A stretch of DNA of 57,751 nucleotides from a virus: IMG/VR virus record IMGVR_UViG_3300023109_000027, positions 1 through 57,751 of that record. The stretch is one strand, 5' to 3'. Shown one piece after another: positions 1-57,751 of the stretch. Each line of letters starts with the position of its first letter. Positions within the stretch are counted from its first letter, which is position 1. Both the position numbers and the translations under genes were made by a program. Under the pieces are notes generated by a model, which saw only the letters and a program-made list of their open reading frames with translations, made no database searches and had not been told where the DNA came from.

Positions 1-167
1 CCAAAACCTCGTCATCATTAAGAATACGGACCTCGCCACCGTCGATCTTGAACCGCGAACCAGCGTAACGAGCAAACATTACCCAATCACCCTTCGCGCA
101 CCACGGACCGTCTGGAAACTTGTCCCCGTCCTGATACGCCAGTTCCCCGACCTTCAAGACATATCCA
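1..167. repeat. Left copy of the terminal overlap
   Basis: The first 167 bases match the last 167 bases (57585-57751), with mismatches at positions 62, 71, 110 and 164. The overlap means the linear sequence closes into a circle. All four differences are silent third-codon changes in the co-chaperonin gene, which suggests two natural variants were joined and not sequencing error. Confidence 0.9.
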
Positions 168-418
168 ACCTGCGTAGACACAGATTGCTCCTCAACTACT
201 TTATCCGGTAGATATATGCCGCCTTCTGTCTGACCCTTTCCCTTGTAGGGGAGAATCAACAGACGCCATCCCGTAGGACTAGGCATTTTTTCTAAAAGAG
301 ATTGACCCAACGCCGAAGGGTCTAAAGTTGTCTGTACTTTCTCTTTATAAGCATCTTCTAAGTTCGCCACGCCCTTTTTGGCAGCGGCTAAGTCTATTGC
401 ATGTGCTTTAGTCAACAC
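1..418 (-). CDS. GroES-like co-chaperonin (Cpn10 family), 3' end cut by the window edge
   Basis: The protein resembles the 10-kDa co-chaperonin that caps the host GroEL ring and helps fold capsid protein. A leader of about 45 residues precedes the Cpn10-like part, which begins near MPSPTGWRLLILPYKGKG and carries GGIYLPDK, the expected mobile-loop region, and VGELAYQDG. The end (ILNDDEVLAKISNPEDILHF) is visible in the other copy at 57547-57751. I prefer the GTG at 418, or the TTG at 415, because AGGAG lies just upstream; both overlap the previous gene by several bases. On the circle the next gene is the scaffold, then the major capsid protein, so a role in head assembly fits. Family assignment is by residue pattern only. 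Confidence 0.75.
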   Translation of the reverse strand, partial: MLTKAHAIDLAAAKKGVANLEDAYKEKVQTTLDPSALGQSLLEKMPSPTGWRLLILPYKGKGQTEGGIYLPDKVVEEQSVSTQVGYVLKVGELAYQDGDKFPDGPWCAKGDWVMFARYAGSRFKIDGGEVRILNDDEVL

Positions 419-605
419 TACGCTCCTGTTTATCTAGCAGGCCCTTGAGTTCCTGTTCCACATGATTTAGGGCCTCTAAGTTGCCCATAAGCTCACGATA
501 TTGCTCTAGTGATTTAACGTTGCCGTACTGCATTAGATCGACAACGCCCTGTCTTCTTTCCCTTATAACGCGAAAAACAGCTTCTGCAACGCGTATCTCA
601 TCCAT
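408..605 (-). CDS. Small hypothetical protein, probably alpha-helical
   Basis: This 65-residue charged protein has a heptad-like pattern from about residue 30 to the end (EQYRELMGNLEALNHVEQEL), which suggests a coiled coil or helical hairpin. It is not recognised. It lies between the lysis genes and the co-chaperonin, and its stop overlaps the co-chaperonin start, so the two are probably translated together. Confidence 0.6.
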   Translation of the reverse strand: MDEIRVAEAVFRVIRERRQGVVDLMQYGNVKSLEQYRELMGNLEALNHVEQELKGLLDKQERSVD

Positions 606-651
606 TCCCAGATTCTCCCATTTAATCTTATATGGGAAACCTACTTGTTTT

Positions 652-864
652 TTAGTAAACGTGCAACGAGTCGTCCGTAATTTTTATTGGCAAGCAGTAT
701 GCAACCGCTCTGTCCGCTGTCGCTATACCGTGAGTGCTGTAACGCTCTACAAGAGCCTCGGCTACCCTGTTGCAAACGTTTAACTGGGAAAAATACAGAT
801 CATCCACAACTAATTTACGTTCGCCCCCATAACCGAGATACAGCATGAGGACGAACGCGTACAT
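652..864 (-). CDS. Small hypothetical protein
   Basis: This 70-residue protein is not recognised. Its ATG shares a base with the TAA stop of the endolysin gene (TAATG), which implies translational coupling. The hydrophobic start (MYAFVLMLYLGYGG) could be a short signal or membrane segment. Position next to the endolysin and holins allows, but does not show, a role in lysis. Confidence 0.5.
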   Translation of the reverse strand: MYAFVLMLYLGYGGERKLVVDDLYFSQLNVCNRVAEALVERYSTHGIATADRAVAYCLPIKITDDSLHVY

Positions 865-1316
865 TAAAACACAACTTCAAAGTGTGGGGCGTCGATAAAG
901 GGCCTGCGACCCTGTGATCTGCGAATGTCGATGTAGCTGTTCATTGCATTCTCCGCAGTTCCGTCCCAAGAACCGAGATCATCTATCGTCCACGCCGCGC
1001 CCCAACGGAGCTTTACACCCGCAGCCTCGGCACCTTCCTTCATGGCGTCCGCAATCTCGTCGTATAGGTTAAGTTCCCAACGCCCTCCGTCGCAGTAAGC
1101 CATCAAATCAACGGCGTTGCCGTCAATGTGTTTTGATTTCATGGTTTGCGAGGCCCCTTTTGCAACTAATGCGCGTTGCTCGTCTATTGTTCTCAACCCG
1201 CAGATGACCGAGAAGTCCTGTTTCGTTACGCCGATAGCGTATTTCACGACCGTTACCAGATCGTCGTTGACACCTTCTAGCCTTGACAGGCTTCGCTTTC
1301 CTAACTTGTATCCCAT
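864..1316 (-). CDS. Endolysin, M15-type L,D-/D,D-peptidase
   Basis: The 150-residue protein matches the zinc peptidase fold of phage T5 endolysin and VanY-type carboxypeptidases, which cut peptide cross-links of peptidoglycan. SKHIDGNAVD at residues 61-70 supplies zinc ligands H63 and D70. DAPHFE near the C-terminus supplies the third ligand H145, with D142 as the likely catalytic residue. There is no signal peptide, so release would depend on the adjacent holins. Length and domain content match a single-domain Gram-negative phage endolysin. Confidence 0.85.
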   Translation of the reverse strand: MGYKLGKRSLSRLEGVNDDLVTVVKYAIGVTKQDFSVICGLRTIDEQRALVAKGASQTMKSKHIDGNAVDLMAYCDGGRWELNLYDEIADAMKEGAEAAGVKLRWGAAWTIDDLGSWDGTAENAMNSYIDIRRSQGRRPFIDAPHFEVVF

Positions 1317-1318
1317 AA

Positions 1319-1774
1319 CTACTTCCCCGCATACTTAGAGATTGCTCTATTTCCAAACCAAAACGCTAAGACCGCCGACATAAGTCCGGCTGTTTCTGGG
1401 TCCCACATAAGTTCAACAGCTTCTGTCCAATCGCCGCCCGACTGCCCTACTTTAACCATGATAACTACTTTCGTAGCTACGAACAGTCCGAAAAAGGCAT
1501 AAGTAATAACAGGACGAACACTACCCCGAAGAGCGTTGATAAATCCGCCAGCGTCGATAGATCGGTCATGCTCATACAGCCCCTTCGTTTCCGCGATATC
1601 AGCCTGCTTGTCTAACTCAACCAGTTTCATCTCAGAACGCTTCTGCGCCAACTGCGTTTCAAGCTGCATCATCTCCATACGATGCTTCTGAACCTGATTA
1701 GCTTTAAAGTAGCTAAGTACCTCGGGCAGAAAAGAACTCCCAAAGCCCAGCAAACTTCCTAATAATGCCATCAT
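1319..1774 (-). CDS. Three-segment holin of the gene-transfer-agent type
   Basis: A 151-residue membrane protein with hydrophobic segments at about 3-23, 88-108 and 128-142, and a long charged helical linker at 24-75. This arrangement resembles the 3TM holin family first described with alphaproteobacterial gene transfer agents. It lies directly upstream of the endolysin gene, as expected for the pore that releases it. I place the start at the ATG overlapping the previous stop (ATGA); an in-frame GTG 18 bases further upstream is possible. Confidence 0.7.
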   Translation of the reverse strand: MMALLGSLLGFGSSFLPEVLSYFKANQVQKHRMEMMQLETQLAQKRSEMKLVELDKQADIAETKGLYEHDRSIDAGGFINALRGSVRPVITYAFFGLFVATKVVIMVKVGQSGGDWTEAVELMWDPETAGLMSAVLAFWFGNRAISKYAGK

Positions 1775-1971
1775 TTCTCTGATCCTAACCACACGGCGAA
1801 GGCACCCGTCATAGCACCCGTTACGGTTGCAGTAAGCGCAGTAGCTTGCGTACTAACAACATCCTGCGGTAACGACATAAACCACTCAATCACCCTGATA
1901 TACATAACCGTCATTACCAACATCATAAGCCGAGGCATAACCTTCCACGCCAAAAACTTCTCCATAGTCAT
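1771..1971 (-). CDS. Small two-segment membrane protein, holin-like
   Basis: This 66-residue protein has two hydrophobic stretches, about residues 8-33 and 43-62, and a short charged tail (GSEK). It sits immediately before the three-segment holin and is coupled on both sides (TAATG before, ATGA after). A second holin or antiholin is the natural guess, but no sequence family is recognised. Confidence 0.55.
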   Translation of the reverse strand: MTMEKFLAWKVMPRLMMLVMTVMYIRVIEWFMSLPQDVVSTQATALTATVTGAMTGAFAVWLGSEK

Positions 1972-2237
1972 TAGAAACCTCCTTTCAGGCCATCTAATAT
2001 TTCCGACAAGCTAGGTCGCTTGTCCTTCCTCTCATAAAGACAACTAAATACCTTCGGACACTCGGAAAAACTCTTAGTAGGGTAATGATAACCCAAGCCA
2101 CCGTACCCCGCTGTAAACCTATAAACACAAACCTTTTGACCGTTTTCGGCGGTCAGTCGTTTCCATAAGTGACACTGAACATGCGTCGGATTAGACACTC
2201 CCGCAAGAGTTACAGACAAAATAAGCGCGTTTATCAT
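1971..2237 (-). CDS. Small probably exported cysteine-containing protein
   Basis: The 88-residue product begins with a hydrophobic stretch (MINALILSVTLAGVSNPTHV) that resembles a signal peptide. Four cysteines follow (C22, C37, C59 and C66 by count), which could form disulfides in the periplasm. No lipobox is seen. It lies within the lysis cluster, so a spanin-like role is possible but unsupported by any motif. Confidence 0.55.
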   Translation of the reverse strand: MINALILSVTLAGVSNPTHVQCHLWKRLTAENGQKVCVYRFTAGYGGLGYHYPTKSFSECPKVFSCLYERKDKRPSLSEILDGLKGGF

Positions 2238-2713
2238 TGAGTAACCAATACTATTAAGTACATACCACCACCCAAAACGCCTATTATACCAAGACTTAAT
2301 GCACCAATAGCCATGTTATTCTGTATCTGGCGCTTTGCTTCCATAGCCGCGTAAACAGTCTCTTCCCGTTCAGCCCGTATCTTGCGCCGCATACCCAACA
2401 TCTCGTCGTAAGTGCCCAAGCCAAACCTGTAGTCCAGCATGAACTTAATCTCTTTCTCTTTTTCCAGTAAAGTCTTCTTGCGGATCACGATATCCATAGC
2501 TTCTTGCTCTATGTTATCGGTTCCGTGAGTCTTCTTATCCAACCACGTTGGATTCTTACGCTGAGACTCGGCCTTGGTTATGTCAGCAACAGCACAGTAC
2601 CACGACCCAAGCTGCTTGCTAACGTCCTGCATCTCACGACCAGCACCAACCAACATCTTCACGCCCTTAAATGCGGCGTTAGCTGCGGCAAAAGCCGTTA
2701 CAGGATCAATCAT
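2234..2713 (-). CDS. Helical protein with C-terminal membrane anchor
   Basis: The 159-residue protein has a charged helical body (about 40-128) and a glycine-rich hydrophobic end (ALSLGIIGVLGGGMYLIVLV) that should cross the membrane once. Function is unknown. It starts one base before the next gene in the map and its end overlaps the following gene, so it belongs to the same lysis or virion operon. Confidence 0.6.
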   Translation of the reverse strand: MIDPVTAFAAANAAFKGVKMLVGAGREMQDVSKQLGSWYCAVADITKAESQRKNPTWLDKKTHGTDNIEQEAMDIVIRKKTLLEKEKEIKFMLDYRFGLGTYDEMLGMRRKIRAEREETVYAAMEAKRQIQNNMAIGALSLGIIGVLGGGMYLIVLVTQ

Positions 2714-2947
2714 TTATCTCTCCAACATGCGGTCCATCTTAGCGTCTAACGCATCCAAACGCGTTATAACCCGATTCATGTCCGTAGTGTTGTCAGACTT
2801 GGTAAGATACTCCTTCGCCATCTCTTCCCGAGTGCGGTTTAAGAGTATTTGAATACGATGCACCTCCCCTACATACGTCCTCAATAACCAGCCAAAAACG
2901 CCCAGAACCGCGGTTAACCCACCGCTCCAAAGCAACTCAGGCGGCAT
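2714..2947 (-). CDS. Membrane-anchored coiled-coil protein, possible inner-membrane spanin or XhlA-like
   Basis: The 77-residue protein has one N-terminal membrane segment (about 5-23) and then a heptad-patterned helix ending MNRVITRLDALDAKMDRML. That plan is shared by haemolysin XhlA-like phage proteins and by i-spanins. Which of these applies cannot be decided from sequence alone. The stop abuts the next gene without a gap. Confidence 0.5.
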   Translation of the reverse strand: MPPELLWSGGLTAVLGVFGWLLRTYVGEVHRIQILLNRTREEMAKEYLTKSDNTTDMNRVITRLDALDAKMDRMLER

Positions 2948-2950
2948 CCG

Positions 2951-3145
2951 TCAGACACACGCAGTGTACTTGCCGCCGCGCTTTGCCGCGCCCATACCAC
3001 GGGCCGTGAGCCGCGGATAGCTATGATCTTGCTTAACAGGAGCAGTCTTGCCATACGGAATGCGGCCCTGATCCTTAATGTCAGCGTAAGGAACCGCCTT
3101 CGGTGCCGGACCCGCAGGGGCCCCGTTTACTCGTACTTTAGCCAT
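2951..3145 (-). CDS. Small basic hypothetical protein
   Basis: This 64-residue, proline- and glycine-rich protein (MAKVRVNGAPAGPAPKAVPY at the start) is not recognised. I start it at the ATG at 3145, which has AAGGA about eight bases upstream; an earlier in-frame start would overlap the previous small gene. The basic, low-complexity character recalls minor virion proteins of marine phages. Confidence 0.55.
   Translation of the reverse strand: MAKVRVNGAPAGPAPKAVPYADIKDQGRIPYGKTAPVKQDHSYPRLTARGMGAAKRGGKYTACV
3004..3018 (+). repeat. Copy of the dispersed 15-bp motif CCGTGAKCCGCGATC
   Basis: Reads CCGTGAGCCGCGGAT. It lies inside a small coding gene. See the matching copies at 13906, 14669, 15336, 22426 and 31220. 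Confidence 0.6.
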
Positions 3146-3146
3146 T

Positions 3147-3305
3147 TTATTTTCCTTTAACAATTTTTTTTAAAGTAGAAGCACCCTTTGAAGCCGCAAT
3201 AAGGTTACCTTTACCACTGCCTGTTATTTTTGAGCCCACATTAGCTCCAATAAGTTTAATTGCGTATTCATCCATTGTGGGTATTTTTAAAGTATCTTTA
3301 GCCAT
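3147..3305 (-). CDS. Small basic hypothetical protein (52 aa)
   Basis: A short gene between portal and the next small gene. It opens with an ATG that overlaps the portal stop (TGATG) and ends with TAA one base before the following ATG, so it fits the operon exactly. The product begins MAKDTLKIPTMDEYAIKLIG and becomes lysine- and glycine-rich. The tight fit, not homology, is the evidence. Confidence 0.6.
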   Translation of the reverse strand: MAKDTLKIPTMDEYAIKLIGANVGSKITGSGKGNLIAASKGASTLKKIVKGK

Positions 3306-5713
3306 CACTGACTCCTTTGCTTCATCATTTCACGCTGCATTGCACTCTGAATGCGCTTGTCCGTTTGCTTCTCTTGGCTCTCAAGCCGCTGTTGGAACTG
3401 CTGACCACGCATCTGCTGGTTTTGAGCATCAAGCTGAAGTCTTGCCTGATCCATCTGAGCGTCCGACTGTTCTGACTGCGCCTTAATCTCCAACTCTTTC
3501 TCTTTAAGCTGTACCAGAGGATCAGGGCCCTGACCAGATATTTGTCCAGACAACTGCTTAACCTGCTGCATACCCTGCGCAATCAACTGAGCAACAACCG
3601 CCTGATACTGCATCTCCATCTGAGCCTCGTCGCCACCCTGCGCTTGCTGCATCTGTTGCATACCAGCCTCTTCAGCCTGTATCTTAACATGCTCCAAAAC
3701 ATGCTTCTGTAAAGCAACCGCAACCTGCGGCATCTGTCCAACCATCGGAGTCGCGCCAAAAATTAAATGCGCCATAATATGAGACTGATGGTCCTGACCC
3801 GCAAACGCACGTAACTCCATCATGTCCAAAGCGTTGATATTCTCCTGCGCAGGGTCCAAGGGCCGCGGTTCGTCGTCCGGCACCGCCTTCATTATTCTAT
3901 CAACGTCCGTAACGCCCAACGATTCATACATATCACGATAAACCTCGTGCATGTTATGCATCTCAGGAGCCTGCGCCGCTAACTGCATCTTAGTCTGAGA
4001 TAACGCAATCCGCTGCGCCTGACTAAATACATTCGGATTACTGACAGGAATTACATCCACACGATCATCAAAATCCGACGCCATAATGCTCGACTCGTCA
4101 CCAGCAACAGAATACGGATACTCCTGCGGTAAACTCTCCGACATTACCCGCGCCAAAATCTTAAACTCCTGACGCATGGCATAATGTAAACGCTTGTGAA
4201 CCGCGCTCATTACTCGCGAACCCTGCTCCAACATCGCTATCGTCGTGCCAACCGCCGCGTTCTGATTACCGTCACCAACCTTCATGTCAGTAATGGTCGC
4301 AAACCGCTGTCCAGCCTGTACAACAAAACCCAATAACTCAAACAACGTCCGGTCAGGACCCTTAAACGGCAAAGGCATTAAACTGTCTCGAATAGCGCCA
4401 CCCGGAGCATCTACGTCCCTAAACTCCCCCGGTTGTAAAGGATCGTCGTCGTCCCTAATCCGAAGTCCGCGGGCCTTGAACCCCGCAGGTAAGTTCGACA
4501 AAGTACCAGCATCAATCAACTGCCTCAAAGCACTGGTCGCGGTCCGCGATAATCCACCAATAGTATGGATCAAGCCCAAGCCGTAGAACCCAAATCCCGG
4601 TAAGAACTTAAAGTGCGTGAAATATGCAATCTTCTTTTTAGCCGGATCGTCCTCACGGTAATTACGCCGAATAGACAAAACCTGACCGTTGTCCTGAGAT
4701 ATAGTAACAAGATAAGGAACCTTAATGCCCGTAGGCTCCCCGTCCTCGTCTAAATCCTCATAACCCTCTAAATCCAAATCAACGTGACACTCCAACAAAG
4801 TGCAATCGTAATCAATCTGCGAAGGCTCAATGCCGTCAATCCGGTTTATCTCAGAATCAACCTCCGTAACATCACCCTGCGCAGGTATCACGTCTATATC
4901 TAAATACACCCCAGCAAGCTGCTTCTTACGCAAATCATTTAAATCCATCCGTATAAGCTGACTAATGTTCGGACACGTATCCAAATCAGAAGTATCATAC
5001 GGAACAACCAAATTCTGTGCAGGAACAAACTTACTTACGGCGCGGTCCATGACCTCGTCATAATAAGTCTTCTTAAACGTGCTGCCCGCAAGCGGTAAAT
5101 AAAACAACATCTGATCCATGTCAGGAGTGTAATCCTCCATAACATTCGTAATGTAGTAATTCATAAACTGACGAACCCGCTTGGCCTGATCCGCCTTGGC
5201 ATGGGTCTCCTCACCCATAACCTGCGTTCGTACAGGACCACCCGCAGGCAATAGCTCGTTAAACGCCTGCGCCTGAAACTGCGTAGCAGCTTCCGCCAAC
5301 AAAGGATGCGTTACACCACTGGAACCACGAAACGGCTGAGTGCGCTCCTCGTAATTAAATCCCAACAACTCCAAACCATCTGTATACGCATCCTCCCAAT
5401 CCTGACGACCAGCCTTGTTAGCATCAAACTCACCCGCTAAGTCACTGCCAATGCGACTAAGTTCGCGGTCCGGCATCTCCTCCGCCAAGTTAGCGTAAAA
5501 ATCACCGCCCTCGCCGCGCATGTCCTCGGGATCAAAGTCTACCGTAACCCCGCCGTCATCCTCCTCAGAGATTTCTATCTCCACGTCAGAATCTACCGCA
5601 TACAACATAGGGTCGCCGCCAGAGTCCGGTATCTCTATCTCCAACTCAGCGCGTAAATCGTCCTCGTCAAGCTGACTCGGTACGTTCGTATCCATCAATC
5701 CGCCAATAGCCAT
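3305..5713 (-). CDS. Portal protein, P22-like
   Basis: About 802 residues, directly downstream of the large terminase as in most tailed phages. Portal forms the dodecameric ring through which DNA enters and leaves the head. The N-terminus is strongly acidic. It is followed by the recognisable core (FRGSSGVTHPLLAEAATQFQ; FYLPLAGSTFKKTYYD; VGDGNQNAAVGTTIAMLEQG) typical of P22 gp1-like portals of marine podoviruses. The C-terminal 150 residues are glutamine-, methionine- and glutamate-rich and probably form the helical barrel. I choose the ATG at 5713, with GGAG six bases upstream; a TTG 15 bases earlier overlaps the terminase stop. Confidence 0.85.
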   Translation of the reverse strand: MAIGGLMDTNVPSQLDEDDLRAELEIEIPDSGGDPMLYAVDSDVEIEISEEDDGGVTVDFDPEDMRGEGGDFYANLAEEMPDRELSRIGSDLAGEFDANKAGRQDWEDAYTDGLELLGFNYEERTQPFRGSSGVTHPLLAEAATQFQAQAFNELLPAGGPVRTQVMGEETHAKADQAKRVRQFMNYYITNVMEDYTPDMDQMLFYLPLAGSTFKKTYYDEVMDRAVSKFVPAQNLVVPYDTSDLDTCPNISQLIRMDLNDLRKKQLAGVYLDIDVIPAQGDVTEVDSEINRIDGIEPSQIDYDCTLLECHVDLDLEGYEDLDEDGEPTGIKVPYLVTISQDNGQVLSIRRNYREDDPAKKKIAYFTHFKFLPGFGFYGLGLIHTIGGLSRTATSALRQLIDAGTLSNLPAGFKARGLRIRDDDDPLQPGEFRDVDAPGGAIRDSLMPLPFKGPDRTLFELLGFVVQAGQRFATITDMKVGDGNQNAAVGTTIAMLEQGSRVMSAVHKRLHYAMRQEFKILARVMSESLPQEYPYSVAGDESSIMASDFDDRVDVIPVSNPNVFSQAQRIALSQTKMQLAAQAPEMHNMHEVYRDMYESLGVTDVDRIMKAVPDDEPRPLDPAQENINALDMMELRAFAGQDHQSHIMAHLIFGATPMVGQMPQVAVALQKHVLEHVKIQAEEAGMQQMQQAQGGDEAQMEMQYQAVVAQLIAQGMQQVKQLSGQISGQGPDPLVQLKEKELEIKAQSEQSDAQMDQARLQLDAQNQQMRGQQFQQRLESQEKQTDKRIQSAMQREMMKQRSQ

Positions 5714-5724
5714 AGCCGTCTCCG

Positions 5725-7176
5725 TCAATAATATGCGTGTACCCTAGCAGATGTTTCTTCATCTTGCCAATCATCTGTTGGCAACTGCACAAAATTGCCC
5801 TGACGATACCTCATCAAAGCCTGTGTAGCACTGTCAACCAAATCATCAAACTCACCGTTGGGAAACGCCGCCATCTCCTCAATTAACTCGTCCGCCCAAG
5901 TCTTGTCAGGAGCATACACCATACCAGCCTCAAATAAAGGACTAACACTGTGCAACCGCGTTACCTTGTCATTGCCCCTACTCGGAGTGAAATTTACAAC
6001 AGGTATCCCAACCTGTCGCATCTCCTGAGTCAAAGGCATACCACTCGCCTTCGCTTCCACAATCACAGTGTCAGGGTCCCAAAACTGGTACTCGTCAAAA
6101 GCAATCCGCTTTAATTCAGGAAAATCCCAACGACCCTTCTTACTATCCAAAAGAATCAACGCAGGGGACCCACCATCCTCTTCAGGATAAAACACACCCC
6201 ACGTCGTAATAGCACTGTAATCAGCACTCTCCCGCTTGCTAAACGCCGTGTCATAACTCTGTATCACATACTGTAAGTTAGGGACCCGCTCACTCTCCCA
6301 ACGTTTCCACCACTCCCGAGGAACAATCGCATTCTCCTCACCAGTAGGGTTCTGCTGGTACTGAGCATTCCACTTCATAGGAGGAATAGACGCCTTGACC
6401 GCGGTTAAATCCTCAATGCTCCAATACTCCGGCCAACAAGGCGTACCGTCCTCAAAAATAGCAGGTAACTCAACAACCTCCCATTGATCCGCCAAAGGGT
6501 CCTTAGCCATGCCACGTAACAACTGACCCGTCATGTCCTTCTCAGACCACCGAGTCTGTACCAAAACTATAGAACCTCCGGGCTGTAATCGCTGCCGAGG
6601 GCCCCCAGTGTACCAATCCCAAGCATCGTTAAAACCATTCGTACTCATAGCCGTCTGCTCAGAATGTGGGTCGTCAATAATAATTAAATCACCACCACGA
6701 CCCGCTAAGTTAGAACCAACACCAACAGCATAATACATCCCACCAGCACTCGTGTCCCACCGACCAGAAGCCTTCGAATCCGCCGCTAACTTAACGTGAG
6801 GAAATACCCCCTTATACTCATCCGTGTCCAAAAGATTCTTGGTCTTACGACCAAAGTTTACAGCCAACTCCGTCGTGTGAGTCGCCTGAATGATCTTCAT
6901 ACTAGGATTCTTGCCCATCATCCACGCAGGAAACAAAAAGGATGCAAACTCAGACTTCGTGTGCCGCGGAGCCATGTTGATAATTAAACGCTTTAACTCG
7001 CCACTCGCAACACGCTCCAACTTCTCAGCAATAATACGGTGATGACGACCAGCAATAAAGTCAGGCCACATACCCCTCACAAACGGTAAAAAATTGTTAC
7101 GCTGAGACTCCTGCTTCTCTATTTGTGCAAGTCTAAGTTGAAGTTTCAGAGCTTTTTCTTGTAGTGCGATAGTCAC
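5725..7176 (-). CDS. Terminase large subunit
   Basis: The 483-residue packaging motor has an ATPase and a nuclease domain. APRHTKSE at 69-76 is a deviant Walker A. LIIIDDP at 164-170 is Walker B. VQTRW at 206-210 is a coupling-type motif. The RNase H-like nuclease is shown by YDTAF (D309), VIVEAKASG (E374) and GEFDDLVDS (acidic residues at 444-448). I choose the GTG at 7176. It has AGGGG about ten bases upstream, and the strong promoter at 7213-7240 would start RNA downstream of the earlier in-frame ATGs. The small subunit is not adjacent but lies about 6 kb away at 12908-13567. Confidence 0.9.
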   Translation of the reverse strand: MTIALQEKALKLQLRLAQIEKQESQRNNFLPFVRGMWPDFIAGRHHRIIAEKLERVASGELKRLIINMAPRHTKSEFASFLFPAWMMGKNPSMKIIQATHTTELAVNFGRKTKNLLDTDEYKGVFPHVKLAADSKASGRWDTSAGGMYYAVGVGSNLAGRGGDLIIIDDPHSEQTAMSTNGFNDAWDWYTGGPRQRLQPGGSIVLVQTRWSEKDMTGQLLRGMAKDPLADQWEVVELPAIFEDGTPCWPEYWSIEDLTAVKASIPPMKWNAQYQQNPTGEENAIVPREWWKRWESERVPNLQYVIQSYDTAFSKRESADYSAITTWGVFYPEEDGGSPALILLDSKKGRWDFPELKRIAFDEYQFWDPDTVIVEAKASGMPLTQEMRQVGIPVVNFTPSRGNDKVTRLHSVSPLFEAGMVYAPDKTWADELIEEMAAFPNGEFDDLVDSATQALMRYRQGNFVQLPTDDWQDEETSARVHAYY

Positions 7177-7212
7177 GGATCGGGGACCCCTAAATAAGTA
7201 AGCTATTACATA

Positions 7213-7240
7213 GTTATACCCCATATCATTTTTATGGCAA
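7213..7240 (-). promoter_or_regulatory. Sigma-70-like late promoter upstream of the large terminase
   Basis: On the minus strand TTGCCA (-35, 5/6), 16 bases and TATAAC (-10, 5/6) lie just upstream of the terminase GTG. Transcription would start near 7206. It is the best promoter seen ahead of the packaging and structural genes. Confidence 0.6.
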
Positions 7241-7405
7241 CTATTTGTCAAAAACATGGCCCAAGCCCCCGCAGGTCGGCACGGGGTGCGCGGTCGGCGG
7301 ATTCCGGTCGATTTGGGTTTAACCTAGGCGGTTTGACCCGATATCGGGGGGACCCGAGGCTATTTGCCGGGGCAATGTATGCGATATTGTCCAGGCTATT
7401 CGGTC

Positions 7406-7426
7406 CAGCTGCTGCAGCTGCTGCAG
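7406..7426. repeat. CAG/CTG triplet patch
   Basis: Seven consecutive triplets alternate CAG, CTG, CTG, CAG, CTG, CTG, CAG. The patch extends a partial third copy of the neighbouring CCGGTCCAGCTG unit. Confidence 0.7.
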
Positions 7427-7439
7427 TTAATTGACGCTC

Positions 7440-7524
7440 GATCCGGTCCAGATCCGCGTCGTTCCGGTCCAGCTGGTGGCGATCGATCCGGTCCAGATCC
7501 GCGTCGATCCGGTCCAGCTGGTGG
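7440..7524. repeat. Two tandem copies of a 45-bp unit
   Basis: The 40-base core at 7440-7479 recurs at 7485-7524 with one mismatch. Each copy itself holds two related half-units, CCGGTCCAGATCC and CCGGTCCAGCTGG. This layered structure resembles iterated protein-binding sites. Confidence 0.85.
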
Positions 7525-7544
7525 ATTTAACTGCCAGCTAGCGT

Positions 7545-7572
7545 CGGATCGGGGCGGATCGGGGCGGATCGG
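7545..7572. repeat. Short tandem repeat GGATCGGGGC
   Basis: A 10-bp unit is repeated about 2.6 times, adjacent to the 45-bp repeats and within the same GC-rich block. Confidence 0.75.
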
Positions 7573-7714
7573 CGGCTCTCTCGTCGATCTCGTTGTCGAT
7601 CGCTGGGTATCTGGGCACCGGATCGACCAGAACGAACCATATCCCACGGTCCACGGTTCATGGTCGGTAGGTTTAAGCCAAGGGGCGGGGCGCGGGGGTC
7701 GCAGGTGTCACTAA

Positions 7715-7742
7715 TAAAAAAGGGGCGCTGTGATGCGCCCCT
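7715..7742 (-). terminator. Rho-independent terminator ending the early/accessory transcript
   Basis: On the minus strand AGGGGCGC and GCGCCCCT pair in an 8-bp stem followed by TTTTTT. It lies downstream of the gene at 7769-8050 and separates early transcription from the late promoter. Confidence 0.85.
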
Positions 7743-7768
7743 GATCGTCGGTGTGGTGGTGCTGGTCG

Positions 7769-8050
7769 TTACATATCAAACCCCATTCGTGCGCAATATT
7801 CGGTACGCGTTTCGGTCGGCTCGGTCGGGTCCGGAACTTCGATCAGTTGGTGCAATGAATAAAGCTCTAACCCAAGTAATACCTCAAAGGCGTGTTCGAG
7901 CGCCTCCTGATCAGTTTCGATGCCATAGCAAGTAAAACAATGGTAATCGACCCAACGGCCACCGATGGGGGTCTGTAAGTTGAAAGTGGCAACCTCGTTC
8001 CATTCAATGCGGACCAACTCGCCTGAGTGTTCTAGTTCCCAGTGTTTCAT
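7769..8050 (-). CDS. Hypothetical protein (93 aa)
   Basis: Not recognised. The protein is acidic and rich in aromatic residues (WELEHSGELVRIEWNEVATF) with three cysteines. Its ATG overlaps the previous stop (ATGA). It is the last gene before the strong terminator, so it closes an early operon. Nothing in it suggests an enzyme. Confidence 0.6.
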   Translation of the reverse strand: MKHWELEHSGELVRIEWNEVATFNLQTPIGGRWVDYHCFTCYGIETDQEALEHAFEVLLGLELYSLHQLIEVPDPTEPTETRTEYCARMGFDM

Positions 8051-8268
8051 AGCAACGCCTCTTTTAGTTTAAAAGTTAACGCGGGGGATAGGTCAGTTTC
8101 AATCCAATTAAGGACACCGTCGGGCGTCTGGCTCAATCGTGAAATAGCAGACCATTTGCCGCCCCCGTTTGCGGTCAACGTGACACAATGTCGATCGTGC
8201 CTGTAAAAGCTATAATCTACTGAGCCGTCTTCATTTCGCTCAGTATCCCAGTGCGTCCAATGTCTCAT
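8047..8268 (-). CDS. Hypothetical protein (73 aa)
   Basis: I start this gene at the ATG at 8268, which has GGAGGATC upstream; a longer frame would run through a leader hairpin. The product begins MRHWTHWDTERNEDGSVDYS and looks like a small beta-rich protein. Both it and the following gene start with a short HW-containing segment, but they are otherwise dissimilar. Function unknown. Confidence 0.6.
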   Translation of the reverse strand: MRHWTHWDTERNEDGSVDYSFYRHDRHCVTLTANGGGKWSAISRLSQTPDGVLNWIETDLSPALTFKLKEALL

Positions 8269-8289
8269 GTTTGATCCTCCAATAGATAA

Positions 8290-8310
8290 GGGGCGGGATT
8301 GCCCCGCCCC
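8290..8310 (-). promoter_or_regulatory. 5' leader stem-loop
   Basis: GGGGCGGG and CCCGCCCC pair around a 5-base loop, 22 bases upstream of the ATG at 8268. The following bases are not a good U-run, so I read it as a leader hairpin and not a terminator. Confidence 0.55.
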
Positions 8311-8336
8311 TGTTTTGCCTGATCTATGTGATTTCG

Positions 8337-8528
8337 TCAAGTATGAGCGTATCCGTCACGCTCTACGCAAAGCCACATGTTAGCCCAGTACACCGTAACC
8401 GCGTCGTCGCAATAGAATGTGTCTTTCACGCTCTCTAGAAAGCGGTCAAGCGTCGGGCGGGTAGTTTCGTCCAGCTCTGACCATTTGCGTTCCAAGGTGT
8501 CGCGTTGGGCGGTTGTCATATTAATCAT
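8337..8528 (-). CDS. Hypothetical protein (63 aa)
   Basis: Not recognised. The body (TTAQRDTLERKWSELDETTR) is helical and acidic, ending with an aromatic segment (VYWANMWLCVERDGYAHT). I use the ATG at 8528, with GGAAA upstream. An ATG at 8555 and a GTG at 8591 are alternatives with weaker signals. A small hairpin (8660-8676) lies in the gap upstream. Confidence 0.5.
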   Translation of the reverse strand: MINMTTAQRDTLERKWSELDETTRPTLDRFLESVKDTFYCDDAVTVYWANMWLCVERDGYAHT

Positions 8529-8702
8529 AGTTTCACTTTCCGGCTCGTCTGCCATGTTTGGTAGTCCAGCGGTTAAAGTTAACCTTTCCACCTTTTGAAT
8601 GTTTGCGGTTGCTGTCGGCTGCTCTGCGCTCGGCTCGGCTCTTTTGGGGGTCTGCGGGGGGTTTGGTGCTCAAACCATTTAAACAGATACCTACGCCGCC
8701 TC

Positions 8703-9014
8703 TCATAGCTTACACCGGAAAAAGGCGTGCTGTCCTACGTCGGCCCACACTTCGGTAAAATCAGAAAGGCTCTGGCTTGTCGCGCAATTGTCGATGGCGG
8801 GGTGCATCTTGCTATCGATCAAGTGCAAGTCGCTATCGCTGGGGTGCGCTGTATCCAATAGATTGACAAGGTCGTAATCTTTCCAATCGCTGGCGGTTGT
8901 AAATCCTTCGAGGTAAGCACGGGCGGTGCTTATGCCGTTCGAGGTGTAAAGCACTGTGTGGCTCTCGGTCCCGTCTAGCTCGAATGTCGAGGCTTCTATT
9001 TGATAGCGTTTCAT
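8703..9014 (-). CDS. Hypothetical protein (103 aa)
   Basis: The first gene of a transcription unit. Promoter, 5' stem-loop and AGGAGAACC precede its ATG at 9014. The product (MKRYQIEASTFELDGTESHT at the start) has no recognised motif. The regulatory layout suggests it is expressed on its own account early in infection. Confidence 0.6.
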   Translation of the reverse strand: MKRYQIEASTFELDGTESHTVLYTSNGISTARAYLEGFTTASDWKDYDLVNLLDTAHPSDSDLHLIDSKMHPAIDNCATSQSLSDFTEVWADVGQHAFFRCKL

Positions 9015-9036
9015 TGTGTCGGTTCTCCTATAGCAA

Positions 9037-9053
9037 GCGGGCAGGATGCCCGC
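9037..9053 (-). promoter_or_regulatory. 5' leader stem-loop
   Basis: GCGGGCA and TGCCCGC pair perfectly around a 3-base loop, between the promoter at 9063-9092 and the AGGAGAACC ribosome-binding site. It would sit at the 5' end of the mRNA. Confidence 0.6.
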
Positions 9054-9062
9054 CGCTCCTGC

Positions 9063-9092
9063 AGTATGGGATATCTCTTACTGATCTGTCAA
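9063..9092 (-). promoter_or_regulatory. Sigma-70-like promoter
   Basis: TTGACA, an 18-base spacer and CATACT on the minus strand, placed immediately after a terminator and before a leader hairpin. It should drive the gene at 8703-9014. Confidence 0.6.
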
Positions 9093-9096
9093 ACAT

Positions 9097-9121
9097 AAAA
9101 AAAGCCCGCGCTATGGCGGGC
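9097..9121 (-). terminator. Rho-independent terminator
   Basis: GCCCGC and GCGGGC form the stem, followed by seven T on the minus strand. It ends the transcript of the gene at 9149-9565, just before a new promoter. A 10-bp tandem duplication (CAAAGTTGGG) follows at 9121-9140. Confidence 0.85.
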
Positions 9122-9148
9122 AAAGTTGGGCAAAGTTGGGCGGGTTGT

Positions 9149-9565
9149 TTAGCCCAGTGTGATTTTTGCGCCTCTCAAAACATCCTCAACGATTTCGGTC
9201 ACCTCGTCGTTAATGTCGCGCTCTGATGCAATCTCTTCGATCTCGTTTTGGTAATCGGTTATGTCGAGGTTGTGATAAATTTCGTCGCGTATCTCGTCCA
9301 TATGATCCTGAATATCAAAAGCCTTTTCTTGTGATTTCAATTGCTCGGCAATTTCGCCCGAGACCATTGCGCCGAGTTGGTCTTTCAAAAGTTTAAAAAG
9401 GGGCAAGCGTATATCGTCCAGCATCAAAGCATTTTCTTGGTTAACGGTTCGAAGTGCTTCCATCTCTTCACGCAAGCGGGCTATTTCCACTTCACGGCGT
9501 TCGAGCATTTCACGCGCCGCGCTCAACTCGGTCTCATTGGTGTAGTCTGTTTTAGCTAGTTCCAT
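9149..9565 (-). CDS. Coiled-coil hypothetical protein (138 aa)
   Basis: A highly charged helical protein with clear heptads at about residues 15-45 (AAREMLERREVEIARLREEM) and an acidic C-terminal half rich in isoleucine, aspartate and glutamate. I use the ATG at 9565, preceded by TTTGGAGAACG; an in-frame TTG lies inside that motif. Function unknown. It is flanked by its own leader hairpin and a terminator, so it is a single-gene unit. Confidence 0.65.
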   Translation of the reverse strand: MELAKTDYTNETELSAAREMLERREVEIARLREEMEALRTVNQENALMLDDIRLPLFKLLKDQLGAMVSGEIAEQLKSQEKAFDIQDHMDEIRDEIYHNLDITDYQNEIEEIASERDINDEVTEIVEDVLRGAKITLG

Positions 9566-9590
9566 TTTTTCGTTCTCCAAACAAAGTTAA

Positions 9591-9612
9591 GGGGCAAGGT
9601 TTCCCCTGCCCC
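9591..9612 (-). promoter_or_regulatory. 5' leader stem-loop
   Basis: GGGGCA and TGCCCC pair with a smaller internal helix, 26 bases upstream of the ATG at 9565. It is followed by TTTGGAGAAC, the same order as at 9014 and 10778. A weak TTGCAC element lies further upstream. Confidence 0.5.
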
Positions 9613-9650
9613 AATATGCGCCATTGTAAAGTGCAAAGCAATAAAAAAAT

Positions 9651-10778
9651 TTAAGCCGCTATGCGGTTCCAATCTCGGGCGTTCATATTCAAAAGACGAC
9701 CCCCAAGGCGTTGATAGTCATCCGTCTGGTCAATATCACATTTGTTGCCCGCTGCTGTCACGGCGTTGATAAAGGTTGCCCGCGACAATGGGCGGTCGTT
9801 CTCATAGCCCGCTTGCCCTATAGTTGACATAAGGCCGTCAAGAACATTTGACGTTTCTTTTTTGGTCAAACGCATAACGGTTCCCAGATTGTTAACCGTG
9901 TCAGAAACCGAATATTCGCCTTCGATTGTGTCGGCGGCGGCTGCTTTCATCTTGTCCAGCACTTGGTCAAACATCTCGCGGCTGCTGTATGCTTCCACCA
10001 GATCACGAAGTTTTAAATTCAAGGCTCTATTATCGGCTTCCTGCGCCTCTCCCGATAACAAGCCCCAATCGTCACTATCCCTCGCGCTGGTGATATGGCT
10101 GCTCCGAGTTTTGTTCTCGGTTTGCATGCCATTAAGGCATGCTAAGGTCCAAAAAAGCTGGTAAGCTGACACCGATCCCTGCCCCGTCTCCGAGTTAGAA
10201 AAGCCGCAACCGTTCGCCATTACATCTGACACGTTTGCACCCGCCCCAGTATGAACAAGGCTTTTAAACCGCATATACAATTTGCTGTCGCTAATTTTTG
10301 CGTTCACGACCTGAAGTTGCGCGGGGTTTTCCATCAACGGCGGCAAAATGGTTTGGATCATATTATCATTATCAAAACACTTAAACCTGTCGGAAAGCAA
10401 CGCTCGGGCGGTGCCGTTCGTTTCGTCGGTGTCGAGAAAAGTACGAAGCATTTTCCGCTTAGGCTCTTGATCAAAGTGAGCGTTAATCAGATTGTCGAAC
10501 TCAAAAGGGTAATGTGTTTGAAGGCGGCGGGCCGTGCGGGCCTCAATGTCGCAATGCGCGGCTAGCTGTTGGAAAGCTACGTTGTTTATTTTTAAATGGC
10601 GGGTAGGTTCGCCGCCTTTTGCTTCAATAACTAATATTGGTTCGTTTGTTTCTGAATTGGTGATCTTTTGCAGATCATTTGTAGGGGTCAAAAAATCAGC
10701 CTTGCGGGCGGCTTGGTCTTGGACCTGTTGCATTAGCTGGGTTAAACTGTTGTTAGAGTTTTCGATTGAATGTGACAT
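9651..10778 (-). CDS. DUF932-family protein
   Basis: The 375-residue protein resembles the DUF932 phage/plasmid family, whose role is unknown. Supporting segments are RTFLDTDETNGTARALLSDR (the conserved switch from a mid-domain strand to an L-S-D-R-F helix), KLYMRFKSL, and the downstream GCGFSNSETGQGSVSAYQLF. Members are common on plasmids and phages. The gene has promoter, leader stem-loop and TTTTTGGAGAACG upstream and appears strongly expressed. It lies in the accessory region beside another large unknown gene. Confidence 0.65.
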   Translation of the reverse strand: MSHSIENSNNSLTQLMQQVQDQAARKADFLTPTNDLQKITNSETNEPILVIEAKGGEPTRHLKINNVAFQQLAAHCDIEARTARRLQTHYPFEFDNLINAHFDQEPKRKMLRTFLDTDETNGTARALLSDRFKCFDNDNMIQTILPPLMENPAQLQVVNAKISDSKLYMRFKSLVHTGAGANVSDVMANGCGFSNSETGQGSVSAYQLFWTLACLNGMQTENKTRSSHITSARDSDDWGLLSGEAQEADNRALNLKLRDLVEAYSSREMFDQVLDKMKAAAADTIEGEYSVSDTVNNLGTVMRLTKKETSNVLDGLMSTIGQAGYENDRPLSRATFINAVTAAGNKCDIDQTDDYQRLGGRLLNMNARDWNRIAA

Positions 10779-10801
10779 TTTACGTTCTCCAAAAAGTTAA
10801 A

Positions 10802-10821
10802 GGGCGCGATCTCTCGCACCC
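10802..10821 (-). promoter_or_regulatory. 5' leader stem-loop
   Basis: GGGCGCGA pairs with TCGCACCC (one mismatch) between the promoter at 10824-10852 and the GGAGAAC site of the DUF932 gene. Confidence 0.5.
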
Positions 10822-10823
10822 CC

Positions 10824-10852
10824 TTCATATAGAAACCCGCATACATAATCAA
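10824..10852 (-). promoter_or_regulatory. Sigma-70-like promoter of the DUF932 gene
   Basis: TTGATT, 17 bases, TATGAA on the minus strand, overlapping a TATATG alternative. The leader hairpin begins directly downstream. Confidence 0.45.
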
Positions 10853-10870
10853 GCGGAAATTTCTAATCGT

Positions 10871-11572
10871 CTATTCCTCTCCAATATCGCCCGCAATATG
10901 GTGCCGGATAATTGAACGGGGCGGCAAGCCCGAAACAAAGCGACGCAATTTATCCCCGTCGGTTTCGGACTGATCCTGCGCGGCTGTCGCTGTCCAGTGC
11001 AACGCGACGTTTCCCCCGCTGGCATAGCAACCGCCCGCCTGATCAGGATCAGCGGCTTTCTTTTTACTCGCGCCGTGTGCTGTAAATCCAACTGCAAAAG
11101 TTCTTTCGAGCCTAGCGCAAAGCGGATCACCATTGCCGCAATCGGCGCAACTAAACTCCGCGATTGTTTCAGCGGGACAACGTACAATTAAAGAACCATT
11201 GACAGATTGTTTCTTTTTACCCTGCCAAAAACGTTCCGCAACGGTCACAACACAAGGCACCTTAAACCGCATAAATTTTGCCGCGATTTCTGCGGTCTTT
11301 GCGCTATAGTTTATCACGGTTTTATTTGCCGCAAGTTTTCGTTTCCAGTGTAACGGCGAAAAGTGGGAATAGGTGAACGATACACCTTTGACAGGTTTAG
11401 CATCTAAAACAGCGTCAAGATAATCAACATCTATTTTTGACGCGCCGCAACCGCTCGGGTTAAGTTCACAACTAACTGGGCAAGTTCCGTAATTGCTACC
11501 ATCGCCCGCTCTATATGTGACTGCAATTCCCCGCGTCTTTTTTGCGCGGCTATATTCGACAGTTTTTAGCAT
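10871..11572 (-). CDS. Cysteine-rich hypothetical protein (233 aa)
   Basis: Not recognised with confidence. The protein holds two cysteine clusters, GTCPVSCELNPSGCG near residues 30-44 and FSCADCGNGDPLCARLERTF near 140-160, either of which could bind metal. Ring-like hydrophobic strands (VPCVVTVAERFW; GSLIVRCPAETIAEF) lie between. The C-terminus (RRFVSGLPPRSIIRHHIAGD) is basic. Its start overlaps the previous gene by seven bases. A nucleic-acid-related role is possible but not shown. Confidence 0.6.
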   Translation of the reverse strand: MLKTVEYSRAKKTRGIAVTYRAGDGSNYGTCPVSCELNPSGCGASKIDVDYLDAVLDAKPVKGVSFTYSHFSPLHWKRKLAANKTVINYSAKTAEIAAKFMRFKVPCVVTVAERFWQGKKKQSVNGSLIVRCPAETIAEFSCADCGNGDPLCARLERTFAVGFTAHGASKKKAADPDQAGGCYASGGNVALHWTATAAQDQSETDGDKLRRFVSGLPPRSIIRHHIAGDIGEE

Positions 11573-11796
11573 AGCGTTTTTACCCCATATTCCGGCGATA
11601 GGCTTATGCCTGTCGATACGTCTTTATTCGTTGAAATATTTTCCGAAAACCTCCGGCTATGCAAAACGCGCAACGCGCCGTGGTGCGTCGGGTAATGGCA
11701 ACTTTTAGAAAGCCATAATGTCCACATTCTAGTGCGTCGGTTCCAGTATCTAGGCTGTCCCAAAAAGGAATATTTCTTATAAATTACGTTAGCCAT
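11566..11796 (-). CDS. Small basic hypothetical protein (76 aa)
   Basis: Start chosen at the ATG at 11796, which follows ATTGGAGAACGCT, the exact consensus leader motif of this phage. The product is basic and aromatic (YKKYSFLGQPRYWNRRTRMW) with several histidines. It overlaps the next gene by seven bases and follows a terminator, so the pair forms a two-gene unit. Function unknown. Confidence 0.6.
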   Translation of the reverse strand: MANVIYKKYSFLGQPRYWNRRTRMWTLWLSKSCHYPTHHGALRVLHSRRFSENISTNKDVSTGISLSPEYGVKTLC

Positions 11797-11833
11797 AGCG
11801 TTCTCCAATATATGCAATGTCCCATATCTATAA

Positions 11834-11861
11834 AAGAAAAAAGCCCGCCTGTAAAGCGGGC
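11834..11861 (-). terminator. Rho-independent terminator
   Basis: GCCCGC and GCGGGC flank a 7-base loop and are followed by a T-rich run on the minus strand. It closes the operon that ends with the 34-residue gene at 11875-11979. Confidence 0.85.
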
Positions 11862-11874
11862 AGTTTCTAAAGTT

Positions 11875-11979
11875 TTATCGTCGGCGTTTTCGCGTTGGTT
11901 TTTTGCGGTTCGCTCTTTTGCTCAATTCCTCGTAATCGCTGCCATAAAGCAATCGACCTATTAGTTCAAAAATAAACAT
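11875..11979 (-). CDS. Very small basic protein (34 aa)
   Basis: A short frame between the gene at 11983 and the terminator. It starts three bases after the previous stop and has GGGAGAAAG upstream. The product begins MFIFELIGRLLYGSDYEELS and ends in a string of lysines and arginines. The amphipathic start plus basic tail could bind membrane or nucleic acid. Its neat placement before the terminator supports it. Confidence 0.5.
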   Translation of the reverse strand: MFIFELIGRLLYGSDYEELSKRANRKKPTRKRRR

Positions 11980-11982
11980 TGG

Positions 11983-12165
11983 TTAGGCTTTCTCCCTTTC
12001 TTCCGTGATATTCATTCGTGTGATTGTCTTCGCGTTGCTCTCTATGGCACACATAAATTCGTTGTTCTTGAGCCATGCGTAAGCTTCTTCGTGCAGCGTT
12101 GCCTCAACATCGTGGGCATTTTCTGCCAGCACATGAATCTCACAGGTGATCTTATAAGTATTCAT
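11983..12165 (-). CDS. Small hypothetical protein (60 aa)
   Basis: Starts MNTYKITCEIHVLAENAHDV and looks like a small alpha/beta protein. Its ATG overlaps the stop of the previous gene (ATGA). Such short proteins with a beta-strand plus helix pattern are frequent in phage accessory regions; function unknown. Confidence 0.55.
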   Translation of the reverse strand: MNTYKITCEIHVLAENAHDVEATLHEEAYAWLKNNEFMCAIESNAKTITRMNITEEREKA

Positions 12166-12518
12166 TCGAGTTCCTGCCGTGACAGTGTTATGTTGCGGTT
12201 AGCCTGATCCACAAAACGTCTGTAAATGTCTTTCTGGAACTCGGCCTTAGTTCGAGTGTCCGCATTGGTGTGCAATCCTACGTGGCTTCTTACATCCTCT
12301 GCCGTGATCGGTCGGCCTTTTAAATCCTTATCACGAAGCCAAGCCCCGTTGATCGTTTCAACGGCGTGGCAACGAACGTAAAATTCCTCCCAATTCTTTT
12401 CCGTAATCGCATTTAAGCCAACCGACATGGTGCCCCAAATTAAAGCACTGGTGATAGGCCAGACGGCGTCGTCTTTATAGTCGGCTTTTACACCGCATAA
12501 ATCATAATTTAAACTCAT
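12162..12518 (-). CDS. Hypothetical phage protein (118 aa)
   Basis: First gene of an operon. A good promoter (12548-12576) and AAATGGAGAACATGCT precede its ATG. The protein has conserved-looking segments (SALIWGTMSVGLNAITEKNW; EEFYVRCHAVETINGAWL) and a predicted helical C-terminus. It resembles proteins I associate with unannotated marine phage genes, but no function is known. Confidence 0.6.
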   Translation of the reverse strand: MSLNYDLCGVKADYKDDAVWPITSALIWGTMSVGLNAITEKNWEEFYVRCHAVETINGAWLRDKDLKGRPITAEDVRSHVGLHTNADTRTKAEFQKDIYRRFVDQANRNITLSRQELE

Positions 12519-12547
12519 AGCATGTTCTCCATTTAGCTAACCCTTAG

Positions 12548-12576
12548 AGTATATGCGATTATATGGGAGAAATCAA
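12548..12576 (-). promoter_or_regulatory. Sigma-70-like promoter inside the 3' end of the nuclease gene
   Basis: TTGATT, 17 bases, TATACT on the minus strand. The spacer contains CTCCCATATAATCGC, nearly identical to the spacer of the promoter at 17926-17954. The -35 lies within the last codons of the upstream nuclease gene. Confidence 0.65.
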
Positions 12577-12999
12577 GTCGAAAAGAACAGGCCAATCAAA
12601 AGGATTTGTGCCTTCATACACCGGATCGGTCTTTAGCCCGTCTGTTTTGACCGCTATTGCCTGATCCGCACGATACAAAAGAACGACAGGTTTTTTCCCC
12701 CAGTTCTGATGCTGCTTAACCAATATCCAACTGCTACTGTGTCGGTGCCTCGTTAGCCAAGAAACTTGGTGCGGGCTTAACCGTACCGCATTGGCCTTGC
12801 AAAACTTTAATTCTACAAAATGAAATAGCCCGCGTTCATCGCAGATCATAAGGTCGGGTATGCCCTGACCGACAGAGTTTTCTATTCTAGTCAGGCTTAA
12901 CTGGGGCCTAACCTTTTTCGCGGCTGTCCTCAACTGTTGATAAAACGCCGCTTCCGTCGGAATCTTCGGTTGGGGTAATGTCGATAATGTCTGAGCCAT
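12559..12999 (-). CDS. PD-(D/E)XK nuclease, VRR-NUC or Holliday-junction-resolvase-like
   Basis: The 146-residue protein has a compact nuclease signature: E40, GIPDLM with D49, then FHFVELKF with E63 and K65, the D...ExK core of this superfamily. Small stand-alone members act on branched DNA or aid recombination and packaging. The ATG at 12999 has AAAGGA six bases upstream. The gene overlaps the small terminase gene by 92 bases in another frame, an unusually long overlap. Its C-terminus houses the promoter of the next operon. Confidence 0.7.
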   Translation of the reverse strand: MAQTLSTLPQPKIPTEAAFYQQLRTAAKKVRPQLSLTRIENSVGQGIPDLMICDERGLFHFVELKFCKANAVRLSPHQVSWLTRHRHSSSWILVKQHQNWGKKPVVLLYRADQAIAVKTDGLKTDPVYEGTNPFDWPVLFDLISPI

Positions 13000-13567
13000 T
13001 GGATTCCTTTAGTTCCTTCAACGCTTTCATCACCTCATCCTTGTCCATGTTGTCGATACTGCCGTGTCTGATCTCCGCCTTGCTAACGTATATATCACCC
13101 TGCGCCTGTCCCCGTCTATACTCGGCTTGTACCGCGGCACTGTACGCCCCGTTTTCGAGGGCCACATCACGGATTTTCTGCAAGTCTCGAACGTGTCTGC
13201 TGTAGTTGATGGCAAAACGTTCATCCAGTTCGTTTCGATACCGCCTGATAGCTGCCACAACATGCGGGCATTTGTGAGGGTTGGTTAACTCATATGCACG
13301 GGTGTGGGCTGAACTCTCGGGGTAGCCCGCTCGAATAGCGGCTTCCTTATAAGTTATCATACCATCGTTGCTTACAAGCTCTTTTACAAAAAGCTCCTGC
13401 TTACGCGTCAAAGGGCTGTCCGCTGTCTTATACTTCGCGCCTCGGGGATCAGAACGGTTGGCCTCTTTATCCACGGCTAGTCCGGTATGCTTTCTAGGGA
13501 TAGGCCTCGCTTTAATCCTCAAGGGCTTGGGGAGTTTTGCAAGATCAGCGTTTGTTTTTTTAGGCAC
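12908..13567 (-). CDS. Terminase small subunit
   Basis: The 219-residue protein contains a Terminase_2-type DNA-binding domain at about 50-130: LTRKQELFVKELVSNDG, TYKEAAIRAGYPESSAHTRA, then a basic recognition segment VVAAIRRYRNELDERF. Small terminases recognise pac or cos DNA and hand it to the large subunit. The N-terminus is basic and the C-terminus acidic and disordered-looking. I use the GTG at 13567, preceded by GGAGAGAACC; a GTG 12 bases earlier is possible. It is separated from the large subunit by about 5.7 kb. Confidence 0.8.
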   Translation of the reverse strand: MPKKTNADLAKLPKPLRIKARPIPRKHTGLAVDKEANRSDPRGAKYKTADSPLTRKQELFVKELVSNDGMITYKEAAIRAGYPESSAHTRAYELTNPHKCPHVVAAIRRYRNELDERFAINYSRHVRDLQKIRDVALENGAYSAAVQAEYRRGQAQGDIYVSKAEIRHGSIDNMDKDEVMKALKELKESNGSDIIDITPTEDSDGSGVLSTVEDSREKG

Positions 13568-13611
13568 GGTTCTCTCCACTGCAAATAACTATACAATACC
13601 TTTTAGCAACA

Positions 13612-13861
13612 TATAGTATACCCCGCCAGAAAAACTTTCGTAACTTTTTTCGTGGGGATTTTGGCTTAACGCAGAAGGCGGCTTAACCATTTTGGTCAAA
13701 AAAGTGCCAAAGTAACACCTATCTTTAGTATGGAGTTACCGAAAATGTTACCCTTTTTTGCCCTTTTTTTGTTTGATTACATACTGGTAACTTTTATAAC
13801 ACCGGTAACGCCTATATTTTTCGTTTTTTATTTTTTTATTTTTCTGGGAGGGTATACTATA
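13612..13861. other. AT-rich control region with GTAAC boxes, framed by a perfect inverted repeat
   Basis: TATAGTATACCC (13612-13623) and GGGTATACTATA (13850-13861) are perfect inverted 12-mers. The gene-free interval between them holds six GTAAC or GTTAC boxes (13640, 13712, 13735, 13747, 13787, 13805), with a seventh at 13865, and long T tracts. Two of the boxes form a direct repeat, GGTAAC plus a TATA run. The layout suits a replication origin or a divergent regulatory region ahead of the small terminase gene. Confidence 0.6.
13615..13643 (-). promoter_or_regulatory. Putative promoter of the small terminase gene
   Basis: A good -10, TATACT, lies about 48 bases upstream of the GTG. The -35 (TTACGA, 17-base spacer) is poor and overlaps a GTAAC box, as expected if an activator is needed. 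Confidence 0.4.
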
Positions 13862-14009
13862 AGTGTTACTAACGATACAGGCTCCCGCCTAAATTAAGAC
13901 GAGAGCCTGATCCGCGATCCTGCCACCACTATGTCAAAGTGGCCTACCGCGTGAGAGTGTTAAGCGACCGCTCCCTGCGCAAAGGCGGGTTAAAACCCCT
14001 AAACCCGCC
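13862..14009. other. Non-coding stretch with hairpins
   Basis: No gene is supported here. CAGGCTC (13878-13884) can pair with GAGCCTG (13903-13909), a copy of the dispersed 15-bp motif follows, and GGCGGGTT (13984-13991) pairs with AACCCGCC (14002-14009) right after the stop of the next minus-strand gene. The last hairpin may end that operon, though its U-run is weak. An outward plus-strand transcript from TATACT at 13853 would fold these elements. Confidence 0.45.
13906..13920 (+). repeat. Copy of the dispersed 15-bp motif
   Basis: CCTGATCCGCGATCC in a non-coding stretch; the core TGATCCGCGATC is identical to the copy at 14669. Confidence 0.6.
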
Positions 14010-14363
14010 CTATTCGATTAGATTGATTTCTTTTGGCGGTTCACCCAGTTCGAGCCGGACGATTATTCTGTTGCTTTCCTTGTCATGCTCAAACGTCATA
14101 ACGTCCCCTGCTTTGGCGCGTCTTGTCAGTCCTTCGACGGACAGGAGTTTATCGCCCCGCGGTCGGCGGTACAATCTTATTTGTGTTGGTGTATATTCGT
14201 GACCATCGTCGTAGTGCGCCAGTATAACGTTTTTGCCTCCATTTTCTATGAAGTCGTATCCCAACTCGGGTAGGCATTCCCGAAAGAATTTTACGACGCT
14301 TTTATTGGCGTCTATGATGCTTTTGTTGAGCATTCGTTGTGTGATGTTTATTCGGGCTTTCAT
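14010..14363 (-). CDS. Hypothetical protein, possibly a beta-barrel DNA-binding domain
   Basis: 117 residues. The C-terminal half (LSVEGLTRRAKAGDVMTFEH, then NRIIVRLE) resembles the strand-turn-strand pattern of B3/EcoRII-N-like or AbrB-like barrels, where a helix is followed by A-G-D and a beta hairpin. The N-terminal half is helical and basic. The ATG follows TTATGGAGAACTATT. The gene overlaps the previous one by 62 bases in another frame. The DNA-binding idea is only an inference. Confidence 0.5.
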   Translation of the reverse strand: MKARINITQRMLNKSIIDANKSVVKFFRECLPELGYDFIENGGKNVILAHYDDGHEYTPTQIRLYRRPRGDKLLSVEGLTRRAKAGDVMTFEHDKESNRIIVRLELGEPPKEINLIE

Positions 14364-14604
14364 AATAGTTCTCCATAATTGCTCTTAGTTTTTTTGTCAT
14401 ATCTTTAGACAACTCTTTGCCGTCGTTAAACGGAGTGTCTTTTTCTATTGTTACGAGAGAGGTCCGCGTCCGCGAATACCATTCTTTTCTGTCGTATTCA
14501 TAACTCAGCACCACGTCGTGAAAGTCGTGTCGGTGCATATAGTAATCGACGTAAGCGGTTCCGTGGAAGCATTGAATTGTCCACGGCCTAGAAGTCTGGT
14601 TCAT
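14302..14604 (-). CDS. Hypothetical protein (100 aa)
   Basis: An aromatic- and histidine-rich protein (HGTAYVDYYMHRHDFHDVVL) with a basic C-terminal end (HHTTNAQQKHHRRQ). Not recognised. GGGAGAAGAAT precedes its ATG, which lies inside the end of the 56-residue gene upstream. Confidence 0.55.
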   Translation of the reverse strand: MNQTSRPWTIQCFHGTAYVDYYMHRHDFHDVVLSYEYDRKEWYSRTRTSLVTIEKDTPFNDGKELSKDMTKKLRAIMENYYESPNKHHTTNAQQKHHRRQ

Positions 14605-14758
14605 ATTCTTCTCCCACGGCTATAGCTGCTTTGATGCTGTTTAGTGTTTCTGTTGCTTTTTGGATGGCCCGTGATCCGCGATCTTCGAACCAGCAATCGT
14701 CGAGTTGACGCTCCGCTTGGAGCAGAGCGTCTTCGATGTGTTTGGGTTTATTCCGCAT
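14588..14758 (-). CDS. Small hypothetical protein (56 aa)
   Basis: Begins at the ATG immediately after the previous stop codon (TAA ATG) and overlaps the next gene by 17 bases. The product (MRNKPKHIEDALLQAERQLD at the start) is helical and acidic. The gene carries a copy of the dispersed 15-bp motif, which encodes EDRGSRAI here. Its exact fit in the operon supports it. Confidence 0.6.
   Translation of the reverse strand: MRNKPKHIEDALLQAERQLDDCWFEDRGSRAIQKATETLNSIKAAIAVGEEYEPDF
14669..14683 (+). repeat. Copy of the dispersed 15-bp motif
   Basis: CCGTGATCCGCGATC, the consensus form, within the 56-residue gene. An identical copy in the opposite orientation lies at 31220. Confidence 0.65.
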
Positions 14759-14962
14759 TTAAAAGTAGTGACTAATTAAGTCTCTTAGACCACCGACATA
14801 AAACCCACCGCCTGTTTCGCCTGTCACGGGGTTATCTTCGCCATCGTTGAGGTAAACAAATATTCTCATGTCACCTTCTCCTCGCGAGTCTTTTGGGTCT
14901 GTTGTTATTTCATCAATCCACGGCAACTCTTGGGCTTCTTTCCAAGACCTTGGTTTTTTCAT
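14759..14962 (-). CDS. Small hypothetical protein (67 aa)
   Basis: Starts MKKPRSWKEAQELPWIDEIT, followed by an acidic strand-rich segment (MRIFVYLNDGEDNPVTGETG). Not recognised. It is preceded by a 27-bp leader identical to that of the next gene upstream, including AATGGAGAACAGAC. Confidence 0.55.
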   Translation of the reverse strand: MKKPRSWKEAQELPWIDEITTDPKDSRGEGDMRIFVYLNDGEDNPVTGETGGGFYVGGLRDLISHYF

Positions 14963-14983
14963 GTCTGTTCTCCATTGGGTTTA
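14957..14983. repeat. Duplicated translation leader, copy 1
   Basis: These 27 bases are identical to 15137-15163. They hold the start codon, GGAGAAC ribosome-binding motif and the preceding AAACCC. Each copy serves a different gene. Confidence 0.85.
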
Positions 14984-15142
14984 TTCAAACACTGTTTCGC
15001 TTCGATCAAGCGCCTTGGTCATTTCGCGCTCAACACGTTTGGCTATCCCTCGTTCTGGCGATATTTCCCACGCGACAGATTTAAGGCTTTCTAATACAAC
15101 ATCAATTTGATTGGCGGTTAAAGTTATGTTTCGGACTTTCAT
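14981..15142 (-). CDS. Small hypothetical protein (53 aa)
   Basis: A short gene with its own GGAGAACAGAC leader and ATG at 15142, ending just inside the leader of the next gene. The product (MKVRNITLTANQIDVVLESL at the start) has a beta-strand followed by helices and charged residues. Not recognised. The duplicated leader shows that both genes are translated by the same signal. Confidence 0.65.
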   Translation of the reverse strand: MKVRNITLTANQIDVVLESLKSVAWEISPERGIAKRVEREMTKALDRSETVFE

Positions 15143-15163
15143 GTCTGTTCTCCATTGGGTTTA
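15137..15163. repeat. Duplicated translation leader, copy 2
   Basis: Identical to 14957-14983 over 27 bases; see that entry. Confidence 0.85.
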
Positions 15164-15176
15164 CTCTTAAAGAGTA
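15162..15176. promoter_or_regulatory. Operator-like palindrome
   Basis: TACTCTT, one central base and AAGAGTA form a perfect inverted repeat that overlaps the likely -10 and start site of the promoter at 15171-15199. A repressor bound here would block the promoter. Confidence 0.45.
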
Positions 15177-15199
15177 CCCTTAGCATAGAAGAAAGTCAA
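15171..15199 (-). promoter_or_regulatory. Putative promoter of the 53-residue gene
   Basis: TTGACT, 17 bases, TACTCT on the minus strand. The -35 is good and preceded by C, as in other promoters here (CTTGA); the -10 is weak and lies in the palindrome. Confidence 0.4.
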
Positions 15200-15396
15200 G
15201 TGCGACAAAGTGTCACACCCCAGACTCGTTGTCCGTGAACCCATTCGCTTATCACCAGACCCAAGCGCCTTAATCGTCTAAGGTAGTAGAGCGCGGCATC
15301 TAGTTTCATTTTGGCCCGCTCTGCCACTTCAAGGTCCGTGAGCCACGATCCTTGTTTCATCACTTCGATTATGGTTTTAAATCCAGTATCCATCAT
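15196..15396 (-). CDS. Small winged-helix DNA-binding protein
   Basis: 66 residues with a helix-turn-helix (WLTDLEVAERAKMKLDAALY) followed by a basic third helix (YLRRLRRLGL) and a two-stranded wing (VISEWVHGQRVWGV). This is a complete minimal winged helix. It probably regulates transcription; the palindrome at 15162-15176 just downstream is a candidate site. It contains a copy of the dispersed 15-bp motif. Confidence 0.65.
   Translation of the reverse strand: MMDTGFKTIIEVMKQGSWLTDLEVAERAKMKLDAALYYLRRLRRLGLVISEWVHGQRVWGVTLCRT
15336..15350 (+). repeat. Copy of the dispersed 15-bp motif
   Basis: CCGTGAGCCACGATC, one base from the consensus, within the winged-helix gene. Confidence 0.55.
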
Positions 15397-15586
15397 TACG
15401 AAGGCTCCTGACGTATCTGTCCAGTTCTTCTGCGGCGGTCCAGTAGTTTTGGTTGGCGTTGGGTAATGGTTCTTTTACGAACCGCGCATCTTGGCATCTA
15501 TCGACTTCTTGTCGAAGGAATTTCAGTTCGGATTCTTGAAAGGGGTTGAGGTCTTTTTGGATGCGTTGAATGTCTTCTTCTTGCAT
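15377..15586 (-). CDS. Small hypothetical protein (69 aa)
   Basis: A charged helical protein (MQEEDIQRIQKDLNPFQESE at the start) ending in an aromatic segment (NYWTAAEELDRYVRSLRNDG). Not recognised. It overlaps the winged-helix gene by 20 bases and the 54-residue frame upstream by 64. Confidence 0.5.
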   Translation of the reverse strand: MQEEDIQRIQKDLNPFQESELKFLRQEVDRCQDARFVKEPLPNANQNYWTAAEELDRYVRSLRNDGYWI

Positions 15587-15687
15587 AGTTCTATTTCTTC
15601 CCGTTGTTTTTTGATTATTTCGAACTGCTGTTCCAGTTCTAGGAATTGCTGATCTATTTCGGAGAACAGTTTAACTGCGTCGGGCAT
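15523..15687 (-). CDS. Possible small coiled-coil protein (54 aa)
   Basis: ATG at 15687 lies inside the last codons of the previous gene, with AGAGGAT upstream. The product starts with a clear heptad helix (FLELEQQFEIIKKQREEIEL) and ends in a basic tail. The frame overlaps the next gene by 64 bases, which weakens the call. Without it the interval 15587-15670 would be empty. Confidence 0.45.
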   Translation of the reverse strand: MPDAVKLFSEIDQQFLELEQQFEIIKKQREEIELCKKKTFNASKKTSTPFKNPN

Positions 15688-15934
15688 TGCTAACATCCTC
15701 TCTTACTTTATCCAGAAACTTGATAGCGTCTCTGTTAGCCACTCTGACGATACGGGCGTGTCCATCATCCAGATTTATGCAGCGCACGATTTTGGGCAGC
15801 ATGTCGTCCCAATCGCCTTGCATACCGTATGACCAGATCATGTACGCAATCAGGGTAGACATTTCATCGGGGTTAAGCTGCGTGGGGCAAGCCTCTATAA
15901 TGCCCTCTGCCACTTCTGATAGGTGATTACTCAT
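15671..15934 (-). CDS. Hypothetical protein (87 aa)
   Basis: Helical, acidic protein (SEVAEGIIEACPTQLNPDEM; MIWSYGMQGDWDDMLPKIVR). ATG at 15934 overlaps the previous stop (ATGA). Not recognised. Confidence 0.55.
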   Translation of the reverse strand: MSNHLSEVAEGIIEACPTQLNPDEMSTLIAYMIWSYGMQGDWDDMLPKIVRCINLDDGHARIVRVANRDAIKFLDKVREDVSNARRS

Positions 15935-16224
15935 AAAAGCTCCTCCTGCCCTTTAAACGTGATTTGATAGCGTCTGGCGCGGCCTAGAACTTTCTCTATT
16001 GGGGAGTTTGTTTCAACGGCGGCTTCTTCCAGAGTATAACCTTTTTGGGACATTTCCAAAAGTTTTTGTGCGGCGAGTGAGCGGTTAATTTCCGAGAGCC
16101 GCGGTCCGCCGCCTTTGATTTTATTTTTGACGATACCGTAGTTAGGTTTTTGGCCCTCGTAGGGTTCCAGCATCTTGGCGTTTTCTATTTTCGCTAGGGT
16201 CTTCCACTGTTCCAGTGCGGTCAT
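15931..16224 (-). CDS. Small protein with helix-turn-helix-like segment
   Basis: 97 residues. GYTLEEAAVETNSPIEKVLG near the C-terminus has the spacing of a helix-turn-helix of the kind that reads DNA. A basic segment (NYGIVKNKIKGGGPRLSEIN) precedes it. The role may be regulatory. The start overlaps the upstream gene by 83 bases in another frame, so a later start cannot be excluded. Confidence 0.5.
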   Translation of the reverse strand: MTALEQWKTLAKIENAKMLEPYEGQKPNYGIVKNKIKGGGPRLSEINRSLAAQKLLEMSQKGYTLEEAAVETNSPIEKVLGRARRYQITFKGQEELL

Positions 16225-16366
16225 AGTTCCCTCCCAGAAACCTTTTAAGCATTTGCATCATAGCCATTGGGGACTTGGCTTTAACCAAGTCCCGCAACTT
16301 TCTGTTTTCTTCGCAGACGCGTTCGTACTCGTCGCGGTGGATCATGTTGAACTCCCACTTTGTCAT
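16142..16366 (-). CDS. Small hypothetical protein (74 aa)
   Basis: Starts at an ATG joined to the previous stop (TGATG). The N-terminal helix is heptad-like (EYERVCEENRKLRDLVKAKS), followed by a basic, probably unstructured tail. Not recognised. Confidence 0.45.
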   Translation of the reverse strand: MTKWEFNMIHRDEYERVCEENRKLRDLVKAKSPMAMMQMLKRFLGGNYDRTGTVEDPSENRKRQDAGTLRGPKT

Positions 16367-16665
16367 CAGTGTCTAGTTTTCTGGGCTTCTTTTTGCCCTT
16401 CTGCGGACAGGGTATCCCAATCTTTAATCATGTACGGCAGATCGTTTGCCACGCAGTATCCGGTCAGAGTGTAAATCGCCAACTCATTCATTTCTGGTTG
16501 AATAACGAGTAGGAGGTTTTTGGCGTCATTATCCCTGTCAAGTAGGCGCATAACAAAGTCACTTTTTTCTGCGTCTTCCCACGCCATACAACCGTCATCG
16601 GTTGTTGCGGCGCACGGTCCGACGATAGCGGACAGGTAGCTGATATGCCAAGCTTTGTCGCTCAT
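16366..16665 (-). CDS. Hypothetical protein (99 aa)
   Basis: Begins MSDKAWHISYLSAIVGPCAA and contains an acidic helix and two strands (NLLLVIQPEMNELAIYTLTG). Not recognised. Coupled to the genes on either side by overlapping start and stop codons. Confidence 0.55.
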   Translation of the reverse strand: MSDKAWHISYLSAIVGPCAATTDDGCMAWEDAEKSDFVMRLLDRDNDAKNLLLVIQPEMNELAIYTLTGYCVANDLPYMIKDWDTLSAEGQKEAQKTRH

Positions 16666-16880
16666 TCAATTCTCCAAACTCTGAAGCCGCCGCTATGGTG
16701 TAGGATGCTTCTCACGGTTACTTTGATCCCGAGGCTTTCTGCTTTTGAATAGATACCCGCTGGCGCGGTAACATCTGCAACGTGGAAGCTGTCGCCAACT
16801 TCCAAATCCTCTAGGATGGCGAACTTCCCTTTCCGCTGTGACGCGGGAAGGGGGATGTTTTTTTCTATCTTATAACTCAT
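16662..16880 (-). CDS. Small conserved-looking phage protein (72 aa)
   Basis: The start MSYKIEKNIPLP followed by LEDLEVGDSFHV is a pattern I recognise from many phage small proteins of unknown function. It is a compact beta-rich protein with a C-terminal VRSILHHSGGFRVWRIE. It may bind nucleic acid, but this is a guess. ATGA overlap with the ParB-like gene. Confidence 0.6.
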   Translation of the reverse strand: MSYKIEKNIPLPASQRKGKFAILEDLEVGDSFHVADVTAPAGIYSKAESLGIKVTVRSILHHSGGFRVWRIE

Positions 16881-17716
16881 TCGGCAGCCGCCTCGCGGAT
16901 CACGCGGCGAACGTCTGAATGGAGGTCCTCTAGAAAGCCGCTGGATATTTGGATTTTGCTCTGATGTTTCATGCGGCGCTCTAACAGATAAACGCCTCGG
17001 CAGAACTTATCGTTGGCTACGACTTTACCGCTAGTATTTAGCTTACCGTTTGGAAACATGATCTGTTCGCGGTAGTTTAAATACATGGAAGGCCAGTGGT
17101 AGTCTTTATTGTTCTGCAACATTTCAAGCACCGAGATAGCTTCGTAATCGGGTAGTACCCGCCTATGAACACAGTACGCCATTGCGGCTTTAAATTGAAC
17201 AGAATTAAAGCACCGATTGTTTTTTACCCAACGGGTGTTCTGATCGAAGTGGCGCAGAATATCCCCCATGTAAGTGTCCGCGATCCGCGATACGACGGCT
17301 TCATCTTTAAGCCGTCCATCAAGGCCCGCGCAGCGCATGAGGTAGAGTATGGGCTGCACTATGTTGCTTTGGTTTAATCCTGTAATGTCTGCGATTGATC
17401 GGGCTTTGCCGAGGTCCAGAGACGCGTACAGTCTTTGGCACTCTTCCGGCGACTCTATACGGCACTGCACCACCACACCTTGGTCAGCGAGAATTACAGC
17501 CATACATCTATTTTGACCATTATATAAAAAACCGTCTGTATCAATCAGAATAGGCGTTTCCATTGCGTCTACAACCCAGCGGCCTTGTGTAATCTTTGCC
17601 GCGAGGTCTTTAACGTGTTGATCTTTAACACCTCTGTGGATTTTACGGTTTTTATACCAGTTATTACTAAGCAGTTCTGTTGCGGCTGCTTTATCAAGAA
17701 AGCGTGACTCAAGCAT
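16877..17716 (-). CDS. ParB/Srx-fold protein
   Basis: 279 residues. The N-terminal part has the ParB-nuclease-like signature TPILIDTDGFLYNGQNRCMA near residues 55-75, with the G-Q-N-R core replacing the usual G-x-H/N-R box. Such stand-alone phage proteins are thought to bind or cut DNA, or bind a nucleotide. The helical C-terminal half contains basic segments (RVIREAAAE at the end). I use the ATG at 17716, preceded by AAAGGAGAACAAAC, with a promoter 30 bases upstream. The leader is a perfect 13-base complement of the candidate RNA at 17839-17920. Confidence 0.65.
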   Translation of the reverse strand: MLESRFLDKAAATELLSNNWYKNRKIHRGVKDQHVKDLAAKITQGRWVVDAMETPILIDTDGFLYNGQNRCMAVILADQGVVVQCRIESPEECQRLYASLDLGKARSIADITGLNQSNIVQPILYLMRCAGLDGRLKDEAVVSRIADTYMGDILRHFDQNTRWVKNNRCFNSVQFKAAMAYCVHRRVLPDYEAISVLEMLQNNKDYHWPSMYLNYREQIMFPNGKLNTSGKVVANDKFCRGVYLLERRMKHQSKIQISSGFLEDLHSDVRRVIREAAAE

Positions 17717-17744
17717 GTTTGTTCTCCTTTGGTTGAGTAAAGCT

Positions 17745-17773
17745 AAGATAAACCAGCTATACGAGATAGTCAA
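17745..17773 (-). promoter_or_regulatory. Sigma-70-like promoter of the ParB-like operon
   Basis: TTGACT, 17 bases, TATCTT on the minus strand, about 29 bases upstream of the ATG at 17716. Confidence 0.6.
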
Positions 17774-17803
17774 GTACAAATAATAAATGCTGATTTAAAT
17801 CCG

Positions 17804-17826
17804 TCACGCTAACGTCGTTAGCGTGA
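17804..17826. promoter_or_regulatory. Perfect 10-bp palindrome upstream of the ParB-like promoter
   Basis: TCACGCTAAC, loop GTC, GTTAGCGTGA. It lies 31 bases upstream of the -35 and 12 bases below the terminator of the small RNA. No U-run follows, so it reads as an operator or activator site and not a terminator. Confidence 0.55.
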
Positions 17827-17838
17827 TTAATTGGACAA

Positions 17839-17873
17839 GAAAAAACCCTCACCGCGGGTATTTCGGTGAGGGT
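17839..17873 (-). terminator. Rho-independent terminator
   Basis: ACCCTCACCG and CGGTGAGGGT form a perfect 10-bp stem, followed by six or more T on the minus strand. It ends the small RNA and any read-through from the ribbon-helix-helix gene. Confidence 0.85.
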
Positions 17874-17920
17874 TCCATGTTTATTGGAGAACAAACATAT
17901 TAATATCTCATGAGGAGATA
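17839..17920 (-). ncRNA. Candidate three-hairpin antisense RNA targeting the phage leader motif
   Basis: Three stem-loops lie back to back on the minus strand. First, TATCTC/GAGATA at 17904-17920 with a 5-base loop. Second, ATGTTT/AAACAT at 17877-17898 with the loop GTTCTCCAAT. Third, a 10-bp GC-rich terminator stem at 17845-17873 followed by TTTTTT. The second loop is the exact complement of ATTGGAGAAC, the leader motif of several phage genes. A promoter-like element ends five bases before the first hairpin. It could instead be the structured 3' end of the mRNA from 17951-18127. Confidence 0.55.
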
Positions 17921-17925
17921 CATAT

Positions 17926-17954
17926 TACATACGCGATAATATGGGAGTGGTCAA
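17926..17954 (-). promoter_or_regulatory. Promoter-like element ahead of the small RNA
   Basis: TTGACC, 17 bases, TATGTA on the minus strand. The -35 overlaps the stop of the upstream gene. The spacer matches that of the promoter at 12548-12576 (CTCCCATATNATCGC), so the element looks conserved beyond the two hexamers. Confidence 0.5.
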
Positions 17955-18127
17955 GCTTCTTCGTAGTGTTGCTTCAGCTTATTTCGAACAGACTTCAGTT
18001 TGCTGTATTGGTCAAACATGAAGCGTAGTTGTCCGCTGATTGTGCGGCCTTCGATAGCCGATAAAATCTTCAGTTCTCGGTAAACTTCGACCGGAACGAG
18101 GACTGATTTCCATTTTGTAGTATCCAT
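17951..18127 (-). CDS. Ribbon-helix-helix-like regulator (58 aa)
   Basis: I start this gene at the ATG at 18127 (MDTTKWKSVLVPVEVYREL); the longer frame runs through the DNA polymerase terminator and is implausible. The N-terminal strand (WKSVLVPVEVYRELKILSAI) and the helix pair around GRTISGQLRFMFDQYSKL match the MetJ/Arc/CopG fold, a small dimeric repressor. AAGG lies eight bases upstream. Candidate targets are the palindromes at 17804-17826 and 15162-15176. Confidence 0.65.
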   Translation of the reverse strand: MDTTKWKSVLVPVEVYRELKILSAIEGRTISGQLRFMFDQYSKLKSVRNKLKQHYEEA

Positions 18128-18157
18128 CTTATGCGCCTTTGTGCGAGTTTCTGGGAC

Positions 18158-18187
18158 TATATAGGATAAACACTTGATACACAACAA
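18158..18187 (-). promoter_or_regulatory. Weak promoter of the ribbon-helix-helix gene
   Basis: A good -10 (TATATA) lies 30 bases upstream of the ATG at 18127. The -35 (TTGTTG, 18-base spacer) overlaps the polymerase terminator's U-run. Confidence 0.35.
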
Positions 18188-18219
18188 AAAACCCCCGCCT
18201 TGCTGAACCAAAGCGGGGG
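18185..18219 (-). terminator. Rho-independent terminator after the DNA polymerase gene
   Basis: CCCCCGC and GCGGGGG pair around a 14-base loop and are followed by TTTTTTG on the minus strand, 15 bases after the polymerase stop. Confidence 0.85.
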
Positions 18220-18233
18220 AGTTGAAGAGCAGA

Positions 18234-20129
18234 CTATACCGCTTCGCCCCATGACGGACCCAACTCAACGTCACAAAGGCTTGGCAACTCCAAGGGTACA
18301 GCATTTTGCATGATTAGTGCAACCTTTTCGGCCTCTTCTCGTGACTTTACTGACATAGCCAGTTCATCGTGTATTTGCAGCATGGGCAGATAACCTTCTC
18401 GGTACAGATCGACCATAGCTTTTTTGGTCATGTCCGCGGCGGACGCTTGGATCAGCCTGTTGAGTGCTTTGTAGGTGTACGCTCTGACTAGCGGGGTGTG
18501 CTTGCCGTGTTCTAGTACGGCTTGCTCGAACGGCAGGGCTTTAAACATTCCAAACTGCTTTGGTTCCCACAACTCAAACCGACACTTCCGGCCTAGTAGG
18601 GACCGTACATGGCCTCGGCTTCCTTTCTGACTAAGGTGACTTTGTACGCCCTTCATCAGTTCTTTCACAAACGGCACCCGCTCATGGTACTGGTTGATTA
18701 GGCTTCTGGCCTGTTCCTCGGGCAGATCAAGTTCAATCGCCAGCTTACCCACGCCCATGCCGTACATAATACCAAGGTTCACGGTCTTCGCTTGTTTACG
18801 CGGGATGCCCGCCATTTCTGCCACCATCGTATGGAAGTCGGTCCGCGGATCGTCATTGTAGCTTTGTATAAACTCTGTGACGCCCCCTAGCACTCTGTTC
18901 TGGCTTTTACCAAATACGTGTGCGTAGTGAACCAAGATGCGCGGTTCTTGTTGGGAGTAATCTATAGCGGCCCATTGTTCTCCTTCTTCCGGCAGAAACA
19001 GGGACCGGATCATTGGTCCTATCTCAGGGTCGCGGGCGGGGATTTGTTGTAAGTTGGGGTTATTCATGGAGAACCGCCCAGATACAGTACCGCCGTCGTC
19101 TGATCTGATTTGGTTTATGTGACTGTGTATACGTCCATCTGAGTTACAGAAGGTCAGGATGTTGTTGATGAACGTGCCTGACGTTTTGTTGAGGTTCCGC
19201 GCTTCTACGATCAGTTTAGGTAACTTATCGGGATGTTCTGACAGGAACTTCTTGGTGAAGGACGGAGAGCCTTTTTCTGTTTTAAAGTATTCTATGCCCA
19301 TTTTATCGAAGGCTTTGGCAATGGACGCCGCGGCCCAGATTTCTATGTCGCAGCCGGAGATACGTTTTATTTCTTTATGGACTTCTTTCTCACGCTTTAG
19401 GATTGCGTTCCGCGTTATTTCTGCTTTGTCCATATCGACGCGAATACCGCGCCATGTCATGTCTACAAGGCAGGGCAGAAGGTCCAGTTCGAGTTCTGTA
19501 ACGGCCTCAAGGTTTTCCTGTTTGATCTGTACAGACAGGTAGTCCCACAGTTTAAGCGTAATCTCTGCATCGTTCTGTGCGTAAGGCCCGACAAACATTG
19601 CGGGCATCTTCCACATTTCTGCTTTTGCATCGAACCCAAACTCCACCGCGGCGGCGTTTAATAGTTTTTCTGATTTGGCTATGCCTAATAGTTCGTAGCA
19701 GAGGTTGTTGAGACTAAAGCTTCTACGGTTTTCATCAAGCAGGGACGCCACAACCATCGTGTCGATCACACGGCCCTTTACATCAAAGCCCATGCGCTTG
19801 ATCCAGCCGAGGTCATACTGAGCGTTGTGCATGACTTTATCTGCGGGGCAGTCGAATATCTTTTTGAGCCACTTGTTAACTTGTTTTTCGTCTAGGTTAC
19901 CGCCGCCTTGGTGCCTGATGGGGATATATCCGGCCCAATCTGTAGTTGCCACGGCGTACCCCACCACTTCGCCGTCACCTCTAGCCCATCCGGGGCCCAT
20001 CTTTTTAAGGTTCGGGTCTTTGGTTTCCACGTCGATAGCGATTGTTTTGGCGTGTGTTAGGTCTGGCAGTTCGTGTGGCGGCACCCATTCGGATAAAAGG
20101 GACGCGCTGCCTACTGTTAGATTACTCAC
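18234..20129 (-). CDS. Family A DNA polymerase with 3'-5' exonuclease
   Basis: The 631-residue replicative polymerase has a proofreading domain (IAIDVET, D33 and E35; HNAQYDLGW, D106; YAQNDAEIT, D187) and a polymerase domain (motif A AAIDYSQQEPRIL with D390; motif B RKQAKTVNLGIMYGM; motif C QIHDEL with D588). The residue equivalent to E. coli Pol I Phe762 is leucine (L452). No 5'-3' exonuclease domain is present. I choose the GTG at 20129, preceded by GGGAG and overlapping the previous stop; an upstream ATG lacks a ribosome site. A terminator follows. Confidence 0.93.
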   Translation of the reverse strand: MSNLTVGSASLLSEWVPPHELPDLTHAKTIAIDVETKDPNLKKMGPGWARGDGEVVGYAVATTDWAGYIPIRHQGGGNLDEKQVNKWLKKIFDCPADKVMHNAQYDLGWIKRMGFDVKGRVIDTMVVASLLDENRRSFSLNNLCYELLGIAKSEKLLNAAAVEFGFDAKAEMWKMPAMFVGPYAQNDAEITLKLWDYLSVQIKQENLEAVTELELDLLPCLVDMTWRGIRVDMDKAEITRNAILKREKEVHKEIKRISGCDIEIWAAASIAKAFDKMGIEYFKTEKGSPSFTKKFLSEHPDKLPKLIVEARNLNKTSGTFINNILTFCNSDGRIHSHINQIRSDDGGTVSGRFSMNNPNLQQIPARDPEIGPMIRSLFLPEEGEQWAAIDYSQQEPRILVHYAHVFGKSQNRVLGGVTEFIQSYNDDPRTDFHTMVAEMAGIPRKQAKTVNLGIMYGMGVGKLAIELDLPEEQARSLINQYHERVPFVKELMKGVQSHLSQKGSRGHVRSLLGRKCRFELWEPKQFGMFKALPFEQAVLEHGKHTPLVRAYTYKALNRLIQASAADMTKKAMVDLYREGYLPMLQIHDELAMSVKSREEAEKVALIMQNAVPLELPSLCDVELGPSWGEAV

Positions 20130-20412
20130 TTTTTTCTCCCGAAAAAGACCCACCGATTGCGCTGTATCCGCACTTGTCGATCCATGAGTCTTCATGGTCT
20201 AGGGTGTTTAGTAGTCTTGCTGTTTTAACCCAATCCATCATAAGCGCAACGTGCTGCGCGGTTAGGTATCCATGCGAGGCTATTGCCCCGTTTAGAATTA
20301 CGTTCCACCCTGTAGCGATACGGTCAAAGTTTTCGAGCGCGTCACCGTAGTCTTTTGCACGGTTGCCTGTCACTAACTCTGCACTTTTTTTTAGTATTTC
20401 TTCTTTTTTCAT
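20122..20412 (-). CDS. DUF6378-like phage protein (96 aa)
   Basis: Starts at the ATG fused to the previous stop (ATGA). The segment NRAKDYGDALENFDRIATGW and the later LMMDWVKTARLLNT resemble a conserved phage family of unknown function often found beside replication genes. The HEDSWIDKCGYSAIG end also fits that family. The protein is helical and soluble. Family name is from memory of the motif. Confidence 0.6.
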   Translation of the reverse strand: MKKEEILKKSAELVTGNRAKDYGDALENFDRIATGWNVILNGAIASHGYLTAQHVALMMDWVKTARLLNTLDHEDSWIDKCGYSAIGGSFSGEKSE

Positions 20413-20777
20413 GTATTTACGTCTTCCCATTGATTTACTTCTGCGTAAAAGTTCCCCGTGCCGCGACTTTTGCACACTTGAGCGTTAATCCACTCTGAGT
20501 CACCGCTTGTTAAAAGCCAATCAATTAGTTCTACGCGGTTAATATTTAAAGTGAACATCACCCATTCAGGAGAGCTTTCTTGCGGGGCTTTTGTGTACAG
20601 TCCTTTTACAAACAACTTTTCTTTACGTTTCTTTTTACGTCGTTTAATACCTAGTTCCGCGGCTAGTTTATCTGCCTTTGCCTTACACGCTTGAGCTTCT
20701 GCGGGGGAGCAAGCAGGGTCCATTGCCTTTTTTAAAAGATTTTCTAATCTTTCGTAAGCTTCTCTTCGATTAATCAT
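20409..20777 (-). CDS. DUF2786-like protein (122 aa)
   Basis: The N-terminal helix pair (RLENLLKKAMDPACSPAEAQ, then KADKLAAELGIK) matches the DUF2786 pattern of two helices separated by a short acidic loop. A lysine/arginine cluster (RRKKKRKEK) follows. The C-terminal half is unknown. Start chosen at 20777, overlapping the sigma-like gene's end; an upstream extension would read through that gene. Confidence 0.55.
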   Translation of the reverse strand: MINRREAYERLENLLKKAMDPACSPAEAQACKAKADKLAAELGIKRRKKKRKEKLFVKGLYTKAPQESSPEWVMFTLNINRVELIDWLLTSGDSEWINAQVCKSRGTGNFYAEVNQWEDVNT

Positions 20778-21408
20778 TGAGAAGGTCCATGCCTCTGTTG
20801 GTTGTGCGCGGATTGTTGTTTTTTTTAAACTTTTGAAGAACACGGTTATATTCTCCGTGCCGAGAGCCTGTAGTGAAGTAACCCGCAACCAAAGCTGCGC
20901 CTTTCATCTTTCTAATGGCTTTGGCTTCTACTTGACGCACTCTTTCCCGCGTAACGCCAAAGACTCTGGCAGTCTCGTCTAAAGTATGGCCCAGTGCCCA
21001 GCGCATTGCCATGCATTGACGTTCTCTCGGGGTCAGGTTTTCAGATAACTTTGAGATAGCACTGATCTGAGACAAAGACTTTTCGGAAGTTCCGTCTTGA
21101 ATTAGTTGCTTAACGCTGTCTAAATCAACTTCCATTTCAGCGGTTGATTTAATTAGCTTCAACTCACGGAGGTGGTCAGGCCATAAATCCTCGGGCTCCT
21201 TTCCCACCATTGCTGCAACGTCCAAGGCTAAATCTGTCCAACCGTTTTGGTTAAATGGCTTTACCTTCATGGTAACCAAACTGTTTACTCTGGATTGATG
21301 AAGGTGACATTTACGGGCTAAATCCGCCACTGAATCGTAACGAGCCCTAATTGCTTTTAACAACCTGCCGTTTCTAACCGATATTTTAATGTTGAAATCT
21401 TCGCTCAT
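20770..21408 (-). CDS. Regulator with Xre-like N-terminus and sigma-70 region 4
   Basis: 212 residues. Residues 125-170 are a clear sigma-70 region 4: LTPRERQCMAMRWALGHTLD, then GVTRERVRQVEAKAIRKMKG, the helix-turn-helix that reads -35 elements. The N-terminal half (DSVADLARKCHLHQSRVNSL) resembles a phage repressor-type helix-turn-helix, and no sigma region 2 is seen. The protein probably redirects host RNA polymerase or acts as an activator at the phage's TTGA-type promoters. It sits in the replication operon, coupled on both sides. Confidence 0.75.
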   Translation of the reverse strand: MSEDFNIKISVRNGRLLKAIRARYDSVADLARKCHLHQSRVNSLVTMKVKPFNQNGWTDLALDVAAMVGKEPEDLWPDHLRELKLIKSTAEMEVDLDSVKQLIQDGTSEKSLSQISAISKLSENLTPRERQCMAMRWALGHTLDETARVFGVTRERVRQVEAKAIRKMKGAALVAGYFTTGSRHGEYNRVLQKFKKNNNPRTTNRGMDLLND

Positions 21409-21584
21409 TTGTAAACCTTTCCATCGGGGGAAACTCCCCCATTTTCTGTTTCAGGCAAATAAACCAGAAAAAGCGACTGACAGTTGGGGCAGCTAAGATT
21501 AGTGACCATAATAAACTCTTCATCATCTTCACAATCGTGATCCCCGCCCCAAATTAATTCTGTCCCACAGTGCCAACAGTTCAT
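21405..21584 (-). CDS. Small zinc-ribbon protein (59 aa)
   Basis: CWHCGTELIWGGDHD at the N-terminus and CPNCQSLFLVYLPE later supply two CxxC pairs, the metal-binding half-sites of a zinc ribbon. I start at the ATG at 21584, overlapping the previous stop; an ATG at 21605 is possible but lacks a ribosome site. Such proteins are common beside replication genes in marine phages; partner unknown. Confidence 0.65.
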   Translation of the reverse strand: MNCWHCGTELIWGGDHDCEDDEEFIMVTNLSCPNCQSLFLVYLPETENGGVSPDGKVYK

Positions 21585-21892
21585 CGGAACAAGTTGCTTT
21601 CCCATTCAGTAACTTCGTGGATATGCGTGTGTTTACAGGTAGGCTTTATTTTCCCTATCTTTGTGATCCAACCATATTGGTTTAAAACACGAACCATAGA
21701 ACACCATACGTTATGGTGATGCGGGTCAGGCATACCTTGTTCTCTGCAAAAAGCGCACAAGTGACCCCCCTCTAAATACCTATTCTTCTGTAAGAACTTA
21801 ACGGCATTCTCAAAGTATTGCTTTTTCCAATCATCATCTGCAGCCTCAAAGGCTCGTTCTATTTCTGTTTGGATAAACTGTTCTCGGCTCAT
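21581..21892 (-). CDS. Cys/His-rich hypothetical protein (103 aa)
   Basis: A helical N-terminus is followed by HLCAFCREQGMPDPHHHNVW and KPTCKHTHIHEVTEWES, which together offer enough Cys and His for a metal site. The segment MVRVLNQYGWITKIGKI looks like a helix plus wing. A nucleic-acid-binding role is plausible. Coupled to the helicase gene by ATGA. Confidence 0.55.
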   Translation of the reverse strand: MSREQFIQTEIERAFEAADDDWKKQYFENAVKFLQKNRYLEGGHLCAFCREQGMPDPHHHNVWCSMVRVLNQYGWITKIGKIKPTCKHTHIHEVTEWESNLFR

Positions 21893-23424
21893 ATGTCGTA
21901 ACTCCTGTTTAAGTTTTCGCCTTCGATAATAAACAAACGCTCTCGGGTCCGCGTGACGGCAACGTAGAACACGCGGTGCATATCGTCGGGTCTTTCGGTC
22001 ATATCTTGTTGAGCCGCTGCGCTAATGTCCGAGAACACTACAACGTTGTCGGCCTCTCCGCCTTTGGTGCCGTGGATCGTGGACACTATGATACGGGGCG
22101 TTCCGTTAAATCGTTCTCCGCGTCGAAGCAGAGCGATTATATATGCCCTGTCTCTTTCTGGCAGACGGTCCATAGCTTCATGCCAAAGCATATCTTTTGT
22201 TGCGAGTAGCCCGTGGTTAACATTTAGGTCTTGCATGTTAACCATCTCGGCGTCTTCCAAACCTTTGAGGCGCTTGAAGCCCTTTTTTATTCTTTGGCAA
22301 GAGTTGATAGAATCCTTAGCGGACATGTACTCATAGATGTTCCGCGCTGTTTGCCCTGTAACGCTTTGGCCCTTACGCAGTTGCTCCCACCCGTTTACCG
22401 CGTCACTGATCTTAGCGGAGATGGACCGTGAGCCGCGATACTCGAACAGGTAACCGAAGGACTTTAGGTATTGCGCCACGGGTTCTAGCATGTATCCGGC
22501 TTGCGCCATTATGAGCCAAGAGCCTTCTGACAGGTCAATGTCCATAATATCTCGGTAGTATCCAACTTCGCCCATTTCTTGTCGGGGTTCGTAGTTCTTT
22601 ACGACGCGCCGTTGAATGCGTTTGACTATGCCTTCTGCCACTTTGTGTACGCTGTATGGAATGCGATAGGATTGGCTTAGTGTATCTGATCCGCCTTCGA
22701 GGTTTATGAAAGCGTCCACGTCGGCTCCGGCCCAACGGTAGATAGCTTGGTCATCGTCACCCGCGACATACATTCGTTTAGAGCGTTCATCTAACAGGTG
22801 GGCAATATCCCACTGCATTGGAGAGAGGTCTTGCGCCTCGTCCACAAAGCAGAGTTCAAAGTTCGGACAGAAGTTGGAACCTTCTGTTACAAAATTTTCC
22901 AGCATGTCTGTAAAGTCAAATTTGTGCCGGACCTGTTTGTATCGCCCAAGGCAGCTATCGACGTAATTTATCTCATTCCATGTAAGATGTGTGTTGCTCA
23001 TGTCGTATTGTTTACGCAGAGGCACTTTTCTAAGACGCGCCAGATTTATCAACCCTAAGATTGGATCAGACGCTTTCATCATGTCTGGCAGATCGTCATC
23101 AAAATTAACGCTTTTGGTGGTTACAAGATGTACGCCCATACCCTCAGATAGTTCACGGTAATCAGACGGCTGCATTACTTGTTCGGGGCTTATGTCTGAC
23201 AGTGACAACGCTAGACTGTGGATAGTGCGAAAGAAGTACAGGTCCTTTTTTGGGTCCAACTTAAACCGTGCAGCGGCGCGTTCTTTAGCTTCTTCTGCGG
23301 CTTTTCTGGTGAAGGCTAAGAAAGCAATCTTGGTTGGCTCTATTCCGCTTTGCAAGGCGTTATCAACCTTATTGAGTAGTGTTGTTGTCTTCCCCGTCCC
23401 CGGAGGTCCGAATATCCGATACAT
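21889..23424 (-). CDS. UvrD/PcrA-like superfamily 1 DNA helicase
   Basis: 511 residues. GPPGTGKT at 6-13 (motif I), a Walker B VDEAQD at 194-199 (motif II), VAGDDDQAIYRWAGA (motif III), STIHGTKGGEADNVVVF (motif V) and FYVAVTRTRERLFI (motif VI). It lacks the large 1B/2B insertions of full-length UvrD, as is usual in phages. It probably unwinds DNA at the fork or in recombination. It contains a copy of the dispersed 15-bp motif. GGGAG lies nine bases before the ATG. Confidence 0.9.
   Translation of the reverse strand: MYRIFGPPGTGKTTTLLNKVDNALQSGIEPTKIAFLAFTRKAAEEAKERAAARFKLDPKKDLYFFRTIHSLALSLSDISPEQVMQPSDYRELSEGMGVHLVTTKSVNFDDDLPDMMKASDPILGLINLARLRKVPLRKQYDMSNTHLTWNEINYVDSCLGRYKQVRHKFDFTDMLENFVTEGSNFCPNFELCFVDEAQDLSPMQWDIAHLLDERSKRMYVAGDDDQAIYRWAGADVDAFINLEGGSDTLSQSYRIPYSVHKVAEGIVKRIQRRVVKNYEPRQEMGEVGYYRDIMDIDLSEGSWLIMAQAGYMLEPVAQYLKSFGYLFEYRGSRSISAKISDAVNGWEQLRKGQSVTGQTARNIYEYMSAKDSINSCQRIKKGFKRLKGLEDAEMVNMQDLNVNHGLLATKDMLWHEAMDRLPERDRAYIIALLRRGERFNGTPRIIVSTIHGTKGGEADNVVVFSDISAAAQQDMTERPDDMHRVFYVAVTRTRERLFIIEGENLNRSYDI
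22426..22440 (+). repeat. Copy of the dispersed 15-bp motif
   Basis: CCGTGAGCCGCGATA within the helicase gene (encoding YRGSRS). Confidence 0.6.
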
Positions 23425-23569
23425 TGTTTGTCTCCCGAGTATATATTTGATGGACCCGCTGCTTGGTTATCCCAAACCATTTTGCAACAGCGGTCTTGGT
23501 AACTTTCTGTTCGTCAATCAGACGGACAATTTCTTTGTTCCGCATTTCTTTTAATACGTTGTCAGTCAA
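23369..23569 (-). CDS. Small helix-turn-helix protein (66 aa)
   Basis: VTKTAVAKWFGITKQRVHQI is a good helix-turn-helix (residues 23-42). It may be a small regulator. Start is the TTG at 23569, with AGGAG upstream and the TTGA overlap with the primase stop; an internal ATG lacks a ribosome site. The end overlaps the helicase gene by 56 bases. Confidence 0.65.
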   Translation of the reverse strand: MTDNVLKEMRNKEIVRLIDEQKVTKTAVAKWFGITKQRVHQIYTRETNNVSDIRTSGDGEDNNTTQ

Positions 23570-25101
23570 AACGGACTCTCCTGCGCTTGAAACTGTGGTG
23601 TACTTAATTCTATATCACCGTTTTCAAATGCTGGCACCTTCCATAGGCGCACTACTCGACCTTTTATTTTAAGCAAGCAGCTTTCTCCGGTCACCTCGCG
23701 CAGACGTTGGGCAATCTTGTGGGACTTGTATTCAAAGAACTTGTTCTTCTTTAAAAACCCTTCAAAGTCCTTGAGCCTAAAGTAAGTATACTGCCCTTCC
23801 TCATCAGTCCACGGACGGCGAAGTAATATCTCTTCCCTGTCTTTAGCCTGTTGCATGTGGCTACAGAACTCTTCTAGGAAGTCGTAGAACTGACCACCCA
23901 CTGAGGCGTCAACGGACACTTCTATTATGGCGCTTTGGTTTTCGGTCATTTCACGCATCATCGCGCTGATCCGCGCTTCCCACTGTGCTTTAGCAACGCT
24001 TCGCGGCATGAAGTTAATCTGCTCCATACAGGCTTTTTGAAATAAGGTTTGGTTCATCAGGCCGTCAGTATCCAGTTCGACAGGTTCACTGTTTACGTCC
24101 ATAAACCACACGGGCGGTGTTGAGTTGTACTTACGCAGGTTACCCACAGCGGCATTTTGAGCCGCGGCACCGATACCAAACTTCATGGTCTGGCACAGTT
24201 CTTTGTTGCAGTGCGCGTTGATGGGCGCATCAGAACATTTGTACGAGTAATCCTTTTTGCCGACCTGCTTTGCAACGACGTTTACTTCTGGCAGCGGCAA
24301 GGGCGGGTCTAAAAACTGGGTGTTGTATGTCAGTATCTCTGTCTCCCAGCTATCGGGAAACGCTTTGCGTAGATAAATTCCTATGTTGTACAGGCCGTTG
24401 TTTCTTCCGCCTTCGCTGATCAAAACCTTGGTGAGGTGCTGTAGGCAAGGCGGTCCGTCGGCAAGCGGTCCTTTAACCTGCGCGTCAGTCATCTGAAGTT
24501 TGACTATCTCCTCCGGCGTTTGCACATGCGCCTCGTACAAGCCGAAGAACTCTTCAAGCGTTGCTGACGTGCCGTCATCCAGAATGCCGTATCTTAGGCC
24601 GTCCTCTGCGTCGTAGTAAGGAAGGTTTAGAAAGTTACCTACGTCTCCGCGATCCAAGTGCAGTTTTACTTGCTTGGGGAATATCTCACTACCGCCATAC
24701 CCAAGGGCCGCGGACAGGTGTGTCAGGACCTTCTGCATTTCCTTTGCTTCGACCCATTCCTTACAGAACAGAAAGCAGTGTGCGCCGCCGGACTTTGATC
24801 GGCAGACAACCAATGGCAGCTTCAGGGCCCGTATTTTTTCTATAAGTACTTTGTGGTCTAGCGGGTACTGGTCAACGTCAATGCAGCCCCACTTGCAGCA
24901 ATTATCCTCGTTAATCGGGATGATGCCTACAGAGGTGCCTTTGCCGGACAGGTGACCCTTCCAGAGTTTCGAGGTCCGCGGTTCCTTAATGATACTAGCC
25001 TTGCCAGTATTTTTACCGTTGGACTGAGTTTTTTCAACTTTGTACGTGCCGTAAGCCTGTTTCAAACCATCAAAGATGGCGGAAAACTTATCTGCTGACA
25101 T
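23566..25101 (-). CDS. Archaeo-eukaryotic-type primase (TOTE-like)
   Basis: 511 residues. CIDVDQYPLD holds the catalytic D75 and D77, and RSKSGGAHCFLF (102-111) is motif II of archaeo-eukaryotic primases, with NFLNLPYYD later. The region GGRNNGLYNIGIYLRKAFPD matches the PriCT-type helical domain that follows such catalytic cores. The C-terminal third is winged-helix-like. It should prime DNA synthesis for the family A polymerase. It contains five or more cysteines but no clear zinc finger. Confidence 0.75.
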   Translation of the reverse strand: MSADKFSAIFDGLKQAYGTYKVEKTQSNGKNTGKASIIKEPRTSKLWKGHLSGKGTSVGIIPINEDNCCKWGCIDVDQYPLDHKVLIEKIRALKLPLVVCRSKSGGAHCFLFCKEWVEAKEMQKVLTHLSAALGYGGSEIFPKQVKLHLDRGDVGNFLNLPYYDAEDGLRYGILDDGTSATLEEFFGLYEAHVQTPEEIVKLQMTDAQVKGPLADGPPCLQHLTKVLISEGGRNNGLYNIGIYLRKAFPDSWETEILTYNTQFLDPPLPLPEVNVVAKQVGKKDYSYKCSDAPINAHCNKELCQTMKFGIGAAAQNAAVGNLRKYNSTPPVWFMDVNSEPVELDTDGLMNQTLFQKACMEQINFMPRSVAKAQWEARISAMMREMTENQSAIIEVSVDASVGGQFYDFLEEFCSHMQQAKDREEILLRRPWTDEEGQYTYFRLKDFEGFLKKNKFFEYKSHKIAQRLREVTGESCLLKIKGRVVRLWKVPAFENGDIELSTPQFQAQESPF

Positions 25102-25154
25102 GGGGTCTTCCTTTGGGAAAGCGGGCCGCAGCGTTAGCTACGGCCCTTGTGAAA

Positions 25155-25940
25155 CTAGAACGGTACTTCGTCTGGGTTGAAGTCAGGCTTTGACGCCTCT
25201 TCACTTTGGTGTTTCACAACCACGTCCCCTGAAGCGATACTTGCACGGAACTCGCGGGCTCTGTTGTAGATGCCCTTGTCTTCTACGGGGCCAATGCGGG
25301 ACATATCCCAATTATGCCATTTGCCCTTGCTGTTTTCTTCACTAACGGACTTTAGCAAATATACAGAGCTAAAACGCGGCGGTGTGAAGGGACCGTTCTT
25401 GCCGTTCATGGTGATTGAACTCATCATAGAGTTCCACTTACGACTTTTCTTGAGGCCCGTGCTTTTCATTGCAATGAGCGCCGTTTCCGCAGAGCCGTCT
25501 TCGTTAAGAACAATTACGAAGTGTTGGTGCGTTTCTTCAATGTACGAGCCATCACCCCCGACAACCATGTCTTTATTGGTTTCACGGTCACGTTCGAACG
25601 GGGGCAGTTTGTCTGTCGGTTCAAACACCGCGATAGGAGCCCCTGAACCCGCGCCTCGGGGTGCCCACTGGATAAACCTGCGCTGATAGACGCACGGTAT
25701 CACCTTAACGCCGTCTGCGCCTTTGTGGACGGTCTGGGAGACGGTATTGTAGATATCCCCCTTCTTGCCCTCAAAGTCAGGGTCATCTAACAGGCTGTCG
25801 AGCCCGCTAATCAACTTTAGGAACGGCAGCGCCAGATCGTCTTGGCCCATATCCGATACGCCAACTCCGGCGTCCGCTTCAAACATACTTTGGTCAAACT
25901 CAACCATTTCTGTCTTCTCTGTCTTCTTAACTGCACCCAT
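25155..25940 (-). CDS. Putative single-stranded-DNA-binding protein
   Basis: 261 residues, between primase and a coiled-coil gene. It ends in NPDEVPF, which resembles the acidic tail (DDIPF) by which bacterial SSBs recruit partners. The body is beta-rich with a basic, aromatic middle (VIPCVYQRRFIQWAPRG) and a glycine-rich loop. The tail and position suggest a phage SSB; no OB-fold signature is recognised. The start overlaps the previous stop (TAATG). Confidence 0.55.
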   Translation of the reverse strand: MGAVKKTEKTEMVEFDQSMFEADAGVGVSDMGQDDLALPFLKLISGLDSLLDDPDFEGKKGDIYNTVSQTVHKGADGVKVIPCVYQRRFIQWAPRGAGSGAPIAVFEPTDKLPPFERDRETNKDMVVGGDGSYIEETHQHFVIVLNEDGSAETALIAMKSTGLKKSRKWNSMMSSITMNGKNGPFTPPRFSSVYLLKSVSEENSKGKWHNWDMSRIGPVEDKGIYNRAREFRASIASGDVVVKHQSEEASKPDFNPDEVPF

Positions 25941-26515
25941 TATTTTGCTCCCCTAATAATGGCTCGTTGCCCAACGTAGGCTCCGAATAGTGTGTGCGGG
26001 AAGTCTTCTCCCGTTTCGATGCGCTCTTTAACAAACGCTTTCAATGTACTCGAATGAATACTTTCGTTCTGGTCTGCCGGATAACCTTGCTGAGATGCGA
26101 ACGCGTGGAACGCACTGGCTTGGTCATCCTCACCTCTGCCAAACTGGCAAGAGATAACGTTCTTGATAATGTCATCAAACCCGTTTTCGCGCAGCCATTC
26201 GTATGCTGCCGGACGGTCTTTGACTAGGATGCTGGCACCGTAAGTCGGCTTGACTTCTACTGTACTGCCGTCATCCAAAGAGAACTTAGACAGCCCTAAG
26301 TCAGCCATAGTCGAGGGTAGGTCCTCGTCTGTCAGCTTTAGTAGTGCTTGCTTTTCGTCTTTAAGTTCCCGATCAAGCCGTTCAACTTTATCTTGTTGCT
26401 GCTTGATCTTTCTAGCTAGACCAGCCACAGTGTCTAAACCTGCGTTGTCCAGCGTTTCGACAGAAGAGAGAGTTTTCTCAAAGTCCTCTTCCATCATATT
26501 CATAATATCGTTCAT
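25940..26515 (-). CDS. Coiled-coil hypothetical protein (191 aa)
   Basis: Residues 30-60 form a strong heptad helix (ARKIKQQQDKVERLDRELKD), followed by an alpha/beta domain (SKFSLDDGSTVEVKPTYGAS) ending in an AYVGQRAIIRGAK strand. It is the first gene of the leftward replication operon. Its ATG has AGGAG upstream and it diverges from the SNF2 gene. Function unknown; an SSB partner or recombination accessory is possible. Confidence 0.6.
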   Translation of the reverse strand: MNDIMNMMEEDFEKTLSSVETLDNAGLDTVAGLARKIKQQQDKVERLDRELKDEKQALLKLTDEDLPSTMADLGLSKFSLDDGSTVEVKPTYGASILVKDRPAAYEWLRENGFDDIIKNVISCQFGRGEDDQASAFHAFASQQGYPADQNESIHSSTLKAFVKERIETGEDFPHTLFGAYVGQRAIIRGAK

Positions 26516-26550
26516 CTAGTACTCCTGTTTAAAAGACCCTTTTTACGGCC

Positions 26551-26578
26551 TTGACAAACACCTATATACATATAAGAT
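26551..26578 (+). promoter_or_regulatory. Sigma-70-like promoter of the SNF2 gene
   Basis: TTGACA (26551-26556), 16 bases, TAAGAT (26573-26578), on the plus strand; a TATAAG variant overlaps. It lies in the only divergent intergenic region of the map. On the other strand a TTGTCA element may serve the leftward operon. Confidence 0.6.
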
Positions 26579-26607
26579 ATCAGGCAGTCAACCCCGTAGG
26601 AGAACAA

Positions 26608-28065
26608 ATGTTGGAACAGATAGATTACGATTTTAAGACGCAGCCCTTCAACCATCAGCGTGACGCACTAGAAGAGTCTTGGTACAAAACGTACCACGCG
26701 TACTTCATGGAAATGGGTACTGGTAAATCCAAAGTCGCCATAGATAATATAGGTGTACTATATATAGAAGGTGACCTAAACGCGGCACTAATTGTAGCGC
26801 CCAAGGGTGTCTACGACAACTGGGTACAGGGCGAAATACCCGCCCACTTGCCAGACACTATAAAGCGCAAAGTCATGCGGTGGACGCCCGCCACATCCAA
26901 ACGCTACTCCGAGGAACTGGACACGTTTATTGACGAACCGTTTGACGGATTAAAACTTTTTGTAATGAACGTCGAAGCGTTCTCATCGCCCCGAGGTACG
27001 CGGGCCGCGGGACGTTTTCTAGTAGCCAATCCCGAGAACATGGCTGTTGTTGATGAAAGCACCACGATAAAAAACCGCAACGCCCAGCGTACCAAGAACC
27101 TAATGGCGTTAAACCCGTACATTAAGTACAGGCGCATTCTGACAGGCTCCCCGATTACAAAGTCCCCGTTGGATTTATATAGCCAGTGCAGGTTCCTTGA
27201 TCCGAGTTCTTTGGGCTTTGCCAGCTTCTACGCGTTCCAGAGCCGCTACGCGATTACGCAGAAGCGTGTCATGGGTTCGCGCAGCTTTCAGGAAATAACG
27301 GGATACCGTAGGTTGGACGAACTAAACGAGCGTCTTTTGGGGTTCAGCACCCGCACGTTAAAGCAGGATTGTTTGGATTTACCTGAGAAACTGTACATAA
27401 AGCGCCGCGTTCCGTTGACCACGGAGCAAAGCAGGGTGTACGATCAGATGAAGTCATTGGCTTTGGCGCATCTTAACGATGACAACATTGCCACGACAAC
27501 CAGTGTTCTGACACAGATCATGCGGCTCCAACAGATATGCTGCGGATCGTTTCAGCCTGACGTGGGGGATTTACAGGAACTAAAGAATAACCGTCTGCCA
27601 GAGTTAATGGATATAACAGACGAGCTTTCGGGGAAGGCTATCATTTGGGCGACGTACACTAACGACCTCCAACGGATAGCACATGCCCTGCGCGACCGTT
27701 TCGGGCCCGATTCGGTCGCAACTTATTACGGTGAGACGCCGCAGGACCGCAGACAGGAGATTGTTGAGGAGTTCCAAGACCCCGACAGCCCGCTGCGGTT
27801 CTTTGTGGGTCAGCCCAAGACGGGCGGCTACGGCATTACTCTGACGGCGGCTAACACTGTGATCTACTACAGCAACAGCTACGATCTGGAGATACGCTTA
27901 CAGAGTGAGGACAGGGCGCACCGCATTGGTCAAACTAAGTCGGTGACGTACATTGACCTCGTTTCCCCCGATACCATAGACGAGAAAGTTCTGGACGCTT
28001 TGCGGTCCAAGGTGAACCTAGCTGGCAAGGTACTGGGGGAAGAAGTCAAAGGGTGGCTTAGTTGA
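26608..28065 (+). CDS. SNF2-family DEAD-like helicase
   Basis: 485 residues and the only plus-strand gene. It contains MEMGTGKSK (Walker A, 36-42), VVDESTTIKNR (motif II, DEST instead of DEAH), GSPITKSPLDLYSQ (motif III) and, at the C-terminus, GGYGITLTAANTVIY and QSEDRAHRIGQ (motif VI). The RAHRIGQ signature is typical of SNF2 proteins, which translocate on duplex DNA. Phage members act in replication or recombination. The ATG at 26608 follows GTAGGAGAACAA. It ends by overlapping the convergent gene by eight bases. Confidence 0.88.
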   Translation: MLEQIDYDFKTQPFNHQRDALEESWYKTYHAYFMEMGTGKSKVAIDNIGVLYIEGDLNAALIVAPKGVYDNWVQGEIPAHLPDTIKRKVMRWTPATSKRYSEELDTFIDEPFDGLKLFVMNVEAFSSPRGTRAAGRFLVANPENMAVVDESTTIKNRNAQRTKNLMALNPYIKYRRILTGSPITKSPLDLYSQCRFLDPSSLGFASFYAFQSRYAITQKRVMGSRSFQEITGYRRLDELNERLLGFSTRTLKQDCLDLPEKLYIKRRVPLTTEQSRVYDQMKSLALAHLNDDNIATTTSVLTQIMRLQQICCGSFQPDVGDLQELKNNRLPELMDITDELSGKAIIWATYTNDLQRIAHALRDRFGPDSVATYYGETPQDRRQEIVEEFQDPDSPLRFFVGQPKTGGYGITLTAANTVIYYSNSYDLEIRLQSEDRAHRIGQTKSVTYIDLVSPDTIDEKVLDALRSKVNLAGKVLGEEVKGWLS

Positions 28066-30622
28066 AGTAGGATCGAATGTTTCCAAGCAAACCCTGCTCC
28101 ATTTCGGGCATAGAGTAAGCCTCGTACATACTACGGGGCTCTCTTGATTCTACTGCCTCGGCTTCTAAAACAGTTTGAACAGGCTCCCTGTTTTCCATTA
28201 ACCGTTGACCCACAGAAGTGTTACCTATTCCCTCTGACAAGTTTATTGCAGGTTGGGGTTCGTTTGGGTTGGGTCGTAATTTTGGTCGCAAAGTGGGAGT
28301 GAACCCTGTTGGTGTCGGCATTCCGTAATCTTCGGCATACATAGCAAGGTCTAAATCACCCTCTGAGCTATTTGGAAAAACGGGGGTGCTTTTGTATACG
28401 GGGGCAGCAGGACCTATCTGGTCGGGAACCTCGTCTCCAAAAGCCGCGGTTACGGCAGACAACCAGTTGTTTGCCGAAATACCGGGAGTATTGTTTCCAT
28501 ATCGGGACTCACCCGCTTTACGAACTTCTCCCGTAGTCTTCATTGTGTCTCGAACAAGCGGAAGGCCCGCCCATTCGGAAGCAAGATCGTTAGCAAAATC
28601 AAAGCTAGACTTCTCACCTCGCGACCACGCGTTGAACCCGCGTCTATCTAGTAGCCTGTTGTTGGCATGATCCTGAACCTCTGGAGTAAAAACATCTGTG
28701 GGTAGTAACCCGTCATCCATTTTTAAAAGCGTTTTAAAGGTGTTAAATTTTATCTGGCCCGCGCCTGCGGCAGGGCCGTTTTCATCACCTTGATACCGCA
28801 TTATTTGTTCTACCGTCATGTCTGTAATTGGAGTTTCGGGTATGTTTTTTGCAGCGTAATTCCATTGATCATAGTCGCCGTCGGACTCAACATCATAAAT
28901 AACGCTTAAAAGTTTTTGGCGCATTGTAGGGTCACCACCATTGTTCATATAAACAGGTCCGCCGTCCGCGAACTGTTGATAAGCGCCAATGCCCTGCGGG
29001 TCCGGTCCGCGTGTCGGGGGTGGCCCCATTGCTTCACCGCCGCTGGCGAAAAGTTGCATTTCATCTGATCGTACACCTTCCGCGATTTGCGCTTTCTCTA
29101 GACCAAAAAACCGATCTCTTGGATCAAGCCCATAGCCCTCGTTTGAAAGCATCGCAGGAAACCCGAAAGAACCGCCGCCGCCGCCAAAGGTCTGTCGTTC
29201 TTTTTGTTGAACTTCTTGCAAAAAAGTGTCTCGCTTTTGATCAAACTCGGGGTCCCCGTAAGTCCGTTCTAAATACTGACCATATTGATTTATGCCGTTA
29301 CCTTGCTGCATCCCGCCCATACCAAACTGCGGTTGCTGCATTCCGCCCATAACAAACGGCGGTTGTTGATACGCCAGTTGCTGTTCGGGTCCGTAGGGCA
29401 TGTTTATCGGGGTTCCGAGGCCATTAAACCGGTCTCCTCTTACAGGACCTCCGTAAGAAAACTGCTGATAAGCGCCAATGCCCCGCGGTCCGCGAGTCAT
29501 GTTTCGGGCTGTTTCGTTCAGGGTTCCAATTCCGCGCATCACGGGACCTCCTTGGGCAAAGTTTTCTGGTCGAGTTTGAGGTCTAACGGACCGCAGGACC
29601 TCTCCCTTGGGGGCTCCCAACGGGTTAATCTTTAGCCCGCGGCGTTGCCGTTCCGCAAAACGGTCCAAGCCTTTTTTTTCTGAAATAAGGTCGGACATTA
29701 GAGTTTCAAAACCCATTAACCCCGCCTCTTTTAAGTCGCCTTCGAAGTCGCCCTTGTATTCATCGTGATAGACTAACTCTCCGGTACGGTAATCTGTAAA
29801 AGGCTTTTGAAGCAAGGGGTCTGTGGTCTTTGGAAAGTCAGCGTCCATACCTTGAAACCCCCCATCAGGGCTATAATAGGTTGCTCCGCCTTTAAAGGTT
29901 GGAGTTCCCACTCCCGGGTTTAAGGGGTCATCCCCTTGCGGGTTGTCGTAGTATTGAACAATTCCTTCGTTTGTGTCAGGGAACCCAAGTGTTTTAGTGT
30001 TTCTTAAATCTTTCGCAATAGCCCTAGATATTGCTTCTCCGTATTCGAGAGACACGGCTTCCTCCGCCGCAGTTATAGACCCTAACTCTTTTATTTTGCG
30101 AAGAAAAAAGTCCTTTGCTTCGGAAAAAGCCCCGTGGCCTAATTCATGGGCAAGAACCGTATCCTCTGCACTATCACTTAAAACGAGTTGGTCACGGGCT
30201 TGGTCTAACCCCGACAACGAAAAGTCGCCCTCAATATCTGCCACGGTTTCTAATTGAAGCCCTTTAACGTGTGCCGCAACAGCCTCTTCAGTATAGTTCT
30301 TTATTTTTTCTATTTCTTTTTGAGCGTCAATAATTTCTAAATTTATTTCTCTTTTTTCATGTTCCGATAACGGGACCGAGTCGGCATATCGTTTTTCAAA
30401 TTGAAGTCTAGCGTTATTGTCCTGAATTATTTTATACTGCCTACGCAGCATGTTGTTTCTAAATCTTTCAACATTAGGAGTGGTTTTATAAAAAGCCTCG
30501 GGTTCACTTAAAGGCACCGTAGTTACTTGCGGGTTTCTTAACGCACCAAGCTCCACCGTCATGGCGTTGTTAGACAACTCCATCAAACGCTGCATTCTTT
30601 CGGGGGAGATGCTTTCAGCCAT
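28058..30622 (-). CDS. Large virion protein with metalloprotease motif and lysozyme-like domain
   Basis: 854 residues. An HExxH zinc motif lies in TVLAHELGHGAF (158-166) with a coiled-coil helix before it. A lysozyme-like domain follows at about 565-680: VIYDVESDGDYDQWNYAAKN with catalytic Glu near 580, then NGPAAGAGQIKFNTFKTLLK. Between and around them are GG-rich linkers (FAQGGPVMRG, FSYGGPVRG, FADGGPVYM) and Gln/Gly-rich stretches. It probably digests peptidoglycan during DNA entry. The stop converges with the SNF2 gene. Confidence 0.7.
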   Translation of the reverse strand: MAESISPERMQRLMELSNNAMTVELGALRNPQVTTVPLSEPEAFYKTTPNVERFRNNMLRRQYKIIQDNNARLQFEKRYADSVPLSEHEKREINLEIIDAQKEIEKIKNYTEEAVAAHVKGLQLETVADIEGDFSLSGLDQARDQLVLSDSAEDTVLAHELGHGAFSEAKDFFLRKIKELGSITAAEEAVSLEYGEAISRAIAKDLRNTKTLGFPDTNEGIVQYYDNPQGDDPLNPGVGTPTFKGGATYYSPDGGFQGMDADFPKTTDPLLQKPFTDYRTGELVYHDEYKGDFEGDLKEAGLMGFETLMSDLISEKKGLDRFAERQRRGLKINPLGAPKGEVLRSVRPQTRPENFAQGGPVMRGIGTLNETARNMTRGPRGIGAYQQFSYGGPVRGDRFNGLGTPINMPYGPEQQLAYQQPPFVMGGMQQPQFGMGGMQQGNGINQYGQYLERTYGDPEFDQKRDTFLQEVQQKERQTFGGGGGSFGFPAMLSNEGYGLDPRDRFFGLEKAQIAEGVRSDEMQLFASGGEAMGPPPTRGPDPQGIGAYQQFADGGPVYMNNGGDPTMRQKLLSVIYDVESDGDYDQWNYAAKNIPETPITDMTVEQIMRYQGDENGPAAGAGQIKFNTFKTLLKMDDGLLPTDVFTPEVQDHANNRLLDRRGFNAWSRGEKSSFDFANDLASEWAGLPLVRDTMKTTGEVRKAGESRYGNNTPGISANNWLSAVTAAFGDEVPDQIGPAAPVYKSTPVFPNSSEGDLDLAMYAEDYGMPTPTGFTPTLRPKLRPNPNEPQPAINLSEGIGNTSVGQRLMENREPVQTVLEAEAVESREPRSMYEAYSMPEMEQGLLGNIRSYFN

Positions 30623-30632
30623 AGCCTAAATC

Positions 30633-31838
30633 CTACGCGTAAGGGTTCTGGTACATGCCCAACAGTTCTTGGAACGTGTAGGCTTTGTTCGCGGGCCGCT
30701 GTCCAATGGGCATGTTTGGTCCTACGGGCATTGGATTATTAGGTAATTCAGGGTCAACGATAGTTGGATTAAGCAAATCTGAAAACGGTGGAGGAGGCTG
30801 ACCAGAACTAATAGGGTCCAAGGTCGGCGGCGCGAAAGACGCGGGCATCGGCGCTTGGTACATGGGTTGCGCGAATTGAACGGGTTGCGGCTTGTCGTCT
30901 TCTTTGTCCAGAGGATCAATGTTTGGAATGGCTGCGTTACGAGCCGCAGCGTTTCTTGAGCTTTGTTCTGGGTTAGGGATGCCCGCGGGTTCCACTGTAT
31001 TGTATGGACCCGAGCCATGCCACTCGCCTCCTTTGTAACTGCCGCCGTCTTCACCCCCAAAAGTATTCTGCATACTTTGCTCAAAAGAATTGCCGCCACC
31101 AAAGGTTGATGACCATAGTCCAAACTCAGGTACGCCGCCGTGGCTCGGGAGCCCCGATCCGCCGTTCTGTTTCAAAAGCATGGCTTCCGCGGGCGTAATG
31201 TAGGCCAGCATGTGCGGCTGATCGCGGATCACGGTCTGTCGGGGTATGGACGCTATGCCCTGTTCCATTCTGTTCATAACTTCTCCACCTTCTGCTTTAG
31301 CCTGTGCGCCGCCTAACGGTATATCAAACCTCAAAGAATAATTGGGTTCATCTCCGCTATAGCCTACCCTAAAAATACCGTGTTTTCCCACTTTAATTTT
31401 TCCAAGACCCGTTGTTCGTGGTTTGCGACCTGTTCCTTCTTGGTGGTTGACATCAAGGCTAACTCGACCAAAGTCGGCTCCAAGATTAAACCGTTTAAGG
31501 GTTCCGTTTTTTGTTCTAACCATTTCTCCCTCTGGAAAAGTAATACTACGGTTGTTTCGAAAATTCTCTAAGTCAAAAGCTCCACGTATTTTATCTTCAC
31601 TTTCTGGATCATCAGGATTTAAATAAAGCTCTCCTTCGACGGCAAAACCTATTTGCCTGTTATTGTCGTCTACAACAACGTCACCATCAACGCTCTCTTT
31701 TTTTTGAAAAGAATAGTCGAGGGAGGGAGTTATGTTTCCACGGGAACTTCTAAAGGTCTTTTGAACACCACTATCTAAGGAAGACAATCCGTCTCCGGCG
31801 CTATAATTTAAACGGCCCTGAAAAGGTATTTCGCTCAT
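30633..31838 (-). CDS. Virion protein with beta-hairpin-rich N-terminus
   Basis: 401 residues. The first 180 residues alternate polar and hydrophobic positions in many short strands (RGNITPSLDYSFQKK; GRVSLDVNHQEGTG; SLRFDIPLGGAQAK), which recalls outer-membrane beta-barrels. A conserved segment follows: PRQTVIRDQPHMLAYITPAE, then GGSGLPSHGGVPEFG, a pattern I know from ejection-type proteins of marine phages. The C-terminal third is proline-rich and disordered-looking. It contains a perfect, inverted copy of the 15-bp motif. Confidence 0.55.
   Translation of the reverse strand: MSEIPFQGRLNYSAGDGLSSLDSGVQKTFRSSRGNITPSLDYSFQKKESVDGDVVVDDNNRQIGFAVEGELYLNPDDPESEDKIRGAFDLENFRNNRSITFPEGEMVRTKNGTLKRFNLGADFGRVSLDVNHQEGTGRKPRTTGLGKIKVGKHGIFRVGYSGDEPNYSLRFDIPLGGAQAKAEGGEVMNRMEQGIASIPRQTVIRDQPHMLAYITPAEAMLLKQNGGSGLPSHGGVPEFGLWSSTFGGGNSFEQSMQNTFGGEDGGSYKGGEWHGSGPYNTVEPAGIPNPEQSSRNAAARNAAIPNIDPLDKEDDKPQPVQFAQPMYQAPMPASFAPPTLDPISSGQPPPPFSDLLNPTIVDPELPNNPMPVGPNMPIGQRPANKAYTFQELLGMYQNPYA
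31220..31234 (-). repeat. Inverted copy of the dispersed 15-bp motif
   Basis: Minus strand reads CCGTGATCCGCGATC, identical to 14669-14683; it encodes VIRD in the virion protein. Confidence 0.65.
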
Positions 31839-34800
31839 CGGAATAATCCTCCTATGCCTGATCTTATCTCGCCGCCATTACGGGCTGTTAGTATGTCAAA
31901 CGGCCCAAACGCTAACTTAGCTCTTTCGGGGTCAATGCTACTGATGCCGCCAGACGCCGCGATAGACTGCGGTCTTTGTGCCGCGCTACCAGCGGGATCA
32001 ACAGAAGCCGTCTGGACCCCGCTGGGCGCAGCCGTTCCGGCAGGGAGTGGGAGGGCTCCTATGCCAGAGGGCTGTAGGGAGGCTTTTTTTAAAATGTCTG
32101 TTATTACGGGATTAAGTTCTGTTTTTTCCACGTCTTCCGTTGGAACAGCTACAGGGTCAGCGCGGGGTACAGGCATACCGGGATTAAATTGCTCCTCAGT
32201 ATCTCGCTGCTCAGTATCTTGATCTTCCGCCGAAAAAATCCTTCTTGGAATAACCACATAACCTGCATTTTTAAGATAGTCAGAAATTGTTCCCGTAATG
32301 CCCTTATTTACTTCAGGGTTGTCGCCGTACTGTCTAAGCATAGAAGCTAACAACTTTGGGTTTTGCAACAAGTCCGCGGCAAATAGTTTTCTCTGACTTT
32401 GAGGCAGTCTTAAAAAAATGTTTCTAGCCGCTTCCGCACCCTTTCCGGCTGCAATAATTGATCCGGGGCCACCTGACCCCCCAGTTAAGAGGCTTTGGCT
32501 TCTTGTACCCATAGCTGACCCAAAAATACTAACCCCAAAATCAATAATCGGTTTTGCTTCTGCAAAATTGGTATCCAACGTGTCATACGCCGTGTTTACT
32601 TGAACCTTTATAAGAGACTCTAACGCTTGCTTTGTGTAGTTAAGGTCTGATTCGGTAAACACACCTTTTTTAAGCATATAGTCGGACATAGTGGTATAAC
32701 TTCTTCCACCCGCTCTGCGACCACGACTTCCCGCAGATGTAATGTGTTTCTTTTCAAATAAATCTTTGTATATTTGAATAGCGTCCATAGGCTTTATATT
32801 CTGACCACGGCCCGCTGGATTTCCAAGAACAAAATATTCAAACAAAGAAGATTTAAACCCATCTATTGCTTTTTGTCGGTCAACCTTTAAGTCGGTTTGA
32901 CTCATCTTTGTATTAACGGGCATTGCTTTCAAAGCTTTTTGAGCGTCTTTTTTATTAAAAAAGGTGGCGGTGTACCCGCTTTGAGGGTCCGTTAAAGTAA
33001 AAATTCGTTGGTTTTTGGTTTCCCCTACTTTTGGTATGGCGTCGAACAATCTATCTAGCGCCGTAAGTTGATCTTTTCCCGCGCCCATTGCTTCGGCCAC
33101 AGCGGCGGTAGGATTTTCCCTAACTTCGCCCTTTGCGTTTCTTAACAAACTTGCAAAATTTGTTTGTGACTTTATCTGCGCTGCAAGTGCGCTGTTGGCT
33201 TCAACAACATTTCCAAGCTCTTCTTTAGCTATGTCAAATTGTTTTAAGTCAGCAAACAACTCAGGAAACATTGCTTCCAACTGAGAGTTAGACTTTATCC
33301 AATCGTTTAAAGCTTTCTGATTAATTGTTTTTGTTTCAGGATCATATGCTTGAGCCCGCGCTGTTCTAAGTATTTTATCAATTACTCCGTGGATAGAGTT
33401 TATTCCACCTTGAGCGCCTACTATACCCTGTTCCTGCGCAAACCGCCCCACCTGTTGAATGTCCATGACCTTTAAATAATTTGGGTCCGCCAATAGGCTG
33501 GAGGTTCTGTTAAAATCTAAAGCAATGCTTTCGGGGGCCATTCTAAAACCGCCGTCACGCGTTTGTTTTAGAGCTTTGCCGACGTAGCTGCGATAGTACA
33601 CATCCGAAAATGCTTTGGTAAATGCGTTGGCAGTTTTCAAAGCGTCAAGTTGTTTTGCTGTACCTTTTGAGCCTGCTTTGTCTGCAAAATTTACTAGGTC
33701 ATCCTCTATTGCGGCTGCAAATTGTCCAGCAACTCGTCGGGAATCAGGGGACAAGTCGCCATTCCTAGCCATAGCTAGTGCATCAGATTTAGCGTTAGTA
33801 AGCTCCCTTAAACTAATTCCATTTGGATTAAAGCTTGCCGCTTGAGAAGCGTCGTCCGCCACGTCCTGCAAAGGGTTTGCCGCCATGTAATCCAGCTTGT
33901 TTGCCATGATTAAACCGGAATGGCCCTCGGGTCGCATTGAATTTTGTGTTACCCAATTCCTAATAACGGTGGCTTTTTCTGTGGGCGAAGCATTGGGGTT
34001 TTCACGCGAAAAGGTTTCTACAAAATTATTTAAAAGACCCGCGTCGGGTTCTTCCGCGGCTTTTGCTGCTATCTCCGCGTCAAAACTATCTAAACGTGTT
34101 TGAATAAGGGCGTTGTCGGCCTGTCCCGTAACTTGACCACCTTGACCCATCTGTTTTTCTATCAGCGCCTTTCGCAAGTTTTCGTACAGGGCTTTCGTTG
34201 TGGGGTTTTTGTCCCCCCTTCTCGACACGGCTTCCACCGCAGCCCTTATCATAGGAGTTGTCACAACTTCTGGAAGGCCGTCGTTTCCAGCACGGGCTCC
34301 AGCGAGTATTTCTTGTTGGAGAAAACGGTCAAAAAGGTTTATTCCCGTTCCACCTGTTGCATCTACTCTAGCTGCATTTAAAGCTTCCAGAGCGGGACGA
34401 TCCAAACTTAATGCCGTGCTGTCCAAGCCCAAACGGCCCGACATTCTTTCTGCAAATTGAAACAGTTTTGACAAGTCTGATCTAACAAGGCTTTCTTTAT
34501 TGTAAGGACCCAATTCTTTTAAGGCAGCAATAAACCTTGGTGTATTTGTAGCCTCGCCTTTTTCGTTAAAGAAAGCGTTAATATCAAGCTCCCCTACTTT
34601 GCCGTACAACGTTTTTTGTTGAGAACGAGCTAATGCTTTTTGAGCCATTAACATATCAACAAGTCTATTAGACAAATCTATCATGTTTTCGTCTTGAATG
34701 GCTTTTTTCTCTATAGCAGTAAGAGGCTTTCCGTCAGGACCCCTCATTTTATTTAGCGTTGCTGTATCCGTTTTCTTTAATTGGTCAAAAGCCTTGAACA

Positions 34801-36592
34801 ATTCATTTTCAGCGGCATTCAATCGACTTTCAATACCTCTTTCAAATATTGTTTCTTTTATTTCCGCAGCAATCTTTAAAGCTTCTTTTGCAATAGGTGT
34901 GTCTCCGCCAATCGCTAACCGTGTTAAAACGGCTTCGTGCAAATCTATTTCAAGTTGGCGGGCCGTTTGTTGCGCTAACTCCAAGCCGTCAAACTCTCTA
35001 GCCAACGCGGCTTCCATACTTTGAATAGCTGGGTCCTCGCTCAACATACCTGAAGTAGCTTTTATTTTTGGGTCTAACGGCATAGACTCTAATTTTCTAA
35101 TCATTTCCTGCATTTTTTCAGGCGTATCAATAGAACCAAACTCTTTTAACTGTTCCAAAACCATTCTAAAACCACGGGCATTTTTTGCCGCGGTCCCCGT
35201 GTCTCTAAAAGTAGAAACTACGCCTTCTTTAAAACCGTAATCGGAAAGATTTCGAATGGCACTTGCAATAAATGGTTTCAGTCGTGACCCGACAGTCATC
35301 GCTAACTGTCCGAATATTACAGGAGTTGCAATAGCTCCACTTATTTCTCCAACCGTTTCAGACATGCCAAACGGGTTGGTTTTAGCGGCTCCACCGCCAA
35401 AAACAGCGGCTCCACCCCCCGCCAAAGCCTCGTAAAAAGCAAATAGCGCGGGATTCTTTTTAATGTCAGACCCTGCCCGCAATAATGCTTCCTCTAAAGC
35501 AACCATTTTTCTAAGCATATACGGGGCAGTGTTGCCCTGCATTATTGAGGCAACACCTTCTTTAGCAAAATCATTTATAGTTGGAAGCGGGCCTTGAGCC
35601 CCTTTGACACTTCCTTGGAATCGTTGCCCCGCAGCTTTTTGTGCGGCCTTATACTGAGGCCCAAAGGGGTTAGATAAGGGGTTAGCAAAGTCAAAATTCT
35701 TACCGATTTGTTTCCCCGCCGCTAACTCTGCGGGATTTGCCGCAAAAGACGCCATTGGAATGTTAAGTCTGTTCATTAAATAGTTTTGAACTACGCCCGA
35801 AGCGCCCCTGTTGGCAAGAGCGGTAAGTGGAGAATATGAAAACACGTCCGCGGTCATTTCTCCTGCCCGCATAGTAGCGTAATCTTCGGGGAAAGGTAGG
35901 TTTTTATCGCCTAAAAACATTTCTCCAAAATATTCGTTATATGGAAAGGCCAAAATACTAGAGCCTATTCCCGTAATGTATGGAAGCGCAAACCTTCCCG
36001 CAATATACGGGGTTTGAAGCCTACCAGCAATTTTATCAACCACGGGAATACCTGTGCGAGGAATATTATCAGGAGCCATTTGAGCTACCTTTTTACCCCC
36101 AGCATAACCCGCAACAAATGCCGTAGACACAGGAACGTTTTCTATCATCCGTGTGCCTAAAGAATCTAAGTAACCCTTCGGTTCCATTGTGGTAAGATAC
36201 TTTAATATCTCCCTGTCTGAAAACCGTTTTCCGGGCATAAACTTAGATGTTCCGTTTCTAAGCTCGGCGTAATTTCCCATACCTGTTCGAGCATCAAACT
36301 CTCCCGCGGCCTGCGCGGCAAAAGCTCGGGTCGGCGTGTATCGCTCACCACTTTGAGAGATAATCTCCTTCTTGCCGCCAAACGATTTCATTAGGTCTTT
36401 AAAATATTCAGGGGAAAAGTCTATCTTTTCAAATGTTGCGTGATTAAAGGGCTCATTATTTGTCGGAACAATGTCGTTGTCACCTAAACTTCCGGTTGTT
36501 TCAGGAGTAACCTCTGGATTAACGCTGACTTCCGCTAAAGTGAACGGATCATTAGTGCCGGATTGTTCTGATACAACAAGCTCGTTTTCCAT
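31835..36592 (-). CDS. Giant ejection or internal virion protein (1585 aa)
   Basis: The largest gene. The N-terminal 330 residues contain hydrophobic glycine-rich stretches (TAFVAGYAGGKKVAQMAPDN; GGGAAVFGGGAAKTNPFGMS) that could insert in or cross membranes. The middle 900 residues are mainly helical and charged, and the end is proline-rich and closes with LTARNGGEIRSGIGGLFR. Size, position after the tail genes and composition match proteins injected ahead of phage DNA, such as T7 gp16 or P22 gp16 analogues. No enzymatic motif is recognised. Confidence 0.65.
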   Translation of the reverse strand: MENELVVSEQSGTNDPFTLAEVSVNPEVTPETTGSLGDNDIVPTNNEPFNHATFEKIDFSPEYFKDLMKSFGGKKEIISQSGERYTPTRAFAAQAAGEFDARTGMGNYAELRNGTSKFMPGKRFSDREILKYLTTMEPKGYLDSLGTRMIENVPVSTAFVAGYAGGKKVAQMAPDNIPRTGIPVVDKIAGRLQTPYIAGRFALPYITGIGSSILAFPYNEYFGEMFLGDKNLPFPEDYATMRAGEMTADVFSYSPLTALANRGASGVVQNYLMNRLNIPMASFAANPAELAAGKQIGKNFDFANPLSNPFGPQYKAAQKAAGQRFQGSVKGAQGPLPTINDFAKEGVASIMQGNTAPYMLRKMVALEEALLRAGSDIKKNPALFAFYEALAGGGAAVFGGGAAKTNPFGMSETVGEISGAIATPVIFGQLAMTVGSRLKPFIASAIRNLSDYGFKEGVVSTFRDTGTAAKNARGFRMVLEQLKEFGSIDTPEKMQEMIRKLESMPLDPKIKATSGMLSEDPAIQSMEAALAREFDGLELAQQTARQLEIDLHEAVLTRLAIGGDTPIAKEALKIAAEIKETIFERGIESRLNAAENELFKAFDQLKKTDTATLNKMRGPDGKPLTAIEKKAIQDENMIDLSNRLVDMLMAQKALARSQQKTLYGKVGELDINAFFNEKGEATNTPRFIAALKELGPYNKESLVRSDLSKLFQFAERMSGRLGLDSTALSLDRPALEALNAARVDATGGTGINLFDRFLQQEILAGARAGNDGLPEVVTTPMIRAAVEAVSRRGDKNPTTKALYENLRKALIEKQMGQGGQVTGQADNALIQTRLDSFDAEIAAKAAEEPDAGLLNNFVETFSRENPNASPTEKATVIRNWVTQNSMRPEGHSGLIMANKLDYMAANPLQDVADDASQAASFNPNGISLRELTNAKSDALAMARNGDLSPDSRRVAGQFAAAIEDDLVNFADKAGSKGTAKQLDALKTANAFTKAFSDVYYRSYVGKALKQTRDGGFRMAPESIALDFNRTSSLLADPNYLKVMDIQQVGRFAQEQGIVGAQGGINSIHGVIDKILRTARAQAYDPETKTINQKALNDWIKSNSQLEAMFPELFADLKQFDIAKEELGNVVEANSALAAQIKSQTNFASLLRNAKGEVRENPTAAVAEAMGAGKDQLTALDRLFDAIPKVGETKNQRIFTLTDPQSGYTATFFNKKDAQKALKAMPVNTKMSQTDLKVDRQKAIDGFKSSLFEYFVLGNPAGRGQNIKPMDAIQIYKDLFEKKHITSAGSRGRRAGGRSYTTMSDYMLKKGVFTESDLNYTKQALESLIKVQVNTAYDTLDTNFAEAKPIIDFGVSIFGSAMGTRSQSLLTGGSGGPGSIIAAGKGAEAARNIFLRLPQSQRKLFAADLLQNPKLLASMLRQYGDNPEVNKGITGTISDYLKNAGYVVIPRRIFSAEDQDTEQRDTEEQFNPGMPVPRADPVAVPTEDVEKTELNPVITDILKKASLQPSGIGALPLPAGTAAPSGVQTASVDPAGSAAQRPQSIAASGGISSIDPERAKLAFGPFDILTARNGGEIRSGIGGLFR

Positions 36593-36603
36593 GTTTAAAC
36601 CCT

Positions 36604-39600
36604 TTACTTGTCTGGATTAATTAAAGCATCAAGTTGCTCAGTCAAAGCATGTTGCCGCGCAGCGTCTTCCGAGGTTTGTCCCTCGGATGCATTAGCAATA
36701 CCCGCTAATATACCGTAGCCATGACGCAAGGCTTCCAGTTGAGGCTTGTAACGTCGCAGTTTTGAAACAGAATCATTGCCCGTAGACTTTAAGTATGTTT
36801 CATCATCTTCTATAGCGCGATTATTAAGCATTATTTGTCGGTCTAAACGTGCGTAAAGAACTTTTGCGGCTTCTTGCGCGTCCTCTTCGCCTTCCCAAAA
36901 AGCCGCGGGCTTTGGAACAAGGTTCTTTAGCTCTTTAGCTTGAAAAACGCTGTCTCTAATATCTGAAGCTGCCATGAAGAAAGACATAAACTCTTGGTTT
37001 AAATTCTCCACAGACTTGATAGCTGCTTTTGTATCTGGAAACCAAGTCCCCCACAAACCCCCAGTGCCTGCCTCGGTAGCCTTGTTCACCAGATTTTTAA
37101 ACCACGCGTCAGAACCAAAAGCCTCACCGCTTAAACCAAAGGCATACGGAGATAGCATGTCTGCCTGTTGAAAGGAAGCAGCCATTGGTGACTTATTGTC
37201 ATAGTTTAAAACGGGTGTGAAGTTTACGGCGGGAACAGGTAAGCCCTGTAACTGACGTTTTTGCAACGCCGCTAACATGTCCGTTGTCAGCGGTGTTCTA
37301 ACAGGTTGAGAAAGGGTCTTGGTGCTTTCGTTGTAATTAGAACCGGACTTGGGGGCTACCCACTGTAGTATAGACCCCTCTACTAAGGCTGTTTCTTCAC
37401 GGTTGGTTTTACCCTCCCCGTACTTTTCCATAATACCTTCGTAGCCTTCTTGACCCAAAGCAACTTTTTGAAACAGCGAATTTGCACCCGTTCCAAAGGC
37501 GCTTTTCATGTCCAAAGTTTGTTGCGCTATGTTGTTTGAAACAACGCCTCGGGCATGTGTTTCACCAGCTATTGCGGCACGAAGGTCTAAGCCTTTCTCG
37601 GTCAGGTTGTTTTGAACTAAATTATTAAATTTAGCGTCGGCACGGTTTAAGTCAGCCTGATCCCCTTGGAAATTCAAACGCTCCTCTTGCAAGGCCGCAG
37701 CCGCCTCTTGAGAATTTAGCCCGCGTGTTTCAGCCGCAGCACGGTCTAAAACGTTTTCTAAAGCTGTTGCGTTAATAGAGGTATCTTGTTTAGCAACGTC
37801 CGCAGCAATTCTTGTAACCTGCATGGCCTTATCGTGATCTTGACTTCCTAATTGAAGCCCCTCTCTTGCGGTTCGTTCCAGCAACGACTGTCCCGCTGCA
37901 AACAACCGTTTTTTGTCGGCTTCGCTTACATTTAGCTTATCCGCTTCTTCCTGCATCATTTCCTTCCACTCTTGAGAAGTAAGCAGGTTTTTCTCCGTGG
38001 CGGCTCTGTTTAAAGCGGCGTTTAAAGCTTGGGCAGAAAGACTGGCTTCCTGCATGGAGTTTTGGTGTGCGCGGGTTAGGGCGCTTTCACCAGCTTTAAA
38101 CGCCCTGTCCAATTGTGCGGCGTCAAGGTTTAGATCAGCCCCTGTTTTTTGCAAGATAAGTTTAAACTCTTGCTCCGTAACCTGTTGATCCTTGCTAGCA
38201 GCAATTTTAAGAGCGTTTTCAACCGCTGTTGCAGCCTGTTGATCGTCTTGAAGCGCCGCACGGGCAAAACGATTAGCTGCCGCTATACCTTCAGCGGACC
38301 GCAAGCTGTTTCCAGAAAGAACCGCTTGAGCCTGTAGTCGTGCCGCCTGCAACGACGTGGCAGACTGAATGTCCATTCGTTTAAATTTTTCTCTTTGAGC
38401 CCGATCAAGGACAGCCTGCCCTGCGGTAAACAGCCTGTTGCGTTGGCCCTCTTCCATAGTTGCAAATTGTGCATCGTCTTGAAGTGCTGCGCGGGCATTC
38501 GTGGTAAAGATTGCCATGTCCTTTTCAGCAACTCGACCCAAAGCCGACTGCGTTGCAGTAAACACGTTTTGATCCTTACGAGAAGCATCTAAAAGACCCT
38601 GAGAATACAGTTTTAACTCTTTGTCTTGCAGTACGCCCTTGTCCATCTTTTTAATTTCAAACAAAGATTTAGCGCCAAACAACTCCAAAGAGTTGGCTAT
38701 ATTTATTTCACCCGTGAGTCTTGTATTTCTGTCTTGCAGCGTTGCTCTCAACTCTGCTATTTCCTTTCCTTGAACGCCTTTAAGGTCCAAGAGCATTTCA
38801 TCAATAGCAGCCTGACCGCCCTGCAAGTCAACTTTATAGCCTTGTAAGGTTTGATCTCGCAGCGAGGTAAAGTCAAACTTATTTTCTTGCAGAGTAAGAG
38901 CAAGTATAGCCGCGGTTTCTGCTGCTTCTTTGCGGTCAGCAAATTCCATAGTTTTAAGGGTTTTTGCACGATCAAAGAATGTGGAAGCGGCTTCTACATC
39001 TATACCTGCGGCAGCGTTTAACACTTCTATCTTGGCTTTGGTTCCGATTGCTGATTGATACGCCGTGGGGTCTTTAGTCCAACCGCTACCTTCTTTGGCG
39101 TATTTTTCAGCTTGCGTATTGCCCGCAACCGTTCCTATGTTAAGTGTAGTAACCTCCGTTCCATCAAGCTTAAACCAATCCACATAATTTTCAGGATTAG
39201 CGTCAAACTTCATAACCGTGGGGACTTGGTTTGCTTGTGGCTGCGTTAAGTTAGCGGCAGTTCCGGCAGCATACGTTTTTTCGTTTTCCGTGCCCTCGTC
39301 TATAACGGTTTCTTTTGTAAACGTGTATAGCTCCGTTGGAAGACCCCGCAATCTTATGTCTGCTTCAATCTCTTGCGCTTTAATAAGTGCGGATTGATAG
39401 GGCTCAAGCCCTTTTATGTCAAAATACTGTATTCCCGTTTCCGGTGTAGGTGTGGCCTGACCGTTATCCCCGACGGGCCCTTGCATATTTTTGGACAATA
39501 AATTTAACTGCTTTAGGTCCTCGGGGTTGTTTCTATTAAAATCACGGGTTGCAACTAACTTGCCGCCTTGAATACCGTATAATTTTACAAAATCTGTTTT

Positions 39601-40590
39601 AGTTGGAGTTCTACCAGCTTGAGCTATTTTAAGTTTTTGGGCAAAACCAGCTTCGGCTGCACCGCCCTGCAACGCAGCCTGTCTAGCTGCCATGTCTAAC
39701 TGACGTTTTTCTGCGGCTTGAGCCTGCTTGGCTGAAAGCATACCTGCGGCGCGTTCCCCGATCCGTTGTGGAAGTTGTGTTGCCGAAGCCGAATTTGCCA
39801 GCCGCTCTGCAATAGAGCCGCCCTGCGTATTACCCGCAAACTGCAAGCCAAATTCGGCCATATCAAACAGCATTTGCGCTTGAGACATTCTACGTTGTTC
39901 TTCAAGGTCCGCGGCCCGCGCTTGAGCGTCATAGCCCCCACTTAAAAAATCTTGATACTTGGACAAGTCTCTGCCAGCTATATCAATGGCCGACTCGCCA
40001 CCATTAGAAAACCTTTGGACCTCTACGGGCCCACCCTGCCTAAAATTTACGGGTGGTGTGTTTCCCACCTCCATCATGGGATCGTTCATCGCGGGCTCCG
40101 GCGCTTGGGCCATCATCAAACCACCGACGCCCTCCCCCATCTGACCTTCCATCGAAGTATCTCCGGCTATGCCCTGCATTAGCTCACCAATGCCGCTGTT
40201 AACCGCTCCCTCTTCCGTCATCATAATGGCAGGCTGCGTTAGCGCCAAAACAGATTCTGGCGTTTGCCTCGCGTCTTGCTCACCTACAATACTTCCAAGT
40301 TCCGCGTACCGCGCTTCAAGGGGCTGTTGGTTGCCGCGTATTCCGTCGATCAAGCTTTCGTAATCTTGAGCGCCGTCAATTTGTTGCATAACGCCTTCCG
40401 CGGCCATCATGCCCATCTCTTGGCCCTGCGCTTCTGCGCCAGCTAGAGCTTGCTCTGGTCCCATTTGTGGAGGAGCCATCGGTGGTCCGGCTGGCGGCAT
40501 CATGGGTTGTCCGCCTAAATTCATCCGTTGCGGTTGAACGTATCCGCCTTGGTTAAACATCTGACGCTTCATTACGCTACGATTCATCAT
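36604..40590 (-). CDS. Large internal virion protein with helical repeats (1328 aa)
   Basis: The N-terminus (FNQGGYVQPQRMNLGGQPMM) is methionine-, proline- and glycine-rich with FRQGGPVEV and FSNGGESA boxes. From about residue 600 to 1000 the protein repeats a helical pattern around NAALNRAATEKNLLTSQEWK and RLFAAGQSLLERTAREGLQL, several times in diverged form. It is alanine-, glutamine- and lysine-rich, as expected for a long coiled or helical rod. Probably an ejection protein. Its ATG abuts the previous stop (TAA ATG). Confidence 0.65.
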   Translation of the reverse strand: MMNRSVMKRQMFNQGGYVQPQRMNLGGQPMMPPAGPPMAPPQMGPEQALAGAEAQGQEMGMMAAEGVMQQIDGAQDYESLIDGIRGNQQPLEARYAELGSIVGEQDARQTPESVLALTQPAIMMTEEGAVNSGIGELMQGIAGDTSMEGQMGEGVGGLMMAQAPEPAMNDPMMEVGNTPPVNFRQGGPVEVQRFSNGGESAIDIAGRDLSKYQDFLSGGYDAQARAADLEEQRRMSQAQMLFDMAEFGLQFAGNTQGGSIAERLANSASATQLPQRIGERAAGMLSAKQAQAAEKRQLDMAARQAALQGGAAEAGFAQKLKIAQAGRTPTKTDFVKLYGIQGGKLVATRDFNRNNPEDLKQLNLLSKNMQGPVGDNGQATPTPETGIQYFDIKGLEPYQSALIKAQEIEADIRLRGLPTELYTFTKETVIDEGTENEKTYAAGTAANLTQPQANQVPTVMKFDANPENYVDWFKLDGTEVTTLNIGTVAGNTQAEKYAKEGSGWTKDPTAYQSAIGTKAKIEVLNAAAGIDVEAASTFFDRAKTLKTMEFADRKEAAETAAILALTLQENKFDFTSLRDQTLQGYKVDLQGGQAAIDEMLLDLKGVQGKEIAELRATLQDRNTRLTGEINIANSLELFGAKSLFEIKKMDKGVLQDKELKLYSQGLLDASRKDQNVFTATQSALGRVAEKDMAIFTTNARAALQDDAQFATMEEGQRNRLFTAGQAVLDRAQREKFKRMDIQSATSLQAARLQAQAVLSGNSLRSAEGIAAANRFARAALQDDQQAATAVENALKIAASKDQQVTEQEFKLILQKTGADLNLDAAQLDRAFKAGESALTRAHQNSMQEASLSAQALNAALNRAATEKNLLTSQEWKEMMQEEADKLNVSEADKKRLFAAGQSLLERTAREGLQLGSQDHDKAMQVTRIAADVAKQDTSINATALENVLDRAAAETRGLNSQEAAAALQEERLNFQGDQADLNRADAKFNNLVQNNLTEKGLDLRAAIAGETHARGVVSNNIAQQTLDMKSAFGTGANSLFQKVALGQEGYEGIMEKYGEGKTNREETALVEGSILQWVAPKSGSNYNESTKTLSQPVRTPLTTDMLAALQKRQLQGLPVPAVNFTPVLNYDNKSPMAASFQQADMLSPYAFGLSGEAFGSDAWFKNLVNKATEAGTGGLWGTWFPDTKAAIKSVENLNQEFMSFFMAASDIRDSVFQAKELKNLVPKPAAFWEGEEDAQEAAKVLYARLDRQIMLNNRAIEDDETYLKSTGNDSVSKLRRYKPQLEALRHGYGILAGIANASEGQTSEDAARQHALTEQLDALINPDK

Positions 40591-41631
40591 TTAAAATAAC
40601 CCCGCCCGTTGTGCGCCTGATGCGGCGGCTAATCCACTTATACCCAAACCCATTGCAGTTTGGAAGGGTGAAACTTGCGGAGCCGAAGCCGCCGTAAGCG
40701 TTGAAGACCCTGTTGGTGTGCCCGAGTAAATATCCGACAAGAAGCCATACTGTTGATAAGGCTGTGTATAACGCTGCAAGTTGGTCAGGCGCGTTGCATC
40801 CAAACCAGCTTGAGTAATACCGCGCTCTGTCGCACCCGTGGTCATTAGGTTCTGTATGTCCTGAGTATTTAGGTTTGTGCCCATTTCGCCCAGACCCGCT
40901 TGCTGGATACCAAGACCGCCTAGCTGTTGACCCAACTGACCTGTTTGTGCGCCCAAGGAACCGAGGCCCGCGCCTATCTGTCCGGTAAGCTGGCCCAACT
41001 GTTGCTGTCTACCCATGCCAGACTCAAACGCATTCATTGCAGCTTGCTGCGCGTTTTGGAAACCAGCCGCCCGCATTTGCGCCGCAGTGTCGGCCTGTTG
41101 CTTCATAACGTTTCGGTCTAGTTCAGACTGTGCAATCTGACCGCGAGAACCACCAAAGGCCCCTGCGCCAACCGCTTGAGCCCTGACGCCCTGTTGCGCT
41201 ATGTCACCCTGACGACGAATGTCCGCCATCGTATTGTCGATAACTTGATCTTCGTAAGGGTTCATAAAGTCTTGGTAACTGTTAGGGTCATACATAGCCC
41301 CAGTACCCGCCAAAGCACCAATACCGCTTTGCAACGCTGTCGAGGCGTCACCCATATATCCGGCAGCATCTGTTCCCGTTAGGCCCGCAGCTTGGTCAAT
41401 CGTTGACGAACCTTGCGTCAGAAACGGCTGATATGCACCCACGCCTGTTTGTGCCGCGGCAATAGAAGCCTGTTCGCTGGGACTAAGCCCCGCTACCTGA
41501 TAATCAGGCGGTGCATCGCCGCGTTCAATCTGACCTTTGATGTATTTCTGAACGTCGCCCAGTAATCCCAGACGATAAGCCTCAATCGCGGGGTCTTGGC
41601 GATTTACTACATATTGGGTTTGAGTACTCAT
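40591..41631 (-). CDS. Gln/Gly/Ala-rich virion protein (346 aa), probable DNA-ejection protein
   Basis: Low-complexity helical protein with runs like GQLTGQIGAGLGSLGAQTGQ and conserved-looking YQDFMNPYEDQVIDNTMADI, a pattern common in internal virion proteins of marine podoviruses. It begins with an ordered region (QDPAIEAYRLGLLGDVQKYI). Coupled to the genes on either side. The P22 gp7 group is the closest general analogy. Confidence 0.6.
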   Translation of the reverse strand: MSTQTQYVVNRQDPAIEAYRLGLLGDVQKYIKGQIERGDAPPDYQVAGLSPSEQASIAAAQTGVGAYQPFLTQGSSTIDQAAGLTGTDAAGYMGDASTALQSGIGALAGTGAMYDPNSYQDFMNPYEDQVIDNTMADIRRQGDIAQQGVRAQAVGAGAFGGSRGQIAQSELDRNVMKQQADTAAQMRAAGFQNAQQAAMNAFESGMGRQQQLGQLTGQIGAGLGSLGAQTGQLGQQLGGLGIQQAGLGEMGTNLNTQDIQNLMTTGATERGITQAGLDATRLTNLQRYTQPYQQYGFLSDIYSGTPTGSSTLTAASAPQVSPFQTAMGLGISGLAAASGAQRAGLF

Positions 41632-43100
41632 GCTACTGCACCCCCTTCAAAGGCTCTCATCATATCGTACATCTTTCTAACGCCGCGCTCTCTGCTACCG
41701 TTACCCGCTCCGCGGACGGCCTTGGCGTTCATTACAAACTCCCCGTCAGAAAGCATGGCTGGAATGCTATCGGAAGTCTCGGTTCCGGGGCCACCTATGT
41801 AACCAGTGCGGCGCGGGAAGTTCTGCATTTCGCCGCCCGCGGCGGCTGTTTGGACAGGCTCAACGAATTGCTGGTAAATCGGCTGGCGGACCGTGGGCAC
41901 CATTACGTCATACAAGGAGCGGTAAGACGGGGCTCCGGGTACTCCGGTTGTGTACATCTCAGGGTTCGCTGCCAAGCGGTCCTCGGCGGGCGAAGGGCTG
42001 TCGTAGGGGTCTTCTAATTCTTCCGCGGGTATTTGTTTAAAGCCACCAGCTAATGCTGCAACACCTAATCCGGCCCCAATTGTTGGAAACAGTTTGTAAC
42101 TGCCTTTGACCGCCTCTTTAGCTCCTTGACCCACCATCCGCGTAGCTTCCCGTGCAACTTCTGAAGGGGTTAAGGAGTCTCCAAACGCTAGTTCAACCCT
42201 TTCTTTAGCCTGTTGTAAAGTAAGACCTTCTGTACGGGGACTTCCAGAATCGTAAAAAAAGTTTTTTAACTTAGTGCTAAATTTATCGGGACTATCAAGT
42301 ATAGTAGCGTTAGAGCCGTCAATATTAGCGCCAATTAAATCGCTGTTCAATGCGGGGGCTTCAGGAAGTGTGCCTTCTATAGCGGACTTAGTTACTGGAG
42401 GGGTACTTGTTGATCCTTGCGAGGACACTGATATTGGATCACGGGGTTCCGGTTTAAACGGGTTACGCGCCTTAAAAAAGCCGCCCTTAGAAGCGTCCGG
42501 CAACATTCCAGTAAACATCTTTTCGCCGCGCACTAAATTACCAATACCCTGTTGGAAACCACCCATAATGCCGCCCATAAGTCCAGCCTTCATACTATCT
42601 TTAAAGCTGTTACCCTGCGCAAGAGAACTAATGCCTGAACCAATAAATCCCGAAGCTAACGCACCCATACCGGGAAATATGGCGTTCATAGCCAACGGAA
42701 TAACAATAGGCGCAGCCATCTTAACGATCTTCTTAACGCCGCTAATAATCTTCTTTAGAAAAAACTCTCTGTTACCCGTGTAAGGGTTTACAGAGTTAGC
42801 CGCGTTGCCAACCGTGTAACGCGACATGTCCATGTCATTGTCACTAAAAACCTCCGCCATAGCGTTCCTGATCCGCGGATCGCGGGCCATGTTCCGGTCT
42901 ATAATAATCTCGTCACGATTAACGTGAGCCAGTTCCGTATCGCCGTTACGGCCCATCTGAGCCATGCGGTTTGCTACCTCGCCCATAGAGTTAATGCCGC
43001 GAGGCTGACCAAACGCAAGTACGTTGTCAGGCATTTCATCCATGTTAGAGGTTAAGAAAGACCCAACACCGCCCTCGGGAAAATACATCTGTTCTTGCAT
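41628..43100 (-). CDS. Virion protein with hydrophobic middle and tape-measure-like end (490 aa)
   Basis: DTELAHVNRDEIIIDRNMAR near the N-terminus and the C-terminal SDSIPAMLSDGEFVMNAKAV are short motifs shared by phage tape-measure and ejection proteins. A hydrophobic, glycine-rich stretch (APIVIPLAMNAIFPGMGALA, continuing for about 60 residues) may cross membranes. FxxGGxV-type boxes occur at both ends (YFPEGGVGSF; AFEGGAVA). I use the ATG at 43100, with GGGG seven bases upstream; a GTG one codon earlier is possible. Confidence 0.6.
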   Translation of the reverse strand: MQEQMYFPEGGVGSFLTSNMDEMPDNVLAFGQPRGINSMGEVANRMAQMGRNGDTELAHVNRDEIIIDRNMARDPRIRNAMAEVFSDNDMDMSRYTVGNAANSVNPYTGNREFFLKKIISGVKKIVKMAAPIVIPLAMNAIFPGMGALASGFIGSGISSLAQGNSFKDSMKAGLMGGIMGGFQQGIGNLVRGEKMFTGMLPDASKGGFFKARNPFKPEPRDPISVSSQGSTSTPPVTKSAIEGTLPEAPALNSDLIGANIDGSNATILDSPDKFSTKLKNFFYDSGSPRTEGLTLQQAKERVELAFGDSLTPSEVAREATRMVGQGAKEAVKGSYKLFPTIGAGLGVAALAGGFKQIPAEELEDPYDSPSPAEDRLAANPEMYTTGVPGAPSYRSLYDVMVPTVRQPIYQQFVEPVQTAAAGGEMQNFPRRTGYIGGPGTETSDSIPAMLSDGEFVMNAKAVRGAGNGSRERGVRKMYDMMRAFEGGAVA

Positions 43101-43162
43101 CACATCGCCCCTTTGATCTGGACTGTATCAGACCGTCTAAAACTTTTCCATGTATTTATCAT
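43100..43162 (-). CDS. Possible 20-residue mini-gene linking two operon genes
   Basis: ATG at 43162 overlaps the stop of the previous gene (ATGA) and the frame ends at a TGA that overlaps the ATG of the next (TGATG). Product MINTWKSFRRSDTVQIKGAM. It may be a real small gene or merely carry ribosomes across an otherwise empty 58-base gap. Confidence 0.25.
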   Translation of the reverse strand: MINTWKSFRRSDTVQIKGAM

Positions 43163-43470
43163 GTTGTCACCGTAACCGCACCCACTGAACCTGTAACCGA
43201 GTTGCCGCGCAAACTACTTATGTCCGCGAGGGTTATCTTAACATAGCCCATTAAGCCATCTGAGTTAGCCCCTTGATACAAGCTACCTACTTCTAAGCCC
43301 TGATCGTCCGTCTGTAAATTGGTCAAAACTAACGCGGTGTTTCTACCTTCACCGGGATTTTGCATTTGATCCAAGTACACTGCAAAGGACCGAATTACCT
43401 CATCAAAGTATGTCTGATCGTACTCCTGCGGCGGAATCGGAAAAAACGGGCGAACTAGATTCCTAGACAT
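43159..43470 (-). CDS. Small structural protein (103 aa)
   Basis: An acidic, beta-rich protein (FFPIPPQEYDQTYFDEVIRS) ending TGSVGAVTVTT, the same ending as the protein at 51889-52215. Lies in the tail operon and overlaps the gp10-like gene by one base. Role unknown; probably a minor virion component. Confidence 0.55.
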   Translation of the reverse strand: MSRNLVRPFFPIPPQEYDQTYFDEVIRSFAVYLDQMQNPGEGRNTALVLTNLQTDDQGLEVGSLYQGANSDGLMGYVKITLADISSLRGNSVTGSVGAVTVTT

Positions 43471-45587
43471 TAGCGTCTGCCGTCAGGTCTAACTTCGACT
43501 CTGGGAGTGCCCAAGCGCCAAGTGGTTTCTGTCGCAGTGCTTTCTACCTTTAGGTTAAACGACCGTCCGCGTAACCGCGTTCGAACTTCTTTAGTAAACT
43601 GCTCAACAGGCGTTGAGGCAGTCTTTGATACTACATCTTCGTCGGTATGTAAGTATTTACCTCCCGGAAAGTTTCTAACACCCAGAGTAAACGTAGCTGT
43701 TGGTGTATTGGCAGTAGAGTCGCGGAACGTAATGTCTGGTATAATTCTTGACAAGAAAGCAAACTGATCCCCGTCACCTAAGTCTATCTGACTGCTTTCA
43801 ATATGTGAGGCAATAGCGGACGCTGGAACGGTGCTGCCGTCATCTAAACCGTTTTCGTGTTCATACAAATAATGATCCGAACCTGCGGCTATGGGCAATG
43901 CGTCAACGCCACGGTCCACCCAAACTGTTCGATCTAATGTGCCGTAGTACCAAACTTGCTGCTCATAATTAAACACAACATAGCGGTCATTTTCGTCACT
44001 GTTAGCCGAAGGATAAAACCACCATATTTCTGAAAACGAGCTATTGCTTGCTGCGGTGACTTTTTGAATTTGTTCTTCGTTAAAGTCGGAAAACACGTAA
44101 TCTTTTACCGTACAGGGTAGCTTGTTAACAGCACCCGCATAAACATAGAACTCTTCTCGGCCCATCCAAAACACGTTGTCATTAACCGCAATAGCGCACA
44201 ACGGACTTGCCGTAGTAATGTTTTCTGAAACTGTATTAATACCAAACGTAAACGGCGGTCCAAGAAACTGCATGGCGTGTAACGATACATCTGTAAACAC
44301 TAAAACCTGCTGTCTGGTTTCAACAGCAATTACAATCTCAGAACCAGAACCAATACGCAAATCACCCGCTGTATTAGTGGCCTTGGCTGACCAATCTGTC
44401 AGGCTTTCTTGACTGCCAAAACGAATAAGCAAGGGGTCTTGTGTGCCTATTGCCGTTTCTGGATCACAACCAAAAGCTATAATGTGCCTGTCTTTGTCTG
44501 AAACCAATACCTGCTTTGCAATGGTTGGAATATTATCGGCGGCTACACCTAAACTGGAAAGAGATACCGCCCGTGTTGTAACGCCATTTGTCTTGTCCCA
44601 GTAAAATATACCTTCATCGCGGACATTCATTAACAAGTCTTCGCCAAAGTTATCGTGGCTCCAAATACGAAGAGTATTACCGCCAGCCGTAAGGTCCGAG
44701 GCCGAGTCCCACGCACCGCGTCCCCAAGTGCCTGCGCCCCAGCCAGTGCCTTGAACAGAAGTATCCAGCCCCGTGTTGATTTGGTACGCCCCTACAGACG
44801 AACCGCCACCGTTACCGCTGTCGCTTGTGTTTGCAAAAACAAACGTTGGGTTTAATCCAGACGTTGTCGTTATTTCAGAGATAGTTGCTACAGCCCTAGC
44901 TTCTATTTGAAAGACGGTAGAACTTACAACATGCGTTACTTGATACTCTTGGTTTAAAACGTTTGCAGTAATTACACCGCCAAGGGTTGCCGCCCCTGAG
45001 AAAGTTACAAAGTCATTTTCTAACGCGCCGTGACCATCAGAATCTGTAACAGACAGAGTACAGCACGTTACCGCTACGCCATCAGAATGCGCCGCCGCCG
45101 TTGTTCCGTTAACGCCGCGCACACAACCTGTAAGTGTGGCACTACTAACTGCACCATAGGTTATTTGCTCTGAGCCGATAAGAATACGTCCACCGCCTGT
45201 AGGAAAACCGCTGGCGCTATCCATAACAATAGATTGTGCCTCGGCGCTTATTGCTCCGTCCAGAGTATCAGCCCCCGCAGCGAAGGTGACCGCAGAAGAC
45301 GCTACTCGTATTGGTGTAATGTCTTTATATGCACCGCCCTCACTAATGTAATACTTGAGGCCCGTACCTACACCAATGTATTTGTCACCAGACAAGGCAA
45401 CCCAAGGGTGTAACGCACGACACGTCCCAAGGAAAGCGTTGTCTGAGTTTTTAACCCAACCGCCTATTTTCTCAGGAAATCCCATGCGAAATCGTATTTT
45501 ATCACCATCGAACCAACCACCTTCATTACTATACGAAGTGGTTTCTCGGTTAATTCCGGGCTTAAACTGTAGCTTTGTTAGCGGCAT
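43470..45587 (-). CDS. P22 gp10-like tail-completion (DNA stabilisation) protein
   Basis: 705 residues. The start KLQFKPGINRETTSYSNEGG, then WFDGDKIRFRMGFPEKIGGW, is the classic opening of gp10-like proteins that plug the portal and hold packaged DNA. The body is beta-rich, with long repeats of short strands in a propeller-like pattern (IWSHDNFGEDLLMNVRDEGI) and, in the first 250 residues, an inserted Ig-like region. The gp4-like partner lies at 52215-52883. Confidence 0.75.
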   Translation of the reverse strand: MPLTKLQFKPGINRETTSYSNEGGWFDGDKIRFRMGFPEKIGGWVKNSDNAFLGTCRALHPWVALSGDKYIGVGTGLKYYISEGGAYKDITPIRVASSAVTFAAGADTLDGAISAEAQSIVMDSASGFPTGGGRILIGSEQITYGAVSSATLTGCVRGVNGTTAAAHSDGVAVTCCTLSVTDSDGHGALENDFVTFSGAATLGGVITANVLNQEYQVTHVVSSTVFQIEARAVATISEITTTSGLNPTFVFANTSDSGNGGGSSVGAYQINTGLDTSVQGTGWGAGTWGRGAWDSASDLTAGGNTLRIWSHDNFGEDLLMNVRDEGIFYWDKTNGVTTRAVSLSSLGVAADNIPTIAKQVLVSDKDRHIIAFGCDPETAIGTQDPLLIRFGSQESLTDWSAKATNTAGDLRIGSGSEIVIAVETRQQVLVFTDVSLHAMQFLGPPFTFGINTVSENITTASPLCAIAVNDNVFWMGREEFYVYAGAVNKLPCTVKDYVFSDFNEEQIQKVTAASNSSFSEIWWFYPSANSDENDRYVVFNYEQQVWYYGTLDRTVWVDRGVDALPIAAGSDHYLYEHENGLDDGSTVPASAIASHIESSQIDLGDGDQFAFLSRIIPDITFRDSTANTPTATFTLGVRNFPGGKYLHTDEDVVSKTASTPVEQFTKEVRTRLRGRSFNLKVESTATETTWRLGTPRVEVRPDGRR

Positions 45588-45596
45588 AACACCTCA

Positions 45597-47030
45597 CTAT
45601 GTTTTTACACAATACATTAGCGCCACGTTCCGAGGTCTAGTTTCAGCCCCCCCAGTGCTGCTTGTGGTAACTGTTGCTACGGCAGAAGAACTTCCCTGCA
45701 GCGGAACGCCGCCAGCCCCTGTGCTAGAGTTTGTTGTAAACGTGTGTGTGTGACTTTTTATTTCGTCGGCTTGAGAAGTACCAATACCGCGACCACTATC
45801 AATGCCGCGAGAGTTGTCCCAACCTCTTGGAAACTCCCCTCGCATGTCTGGAACATTAAATGTTGATGACCCATCACCAACACCATAGGTTGTGCCTATC
45901 GCACTAAACAGGGAAGAATATGTGGAACGAGATACTGCTGCACCGTTACACTCCAACCATCCAGATGGAACCGACGACATAGCAAAAGGCATTACTGCGC
46001 CAGAAGGAGTTTGAGCTACCGCCGCGTCTATCTGAGTTTGAATAGAACTTGTAACGCCATCAACAAAATTTAACTCAGTTCCAGTAGCGGTAACCGCCGT
46101 TGATCCAAGCGTTAATTTTCCGTCTGGAACAACAATTCCAGCCGCCCCACCCAATATCAGATCATCTGCACTAGCATCCCACTGCATAAATGCACTAGCA
46201 GTATCTCCAAAAAACTTAACATCATAACCAGTGTCATCAACTCCAACAGTAAAAGTTGCATCGACTTGCACCGCGCCGTCAATATCCACCGCATCTAAGT
46301 TTGTTGTACCGTCTATGTCTGCATCACCGCTAATATCTAATGTAGCTGCGTCTAACTCACCCGTAATCGTAAGATTGCGAAGGCTTGCTACATCTTTATT
46401 AGCGTCTGCTGTTACCGTCTTACTGGCAACAACAGTGCCAACCGCCGCGCCTGTATCATTATAGTTTAACTCTGCCGCAGTAGCTGTCACACCGGCTAAT
46501 ATATTTAACTCAGCAGCGGTGGACGTAACACCGTCTAGTATGTTTAATTCAGCACCCGTAGAAGTAACTGTTGTGCCACCCAACTTTAAAGTTGCAAGGG
46601 CCGTGGTTCCCGCTAAGTTAACGTCTGTCAGCAAATCATAAACAACGGCCCCTGAACCCAGACCATCAGTTGCAATCATTTTAACTTCGCCAGCGGCTAC
46701 TGCAACGGTGGCCCCTGATCCTTGAGAAAAAGTTAGCGTTGCGCTGGTAGCGTTTTCAATTATCCAAACCTTAGACACAGTGTTAGGTGCCAGTGTGACC
46801 GTACAGGCTTGACCGCCGCCGGTACATTTAAGGTAGAATGAACGGGCTTGATCCGAAGTGCCGTCAGCCATTGTAATAGTGTGTGTAGACGCATCCGCTA
46901 TAGCTTCAGAGCCGTATGAAAATGCCTCGCCAATAAGCTCAAGGTTAGCGTTGGTTTTAGTACCCCACGTACCAGACGCTTCGCCAGTACCAATCTCTTC
47001 TAACCTTAAATCGTTTACATATGTACTCAT
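45597..47030 (-). CDS. Tail fibre with tail-collar domain (477 aa)
   Basis: The start TYVNDLRLEEIGTGEASGTW is a fibre N-terminus common in marine phages. The middle holds repeats of TSTGAELNILDGVTSTAAEL, and the C-terminus has a phage tail-collar domain (GAVMPFAMSSVPSGWLECNG; TFNVPDMRGEFPRGWDNSRG) ending in a HTHTF strand. It probably binds a cell-surface receptor. About 100 residues in the middle are duplicated in the fibre at 48480-50318. Confidence 0.75.
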   Translation of the reverse strand: MSTYVNDLRLEEIGTGEASGTWGTKTNANLELIGEAFSYGSEAIADASTHTITMADGTSDQARSFYLKCTGGGQACTVTLAPNTVSKVWIIENATSATLTFSQGSGATVAVAAGEVKMIATDGLGSGAVVYDLLTDVNLAGTTALATLKLGGTTVTSTGAELNILDGVTSTAAELNILAGVTATAAELNYNDTGAAVGTVVASKTVTADANKDVASLRNLTITGELDAATLDISGDADIDGTTNLDAVDIDGAVQVDATFTVGVDDTGYDVKFFGDTASAFMQWDASADDLILGGAAGIVVPDGKLTLGSTAVTATGTELNFVDGVTSSIQTQIDAAVAQTPSGAVMPFAMSSVPSGWLECNGAAVSRSTYSSLFSAIGTTYGVGDGSSTFNVPDMRGEFPRGWDNSRGIDSGRGIGTSQADEIKSHTHTFTTNSSTGAGGVPLQGSSSAVATVTTSSTGGAETRPRNVALMYCVKT

Positions 47031-47039
47031 GTCATTATC

Positions 47040-47729
47040 CTATGCCGCGATATCGGTCCAAGACGGTGTTTGTGAGGGACTTATAGCAGAGAAACTTGAA
47101 TTTTGCGAGGGACTTATAGCAGAGAAACTTGAATTTTGCGAGGGTTCTATTTTTGACCAAACTAAAACATTTCCCACTTTCGCTGTACTCGCAACACCTG
47201 TAACCGATACAGGGTTGTCAACTCTGGTAGATACAGAGCCAACTGCGCCTGTAGCTGCTATGCCCGTGACAGAAATATCTGCGGAAGAAGTAGTCGTAGT
47301 AGAACCAATTGCGCCTGTACCGGCAATGCCCGTGACAGAAATGTTCGCTGAAGAAGTAGTCGTAGTAGAACCAATTGCTCCCGTGCCAGAAACGCCCGTA
47401 ACAGAAATATCTGCGGAAGAAGTAGTCGTAGTAGAACCAATTGCGCCTGTACCGGCAATGCCCGTAACAGAAATATCTGCGGAAGAAGTAGTCGTAGTGG
47501 AGCCAACTGCTCCCGTTCCAGAAACGCCCGTGACCGAATAGCTAAATATATATGTGGTAGTGCCTACAGCACCTGTCCCAGATACTCCTGTAACGGACAC
47601 ATTAGCGAAACCTGTTACAGAGACAGACCCTACAGCACCTGTCCCAGCTACTCCCGTAACAGCTACCGTTGCAGAAGTACTACCAGAGTCGGCAAGGGGG
47701 CTTCCAGCAAGGGAGGAAAAGCCTAGCAT
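47040..47729 (-). CDS. Repetitive Thr/Ser/Gly/Val-rich fibre-associated protein (229 aa)
   Basis: Nearly the whole protein is a tandem array of a ~20-residue unit (ISVTGIAGTGAIGSTTTTSS), followed by three QNSSFSAISPSQ-type units that end SPSQTPSWTDIAA. It should form a beta-rich fibre or decoration. I start at the ATG at 47729, overlapping the previous stop (TGATG); a TTG further upstream is less likely. Confidence 0.6.
   Translation of the reverse strand: MLGFSSLAGSPLADSGSTSATVAVTGVAGTGAVGSVSVTGFANVSVTGVSGTGAVGTTTYIFSYSVTGVSGTGAVGSTTTTSSADISVTGIAGTGAIGSTTTTSSADISVTGVSGTGAIGSTTTTSSANISVTGIAGTGAIGSTTTTSSADISVTGIAATGAVGSVSTRVDNPVSVTGVASTAKVGNVLVWSKIEPSQNSSFSAISPSQNSSFSAISPSQTPSWTDIAA
47216..47570. 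repeat. Tandem coding repeat (about 60 bp unit)
   Basis: Five to six near-identical units of 60 bases encode the repeats of the fibre-associated protein. Identity is highest in the middle copies (47270-47480), which suggests recent unequal exchange. Confidence 0.75.
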
Positions 47730-48178
47730 CAGCTTGGCTCCACAGGCCAATCACCGTCTGTTAGGTTAGGCCAGTTAGAGTGGTTAGTTATATTACGCAA
47801 AGCGGTTCGATAAGTAACCCACGCGGAAGGAACAGAATCACCCGCTTCTAATGCTTTTGTTACAACCCAATCAGAATTTTGCAAAAGAAAGTTTCTAGTT
47901 CCTCTATGCTGCACAGCCAAATCTTCGTCTGTTGGATTATCTAAAGCGTGTTGAATAGCGGCTAGTCTGCTTGCTGTAGTATCCGCGCAAGCCGTTGCCC
48001 AAGAAGGTAACGTTGATATTTCCTCGTTATTTTTATCGGTAAACTCTATGTGACCGGAGGTGCCATCCCACTGTAACGCCCATATATTTGCTGGAACAGA
48101 ACAAGAGGTTAAATCGTCATGCAAACCCGCCCCGTTTACCGAACAAAAATTGTCGGAAGGAAGTATTGTTAAGGTCAT
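47729..48178 (-). CDS. Tail fibre assembly or chaperone-like protein (149 aa)
   Basis: The C-terminal half (RNFLLQNSDWVVTKALEAGD, then SAWVTYRTALRNITNHSNWP and DWPVEP) is the conserved pattern of phage tail-fibre assembly proteins, which help fibres fold or trimerise. The N-terminal half is a beta sandwich-like domain. It lies between two fibre genes, which supports the role. Confidence 0.65.
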   Translation of the reverse strand: MTLTILPSDNFCSVNGAGLHDDLTSCSVPANIWALQWDGTSGHIEFTDKNNEEISTLPSWATACADTTASRLAAIQHALDNPTDEDLAVQHRGTRNFLLQNSDWVVTKALEAGDSVPSAWVTYRTALRNITNHSNWPNLTDGDWPVEPS

Positions 48179-48478
48179 TTAATTTCTCCCCAATAAGTTT
48201 TTATGGCTGCTTACGCTTTGAACAATAGCATTGGCTGTTTCAAGATTTGTTTTAACCATTTCATTTCTAAAACTTTCTACTGCGGCACCCGTGCCTCTCT
48301 GTTGTTGACTGTTTTCAATTAAAAGAACAGGCAACCATGCTATAGAACAGCCCCACTCCTCGGTGTCCGCGCCTGTGTTGGGGTTATGCCCAGCAATTTT
48401 TATAAACCAAGCACAATCTAATTGTTTGCAGGGTTTAAACTTATTTAACGGACAGTTGGCTTTTGGTTCCATTTTCAT
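48179..48478 (-). CDS. Conserved-looking Cys-containing phage protein (99 aa)
   Basis: CPLNKFKPCKQLDCAWFIKI and EEWGCSIAWLPVLLIENSQQ are a pattern I know from many marine phage genomes; function is not known to me. Four cysteines in the first half may bind a metal. A helical C-terminus (AAVESFRNEMVKTNLETANA) follows. It lies in the fibre operon. Confidence 0.6.
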   Translation of the reverse strand: MKMEPKANCPLNKFKPCKQLDCAWFIKIAGHNPNTGADTEEWGCSIAWLPVLLIENSQQQRGTGAAVESFRNEMVKTNLETANAIVQSVSSHKNLLGRN

Positions 48479-48479
48479 G

Positions 48480-50318
48480 CTAGTCTTTCGAAGCTATGAT
48501 TACATCAACATATGCTACATCTAAATCTATGGCCGTGCCTGTGTGGGTGTGAGAACCACCGCTACCCGTGCTTGTCACAGTGTTTGTCGCTCCATAACCC
48601 GCACCAGAAGAGCCGATTTTATTGGTTACCGCAGGAATCAATCCGTAAAGGTTGTAGGAGTGATTGTGTGACGGCATTGTTGATGTAGATATGGTTGTAG
48701 CTGCAACAGAAACTGCCTGTGAAGCAAACGCTGTTTCAAAAGCCACAGAACCACCCGTGCCGACAGTGCCGTCAGTTATCCTTAAAGCCTTGTCGTTATG
48801 AGTAGTAACCTTTGTAAAACCTGTGGGTGCAGCCGTTTGATTAAATAACATCAACGTACCACTCGGTATAGTAGTGCCACCACCACCCGCGTCTGCCCAA
48901 GATATATCTGTTCCATCAGACGTTAAAACTTGATCCGCATCACCAGCAGCTAATCTAGCGGTTGCCCCGCTAGAGTTACCATAAACAATGCTGCCTCTTG
49001 TGATAGCGTCTAATATGTTTATTTCAGTTGCGTTAGACGTAACGCCATCAAGAATGTTGAGTTCCGCCCCAGTAGACGTAACTGCGGTAGAGCCTAAAGT
49101 AAACTGACCTTCAGGAACAATAAGACCCGCTGCGCCACCGAGAATTAAATCGTCTGCGCTTGCATCCCACTGCATAAACGCACTAGCCGCATCGCCAAAA
49201 AACTTTACATCGTATCCCGTATCATCAACGCCTACCGTTAAGGTAGCATCTAGCTGAACTGCGCCATCAATATCCACGGCATCAAGGTTGGTCGTTCCAT
49301 CAACATCAATGTCACCACTTATATCAAGAGAAGCAAACGTTCCCACGCCTGTTGTGGTGATGTTGCTTGAACCGTTATTAATAGCTCCAAATCCAGAAGT
49401 TATTGAACCTGAGTTTAGTGCGCCGGTCGTAACAATGTTTGAACTTCCTGCCGCTGGTGCTGCGGCAATATCAGACAACACTTCTGAAGCTGACCTGCCC
49501 TCAATAGCCGTGCCATCCACTCGCAAGAAATCATTATCAGCAACACCGCTAGTAAACTTAGGCACGTTGTTGTTTGAAATTCCCGTGTCTAAAGTAGCAG
49601 TGGCTGTTACTGCGGTGCCGTTTAATGTTATAGCGTCAGCTTCTAATGTGCCATCAAAATCCCCATCTACAGCATCAATGTTACCTTTAAAAACGGTGGC
49701 ACTAACTGTTCCCGTACTTGGGTTATAAGCAAAGTTGCCATCCATTTCCAAGCCAACATTGCCTGTACTTGATGTTGCACCCTCTACGAAAGCAATAAGG
49801 TTTTCTTCGTTTGTACTTTCATTGTCCGTAACTAAAACGTGAGCAGAATTAGTTGCGTTTGTGACTGTTGTACCTGCAATAACTGTAGCTAAAGCCGTAC
49901 CATTAACTGTGATTGCATCAGCTTCTAATGTACCATCAACATCAACATCACCGCTTATGTCTAAGGAGGCAAAAGTTCCAACCCCTGTTGTGGTTAAGTT
50001 GGAAGCGCCATCGTTGATAAACAAATCCGCAACAGTTGCTGTAACAAACACTTCCGCGCTACCACTAAGCGTAATAGCACTGTCAGAGTTGGAACTTTCC
50101 GTAACAGACCGCGTGAGCGTAGTGCCGCTAGATGTATAAGTGCCGCTGCCTATTTCAAAAGCAGCCCCATCATTTATGGCATAACGCACCGTTTGACCGT
50201 TGGTAATTCCCGCCTGTGCAAACGTTTGATACCCTGACAGGGCGCTGCCCAAGGTAATCGTTCCAGTACCCGTGGTACTGGTAGACATTTTTGCACGATT
50301 TCCAAGAGATATTGCCAT
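48480..50318 (-). CDS. Tail fibre protein (612 aa)
   Basis: The N-terminus (TGTGTITLGSALSGYQTFAQ) and the long middle of short beta-repeats (TGVGTFASLDISGDVDVDGT, then DAITVNGTA) are typical of fibre shafts. TSTGAELNILDGVTS repeats and a C-terminal segment (PSGTLMLFNQTAAPTGFTKV, then HNHSYNLYG) form a collar-like tip. A block of about 100 residues (TTNLDAVDIDGAVQLDATLT onward) is nearly the same as in the fibre at 45597-47030. Confidence 0.7.
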   Translation of the reverse strand: MAISLGNRAKMSTSTTGTGTITLGSALSGYQTFAQAGITNGQTVRYAINDGAAFEIGSGTYTSSGTTLTRSVTESSNSDSAITLSGSAEVFVTATVADLFINDGASNLTTTGVGTFASLDISGDVDVDGTLEADAITVNGTALATVIAGTTVTNATNSAHVLVTDNESTNEENLIAFVEGATSSTGNVGLEMDGNFAYNPSTGTVSATVFKGNIDAVDGDFDGTLEADAITLNGTAVTATATLDTGISNNNVPKFTSGVADNDFLRVDGTAIEGRSASEVLSDIAAAPAAGSSNIVTTGALNSGSITSGFGAINNGSSNITTTGVGTFASLDISGDIDVDGTTNLDAVDIDGAVQLDATLTVGVDDTGYDVKFFGDAASAFMQWDASADDLILGGAAGLIVPEGQFTLGSTAVTSTGAELNILDGVTSNATEINILDAITRGSIVYGNSSGATARLAAGDADQVLTSDGTDISWADAGGGGTTIPSGTLMLFNQTAAPTGFTKVTTHNDKALRITDGTVGTGGSVAFETAFASQAVSVAATTISTSTMPSHNHSYNLYGLIPAVTNKIGSSGAGYGATNTVTSTGSGGSHTHTGTAIDLDVAYVDVIIASKD

Positions 50319-50319
50319 G

Positions 50320-50754
50320 TCACGCTATTCTAATAATTGCGTTACTTGCGTCTGCGGTGGGAAAAACAATCGTAAAATCGCCAGAACTAGCCGATTTATC
50401 ACTACCAAAATCCAAAACACACACTGACGGGTCACTCGCTGCAGCCTCATTGTAAATCAACGCGCCACGAACAGACGAGATTGTTACGTTGGAAAACACC
50501 TCGTCAGCAAAGTCTGTAAGCGCCGTTGTGCCGCTAGTGGTTGGTGTCACACTGGTTAAAAACTGACCTTTCGCCGTATAGTTAGTGCCGCTAATTTCGT
50601 TACTACTGGTATAAGCCGTAGTTGCTGCGGTAAAACTGGCGCTGTTATCATACAACGCTAATTTAAATTGATCACTCGCTGCGGTAAAGTTGTGTGTAGC
50701 CGTCATCAGTTCTTTTTTAAAAGAGGTACACAAGAAGTTCCCTGTAAAAGCCAT
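50320..50754 (-). CDS. Structural protein (144 aa)
   Basis: A small beta-rich protein (FKLALYDNSASFTAATTAYT; FSNVTISSVRGALIYNEAAA) of a type commonly found before fibre genes in marine phages. Overlaps the previous gene (TAATG). Probably a tail or baseplate component. Confidence 0.6.
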   Translation of the reverse strand: MAFTGNFLCTSFKKELMTATHNFTAASDQFKLALYDNSASFTAATTAYTSSNEISGTNYTAKGQFLTSVTPTTSGTTALTDFADEVFSNVTISSVRGALIYNEAAASDPSVCVLDFGSDKSASSGDFTIVFPTADASNAIIRIA

Positions 50755-51038
50755 TACATTTTCCTTATATATTCGGCCAACGTAGGATGACCTGCTTCCT
50801 TAATTGCATTATATACCGTAGTTCTGTCACTTTGGATAGCCTGTTTCATATAGATGACCAGCAGCTTCTCAATGCTATCTCGGTATGCAATCGCTTGGTC
50901 CCGCAACGTAGGGTGCGCGTCCTCAGAGAAAGCAACGATCTTACCTACGCAACGGTGCGCCACTTCTTCAGGAGTTGCTCCACGATTGTTAGTGGTTTGA
51001 ACATCAACCTTAAACTCTCCGAAAGACATGTTATTCAT
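50754..51038 (-). CDS. Helical hypothetical protein (94 aa)
   Basis: A soluble helical protein with conserved-looking HPTLRDQAIAYRDSIEKLLV and KEAGHPTLAEYIRKM. Joined to the next gene by ATGA overlap. Role unknown; gene position suggests a head-tail joining accessory. Confidence 0.55.
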   Translation of the reverse strand: MNNMSFGEFKVDVQTTNNRGATPEEVAHRCVGKIVAFSEDAHPTLRDQAIAYRDSIEKLLVIYMKQAIQSDRTTVYNAIKEAGHPTLAEYIRKM

Positions 51039-51892
51039 TGTTTAGCCCTTACGATCTGACCTGTACGGTACTCATCAGTAACTTCTTTAGCCTCGCCAAG
51101 CATTTTAAGGCCCATAATCGCTTCACCAAAACGCTTTTCATACAGAACCTGCAAGTCTTGTTCGCCCTTCATAAACACGTAGGCTTCCATTAAGCTGCCA
51201 TACAGCAAAGCCACTTCTGCGTTTTCACTAAGCCATGACTCGGTTGTGTCGCTTCCAATAGAAGACAGCGTTCCCGTTGCTCCGCTAGAGCTACCCGTTA
51301 AGGTTTCTCCTACCGTAAAGTCCCCCGCAGGTATTTTTACTGTCAACGTTGTAGATGATGGCACCGCATTAACCGTTGTAGATTGTGCGCTGGACGATCC
51401 AGTGATGGTATCCGAAGTAGTAAAGGTGCCACTTACGCTGGTCATTGTTAACGTAAACGTACTAATAGTCAGGCTTACTGGTCTGTATAAATAATGTAAT
51501 TCAACGGCGTAACTGCTATTCGGCGTTGGTCCAATTATAAAATTATCTACATCAAACTGACCATAATACCTTGGGCTTCCTGTAGTTGCAGGATTAGGGT
51601 TGAACGACTGAATAAAGTCTAAATCTTTGAAATCTAAAAACACTTGATTACTGCTAGAGTCAGTATAAGCCAAGGAAAGCGGTGCCAAAAAATCTGACGG
51701 ACAAAACAAAAACTTATTGGAAGAGGTCATTGTTCCGCTGGCGTTACGTTGAAACAAGCTTAACTGCACGTTTTTTAAAATACGCTCTTCTGTATTACGA
51801 ATAAATACGGGAAGATTATTAACAAACGTAGTTTCGTCGTTTTCTGTATAATCTTTTATAGTCTGCTTCAGAGTTGTATATGTGTAGCTCAT
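51035..51892 (-). CDS. Head-tail adaptor-type protein (285 aa)
   Basis: The start TYTTLKQTIKDYTENDETTF, then FVNNLPVFIRNTEERILKNV, and the helical C-terminus (ENAEVALLYGSLMEAYVFMK) match an adaptor family of marine podoviruses. A beta-domain of about 60 residues (FTLTMTSVSGTFTTSDTITG) is inserted in the middle and may be a surface Ig-like addition. Probably acts near the portal with gp4- and gp10-like proteins. Confidence 0.55.
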   Translation of the reverse strand: MSYTYTTLKQTIKDYTENDETTFVNNLPVFIRNTEERILKNVQLSLFQRNASGTMTSSNKFLFCPSDFLAPLSLAYTDSSSNQVFLDFKDLDFIQSFNPNPATTGSPRYYGQFDVDNFIIGPTPNSSYAVELHYLYRPVSLTISTFTLTMTSVSGTFTTSDTITGSSSAQSTTVNAVPSSTTLTVKIPAGDFTVGETLTGSSSGATGTLSSIGSDTTESWLSENAEVALLYGSLMEAYVFMKGEQDLQVLYEKRFGEAIMGLKMLGEAKEVTDEYRTGQIVRAKQ

Positions 51893-52215
51893 GTTGTCAC
51901 CGTGACCTCTCCTACAGACCCTTCAGCCTTTAGTCTATTGCCCGTTAAACCCAAAGCATCACCGCGATAACCTACAGGGTTAAAGCCATACTCAATAGCA
52001 TCTATCTCTGCAAGGTTTTGCTCCGGCCTAGCGTCTTTTAAGGCTTGTGGATCAGAAACTGTTCTAAACGGACCTAGTTGCGGTTGTTTTGGCTCAAACT
52101 CGTCCTTACCAACCAGCAGGCCATTCCACTCCCGTCGCATATCTTTATACCTGTATCGAAAACCGGAACGGTCTGATATCGCAAGAGCATTTTTACCGCT
52201 GGCAAACCTACCCAT
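51889..52215 (-). CDS. Small structural protein (108 aa)
   Basis: Not recognised. Basic N-terminal half (KNALAISDRSGFRYRYKDMR) and the same C-terminal ending, EGSVGEVTVTT, as the protein at 43159-43470. Overlaps the adaptor gene by ATGA. Probably a connector or tail component. Confidence 0.55.
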   Translation of the reverse strand: MGRFASGKNALAISDRSGFRYRYKDMRREWNGLLVGKDEFEPKQPQLGPFRTVSDPQALKDARPEQNLAEIDAIEYGFNPVGYRGDALGLTGNRLKAEGSVGEVTVTT

Positions 52216-52883
52216 CAGCCTGTCCTAAAATACTGGTATTGAGGAACTACGTTAAACGAAGCTCTGTCCCTGTCTTCTGTCATAGCCCGCTCAAATTCTT
52301 CTTCATACACCGCCTTTAACAACTGAACGCGTTGCGGGGCCCGCTTTATAGAAATGTAATACGCTAATCCCGCAGCTAAACACGGGTAAAACCGAAACGG
52401 CATGTCCACGGTGTTGATGTAAGTGTCGGCATCATCCATCCGAGTAAGGGCGTTGTAATATACAACATCCGTAGCGTTTTCCGGCGTGGGCCACAGTTTT
52501 AAGCTAGGAGTAACCTGCCTGTCTAAGAAAAATTGATTAGGTCGCCCCTGAGAGGATTTTTCTGGTATGGTTTGATACTCTTCTCTACTCAGTCTAAGTA
52601 AAGAGTAATCAACATCATCCCTGCGGATTACCGCAGATAAAATATCAATAACGTCCGGCAATAAAGCGTACTCTCCCGTCCCCTGAGTCAGGGTCGCGGT
52701 TCTTTGAGAAATAGTCCACTGGTTTAAACCGCGGTTAGCCCACTCGGCTAACATTAAATTTAAAGACCGCTTGGCTGTTTTAAGATCGTAACCCGTTCGA
52801 ACTTCCAAACCACAGCGTTCAAAAGCTTCTTCAATGTACTCGGCTACATCTAACTCAAAATCTACGCTGCTAGAAACTGTCAT
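52215..52883 (-). CDS. P22 gp4-like head-tail connector (222 aa)
   Basis: The segment VAEYIEEAFERCGLEVRTGY, then LNLMLAEWANRGLNQWTISQ, and the terminal FERAMTEDRDRASFNVVPQY match the gp4-like adaptor family, the ring that attaches below the portal. Length fits (about 220 residues). Its usual partner, the gp10-like protein, is at 43470-45587. Confidence 0.7.
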   Translation of the reverse strand: MTVSSSVDFELDVAEYIEEAFERCGLEVRTGYDLKTAKRSLNLMLAEWANRGLNQWTISQRTATLTQGTGEYALLPDVIDILSAVIRRDDVDYSLLRLSREEYQTIPEKSSQGRPNQFFLDRQVTPSLKLWPTPENATDVVYYNALTRMDDADTYINTVDMPFRFYPCLAAGLAYYISIKRAPQRVQLLKAVYEEEFERAMTEDRDRASFNVVPQYQYFRTG

Positions 52884-52918
52884 GTCATTCCTCGTTGTAT
52901 AGATTATCGAATATTCGA

Positions 52919-53209
52919 TTAACCCTTTTTCTTCATCATTGCGCCGCCAGCCTTCATCTTTTTAACGGCACCACCCGCTTTCATCTTCTTTGCTGCACCA
53001 CCCTTAGCGTAACCTTTTTTCTTCATGTTAGATTTCCTCATCTCTCCTCCTGTGGCGGCGCGTTGTGGTTGAGCGGTCTTTGCCGCTGCGGCAAAATTTG
53101 CTGCCGTGGGCGCGCCCTTTGTTCCCGGTTTTCGCATGGTTTCTTTTGATCCGGCAGCAATGCGCTTTCGTTTTTTATGTATGTTGTCGTATAAACCTGT
53201 TTTAGCCAT
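52919..53209 (-). CDS. Lysine/glycine-rich basic protein (96 aa)
   Basis: Strongly basic, with KKKGYAKGGAAKKMKAGG repeats at the C-terminus and an alanine-rich middle. Similar low-complexity proteins occur in many marine phage capsid operons; they may coat or condense DNA in the head. Its ATG overlaps the previous stop (TAATG). Confidence 0.6.
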   Translation of the reverse strand: MAKTGLYDNIHKKRKRIAAGSKETMRKPGTKGAPTAANFAAAAKTAQPQRAATGGEMRKSNMKKKGYAKGGAAKKMKAGGAVKKMKAGGAMMKKKG

Positions 53210-53487
53210 TAGCACTTCCACCTTTTTCTAGCTTGGCGCAAACGACTGTTGGGGTCTTTAGCAGCCTTTGGAAACTTCTTCATCTGACCCGCGGACCGCG
53301 CACAGAAAGACTTGCGCCGCTTGGCGTCTTTGCTTCCCGCTTTAACCTTGCCTGTAACCGCCGTTTGAAGCTTCGATCCGGGGTTTTTAGCTCTGTAGGC
53401 TTTTACACCATCCTCAGTCATTCCCGCCCCAGATTTAGTGGAGCGGAAATTCTTCTTGTTTCGCGCAGGCATCTTGCCCTTAGTCAT
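53209..53487 (-). CDS. Basic capsid-region protein, DUF6321-like (92 aa)
   Basis: MTEDGVKAYRAKNPGSKLQT, then AKRRKSFCARSAGQMKKFPK and the C-terminal RKRWKC are a conserved pattern of a small basic phage family of unknown role. Overlaps the neighbours by a few bases. It is adjacent to another basic protein, so a DNA-condensing or virion-internal role is plausible. Confidence 0.6.
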   Translation of the reverse strand: MTKGKMPARNKKNFRSTKSGAGMTEDGVKAYRAKNPGSKLQTAVTGKVKAGSKDAKRRKSFCARSAGQMKKFPKAAKDPNSRLRQARKRWKC

Positions 53488-53884
53488 ACTTCTTACGCAT
53501 GTACAAAATTATCGTGTAGGTGTCCGCGCTAGAGTGTCCAACTGTAGTGAAGTTAAGATCACCCGTCTTTCCGCTGCCCGCGTTGTTGGTTAAACCGCCA
53601 AACGCAGTGTAGTCGTGATCCCCACTCTGGTTCTCACCAAGCTCAATGCAAAACGCATCCGTAGTTGCGTCAAACAAAATCTTAACTTTCATACCAATGC
53701 ACTGCCACCAAATGCGCTCAATAACAACACCCGTACAGGTGTCCCCATCCACGCTGGTGTTTAACGCAGAAACATCTACCTTGGTTACAGCACTCTCACC
53801 CGTTCCATCCGAAACGTTTGTGAATTTCATGACGACTTGTTTGCCGCCGTCTATAAGTGTCTGTGACGTTACAGCATCTGCCAT
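53480..53884 (-). CDS. Virion structural protein (134 aa)
   Basis: A beta-rich protein (KQVVMKFTNVSDGTGESAVT; GDTCTGVVIERIWWQCIGMK) typical of small marine phage virion proteins near the capsid gene. Overlaps the next gene by eight bases. Probably head decoration or joining. Confidence 0.6.
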   Translation of the reverse strand: MADAVTSQTLIDGGKQVVMKFTNVSDGTGESAVTKVDVSALNTSVDGDTCTGVVIERIWWQCIGMKVKILFDATTDAFCIELGENQSGDHDYTAFGGLTNNAGSGKTGDLNFTTVGHSSADTYTIILYMRKKYD

Positions 53885-53906
53885 ATTAATTACTCCTTAT
53901 GTTAGG

Positions 53907-54524
53907 TTAAGAAGCAATGTCATAGCCAGTGATTGTAATAAGTAATCTACCCGCTGTATAATCTGCATCTGTTGTTGCACCCGCAGTTAGGTAAAGATAT
54001 TGATCTGCTGCAATATCGCCACCAGCGACCAAACTACCTGCTGCCAAATCACCTGAGTTAATAATCAAAGTCTCAGTTAAATCAGAAATAGGTGTATCTT
54101 CAACACCTGTAGCTTCAGTAGCAGAATGCAAATTAATATCTGGATCACCGCCTGCTGGGGTTTCAAGGCACAGCATGGTTACGCCGAATACTGTACCTTG
54201 ATTTGCCGTTGTAACGCGACCAATGTAAGCAACGCCAGAACCATCTTTACCAATGATGTCACCAGCCGCAGTTGAACGCAAACCCGTAAGATCAATCATA
54301 ATAGTTGTTTTTACGATGTTTACGTTTGTTGCGGTATCGCTTTTAAAACGCTCTACTTGCGTAACGTAAACAGCAGCAGTTCCTTCAATGCCAGCACCGC
54401 TAGCAGCTTCAGTTCCCATTTTCGAACCACTGGTAATGGTAATAGCACCAGTAGTCGCATTTTTAGATACGGTTTCAAAGCCGTTTTCAGACCGAACTGG
54501 TCCGTTAAATGTTGTAGTACCCAT
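53907..54524 (-). CDS. Capsid-associated beta-rich protein (205 aa)
   Basis: The start MGTTTFNGPVRSENGFETVS is shared by structural proteins I know from marine podoviruses; the remainder is a repeated beta-sandwich pattern (ADQYLYLTAGATTDADYTAG). I use the ATG at 54524, with AGGAGATTGAC upstream. It follows a terminator-like hairpin after the capsid gene, so its level may be lower than that of the capsid protein. Confidence 0.6.
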   Translation of the reverse strand: MGTTTFNGPVRSENGFETVSKNATTGAITITSGSKMGTEAASGAGIEGTAAVYVTQVERFKSDTATNVNIVKTTIMIDLTGLRSTAAGDIIGKDGSGVAYIGRVTTANQGTVFGVTMLCLETPAGGDPDINLHSATEATGVEDTPISDLTETLIINSGDLAAGSLVAGGDIAADQYLYLTAGATTDADYTAGRLLITITGYDIAS

Positions 54525-54548
54525 GTCAATCTCCTGTCTTGGGTTAGT

Positions 54549-54567
54549 CAGCCACATCTTGTGGCTG
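54549..54567 (-). promoter_or_regulatory. Leader hairpin
   Basis: CAGCCAC and GTGGCTG pair perfectly around a 5-base loop, 24 bases upstream of the ATG at 54524. Confidence 0.45.
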
Positions 54568-54598
54568 TCAGGGATAAAACAACAATACCATATATCAG

Positions 54599-54629
54599 AA
54601 AAAAAGAAAGGGGCAACCGAAGCTGCCCC
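54599..54629 (-). terminator. Terminator with UUCG loop after the major capsid gene
   Basis: On the minus strand GGGGCAGC, loop TTCG, GTTGCCCC, then a T-rich run. It lies 25 bases after the capsid stop, with more structural genes downstream, so it probably attenuates and does not stop the transcript. Confidence 0.8.
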
Positions 54630-54653
54630 TTAAAACACAAGACTGTGCGTGAT

Positions 54654-55562
54654 TTACGCTCCGGGTGTTCCGAAGACGCAACGCCAATCTGATACGCCAA
54701 ACGAGTAACGCTCACGCGCTTTAAACCGCATGTTGCCCGTATCAAAATCGCCTTCCATAGCAGTCTTGATCGCAGCACGGTTAAAGTACTTGAAGCCGTT
54801 AGAGGCATCCGTCTTAATAAAGAACGCGTCTGTGTCAGTAAGGAAGTGGTTTACAACCGCTCCTTCTGGCAACATGCCCATGTTCTTCATCGCGTTGTTG
54901 TCGTTGTCCGCAGTGCCGCTACGCAGATTGGAGTTCATAACCCGCTCTGCAATAAACTGAAGCTCTTTTGGAATAATGAGCTTCGTACCGCGAACCGCGA
55001 TTTTTAAACCACGCTCGTCAGTGAACCCTGCAATGTCAATCAACATCTGCTCCAACGAAGTCTCGTTAAGATCAGCCGCTGTAGACAGCAAGTTTCGCTG
55101 GTTGCCGGACAGTGAAGGGTGAGCCGAAGAACACAATGCTGCGCCGTCACCTATTGCATTAGCACCCGTCGAAAACGCGTTGTTCAGGATAGACGCAGCC
55201 TTGATTTGCTTTGTCGTAGCCATCGAACGAGCCAACGCTTTAGTGTACCGCGAAGCCAGACGATCATACAGATTGTCTTCGATTGCTTCCTCTGTGATAG
55301 AGAACGCAAGCGCAATGGTTTCGTGGGAATAACGTGCAGTGTAAGTCTCTTGAGCATCGTCAAAAGAAACCGCGCCGCCTTCACTTTTTACAGGTGCCGT
55401 TGCAAAACCTCCGAGCATAACTTCTTCTTCGAAGGCCCGATCCGAGCTTTCTTCTTCAAAGATTTCGCTATGTTCGTTTTCGTAACGTCCGTACTCAAGC
55501 CCAAACAATGCGTTCAGTCCCGGTTCTAGCTCTTTCGCTAGTTGTGCGCGAGAAATAGCCAT
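54654..55562 (-). CDS. Major capsid protein
   Basis: 302 residues. MAISRAQLAKELEPGLNALF at the start, TARYSHETIALAFSITEEAI, then SRYTKALARSMATTKQIKAA and the terminal FGVSDWRCVFGTPGA match the HK97-fold capsid proteins of many marine podoviruses and Mu-like phages. Position after scaffold-like genes and before a strong terminator, which usually marks the most expressed gene, fits. No N-terminal delta domain is seen, so a separate scaffold (56707-57537) is probably used. Confidence 0.85.
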   Translation of the reverse strand: MAISRAQLAKELEPGLNALFGLEYGRYENEHSEIFEEESSDRAFEEEVMLGGFATAPVKSEGGAVSFDDAQETYTARYSHETIALAFSITEEAIEDNLYDRLASRYTKALARSMATTKQIKAASILNNAFSTGANAIGDGAALCSSAHPSLSGNQRNLLSTAADLNETSLEQMLIDIAGFTDERGLKIAVRGTKLIIPKELQFIAERVMNSNLRSGTADNDNNAMKNMGMLPEGAVVNHFLTDTDAFFIKTDASNGFKYFNRAAIKTAMEGDFDTGNMRFKARERYSFGVSDWRCVFGTPGA

Positions 55563-55574
55563 AATTTAAGCTCC

Positions 55575-56219
55575 TTATACGCCTGTCGTAGAAACAGTAG
55601 CCGCCACAATAGAGCCCGTAGGCGCATTGAAGTGGTTGTTTATACGAACAATGAGAGGGATACCCGCACTTGTGAAGTCATTATTAGCAGGATCGTCTAA
55701 GATACCCATAATTCTGAGAGCCAAAGTGTTGGTGGTTGCGATTGTGTTCAAGTCAGCCGTGGCTGAAGACAATCCAGTAGAAGTCGAACCGCTGTTACCT
55801 GTTGCAAACGCAATGTTTGCAAAAACCGCCGCACGAATCTCTGCTTCAGTATTTGCCGCAGCTACAACATTGGATGTTGCAATCCGAAACAACTGATTAG
55901 GATCGTCATACAAGAAAGCCCTTACGGGAAAGTCGCTGTCAGCGCCTGATCCGGGCCAATAGTTAGAAAACACTGGTTTTCCGGTAGTGCTTGAAACGTA
56001 CTCACATCCACCAAAAACCCCTGCTATTGAAACGTTACCACCAGCCGCAGCTTGCAGATCGTCAATAACACCACCAGCTAACGGAATAACCGCCATGCCG
56101 TTAAAGATAGGGTTAGAGTTGTCAGATGCGATACGATACTCGGTCATGCCCGTAGAAGAAACAGAAGAACCCTGTCTGCTTATCGGACGAAGACCATAAG
56201 ACGTGTCTGTATTCGCCAT
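55575..56219 (-). CDS. Capsid decoration or structural protein (214 aa)
   Basis: A beta-rich, glycine- and threonine-rich protein (YGLRPISRQGSSVSSTGMTE, then GVFGGCEYVSSTTGKPVFSN). The pattern is typical of the small gene just before major capsid genes in marine phages. Likely a head decoration protein. Confidence 0.65.
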   Translation of the reverse strand: MANTDTSYGLRPISRQGSSVSSTGMTEYRIASDNSNPIFNGMAVIPLAGGVIDDLQAAAGGNVSIAGVFGGCEYVSSTTGKPVFSNYWPGSGADSDFPVRAFLYDDPNQLFRIATSNVVAAANTEAEIRAAVFANIAFATGNSGSTSTGLSSATADLNTIATTNTLALRIMGILDDPANNDFTSAGIPLIVRINNHFNAPTGSIVAATVSTTGV

Positions 56220-56243
56220 TATCTTTCTCCATTAAAGGTGGAG

Positions 56244-56702
56244 CTAATTCTTTCTAGGTCCACCAAAGGTTACACGAGATTGACGATCAGGTTTAGTGAT
56301 CGTCATGGTAGAATGTGCATTCTCTCGTAACATGTCAGAGTCAACCGCGTCCATCTGGTCCCTATTTCTACTGGAGAAATAAGCCGTTCTTTCCGCTACT
56401 GTTTCCTCTGGGATACGAGCCAGCATCAATCCGCCAACCCCAAACACACCCGCATATTTACCTGTTTCAACTACCGGAGACTCAAAGTCAGGGTATTCGT
56501 CTTGACGAACAAGTTCCCAACCTTCGCGCATCTTGGCGCTAATGTTCTTCGTGTCATCAAAGCCCCGAGTTTCTGAACGAATCCAACGGTGCTTGTAACC
56601 ATCCGGTGCAGGCGGTGCGTCTAGCATAGACGGGGGAGCCCACGGCTTACGCGCAGCCGTCTTTTCCCTAGTTTTGTTAGCGCGAGGAGTTCTGTCTGTC
56701 AT
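56244..56702 (-). CDS. Hypothetical head-region protein (152 aa)
   Basis: The basic N-terminus is followed by APDGYKHRWIRSETRGFDDT, KMREGWELVRQDEYPD and VFGVGGLMLARIPEETVAER, conserved-looking segments. The remainder is charged and helical. It lies between scaffold and decoration genes. I do not know its role; it may be a scaffolding partner. Confidence 0.6.
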   Translation of the reverse strand: MTDRTPRANKTREKTAARKPWAPPSMLDAPPAPDGYKHRWIRSETRGFDDTKNISAKMREGWELVRQDEYPDFESPVVETGKYAGVFGVGGLMLARIPEETVAERTAYFSSRNRDQMDAVDSDMLRENAHSTMTITKPDRQSRVTFGGPRKN

Positions 56703-56706
56703 AGCC

Positions 56707-57537
56707 TTAATCCTTCACGTATTTCGCGTATTCGCTTAGTGGCACACCCAATTTCTTCGCTATTGCGACTTGGCTAGGAGTGAGTCTAACCTTCTTTCCA
56801 GTGCTGCGCCCAGAGGTACTTCTTGAAACTCCAGCAACCGTCTGTGCGGGCCGTCTACTGGTGTTATTTGCAGGCGTTCTGAACTTTTCAGAAATGCGCT
56901 GATCTAACTCATTATAGTAGTCATCGCTCTGCGGGTCAAACCCTTCTTCTTCCACCAACTTCTTGTGGATTCCAAAAGCCGCAAAAGTCATGGCTTCGTC
57001 TTGACCAAACCACTCGTTCTTTTCTGCCCAATCCTCGGCCTTTCGGTCAGGACGGCGCATCTGTTGTTGCTGCGGTTGAGCCTGTTGCTGCGGTTGTTGT
57101 GACGCAGCCTCTTTTTGACGCTCTTGCTGCATTTTAGCCTGAGAAGCCCTGTCGTTCTCTATAGATAGCGACGTTAACTTGCGTTGAGCCTCTACCGCAG
57201 CCTGAGTATCTCCCAACTCCATAGCACGAGCCATCTCTTTTTCAGTTTGAGCAAGCTGTGTCTCTACACGCGTGGTATATTCGTTGACGTAACTGTTATC
57301 CAAGCTGGACATACGCTGTTTTAACGAATTTGCCTCGGCTTGGACCTGCTTTGCGTAGTTCAAAGCCTCGTTTTCACGACGCTCCGCCTCTCGCATCTTC
57401 TTTGTAAGACGATTTATGCGCGATTGCGTGGCGCTTTCCGCTTGTTCGAACTGGTCCGCGTCAACGTTAGGCTCTACCGAAACCTCCGTTTCTTCAGAAC
57501 TCTCTAGTTCTAACTCAATTTGATCGTTTTCTGCCAT
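56707..57537 (-). CDS. Scaffolding protein (276 aa)
   Basis: Acidic N-terminus, a long coiled coil at about 35-125 (RINRLTKKMREAERRENEAL), a glutamine-rich linker (QPQQQAQPQQQQ) and a short basic, helical C-terminus (LTPSQVAIAKKLGVPLSEYA) that may bind the coat protein. This is the usual plan of phage scaffolds. Two genes upstream of the major capsid gene and directly after the co-chaperonin. Confidence 0.7.
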   Translation of the reverse strand: MAENDQIELELESSEETEVSVEPNVDADQFEQAESATQSRINRLTKKMREAERRENEALNYAKQVQAEANSLKQRMSSLDNSYVNEYTTRVETQLAQTEKEMARAMELGDTQAAVEAQRKLTSLSIENDRASQAKMQQERQKEAASQQPQQQAQPQQQQMRRPDRKAEDWAEKNEWFGQDEAMTFAAFGIHKKLVEEEGFDPQSDDYYNELDQRISEKFRTPANNTSRRPAQTVAGVSRSTSGRSTGKKVRLTPSQVAIAKKLGVPLSEYAKYVKD

Positions 57538-57546
57538 TTTTTTCTC

Positions 57547-57751
57547 CTAGAAATGCAAAATATCTTCAGGATTAGAGATTTTAGCCAAAACCTCGTCATC
57601 ATTAAGAATACGGACCTCGCCACCGTCGATCTTGAACCGCGAACCCGCGTAACGGGCAAACATTACCCAATCACCCTTCGCGCACCACGGACCATCTGGA
57701 AACTTGTCCCCGTCCTGATACGCCAGTTCCCCGACCTTCAAGACATACCCA
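57547..57751 (-). CDS. GroES-like co-chaperonin, 5' end cut by the window edge
   Basis: The C-terminal 68 or so residues of the co-chaperonin of entry 1-418, including DGPWCAKGDWVMFARYAG (the Cpn10 barrel) and the final ISNPEDILHF missing from the other copy. The apparent start inside this copy (a TTG at 57741) is not a true start. The next gene is the scaffold. Confidence 0.75.
   Translation of the reverse strand, partial: GYVLKVGELAYQDGDKFPDGPWCAKGDWVMFARYAGSRFKIDGGEVRILNDDEVLAKISNPEDILHF
57585..57751. repeat. Right copy of the terminal overlap
   Basis: Matches 1-167 with four mismatches; see the left copy. Confidence 0.9.

Follow-up and report, generated by a model that had tools for sequence, protein, structure and literature searches.

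The intergenic block of approximately 250 bp found upstream of the small-terminase gene (terS) in a near-complete phage genome is, with a probability of roughly 0.8, the phage origin of DNA replication, read by the phage's own AEP-type primase. This reading is supported by the short boxes of the element, the sequence of which covaries site by site with the primase, as is predicted for an origin bound by its initiator. The iteron origin is itself a known form; what is new here is the AEP primase as its probable reader. An origin and its probable initiator are hereby named from sequence alone for a large uncultured phage family.

The element and its surroundings

The DNA analyzed here, referred to as the window, is the whole stretch of 57,751 bp. 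Its ends (1-167 and 57585-57751) overlap by 167 bp with 97.6% identity, and this imperfect overlap indicates circular permutation or terminal redundancy of the genome and a mixture of strains in the assembly. The element fills the gap between the replication-side operon and the small-terminase gene (12908-13579; phrog_51), which lies directly downstream, with all of these genes on the minus strand. The replication-side operon includes genes for the primase described below, PolA (18234-20195, minus strand), and a UvrD-like helicase (21889-23424, minus strand), and small genes lie between PolA and the element. No close DNA relative of the window was found in the phage collection searched; judged by the polymerase, the annotated relatives nearest to it are DSL-LC04 (56%), 023Pt_psg01 (54%), and pelagiphage HTVC023P (49%).

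The first-pass annotation had proposed an origin or control region from two exact inverted 12-mers 226 nt apart, six enclosed GTAAC/GTTAC boxes with a seventh just outside, about a tenfold excess of these boxes, and long T tracts. Both 12-mers were located, TATAGTATACCC at 13612-13623 and GGGTATACTATA at 13850-13861, and neither has a further exact copy within the window. Their symmetry extends to arms of 26 nt that are 88% complementary, and blastn reports the arm repeat as 13603-13634/13839-13872 (85%, E = 1.9e-4). The terminase-side arm (13609-13634) reads TTTTTCTGGCGGGGTATACTATATGT on the minus strand, and the far arm (13839-13864) reads TTTTTCTGGGAGGGTATACTATAAGT on the plus strand. The boxes begin at 13640, 13712, 13735, 13747, 13787, and 13805, with the seventh at 13865, and the repeated unit is 8 bp, GGTAACAC-like in this phage.

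Cluster I (13786-13809, plus strand) has GGTAAC at 13804-13809 and 13786-13791, with a degenerate ATAAC between them and a spacing of about 9 nt. In cluster II (13735-13752, minus strand) the two GGTAAC boxes, at 13747-13752 and 13735-13740, have the opposite orientation. A further box, AGTAAC(AC) at 13711-13716, is oriented as cluster I. The box CGTAAC near the terminase-side arm (13639-13644, plus strand) is missing in many relatives of the clade, and the agreement of the outer GTAAC box just beyond the far arm (13865-13869, minus strand) with the box type is loose in relatives. The long T tracts were confirmed: a T/A tract at 13811-13843 lies between the far arm and cluster I, and its A-tract is kept in relatives. 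Short repeats clustered at a single genomic site are what is found at an iteron-type origin, and the adjoining conserved A/T tract would correspond to the A/T-rich part of such an origin, where it is a candidate unwinding or bending element.

Genome-wide, 113 GTAAC/GTTAC boxes are expected per 57,751 bp, or about 0.5 per 250 bp, and the local excess is therefore nearer 12-fold. Across 300 dinucleotide-shuffled versions of 13580-13900, the mean number of boxes was 1.2 and the maximum 5, as compared with 7 observed. The distant 26-nt inverted repeat matches at 23 of 26 positions in the phage and at no more than 19 of 26 in the shuffles. Both the number of boxes and the symmetry of the arms exceed chance by this measure.

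Conservation in relatives, which had been suggested as a check, was assessed with TerS-anchored IMG/VR loci, from which 84 distinct upstream regions were extracted. The box cluster is present in nearly all of them, and boxes and architecture are kept at the same place in about 80 distinct relatives. The layout common to the family consists of an arm, an A-tract, three boxes spaced by 8-9 nt, a gap of about 50 nt, boxes that are mostly reversed, a further A/T tract, an arm, and terS. The same layout is found in HTVC023P, with 27-nt arms around ACTAGGAAAA repeats, and in DSL-LC04, with 36-nt arms and other repeats. In most genomes checked the element is the site of the densest box cluster. The element was not found in G008, and the MAG contigs L528 and L529 stop short of it. 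CACGG/CGCGG motifs (for example CGCGGACCACGG) recur shortly before the element in many loci, as at about 4829-4841 of L164 and 5703-5718 of L165, and also in HTVC023P and DSL-LC04. The GC-skew shift that had also been anticipated at the element is absent, the detrended minimum being near 7.1 kb; this failure is weak evidence because nearly all genes lie on one strand.

It is also conceivable that the element is a transcription control region, with the boxes as operators, the arms as outward promoters, and the primase or some other factor switching the late terminase and structural genes. The element does sit between the replication and structural modules, and a TATA-like hexamer in its terminase-side arm, some 35 nt upstream of the terS start codon, is conserved. 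There, TTTTTCTGG..TATA is kept in relatives, and TATACT is a possible -10 of the terminase promoter. Beside the element, the intergenic segment 13870-14010 contains hairpins that fold better than shuffled sequences (z = -4.3 and -4.8, either strand) and are conserved within the window's clade; these hairpins resemble terminators of the operon upstream of the element. However, the upstream genes share the orientation of terS, and the far arm would fire against them. In a simple sigma-70 scan, no minus-strand promoter was found at the arm, and promoter-like matches in total were at chance level. Moreover, the boxes are probably read by the primase, an enzyme of replication. Control of transcription as the role of the element is thus unlikely. 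Origin and promoter roles can coexist, and the putative TATA-like hexamers of the arms may additionally serve the terminase promoter; binding near that promoter could serve regulation besides replication.

Box types and their probable reader

Across the relatives, the boxes occur as GGTAAC, GGTTAC, TGTAAC, TGTTAC, GGTTCC, and TGTTCC. The clade of the window contains type A (GGTAAC), type B (GGTTAC), and type C (TGTAAC). Within this clade every main box in a genome is altered at the same position within the box. In the pair L148 and L149, the flanks and arms are common and the entire box cassette is different. That all boxes have switched repeatedly among phages that are nearly identical suggests that the identity of the origin is under strong selection. 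A further box type, TGTACC, is found upstream of terS in L466 and L524; the primases of these two were not found on the stretches fetched.

All three types of the window's clade are found behind TerS proteins that are 98-100% identical, and no TerS residue segregates with the type (15 type A, 2 type B, and 6 type C loci). Concerted changes behind near-identical TerS proteins that have no residue following the type require a trans-acting reader other than TerS. These results bear directly on a packaging site (pac or cosB), at which the boxes would be bound by the adjoining small terminase. The cos and pac sites of phages are often located beside terS, and the position of the element beside terS is constant in the family. 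At a pac or cosB site, however, specificity follows the small terminase, and here it does not: in the 28-genome scan described below, none of the TerS columns is perfect for base 1, and the only one that is perfect for base 4 is a residue at the edge of the alignment. The element of DSL-LC04 is separated from terS by two genes. A packaging site is thus very improbable.

The reverse complementarity of clusters I and II in the window's clade would also permit opposite boxes to pair in a folded single strand, either RNA or ssDNA, with the concerted changes being compensatory. In the L075 and L132 clades, however, most boxes point in one direction and are unable to pair, yet a single sequence is common to them. 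The spacing is unlike between clusters, and pairing leaves the covariation with the primase unexplained. We regard a folded strand as the least probable of the explanations considered.

The covariation was determined by an unbiased scan of the alignment columns of nine conserved proteins across the 28 genomes carrying both the element and the primase. Residue 478 of the primase is K where box base 1 is G and R where it is T, and residue 476 is V where base 4 is T and a different residue where it is A, with no exceptions among the 28 genomes. Position 478 (K in 24, R in 4) is the sole perfect column for base 1 among the 2,429 columns of the nine proteins. Position 476 (V in 19; L, Q, or T in 9) is the sole perfect primase column for base 4 among 511. 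Base 4 is also split perfectly by seven columns in four other proteins (UvrD 86; SNF2 130, 159, and 214; p17951 99 and 103; and TerS 1, at the alignment edge), which are mostly hypervariable or at alignment edges. For 8 of the 28 genomes, the box labels were assigned visually or with a simple G-versus-T rule, the automatic rule having failed or given a mixed base 1. The clade-1 type-B contigs L006 and L010 end before the primase and fall outside the V476 comparison.

The first comparison of primases pointed to residue 478 for base 1, and residue 476 for base 4 was added later. The genomes retrieved once the rule had been formulated obey it, including those with TGTAAC and TGTTCC boxes. Among these later genomes are L470 and L485, with VLK at residues 476-478 and GGTTAC boxes. 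The most telling of them are L347, with LLR and TGTAAC, and two members of the GTTCC subgroup, L450 having K with GGTTCC and L455 R with TGTTCC. In L156 (T476, K478) the boxes are partly degenerate, GGACAC and GGCAC. When changes were counted on a tree from which the C-terminal domain of the primase had been left out, 4 base-1 changes and 5 base-4 changes were found, each with the matching residue change and none opposite; the independent changes are too few for significance by a sign test alone (p = 0.125). The primases of L267 and L269 have W or S in place of K/R at wing position 478, which suggests further box types.

A reader other than the primase, whether a host protein or a different phage protein acting at an origin or a control element, would require that the primase residues hitch-hike with the boxes. 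Some phage genes lie outside the comparison and the contigs are incomplete, which leaves room for such a reader. However, linkage is a poor explanation because the primase gene is about 10 kb from the element. The primases of L085 and of this phage are 99% identical and differ at 478 exactly as their boxes differ, and L347 (LLR, TGTAACAC, TGTAAC) is the sister of G011 (LLK, GGTAACAC), the two again differing at 478 just as the boxes do. The rule also holds in the GTTCC subgroup. We consider a different reader to be even less probable than a packaging site.

Several specific candidates were also rejected. The gene at 20770-21408 (minus strand) encodes a small protein with an XRE-like HTH and sigma-70 region 4 and is 77-99% identical in near relatives. 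This gene is present in the window. Among 12 related records searched, only 2 were found to have it, both of them type A; other type-A genomes lack it, as does the type-C genome L085. For the gene at 14010-14363 and other fast-evolving neighbors, no residue segregates with the box type. The comparison of L148 with L149 gave no convincing swapped reader between the polymerase gene and terS.

The primase and a proposed mechanism

The primase gene (23566-25101, minus strand), which is separate from that of the UvrD-like helicase, encodes a protein of 511 residues that matches phrog_21866 (primase) at 5e-98. Pfam returned AEP-TOTE (1.2e-13) and a weak PriCT_1 match (0.01), with no fused helicase domain. 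The N-terminal part of the structural model resembles CAPP Prim-Pol (E = 1e-8), and the model also matches RepB' (3e-4). Both fold and sequence place the protein in the AEP (PrimPol) superfamily.

AlphaFold models predict a winged helix at the C-terminus (residues 438-490; 23632-23790, minus strand), composed of a strand (438-441), two helices (443-452 and 460-469), and two wing strands (473-479 and 482-490). Residues 476 and 478 are two apart on the first wing strand, within the codons for L-L-K (476-478; 23668-23676, minus strand). No sequence match to the primase profile was found in the PDB. Among solved structures, the wing domain is closest to TcpK in complex with oriT (Foldseek probability 1.00, Z = 8.1), with a weak E-value of 0.02, and the likeness is in fold and not in sequence.

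We propose that the primase is the origin-binding initiator. The residue-base covariation is what would be expected of a cognate initiator encoded by the replicon, as found for iteron origins. The winged helix would bind the boxes with the wing strand entering the box, where the choice of base 1 would be aided by residue 478 and that of base 4 by residue 476. The bound primase would then bend or melt the adjoining A/T tract, lay primers for the phage PolA, and support fork loading, probably with one fork in each direction given the symmetry of the element.

If this is correct, the box type at the origin of any genome of this kind should follow from its wing residues. The 476/478 rule amounts to a directly testable amino-acid-to-base code, and the incompatibility of origin types between co-infecting phages would also become testable. 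A broader proposal, the odds of which we judge to be about even, is that origin recognition in a widespread aquatic phage family is performed by the AEP primase itself, a helicase-less enzyme, through a simple two-residue wing code. The whole origin would have switched together with the primase on several occasions, possibly as an escape from origin-targeting nucleases or competing phages, and a natural set of orthogonal origin-initiator pairs would be the result.

Comparison with known systems

Selection on origin identity has usually been studied only in satellites, plasmids, and geminiviruses. The PLE satellites are a model for origin diversification, in which the origin iterons covary with the DNA-binding domain of the RepA_N initiator and are swapped with it as a module, much as here, and in which an origin-cutting nuclease (Odn) can drive the swaps (PMC8263062). 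The PLE system differs in having a RepA_N initiator and iterons of about 30 bp, as compared with the AEP primase, 8-bp boxes, and single-residue switches of the phage. In geminiviruses, iterons of 5-6 nt differ among close relatives and the iteron-contacting parts of Rep evolve alongside (PMC12548392). The pattern of coevolution is the same, although Rep is an unrelated protein that acts in the rolling-circle replication of ssDNA viruses.

The alpha protein of P4, which binds repeats at its origin, and ORF904 of pRN1 are, like the primase here, multifunctional replication proteins with primase activity and a DNA-binding winged helix (PMC4234260). The phage primase would work like these proteins but is not a member of their primase-helicase group, since both have a fused helicase and none was detected here. 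In addition, P4 alpha has a Toprim primase and pRN1 a stem-loop origin, in contrast to the AEP primase and iteron origin proposed for the phage. TcpK of plasmid pCW3 reads tandem 9-nt boxes of oriT with a beta-wing in the major groove (PDB 5vfx, PMC6137059). Unlike the primase, TcpK is a stand-alone accessory protein of transfer, and with a sequence identity of about 11% the likeness is structural and does not imply homology.

The HTVC023P-type pelagiphages and DSL-LC04 (PMC9599517; MN698239, OR003939) are the nearest cultured or complete relatives by polymerase. In them, too, the intergenic region upstream of terS contains an unannotated element in which inverted arms enclose repeats, whereas the repeats themselves are different and the C-terminus of the primase has diverged. 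Elsewhere in the window, where no tRNA was found, an Rfam Mu-gpT-DE RNA (62 bits; 54522-54573, minus strand) lies just 3' of the major head gene (54654-55562, minus strand), and tandem GATCCGGTCC-like repeats occur at 7396-7647 within a possible reading frame.
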